NCBI GenBank assembly: GCA_023132075.1
Contig: JAGLYT010000045.1
Span: 1 to 9,082, forward strand
Direction of reading: 5' to 3'
DNA from: JAGLHV01 sp023132075 [NCBI: bacterium]
GTDB taxonomy: Bacteria; CBDUZB01; JAGLHV01
DNA: 9,082 bases
The position numbers and the translations under genes were made by a program. Every line of letters begins with the position of its first letter. Position 1 is the stretch's first letter. The notes beneath the pieces were generated by a model. That model did no database searches. It had not been told where the DNA came from and worked only from the letters and a program-made list of their open reading frames with translations. Positions 1 to 9,082 of this stretch are shown piece by piece.

Positions 1-5
1 CAGGC

Positions 6-47
6 AAATTCAAAATTCTAAATCCTAAATTCAAAATTCAAAACAAA
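6..47. repeat. Heptamer array (consensus AAATTCW), downstream of the four-helix-bundle gene
   Basis: Six consecutive 7-base units can be read directly: AAATTCA, AAATTCT, AAATCCT, AAATTCA, AAATTCA and a decayed AAACAAA. The ATTC/ATCC core recurs at 8, 15, 22, 29 and 36, so the period is exactly seven. The array may continue beyond the left edge of the window. It lies 19 bases beyond the stop codon of the neighbouring four-helix-bundle gene. A weaker array of the same period and orientation lies upstream of that gene. Confidence 0.8.
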
Positions 48-66
48 AAACTTAAATAGCTAAACC

Positions 67-426
67 TTATTTTGACTTTTCTAATATAGAACCAAAAATT
101 TTCATAAGTTCCGTAGATTCTTGCACTAAATATTTTTTTTCACTAACATAATCCTGTTTAGGTTCAGTAAGTCTTATCCAATATCTACTTTCCTTTGACT
201 CTTTTCTTGAGATTTTTATGCGCATTACAAAATCTTTTTTACTTAATGACTCATTCGCCTCTATATAATTCGCACCTACTGAACCGGCTGCTCTAATTAG
301 TTGTTTCCCAACTTCAATATGTGATATTGTTTTAAATAAATTATTTATATAAGTAATTACTCTTTTGGTAAAGTTAAAACATCTTTCTTCTAGATCATAA
401 CATTGTGAATTTTGCATTCTATTCAT
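67..426 (-). CDS. Four-helix bundle protein (S23 / 23S rRNA intervening-sequence protein family)
   Basis: This 119-residue all-helical protein matches the small four-helix-bundle family first seen inside 23S rRNA intervening sequences, and the length is normal for that family. The family signature is visible as QLIRAAGSVGANYIEANES at residues 42-60 and as KISRKESKESRYWIRL at 71-86, the usual Ala/Ser-rich helix followed by the E-S-xx-W-x-x-L helix. There is no signal peptide or membrane segment, so it should be cytosolic. Relatives form oligomeric, basic, nucleic-acid-binding-like bundles (for example Avd of diversity-generating retroelements), but most have no proven function. The ATG at 426 has a GGAG 13 bases upstream, a long spacing; the second Met at residue 4 has no better site. 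No rRNA, reverse transcriptase or variable repeat is visible nearby. The gene is bracketed by heptamer arrays and looks like a free-standing cassette unrelated to the signalling genes upstream. Confidence 0.88.
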   Translation of the reverse strand: MNRMQNSQCYDLEERCFNFTKRVITYINNLFKTISHIEVGKQLIRAAGSVGANYIEANESLSKKDFVMRIKISRKESKESRYWIRLTEPKQDYVSEKKYLVQESTELMKIFGSILEKSK

Positions 427-479
427 TTAAATCTGTCTACTCCAGCATAGATAAATTAATAACATTAAAGCAACCCCAT

Positions 480-520
480 AAATGTAAATAATAAATACTA
501 AATCCGAATATCTAAAAAGA
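480..520. repeat. Decayed heptamer array upstream of the four-helix-bundle gene
   Basis: The units read AAATGT (6), AAATAAT, AAATACT, AAATCCG, AATATCT and AAAAAGA. The period is seven and the orientation on the plus strand is the same as that of the array at 6-47. The segment AAATACTAAATCC here is close to AAATTCTAAATCC there. It lies 53 bases upstream of the start codon of the four-helix-bundle gene. Confidence 0.6.
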
Positions 521-534
521 CAGGAATGAAAGCA

Positions 535-555
535 TCCGCCTTACTGATTGGCGGA
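535..555. repeat. Perfect 6-bp inverted repeat (TCCGCC / GGCGGA)
   Basis: The arms lie at 535-540 and 550-555 with a 9-base loop. No T run follows on either strand, so it does not look like an intrinsic terminator. It is more likely a fragment of a dispersed palindromic repeat. Confidence 0.6.
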
Positions 556-595
556 CTGTCGTTGAGTTTATCCTGAGCGGAGTCGAATGGACTCC
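556..595. repeat. Dispersed-repeat-like segment ending in a perfect hairpin
   Basis: The stretch at 560-588 resembles a family of intergenic repeats that I recall from many unrelated bacterial genomes (TTGAG...ATCCTGAGCGGAGTCGAA); this is memory, not a search. Its 3' part folds as GGAGTC / GACTCC (579-584 and 590-595) around a GAATG loop. The second arm overlaps the first of the two 16-base direct repeats. Confidence 0.5.
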
Positions 596-683
596 AGCAA
601 AACAACCAAAAACTTTCACGCAGGCTACTTGTCCCGCCATCTGTTTGGAGGAAAGTCTGCGGCTACCACTCCTGCAAAACAAC
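591..683. repeat. 16-bp direct repeats bracketing a 61-bp hairpin repeat
   Basis: ACTCCAGCAAAACAAC (591-606) and ACTCCTGCAAAACAAC (668-683) differ at one base and are spaced exactly 77 bases apart. The interval between them (607-667) contains the hairpin repeat shared with the gap near 2800. The arrangement could be a long target-site duplication, a local tandem duplication or part of a larger repeat unit. Confidence 0.7.
614..667 (+). repeat. Hairpin repeat, copy A
   Basis: An 8-bp stem pairs CGCAGGCT (619-626) with AGTCTGCG (654-661), with one G.T wobble. It encloses a 27-base loop containing CTTGTCC and GGAGGAA. The segment aligns with the reverse complement of 2769-2821 at about 45 of 54 columns (7 substitutions, 2 single-base indels). 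The stem is preserved through a compensatory change. Confidence 0.75.
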
Positions 684-728
684 TACCCCACCAATACAAA
701 AAACAAAAATGAAATATATAGTAAAATA

Positions 729-2234
729 TTATTTTATAATACTTATTTTTATTGTTTCTTTTTTGTTATCTGTTTTAACAAGGCATAAATATGTTCCATT
801 AGCCACCATATTACCGTCTTTATCCCGTCCGTCCCACTGAAAGGCACTATTAATTCCTGCCTGCGCCTCTACATCCCATTCCCTTACTAAATTTCCGGTG
901 AGAGTATAAATCTTTATTTTCGCCTTTCCTTCTCCGTTCATATAAAACTGAATAGTAGTTGTCCCCTGATGTGGGTCAAAGGGATTAGGATAATTTATTG
1001 AACGATAACCCTCATTTTCAGACTGGACTATAACAGTCTGTGTTCCATTAACATTATAGTTAATAGTGTCCGTAAGAATTACAGTATGATTATCGACAGT
1101 CCCAAAAGATATTCCGTTGGTAAAAAGTTTACTGAGTTCTCCTGCACTAAAAGTATAATTCTCCGGCAAAATCGCCTGACTATCCGTAGAAGTAAACTGT
1201 GCTGTCCCGGTGTAAATAAATTCATTCTGATAAGGTTCATATACATCTATTCTGATATCCGCTGATTTTTTTACCGGCATATTTTGCGGTAAGGAAAGAT
1301 TAAATTTAATCCCCGCATCTATATCGAAAGAATTACTGTCTTTTGAAAAAAATAGACTGTCAGTTACTTCTAATATTCTCCCTGTCTCTTTTTTGTATAA
1401 GACAACCGTTAATATTTTTTCTCCCCTGTCACTAAGACCCTGCCAGGATTCAGGCGGAGGATATGAAGGGTTGGTTCCGTCCGGAGCTGATGTTGGAGCA
1501 AAACCTAAGGCTCCGGTTATAGATATTGTACTGCCGGTATAATCTAAATCAAGATTGCCATCCCCATCTACCATCTGTATTTTTACCCCAAAGGGTTTGC
1601 CGGCTATTTGGTCAGGGATAGTATCAACAGTATAATCGGTTGCGGTAACAATTATGGTATCGACCCCTGATGAATTCAAAGGAAATATTGTTGTCGGATC
1701 AACAGTACAATTCGTTCCAACTAAAGTTATATTATCCTCACTGTTCACTTGAAAATCAATAGTATCAATATCCGTAACATTGGTTTTTAAATCGTAAGTA
1801 ATGTAAAAATAGCGAGTTGAATTTGCAGGAATAACTGTATTTACAGGAGTAGGATCAAAAATAACTATTGAAGGATTTCCCGAAATTGTTTGACTACTTA
1901 CTTGCAATTCACCTATACTATCTTGTGGGATTGTATTATTATCTCTCCAAAGATAAATTCTATCTACATCTCTAATGTTTACCGGTGTTCCTATTGAAGT
2001 TACTTGAATTTTATTCAATGCAGAATCGTTGAAAGTTGTTGAATTATTCACTGCCTTTAAATGTAATACTACCTGATCAGTAGTTCCCGGCAAAAGATTC
2101 TTATTACTCAAAGACATAGTAGTAAAAGTAACCGTATCGTCTCCGAAAGTTACTCCCACCCCCACGAGCAAAAAACAAAAAACAAAAAATATTATTCCTA
2201 ACACTTTTTGTTTGTCACTTGTTTTTTGTATCAT
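729..2234 (-). CDS. Secreted multi-domain beta-sandwich protein with C-terminal FlgD-type Ig domain
   Basis: The 501-residue protein starts with a classic signal peptide: basic MIQKTSDKQK, a hydrophobic core at about 11-28, and likely cleavage near residues 30-32 (TFG|DD). I chose the ATG at 2234 because AGGAGGAG lies 4 bases upstream. The upstream in-frame ATG (2273) and TTG (2288) lack ribosome sites and would bury the signal peptide. The mature region is Thr/Asn/Ser-rich and beta-predicted. Residues 199-330 carry an Ig-like module (IAGKPFGVKIQMVDGDGN) of a kind common in surface proteins, and 352-400 look like another (ILPENYTFSAGEL). Residues 414-501 match the FlgD Ig-like/type-IX-like C-terminal domain: NYPNPFDP, KIKIYTLTGNLVREW, WDGRDKDGN, NGTYLCLVKTD and a Lys-ending tail. 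Such tails either sort proteins to the outer surface or act as adhesive domains; the sequence cannot decide which. The ligand is unknown. It follows the second receiver gene by 72 bases and may be co-transcribed. Confidence 0.85.
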   Translation of the reverse strand: MIQKTSDKQKVLGIIFFVFCFLLVGVGVTFGDDTVTFTTMSLSNKNLLPGTTDQVVLHLKAVNNSTTFNDSALNKIQVTSIGTPVNIRDVDRIYLWRDNNTIPQDSIGELQVSSQTISGNPSIVIFDPTPVNTVIPANSTRYFYITYDLKTNVTDIDTIDFQVNSEDNITLVGTNCTVDPTTIFPLNSSGVDTIIVTATDYTVDTIPDQIAGKPFGVKIQMVDGDGNLDLDYTGSTISITGALGFAPTSAPDGTNPSYPPPESWQGLSDRGEKILTVVLYKKETGRILEVTDSLFFSKDSNSFDIDAGIKFNLSLPQNMPVKKSADIRIDVYEPYQNEFIYTGTAQFTSTDSQAILPENYTFSAGELSKLFTNGISFGTVDNHTVILTDTINYNVNGTQTVIVQSENEGYRSINYPNPFDPHQGTTTIQFYMNGEGKAKIKIYTLTGNLVREWDVEAQAGINSAFQWDGRDKDGNMVANGTYLCLVKTDNKKETIKISIIK

Positions 2235-2236
2235 TG

Positions 2237-2244
2237 CTCCTCCT
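2237..2244 (-). promoter_or_regulatory. Ribosome binding site deciding the secreted-protein start
   Basis: The minus strand reads AGGAGGAG here, 2-4 bases before the ATG at 2234 depending on which GGAG pairs. It is the only strong site near any in-frame start, so it fixes the N-terminus and exposes the signal peptide. Confidence 0.75.
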
Positions 2245-2306
2245 TTTTGATGAATATTGATTATAGCAGACATAAAGAAAAAGTTCAATTGAAAAGATGA
2301 GCAAAA

Positions 2307-2672
2307 TCAATTATTTATCTTTTCCAACAATGTCCACAATTTCTTCATATCGATAGGTTTTTGGATAATTTTAAAATTAATATTTTTCAGTTTTTCTTTA
2401 TAAAAAGCGTCGTCGGCAAAAGCGGTAATCATTATAACCATTATATCGGGAACAATTTCCCTCAAAATCTTTAAAGTATCCACCCCATTCATCCCCGGCA
2501 TTTTAATATCTAAAAGAATAACATCAAATTGATGCGTCTTTACTGCGTCTATGGCTTGATACCCATTTTCGGCCCCAAGGGCATCATATCCTTTTAATTG
2601 AAGAATATCCAGCAGATTTTTACGCAATTTTTCATTATCATCTACTACTAATGCTTTAATTTTTTTAACCAA
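2307..2672 (-). CDS. Single-domain response regulator (receiver only)
   Basis: The 121-residue CheY-like receiver has no output domain. The acidic pocket is D11-D12, the phospho-acceptor is D55 (in VILLDIKMPGMNG), the switch Thr is T83 (MITA) and the conserved Lys is K105 (IIQKP). The whole set is intact, so it should accept phosphate and act by protein contact or as a relay. The start is TTG: there is no in-frame ATG before the acidic pocket, and GAGGAG lies 7 bases upstream (2680-2685). It lies 278 bases downstream of the giant sensor kinase gene, in the same direction, and is its most obvious partner along with the receiver at 8348-8716. The gap is occupied by an inverted-repeat element that may have been inserted into a once tighter operon. 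The role in the receiver family is certain; the pathway is unknown. Confidence 0.92.
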   Translation of the reverse strand: MVKKIKALVVDDNEKLRKNLLDILQLKGYDALGAENGYQAIDAVKTHQFDVILLDIKMPGMNGVDTLKILREIVPDIMVIMITAFADDAFYKEKLKNINFKIIQKPIDMKKLWTLLEKINN

Positions 2673-2679
2673 TTTTTTT

Positions 2680-2685
2680 CTCCTC
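2680..2685 (-). promoter_or_regulatory. Ribosome binding site supporting a TTG start
   Basis: The minus strand reads GAGGAG followed by seven A residues and then TTG. The strong site and ideal spacing support the non-ATG start of the second receiver gene. Confidence 0.75.
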
Positions 2686-2699
2686 TTCTAGTATAATTG

Positions 2700-2713
2700 C
2701 CTCATTTATGAGG
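2700..2713. repeat. Small palindrome CCTCAT-TT-ATGAGG
   Basis: A perfect 6-bp inverted repeat with a 2-base centre lies about 28 bases upstream of the TTG start of the second receiver, next to a TATACT hexamer (minus strand, 2690-2695). It could be an operator or a short hairpin. No good -35 box is placed for the TATACT, and a transcript from it would have only an ~11-base leader, so I do not call a promoter. Confidence 0.35.
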
Positions 2714-2768
2714 ATATATCCGATTATGTTTCTGCCTGATAAAGAGATTGTTGAAAAATACAAATTTT

Positions 2769-2821
2769 GTAATCGCAAACTTTCCTCCTTACAGACTGGC
2801 GGACAAGTAGTTTGCGTGAAA
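2769..2821 (-). repeat. Hairpin repeat, copy B
   Basis: The 8-bp stem CGCAAACT (2774-2781) / AGTTTGCG (2809-2816) is perfect. In the minus orientation the segment aligns with 614-667. Relative to copy A, one A-T pair in the stem is a G-C pair and another is a G.T wobble, so pairing is kept while the sequence drifts. The palindrome TACAAA-T-TTTGTA lies just beside it at 2759-2771. Confidence 0.75.
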
Positions 2822-2858
2822 ACATGGTAATATTTAGTAATAATCAGCAAAAAAATTC

Positions 2859-2877
2859 GCCGGCGGAAGCCGTCGGC
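2859..2877. repeat. GC-rich hairpin inside the inverted-repeat element
   Basis: GCCGGCGG (2859-2866) pairs with CCGTCGGC (2870-2877) across an AAG loop, with one wobble or mismatched pair. It is flanked by GGTAGCCG on the minus strand, a motif that also starts hairpin copy A. There is no adjoining T run of terminator type on the minus strand. Confidence 0.6.
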
Positions 2878-2950
2878 TACCGTTTTTCAACAATCTCTAA
2901 AGAGGGCAACTACAAACAACAAAAACACTAATTTTTTTCCTTGATAACCG

Positions 2951-5900
2951 TCATGCGAGGGGTAAGGTTATAATTACTTCTGTCCCCTGACCGACTTTGG
3001 ATTTAATGTTAATACTTCCTTTGTGCTTTTCAAAAATCATCTTACAAATGGAAAGGCCAAATCCAAATCCCCGCGTTTTAGTGGTAAACAAAGGTTGAAA
3101 TATTTTATCGACACTTTCAGGAGAAATACCCATCCCGGTATCCATAAACGATATTCTAACCTGTTTATCCCCCTGCAATGAAACATTTATCGTAAGCATT
3201 CCATCATGACCCATTGATTCCACCGCATTTTTAATGATATTATTGAAAGCCATATAAAGTTGTTCTTTATCGGCATTTACAAAAATTTCTCCTACCGGAA
3301 TATTTTTAGTCATCTTTACTTTATTTAATATTTCCAGGGAATCAATTACAGAATTAATCACTTCTATCAAATTTATCTTTTCTTTGTGAGGGTCTTTCAT
3401 TCCGGAAAGACTTAAAAGGCTGTCAATAATCAAGGCTGATTTTTTTACTTCAGTCTCTATAAATTCAATATGTTGGCGTAACCCCTCATCCGCTGTTCCC
3501 AATTTCATTTTAAGATAATAGGCTGAGGTATTAATAATACTAAGAGGATTACGAATCTCATGCGATATACTTCCTGCTAATTGTCCCAGTGTCGCTAATC
3601 GCTCTGCCACTAATAAATCTTCCTGGGTTTTACGCAATTGACGGGTTCGATGTTCCACCATCTCCTCTAAGTGTTCCCGGTGCCGTTGCAGCATAGATTC
3701 TGTCTGTTTCATCCGTTCTAACAATCGCGCATTTTCCAGGGAAATAGCCGCCTGATAAGTAAATAACTTAGTCAAATCTATTCTTTCTGTGGTAAATACC
3801 GACTCAGCTAAACGATTTTCCAGATAAAAAATTCCCACTAATTTATTCTGTTTAACAATCTCCAGGCAAAGCACTGATTTAAGCTTCATTTCCTGAACTT
3901 CGGAATTATCCTTAAATGCCCCCTTCTCCAAAGCATTTTCCAGCAATACCATTTCTTTAGTCCGATATGCATAGCGAACAATAGCATGACATATCTCCCT
4001 GCAATCTTCAAACCTTTTGTTTACCGTCCGCACAACATCTTTCTCGGTAATATGGCTCTCGGCACGAATAATTAAATCACCGTTTTCTTCCATAATTAAA
4101 TATCCATGCTGAGCACCGGAACTTTCCAGAACGACATTCATAATCTTATGCAAAATAACATCTTCCCCCGTCTCCGCGGGAATAACCAGACAGGATTTCA
4201 TCAGGTAGTTTACATCAATATTGGGAAGCACCGATTCCGTAGCCAAAGCAGGGGATAGAACAACCGGCACTTCTTTTTCAAAATATTCCGAATATTTATT
4301 CCTCAAATATATTTCTTTTTGTTCTGCATGGCATTTTTTATACAAAAGAACTGCCTCTCTCATAAAAACACCCTTCAATCCTTCATAACGAGGTTTTGCT
4401 CTTGGATAGTCTTCTTCAGGAGTACAAATCCACCATCTATCACAATGCGTCCTTTTCTCCCGGCATTCTTCATATCTGGGACAAATTTTAGCAAAATCAG
4501 AAAGATCGACAATAAATTCCCCCATACACTCATTGAGATATCCTTCTAAAAATGTATAGCGGTATTGACATGCCATACTGATCGCATCAAAATACAGATT
4601 TCTGGCTTCTCTTAAGTCTCCTATCACCCGCTCTTTTTCCGCATAAAGGAAAACAAGATAAGGTTTTAATAACGGCCCCAAATGAGCCCATATTTCAATT
4701 TCCTTTATCAGCGGCTGAATGTATGCTTTTAATTCTTCTTTTTCCTTATATTTAATTCCACATTCATGCAATCGCAAAGCATTAAGCACTAAAAAAACAT
4801 GCCATTGCCTCTTTAATACATTATCGGTCAAGCCGGTTAAATAATGTTTGACTTTTTGTAAATACTCTTCAGCTTTTTCATATTCTCCGAAGTAATAACA
4901 GGAAAGAGCCATATGCACATAATAACTCCCTACCGAAGCAACATGATTTTCTTTTTCCCATTGTTTTAATTTTTCCTCCATTGAAATAGGCATATAATCT
5001 TTTTTCATTGGTTCTATCCATGAAGCCTGCATTGCCTCTGCCAGATGAACGGAAAAATATAAATGATATTTATTAGAAAACTCCAGGCATTCCCGGGCAT
5101 ATTCCTGAATTTTTAGAAAATCGACACCCTGAAGCTGTAAGTTCCACATTAACGGACCATAAGAAAGTCCTGCATTATAAAGGTCACCCGAATTTTTACC
5201 ACACTGAATAGACTTTAGGCAATACTCAACTATATCTTCGGGATGACTCCGGGAATGCATATTACACCAGACTATCCCGTTCATTCCCCGGGTAGCACCA
5301 AAAGTATTGGGATATTTTTCGCATAAATTACGGGCAAGATCTTCGTATTTAAAAGCTTCTTCAAACTCACCTTTTTCGGCTAAATAAAGGCCCATAATAG
5401 AAAAGGAATAAATTACCGACTCATCCATTATTCCGGTCAAACATTGCAGAGTTGACTGCACCGCAGAAAGATACAACTGAGGAACAAACCCCGACATATA
5501 CAAATCCGGAATGAGTTCACTATAAAAAGATAATTCAATTTTTCCCTTTCGATCTTTAGTGAAAGGCATATTGAGAATTGTATTCCAAATATCAATCTCT
5601 TTGAATTCTATCTCTTTCATCTGCTGTTCTCTTTTTTGCTCTGCTTCTTCGGAATTGACCGGTATTGATTTATTAAAATAAGCTAAACCGCGATTGGCCG
5701 TTTCGATGGCTTTAATAAAATCCCCAATTGAAGAAAGAGAGGTAGTCTGTTCTGCCAAACATTCTGCTTTATCCATATCCGTCTTGGCATTATCCAATAA
5801 TTGATTAAGCAATTTCTCTGAATCATCATAATTGCCGCACATCAATTCCGTCTTTGCTGCTTTTTGATAAATCTTAAAGGTTTCTTCGTAGTGAGTTGCC

Positions 5901-8224
5901 CAACAGTCATCAGGAAGGATTTCTCTGGCCAACTTAAAATACTCATTAGCTGCCTTTGCCGCTAAGGCAGCTAAAGCTTTATTTCCCGCTTGATAATTTA
6001 TCGTTGACAAGCAATAAGCATTTTTACTATCCAATTCTTTTGGGCGTCCCATATTTAGATGGTTTGCTATGGAAAAAAGATTATCCAGCTTTTCCAAATC
6101 CGTACCTTCAGCAATACCCGATAATAAATGATTTCCTACATTCCAATGTATCTGTCTCCTTTTTTCTCTGTCAATTTTACTTAAAACAGCTTCTTGCACC
6201 CGGTCATGAACGAACTGTAAATCATTTTTATTCTCCATTAAAAGGCCCCGGGCTAAAGCGGGTTTTAAAATCTCAAAAATATTTCCCAATGTTATTTCCT
6301 TAACCATCGAAACATCGGTAGGCGAAAAAAGATTCCCCATACAGGCACAATATTCGAGTAAGTCTTTAGTTAACAAAGGCAATTTTTGCATTTTAGCACT
6401 AAAAAGAGCCACTACCGTAGAGGGCATATTTGTTTCCCGTATTTTATTGAAATCCCATTGCCAATGCTTTTTTTCGTCCAAAAAAATCAACCTTTCATTA
6501 TGGAGATAAGATAAAATTTCATTGACAAATAACGGGTTTCCTTCTGAAAGGTCAGTAATAAAAATAGATAATTCTTCATTTTGGGAAAGAGGCGAATCAA
6601 GAATATAAGCCACCATCTCATGACAATATTTATGTTCCAATGGGCCTAATCTAATTTGTTTAATCGGCTGTTTATTTTCCTTAACTTTTTGTATCAGCCG
6701 TATTAACGAATGGCCGGAATCTACTTCATTGTGACGATAAGCTCCAATGAAAAAAAGATAGTTGTAATGTTCATACTTGGTAAAAGCACTCTCCAAAAAA
6801 TCGAAAGTGGCTGTATCACCCCACTGAAGGTCATCGATGAATAAAATAAGAGGATTTTCTTCGCTAGCCAAACAACCTAAACATTTACCAAAAAGATCAT
6901 TGAACCGATTCCTTGATTCCACCGGAGGAAGTGATTTAACCTCCGGCTGATGACCAATCAGTATTTCTAACTCAGGAATAACATGTGTTATAATTTTAGC
7001 ATTTACCCCTAAAACTTCGGTTATTTTCTTTTTCCATATTTTAACCCTTTGATCCCTTTCGGTCAACAATGTACGAACTAAATTACGTAAAGCCTGAATA
7101 ATTGCACTATAAGGAACATTTTTTTGGTAAAGGTCGAATTTTCCGGAAGTAAAATACCCTCTTTTTTCAATAATCGGTTTCTGCAGTTCCTGAATCAGCC
7201 GGGTTTTCCCGATACCCGGCAGACCGGAAATAAATAACGAACGGAAAAAACCTTTACTTACATCTTCGTATTCATTTAAAATTATTTTTACCTCATCTCT
7301 CCGGCCTACCATTTTTGAAACAAAGGTAATTCGTCGAGTGGAAGCATCACTACCCAAAGAAAATTCAGCAATAATTCCTTTATCCAGATATTCGTCACGA
7401 CAATGTATAATATCCGTAAGCAGTACATTAGCATTTTGATACCGCTTTTCCGGCTGTTTTAAAATCAATTTAGCTGCAATCCTACTTATCATTTGCGGAA
7501 TTTCAGGATTTAATTCGCTAAGATAGGCGGCTTGTTCTGCCAGATGAGAATGGATCAATTCCAGGGGATCAAGGGAAAAAAAAGGAAGTTTACCGGTCAA
7601 TAATTCATAAAAAATAATTCCTAAAGAATACAGATCGGAAGAAAATCCCACGTGATGACTTATCCGGCCGGTTTGTTCCGGAGAGGTATAAGCCAAAGTC
7701 CCCTCAACAAATGACCGGTCATAAATAAAATGACTTATTTCCCTAACATCTATAGAAGATATAAAATCAATTAATCGGATATCCAATGTCCGGGGGTTGA
7801 TTAATATATTATGCGGTTTAACGCCCCCATAAATAATACCCGCTTCATGAATTTTATTTAATGCCTGAATCAAAGGGCAACTTATCGTAAAAAAATCTTT
7901 TAAAGAAACTTTATCCTGAGTTAGAGCCCATTCATTAAGCGGAATACCATCGAAATATTCCCTGACGATAAAGGGAATATCTTTCTGGACTTCGAAAGAC
8001 AAAGGCTTCATTAGTACGGGATCTTTTAAAACTTTTAATCGTTCAATTTTTTGATGGAAATGTATTTTTCTATGTTCGGGAAGATAACTAACTTTTAAAA
8101 TTTTTAAAACTAACGGTTTTTTGGGATCTTTTTTACTGAAAACTTTATAAATAATCGATTGGGTGTCTTCCCCAAGTTTCTTAACAACTTCATAATTAGA
8201 AATCAAGATTCCCTTTTCGTTCAT
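2951..8224 (-). CDS. Giant cytosolic sensor: pseudokinase - AAA/STAND ATPase - TPR-like repeats - GAF - histidine kinase
   Basis: This 1757-residue protein has no signal peptide or membrane segment. Order: kinase-like fold, about 11-275; AAA_16-type ATPase, about 300-560 (Walker A GLPGIGKT 334-341, Walker B LILFIDDLQW 459-468, R497); helical linker to about 775; alpha-helical TPR-like repeats, about 775-1320; GAF, about 1338-1497; coiled coil, about 1498-1540; HisKA with phospho-acceptor H1555 (SHEIRNP); HATPase_c with N-box N1666, G1 box DTGMGI 1695-1700 and GFGFGLSI 1719-1726. The histidine kinase has all hallmark residues. The architecture matches the family annotated as trifunctional Ser/Thr kinase/ATP-binding/sensor histidine kinase. 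The kinase part is degenerate: YGG (132-134) replaces H-R/K-D, and DFI replaces DFG at 153-155, although GTLAYTSPEQTGR is kept. A CX5CX6CX5C cluster lies at 1248-1267. The ATG at 8224 has AGGAGA 10 bases upstream. It is flanked by two stand-alone receivers, its likely phosphotransfer partners. The ligand is unknown. Confidence 0.93.
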   Translation of the reverse strand: MNEKGILISNYEVVKKLGEDTQSIIYKVFSKKDPKKPLVLKILKVSYLPEHRKIHFHQKIERLKVLKDPVLMKPLSFEVQKDIPFIVREYFDGIPLNEWALTQDKVSLKDFFTISCPLIQALNKIHEAGIIYGGVKPHNILINPRTLDIRLIDFISSIDVREISHFIYDRSFVEGTLAYTSPEQTGRISHHVGFSSDLYSLGIIFYELLTGKLPFFSLDPLELIHSHLAEQAAYLSELNPEIPQMISRIAAKLILKQPEKRYQNANVLLTDIIHCRDEYLDKGIIAEFSLGSDASTRRITFVSKMVGRRDEVKIILNEYEDVSKGFFRSLFISGLPGIGKTRLIQELQKPIIEKRGYFTSGKFDLYQKNVPYSAIIQALRNLVRTLLTERDQRVKIWKKKITEVLGVNAKIITHVIPELEILIGHQPEVKSLPPVESRNRFNDLFGKCLGCLASEENPLILFIDDLQWGDTATFDFLESAFTKYEHYNYLFFIGAYRHNEVDSGHSLIRLIQKVKENKQPIKQIRLGPLEHKYCHEMVAYILDSPLSQNEELSIFITDLSEGNPLFVNEILSYLHNERLIFLDEKKHWQWDFNKIRETNMPSTVVALFSAKMQKLPLLTKDLLEYCACMGNLFSPTDVSMVKEITLGNIFEILKPALARGLLMENKNDLQFVHDRVQEAVLSKIDREKRRQIHWNVGNHLLSGIAEGTDLEKLDNLFSIANHLNMGRPKELDSKNAYCLSTINYQAGNKALAALAAKAANEYFKLAREILPDDCWATHYEETFKIYQKAAKTELMCGNYDDSEKLLNQLLDNAKTDMDKAECLAEQTTSLSSIGDFIKAIETANRGLAYFNKSIPVNSEEAEQKREQQMKEIEFKEIDIWNTILNMPFTKDRKGKIELSFYSELIPDLYMSGFVPQLYLSAVQSTLQCLTGIMDESVIYSFSIMGLYLAEKGEFEEAFKYEDLARNLCEKYPNTFGATRGMNGIVWCNMHSRSHPEDIVEYCLKSIQCGKNSGDLYNAGLSYGPLMWNLQLQGVDFLKIQEYARECLEFSNKYHLYFSVHLAEAMQASWIEPMKKDYMPISMEEKLKQWEKENHVASVGSYYVHMALSCYYFGEYEKAEEYLQKVKHYLTGLTDNVLKRQWHVFLVLNALRLHECGIKYKEKEELKAYIQPLIKEIEIWAHLGPLLKPYLVFLYAEKERVIGDLREARNLYFDAISMACQYRYTFLEGYLNECMGEFIVDLSDFAKICPRYEECREKRTHCDRWWICTPEEDYPRAKPRYEGLKGVFMREAVLLYKKCHAEQKEIYLRNKYSEYFEKEVPVVLSPALATESVLPNIDVNYLMKSCLVIPAETGEDVILHKIMNVVLESSGAQHGYLIMEENGDLIIRAESHITEKDVVRTVNKRFEDCREICHAIVRYAYRTKEMVLLENALEKGAFKDNSEVQEMKLKSVLCLEIVKQNKLVGIFYLENRLAESVFTTERIDLTKLFTYQAAISLENARLLERMKQTESMLQRHREHLEEMVEHRTRQLRKTQEDLLVAERLATLGQLAGSISHEIRNPLSIINTSAYYLKMKLGTADEGLRQHIEFIETEVKKSALIIDSLLSLSGMKDPHKEKINLIEVINSVIDSLEILNKVKMTKNIPVGEIFVNADKEQLYMAFNNIIKNAVESMGHDGMLTINVSLQGDKQVRISFMDTGMGISPESVDKIFQPLFTTKTRGFGFGLSICKMIFEKHKGSINIKSKVGQGTEVIITLPLA

Positions 8225-8234
8225 TATCCCAATC

Positions 8235-8240
8235 TCTCCT
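8235..8240 (-). promoter_or_regulatory. Ribosome binding site of the giant sensor gene
   Basis: The minus strand reads AGGAGA, 10 bases before the ATG at 8224, following an A-rich run. It supports that start. Confidence 0.7.
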
Positions 8241-8260
8241 TTTTTTTAAATTGACCTCAA

Positions 8261-8288
8261 ATTATCTATTATTACTTCAATCTGTAAA
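8261..8288 (-). promoter_or_regulatory. Candidate sigma70-type promoter for the giant sensor gene
   Basis: On the minus strand TTTACA (8283-8288) and GATAAT (8261-8266) each match consensus at 5 of 6 positions and are spaced 16 bases apart, about 37 bases before the start codon. In such AT-rich DNA chance matches are common, and the gene could equally be read through from the upstream receiver gene. Confidence 0.4.
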
Positions 8289-8317
8289 TTAATGTTTTAA
8301 TCTCTCTTTGGGTTTCA

Positions 8318-8341
8318 TTCCCCGCAGCAAGCTGCAGGGTA
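8318..8341. repeat. REP-like palindrome between the first receiver and the giant sensor
   Basis: CCCCGCAGC (8320-8328) pairs with GCTGCAGGG (8331-8339) with one C/A mismatch and a very short loop. It starts 8 bases past the stop codon of the receiver gene. The minus-strand sequence after it is GAATGAAACCC, not a T run, so a Rho-independent terminator is unlikely. It may act as an mRNA-stabilising or REP-type hairpin. Confidence 0.6.
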
Positions 8342-8347
8342 ATTCAT

Positions 8348-8716
8348 TTACATTTTTAGTGCCTTCCTAATTATTTCTTTCAGTCCATCCACATCAAATG
8401 GTTTTTGTACAAAAGCGAAAACACCTTCATTGATTGCCTTGTCCGAATTTTTTATAGTAACAACACCACTCAAAATAATTACCTTTGTTTCCTGATTTAT
8501 CCTTTTTATTTCCTTTAATAATTCCCATCCCGACCCATCAGAAAGCTTAATATCAATCAACGCCAAATGATAAATATTTTCCGCTGCTTCTTCTTTTGCC
8601 CGGGCAATAGTTTCAACACACATTATTTTATATCCTTCATCTTCTAATATCGTTCCCAAAATTTCACTGCTTCTTTTATCATCGTCAACAATAAGAATAT
8701 TGATCTTTTTTTCCAT
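8348..8716 (-). CDS. Single-domain response regulator (receiver only)
   Basis: The 122-residue CheY-like receiver has an acidic cluster D11-D13, phospho-acceptor D55 (LALIDIKLSDGSG), switch Ser S83 (ILSG) and conserved Lys K105 (FVQKPFDVDGL). All catalytic positions are present and fall at the same residue numbers as in the other receiver, but the sequences differ widely (for example MPGMNG versus LSDGSG), so they are not a recent duplication. The start is the ATG at 8716, with AAGGA 8 bases upstream. A longer reading from TTG at 8734 would place that ribosome site inside the gene and is less likely. It lies 123 bases upstream of the giant sensor gene in the same direction and is likely part of the same phosphorelay. 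There is no DNA-binding or enzymatic output domain, so the effector is unknown. Confidence 0.92.
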   Translation of the reverse strand: MEKKINILIVDDDKRSSEILGTILEDEGYKIMCVETIARAKEEAAENIYHLALIDIKLSDGSGWELLKEIKRINQETKVIILSGVVTIKNSDKAINEGVFAFVQKPFDVDGLKEIIRKALKM

Positions 8717-8743
8717 TTTTTGTTTCCTTTTCAAAATTACTTA

Positions 8744-8773
8744 ATATTAATGTCCTATTCTTTAAATTATCAA
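8744..8773 (-). promoter_or_regulatory. Candidate sigma70-type promoter for the first receiver gene
   Basis: On the minus strand TTGATA (8768-8773, 5 of 6) and TAATAT (8744-8749, 4 of 6) are spaced 18 bases apart and lie about 30 bases before the start codon. This is weak evidence in an AT-rich region, but it sits where a promoter for the sensor operon is expected, downstream of the repeat-rich gap. Confidence 0.35.
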
Positions 8774-8795
8774 TTAAGACATAAGGCTTGCTTGC

Positions 8796-8849
8796 CCATG
8801 AACCACTCGTTTCACTCGGGTACATGGCTAAGAAATGATGCATGGCTAA
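8796..8849. repeat. Inverted and direct repeats in the leader region
   Basis: CCATGAACC (8796-8804) and GGTACATGG (8819-8827) form an inverted repeat with one mismatch around tandem ACTCG motifs. CATGGCTAA occurs twice in direct orientation, at 8823-8831 and 8841-8849, 18 bases apart. The function is unknown; an operator or a repeat fossil are both possible. Confidence 0.5.
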
Positions 8850-8879
8850 TTTTCTTTGAAAAACATCGCCTGCCACGAA

Positions 8880-8900
8880 ATACTCGCTACATTTGAGTAT
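8880..8900. repeat. Perfect inverted repeat ATACTC / GAGTAT
   Basis: The arms lie at 8880-8885 and 8895-8900 with a 9-base spacer. It lies between the candidate promoter and the 99-bp inverted-repeat element. It could be a regulator site; there is no further support. Confidence 0.4.
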
Positions 8901-8911
8901 ATGGCTTTTTG

Positions 8912-9010
8912 CCAAAAACTGAGTTTTGAATCAGTAATTTAATAGTAGTAAGTAGACCGTCAGCTTTGCTGACTAGCTGGGGCCAAAACCTTCGCAAGCT
9001 CAGTTTTTGG
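8912..9010. repeat. 99-bp palindromic element with 12-bp perfect inverted-repeat ends
   Basis: CCAAAAACTGAG (8912-8923) is the exact reverse complement of 8999-9010. Inside is a perfect hairpin GTCAGC-TTT-GCTGAC (8959-8973). A shorter pairing, CCAAAA (8983-8988) with TTTTGG (9005-9010), can compete with the long-range stem. Its right end overlaps the 3' end of the partial gene and supplies that gene's stop codon. Confidence 0.6.
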
Positions 9011-9082
9011 AAGTTGATTTTTTAAAATTTTATCTACATTTACCATTTTAACAAAATCATAAACTTCAGATGATAAAGTTAA
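8960..9082 (-). CDS. Partial gene, 3' end only; possible STAS-domain (anti-sigma-factor antagonist) C-terminus
   Basis: An open frame of 40 residues enters from the right edge and ends at TGA (8960-8962). It begins LTLSSEVYDFVKMVNVDKIL, which resembles the last helix of STAS anti-sigma-factor antagonists (pattern x-x-S-P-x-V-Y-x-x-L-K-x-x-x-L-D-K-I-F). In that family DKIF is usually followed by I-Y and an acidic Glu-rich tail. Here the tail (NQLPKTELAKVLAPASQQS) departs from that and is encoded largely by the 99-bp palindromic element, so the natural end may have been replaced. A STAS gene just upstream of a receiver/histidine-kinase operon would fit a regulatory cluster. The family call rests on about 20 residues and is tentative; that the frame is coding is also an inference, as most of the gene is outside the window. 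Confidence 0.45.
   Translation of the reverse strand, partial: LTLSSEVYDFVKMVNVDKILKNQLPKTELAKVLAPASQQS

Follow-up and report, generated by a model that had tools for sequence, protein, structure and literature searches.

Do the short arrays of seven-base period that stand on either side of a four-helix-bundle gene belong to that gene, as parts of one mobile unit, or do gene and arrays merely share a spacer? The question is raised by the stretch of DNA analysed here (the window, 9,082 nucleotides), which is the whole of contig C330 (1-9082) of assembly G000, a genome sequence of 1.87 Mb in 389 contigs that is 87% complete. The contig starts inside a dispersed heptamer repeat and carries the gene in question, which belongs to PF05635/TIGR02436, together with genes for an FlgD-Ig protein, two response regulators and a large kinase. 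The kinase (window 2951-8224) is a hybrid of 1757 amino acids with the order Ser/Thr kinase, AAA, GAF, histidine kinase, and it adjoins the single-domain response regulators; in the sister species (L270, G002:C71, about 7649-8484) the counterparts of window 2151-2705 and of window 2951 onward have a Y1 transposase gene between them.

Genes of this family outside rRNA are, we believe, quite probably often the cargo of small mobile cassettes with inverted arrays of 7-bp (sometimes 8-bp) units, the window holding a degraded copy of one. For the family at large, the enrichment of arrays beside the gene, their inversion, the dispersal of copies within a genome, their presence and absence at orthologous sites, and arms common to related proteins with differing outer flanks are matters of direct observation. 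The window itself looks, from its sequence, like a place where mostly loose repeat pieces surround a degraded cassette copy.

The four-helix gene and its flanking arrays

The window ORF scores 53.9 bits against PF05635 (cut-off 33.8; E 2.3e-14) and 67.8 bits against TIGR02436 (cut-off 24; E 8.4e-19), and a profile search of the genome returned this one PF05635 match in all. An AlphaFold2 model made with 18 relatives has four helices at a mean pLDDT of 91.4; Foldseek places it closest to the S23-family structures 2rld (E 1.3e-4) and 2gsc (E 0.01), with Avd chains (8ub7, 4dwl) among the weaker matches, so that the predicted fold is the four-helix bundle of 2rld and 2gsc. The gene does not lie inside a 23S rRNA gene, since an Rfam search of the window gave zero matches. 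The features around it are as follows.

1-5, plus strand: tail CAGGC, at the contig start, of the hairpin that is often inserted into the dispersed repeat, dividing it; the GGAGGACAGGC-AAATTC junction recurs in L033, L041 and L043
6-43, plus strand: R half of the dispersed heptamer repeat (AAATTCN five times, then AAAC), by its scores and its match to G002:C164
67-426, minus strand: four-helix-bundle gene, PF05635/TIGR02436, 119 amino acids, by ORF and profile matches
427-484, no strand: leader of 58 bp, lacking the 5' arm that immediately precedes the start codon in most relatives, by comparison with those relatives
485-516, plus strand: L half from a second copy of the dispersed repeat, oriented like 6-43 and with no R half after it; 486-516 is identical to a solo repeat in G002:C164
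535-555, no strand: small palindrome CCGCC...GGCGG of a kind dispersed in G000, by its sequence and similar hairpins at G000 loci

The array at 6-43 is real, as the sequence-only reading held: its period-7 score of 24.2 exceeds anything in 300 Markov-1 simulations of the window, whose highest value is 13.4, and Tandem Repeats Finder gives it a score of 55. The right array is weak as a tandem repeat, in that its period-7 score over 485-510 is below 12 (simulated 99th percentile 12.2) and Tandem Repeats Finder lists 485-503, with a score of 31, because the threshold had been lowered to 30. It is nonetheless nonrandom, for 31 nt of it (486-516) are the exact left half of a dispersed repeat of the sister genome, and L043 carries the same L-half variant. 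The two arrays do share one strand orientation, as had been read (direct score 15 against an inverted score of 7), while the gap between array and start codon, given earlier as 53 bases, is in fact 58 (427-484).

The order in the window is thus R, gene, L, with the contig beginning at R. The position of the 6-43 array fits, on sequence grounds, the inner part of a 3' arm by the stop codon. In place of inverted period-7 or period-8 arms the window copy shows half of one arm and, loose and in direct orientation, one further half, and folding of the RNA from 1-530 (z -0.4) gives no stem around the ORF, as far as this can be read from the contig start.

A dispersed repeat in the genome and its sister species

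At 13 loci of the window's genome the repeat has roughly the form L = (AAATNCN)3 AAAC followed by R = (AAATNCN)3-4 AAAC; it is often split between L and R by a hairpin insert, CCTCC...GGAGGACAGGC, and some copies do not have both halves. Its units stand at about 27 places in the genome, two of them on C330 and 25 elsewhere (at most one mismatch), a count made by eye from 75 rows in which places at contig ends are perhaps halves of one physical copy; a reversed-pattern control at the same mismatch limit found 0 places. The spacers at these loci carry several repeat families. The point between L and R is repeatedly occupied by a dispersed hairpin (CCGCC...GGCGG or CCTCC...GGAGG), for instance at L033, L041, L043, L044, L047 and L048, and a second set of period-7 words (AGTCCAT / AGTCGAC, AAAGACA) stands beside the AAATNCN repeat or takes up those spacers (L033, L041, L053, L288).

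The sister species provides the orthologous locus. Contig G002:C164 has the orthologous FlgD-Ig gene, 89% identical from window 652, and before it an unbroken L-R repeat with no gene between the halves; the L half equals window 486-516 (31/31) and the R half window 13-47 (35/35). These figures come from BLAST pieces, the global alignment being unreliable left of about window 600. Because the repeat is unbroken there without the gene, gene and repeat are separable at the window locus, and the window arrays do not bracket an intact cassette. For this locus the sequence-only reading meets one of the observations that it had itself named as contrary, namely arrays at an orthologous locus independent of the gene; the 25 of about 27 places that lie off the contig count against it as well. 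Elsewhere, the acd-etfB spacer has the repeat in G000 and lacks it in G002, at another spacer G000 shows a solo repeat and G002 a PF05635 gene belonging to a different clade, and genome G001 has arrays and no PF05635 match.

The window protein's nearest relatives present a second side of the matter. The ten best among 386 genomes (48-73% identity) all belong to other families, and at eight of these ten loci AAATNCN units lie within 150 bp of the gene (L130, L138, L272, L274-L277, L279; not at L273 and L278), against 2/139 other PF05635 genes in the two sets of loci described below. The window has these AAATNCN-type units of its nearest relatives at 6-43 and 485-510. The border of this group is blurred: four of eight further loci (L280-L287) carry such units as well, two of these being partial clade genes and two encoding proteins only 38-39% identical to the window's. 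Within the window clade (9 loci), all 36/36 pairs are more alike in their arms (12-40) than 300-500 bp out (7-12), and 8/9 loci reach the threshold for inverted arms, with L274 and L275 more strongly direct. Folding of the RNA of one relative, L138, gives z -2.4.

Inverted arms beside PF05635 genes

Two sets of loci around PF05635 genes were compared. Set 1 comprises 57 loci of 19 genomes, with several loci per genome and some near-identical copies; set 2 comprises 80 loci in named GTDB genomes whose record titles span many phyla, chosen as the best 80 among 560 relatives of a single query. No DNA match longer than 150 bp links the two. In both, period-7 arrays cluster in the 100 bp next to the gene: 31 arrays in set 1 (2.56/kb), falling to 0.34/kb at 100-200 bp and 0.04-0.09/kb beyond 200 bp, and 35 in set 2 (2.09/kb), against 0.05-0.13/kb beyond 100 bp. 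Period 8 gives a smaller signal in set 2 (13 arrays within 100 bp, 0.78/kb) that is real in several loci, and other periods are near zero beside the genes of both sets. An array within 100 bp at one or both ends is found at 25/82 PF05635 genes and 28/472 other genes of set 2. The scoring of flanks for period 7 that had been proposed as a check was the right one, and it shows enrichment in both sets.

The two flanks are commonly inverted with respect to each other. In set 2, 49/82 genes have inverted arms (score >=16), compared with 9/258 control genes (Fisher 7e-28) and 31/2000 mismatched flank pairs; in set 1 the figures are 24/56 genes and 10/268 controls. The remaining 33/82 and 32/56 genes stay below the threshold. 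Control genes come from simple ORF calling, those of set 2 being other short genes of the same loci, and genes with less than 100 bp of flank were dropped from the inverted-arm counts (82/85 kept in set 2). Direct similarity of the flanks is slightly raised in set 2 (7/82 vs 7/258, p 0.048), and in set 1 10/55 genes lie above the control 99th percentile; L117, L120, L115 and L296 are direct only, and L111, L274 and L275 more direct than inverted. The repeat unit varies from locus to locus in both sets. At L118, in G002, very long inverted arrays in which several heptamers follow one another stand on both sides of a PF05635 gene.

On the arm strand, read inward, G outnumbers C in 64/73 arms and is outnumbered by it in four; two of these four, L130 and L138, are from the window clade. 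Neighbours on both sides are co-oriented with the PF05635 gene in 89/127 cases, as against 50% of 869 control genes. The divergent gene pairs of genome G010 (L140-L143) were excluded from the inverted-arm, polarity and neighbour counts, and L145 and L147 from the polarity count as well. A search of viral contigs gave 4 pattern matches and zero relatives.

Mobility of gene and arms

Comparison of sites points to movement. Genome G056 has four copies that are 96-99% identical in unrelated flanks. On a Nostoc edaphicum plasmid a cassette lies between nrdB and nrdA, antisense to both, and a Calothrix plasmid whose flanks are 85-86% identical has none at this site; the Nostoc cassette measures about 0.5 kb, and its RNA folds with z -7.3. 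Picosynechococcus PCC 7003 carries a cassette between cas10 and cmr3 that is absent in PCC 7002, the long flanks being 89-93% identical and one 72-bp piece 83%. In Anabaena 90 a cassette lies between cas6 and cas4; a Dolichospermum plasmid has flanks 98-99.5% identical and a different small insert, hence no clean empty site. Of 30 plasmids found, 8 were fetched and 7 scored (L294 was unscored): six of the seven have inverted arms, and Pseudanabaena L296 has direct arrays.

If gene and arms are transferred as one unit, related proteins should share arms while their outer flanks differ, and this is what is found. An arm is shared between different genomes in 44/80 pairs at 60-75% protein identity, 74/1099 at 50-60% and 208/6445 below 50% (different-genome pairs only; with same-genome pairs included, 62.5% of 96 at 60-75% identity). 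At 60-75% identity, 12/80 pairs share the outer flank and 32/80 the arm alone, against 189/6445 pairs below 50% that share an arm with unrelated outer flanks. The dispersed near-identical copies, the plasmid sites with and without the cassette and these shared arms, sequence comparisons all, indicate that gene and arms are mobile. The proposal that a small helical protein with its own short-period arrays forms a spreading element thus gains from both sets and from 6/7 plasmid genes, once corrected on one point: the arrays are typically inverted and not direct.

About eight places in G010 have PF05635-like genes arranged in divergent pairs (e.g. L140-L143), and the DNA of four pairs is 75-85% alike; judged by this likeness, the pairs are a palindromic multi-copy element.

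A candidate mover

The cassettes read contain no recombinase gene, and in particular no Y1 gene. Three transposase and reverse-transcriptase families were tried across 60 genomes. Y1_Tnp is present in 23/23 genomes with a PF05635 match (22/23 of them above the family cut-off) vs 17/37 without (Fisher 4e-6), and the counts of Y1 and PF05635 correlate at 0.55, both figures ignoring kinship. Neither reverse transcriptase (6/23 vs 10/37 genomes) nor DDE_Tnp_1 (12/23 vs 19/37) shows an association. G000 itself has three Y1 matches, on C201, C344 and C352, none of them on C330. Since 0/20 Y1 genes read have a period-7 array within 150 bp, the Y1 link is a correlation only, and a direct link between Y1 genes and heptamer arrays was rejected on these 20. 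IS200/IS605 and REP elements are small, hairpin-ended and may be moved in trans. A Y1 transposase acting in trans is the leading candidate, to be taken as the best lead and not as a result.

Proposed mechanism and alternative explanations

We propose that the two arms pair, such that the inserted RNA would fold with the gene in its loop and be cut out or tolerated like the intervening sequences of 23S rRNA; if complementary arms let the RNA fold in this way, cassettes could settle in operon spacers. The arrays probably lengthen and shorten by slippage, and the complementarity of the arms is probably maintained by selection, or else by one arm being copied onto the other. A Y1 transposase (IS200/REP-type, HUH) may act in trans on the hairpin ends, and the four-helix protein, whose solved relatives are pentamers, may bind the arms. 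What the window holds would then be a degraded copy that has kept an inner half-arm by the stop codon and lost its 5' arm, with an L half from a different copy lying loose upstream, and the other array places in G000 would be solo arms.

The alternative that carries most weight is that the window arrays are an ordinary dispersed intergenic repeat of the lineage, the gene having come to stand beside them by chance, which we regard as doubtful but possible. The roughly 27 repeat places, 25 of them off C330, accord with it, as do the G002 ortholog with the repeat and without the gene, the arrays of G001 without a PF05635 match, and the acd-etfB spacer, whose repeat is itself present in one species and absent in another; chance adjacency would not lead one to expect AAATNCN at 8/10 nearest-relative loci and at 2/139 other PF05635 genes, nor the general enrichment of arrays at genes of this family. 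It is unlikely that heptamer-rich spacers are hot spots for many kinds of genes, PF05635 genes included, with arrays and gene not forming one unit. Such hot spots would explain the several repeat families per spacer and the one spacer where G000 has the solo repeat and G002 a PF05635 gene from another clade, and they sit poorly with two arms inverted around the gene, with related proteins that share arms in unrelated outer flanks, and with 0/20 Y1 genes having arrays.

Two further explanations assign the protein a different task. The arrays could be iteron-like binding or regulatory sites through which it regulates its own or neighbouring genes, and their concentration within 100 bp of the gene, often near the start and stop codons, is what such sites would show; we think this quite unlikely, because the arrays are on both sides and inverted, their sequence changes between clades, and regulation leaves the sites with and without a cassette unexplained. 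Least probable of all is that the protein is a reverse-transcriptase accessory like Avd and that the cassette moves by reverse transcription. Avd chains (8ub7, 4dwl) are indeed among the weaker fold matches and a hairpin RNA would be suited to copying, yet RVT_1 has no match in the multi-copy genomes G056 and G010 or in G000 (87% complete), and the 60 genomes show no association (6/23 vs 10/37). This model was rejected. Thus mobile cassettes with inverted arms, of which the window would hold a degraded copy, are the reading that we prefer.

Significance and comparison with known systems

'Four helix bundle protein' is an empty label on many genes, with at least 560 relatives in one pattern scan, and if many of these are mobile hairpin cassettes their annotation changes. 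The nature and spread of rRNA intervening sequences could then be tested in ordinary operons, and an origin may emerge for some of the heptamer repeats that are so far unexplained in bacterial genomes. The tests are simple, since the unit is small and cultivated cyanobacteria have it on their plasmids.

Dispersed, largely intergenic period-7 arrays are known from elsewhere, and those described here resemble them: TAACTGA repeats occur in Beggiatoaceae, cyanobacteria and Bacteroidetes, and heptanucleotide elements in Geobacter metallireducens, according to the available parts of the two accounts (PMC4679880, PMC2700814), in which a term search found no mention of S23 or a helix-bundle protein. 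Identity with the TAACTGA repeats was rejected, a (TAACTGA)2 run being found nowhere in the loci of sets 1 and 2. Two four-helix genes are among those unique to one Arthrospira strain, one of them best matched in Chloroflexi, and the accessible text mentions no heptamer arms alongside them (PMC8700078). As far as searches show, heptamer-armed four-helix genes have been described only for rRNA among the matches listed in open-licence literature.

The likeness to IS200/IS605 and REP elements with their Y1 transposase lies in the correlation between Y1 presence and the PF05635 gene; unlike IS200/IS605, the cassettes read are without a Y1 gene, and several of the printed Y1 flanks have other ends, GGGGACGTTG. 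The accessory protein Avd of diversity-generating retroelements shares the four-helix fold at the level of a weaker structure match, whereas the reverse transcriptase of those elements was not found in the multi-copy genomes G056 and G010, nor in G000.

The closest counterpart is the intervening sequence of 23S rRNA. In Coxiella, as the accessible portion of one paper has it, an S23p ORF lies within terminal inverted repeats that form a 28-bp stem, RNase III cuts within that stem, and tandem heptamers (GACAGAT) whose copy number varies among strains precede the start codon; the Xanthomonas S23p is a homopentamer (PMC4990558). A 23S motif search of sets 1 and 2 gave no match. On an Azospirillum lipoferum plasmid (L299) a gene of the family at 3001-3339 lies, with heptamer arms, inside a full LSU rRNA (1783-4981, Rfam), and this copy, by its position and its arms, links the cassettes to rRNA intervening sequences. 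A wider view, which we put forward tentatively and consider rather doubtful as a whole, is that TIGR02436 cassettes are widespread selfish hairpin transposons of bacteria, built of inverted heptamer arms and a pentameric four-helix protein, moved in trans by Y1 and tolerated in transcripts by virtue of a cleavable stem, with rRNA intervening sequences as their copies in 23S genes and at least some dispersed heptamer repeats as their solo arms. The cassettes have in common with the Coxiella intervening sequence, as far as the text at hand describes it, the protein family, an ORF within inverted repeats and the heptamers (PMC4990558). Unlike intervening sequences of 23S rRNA, they lie mostly in operon and intergenic spacers and, by record title, in many phyla; and unlike that of Coxiella, again as described in that portion, they have arrays of heptamers or octamers flanking the gene on either side, and solo arms are scattered through the genus of the window.
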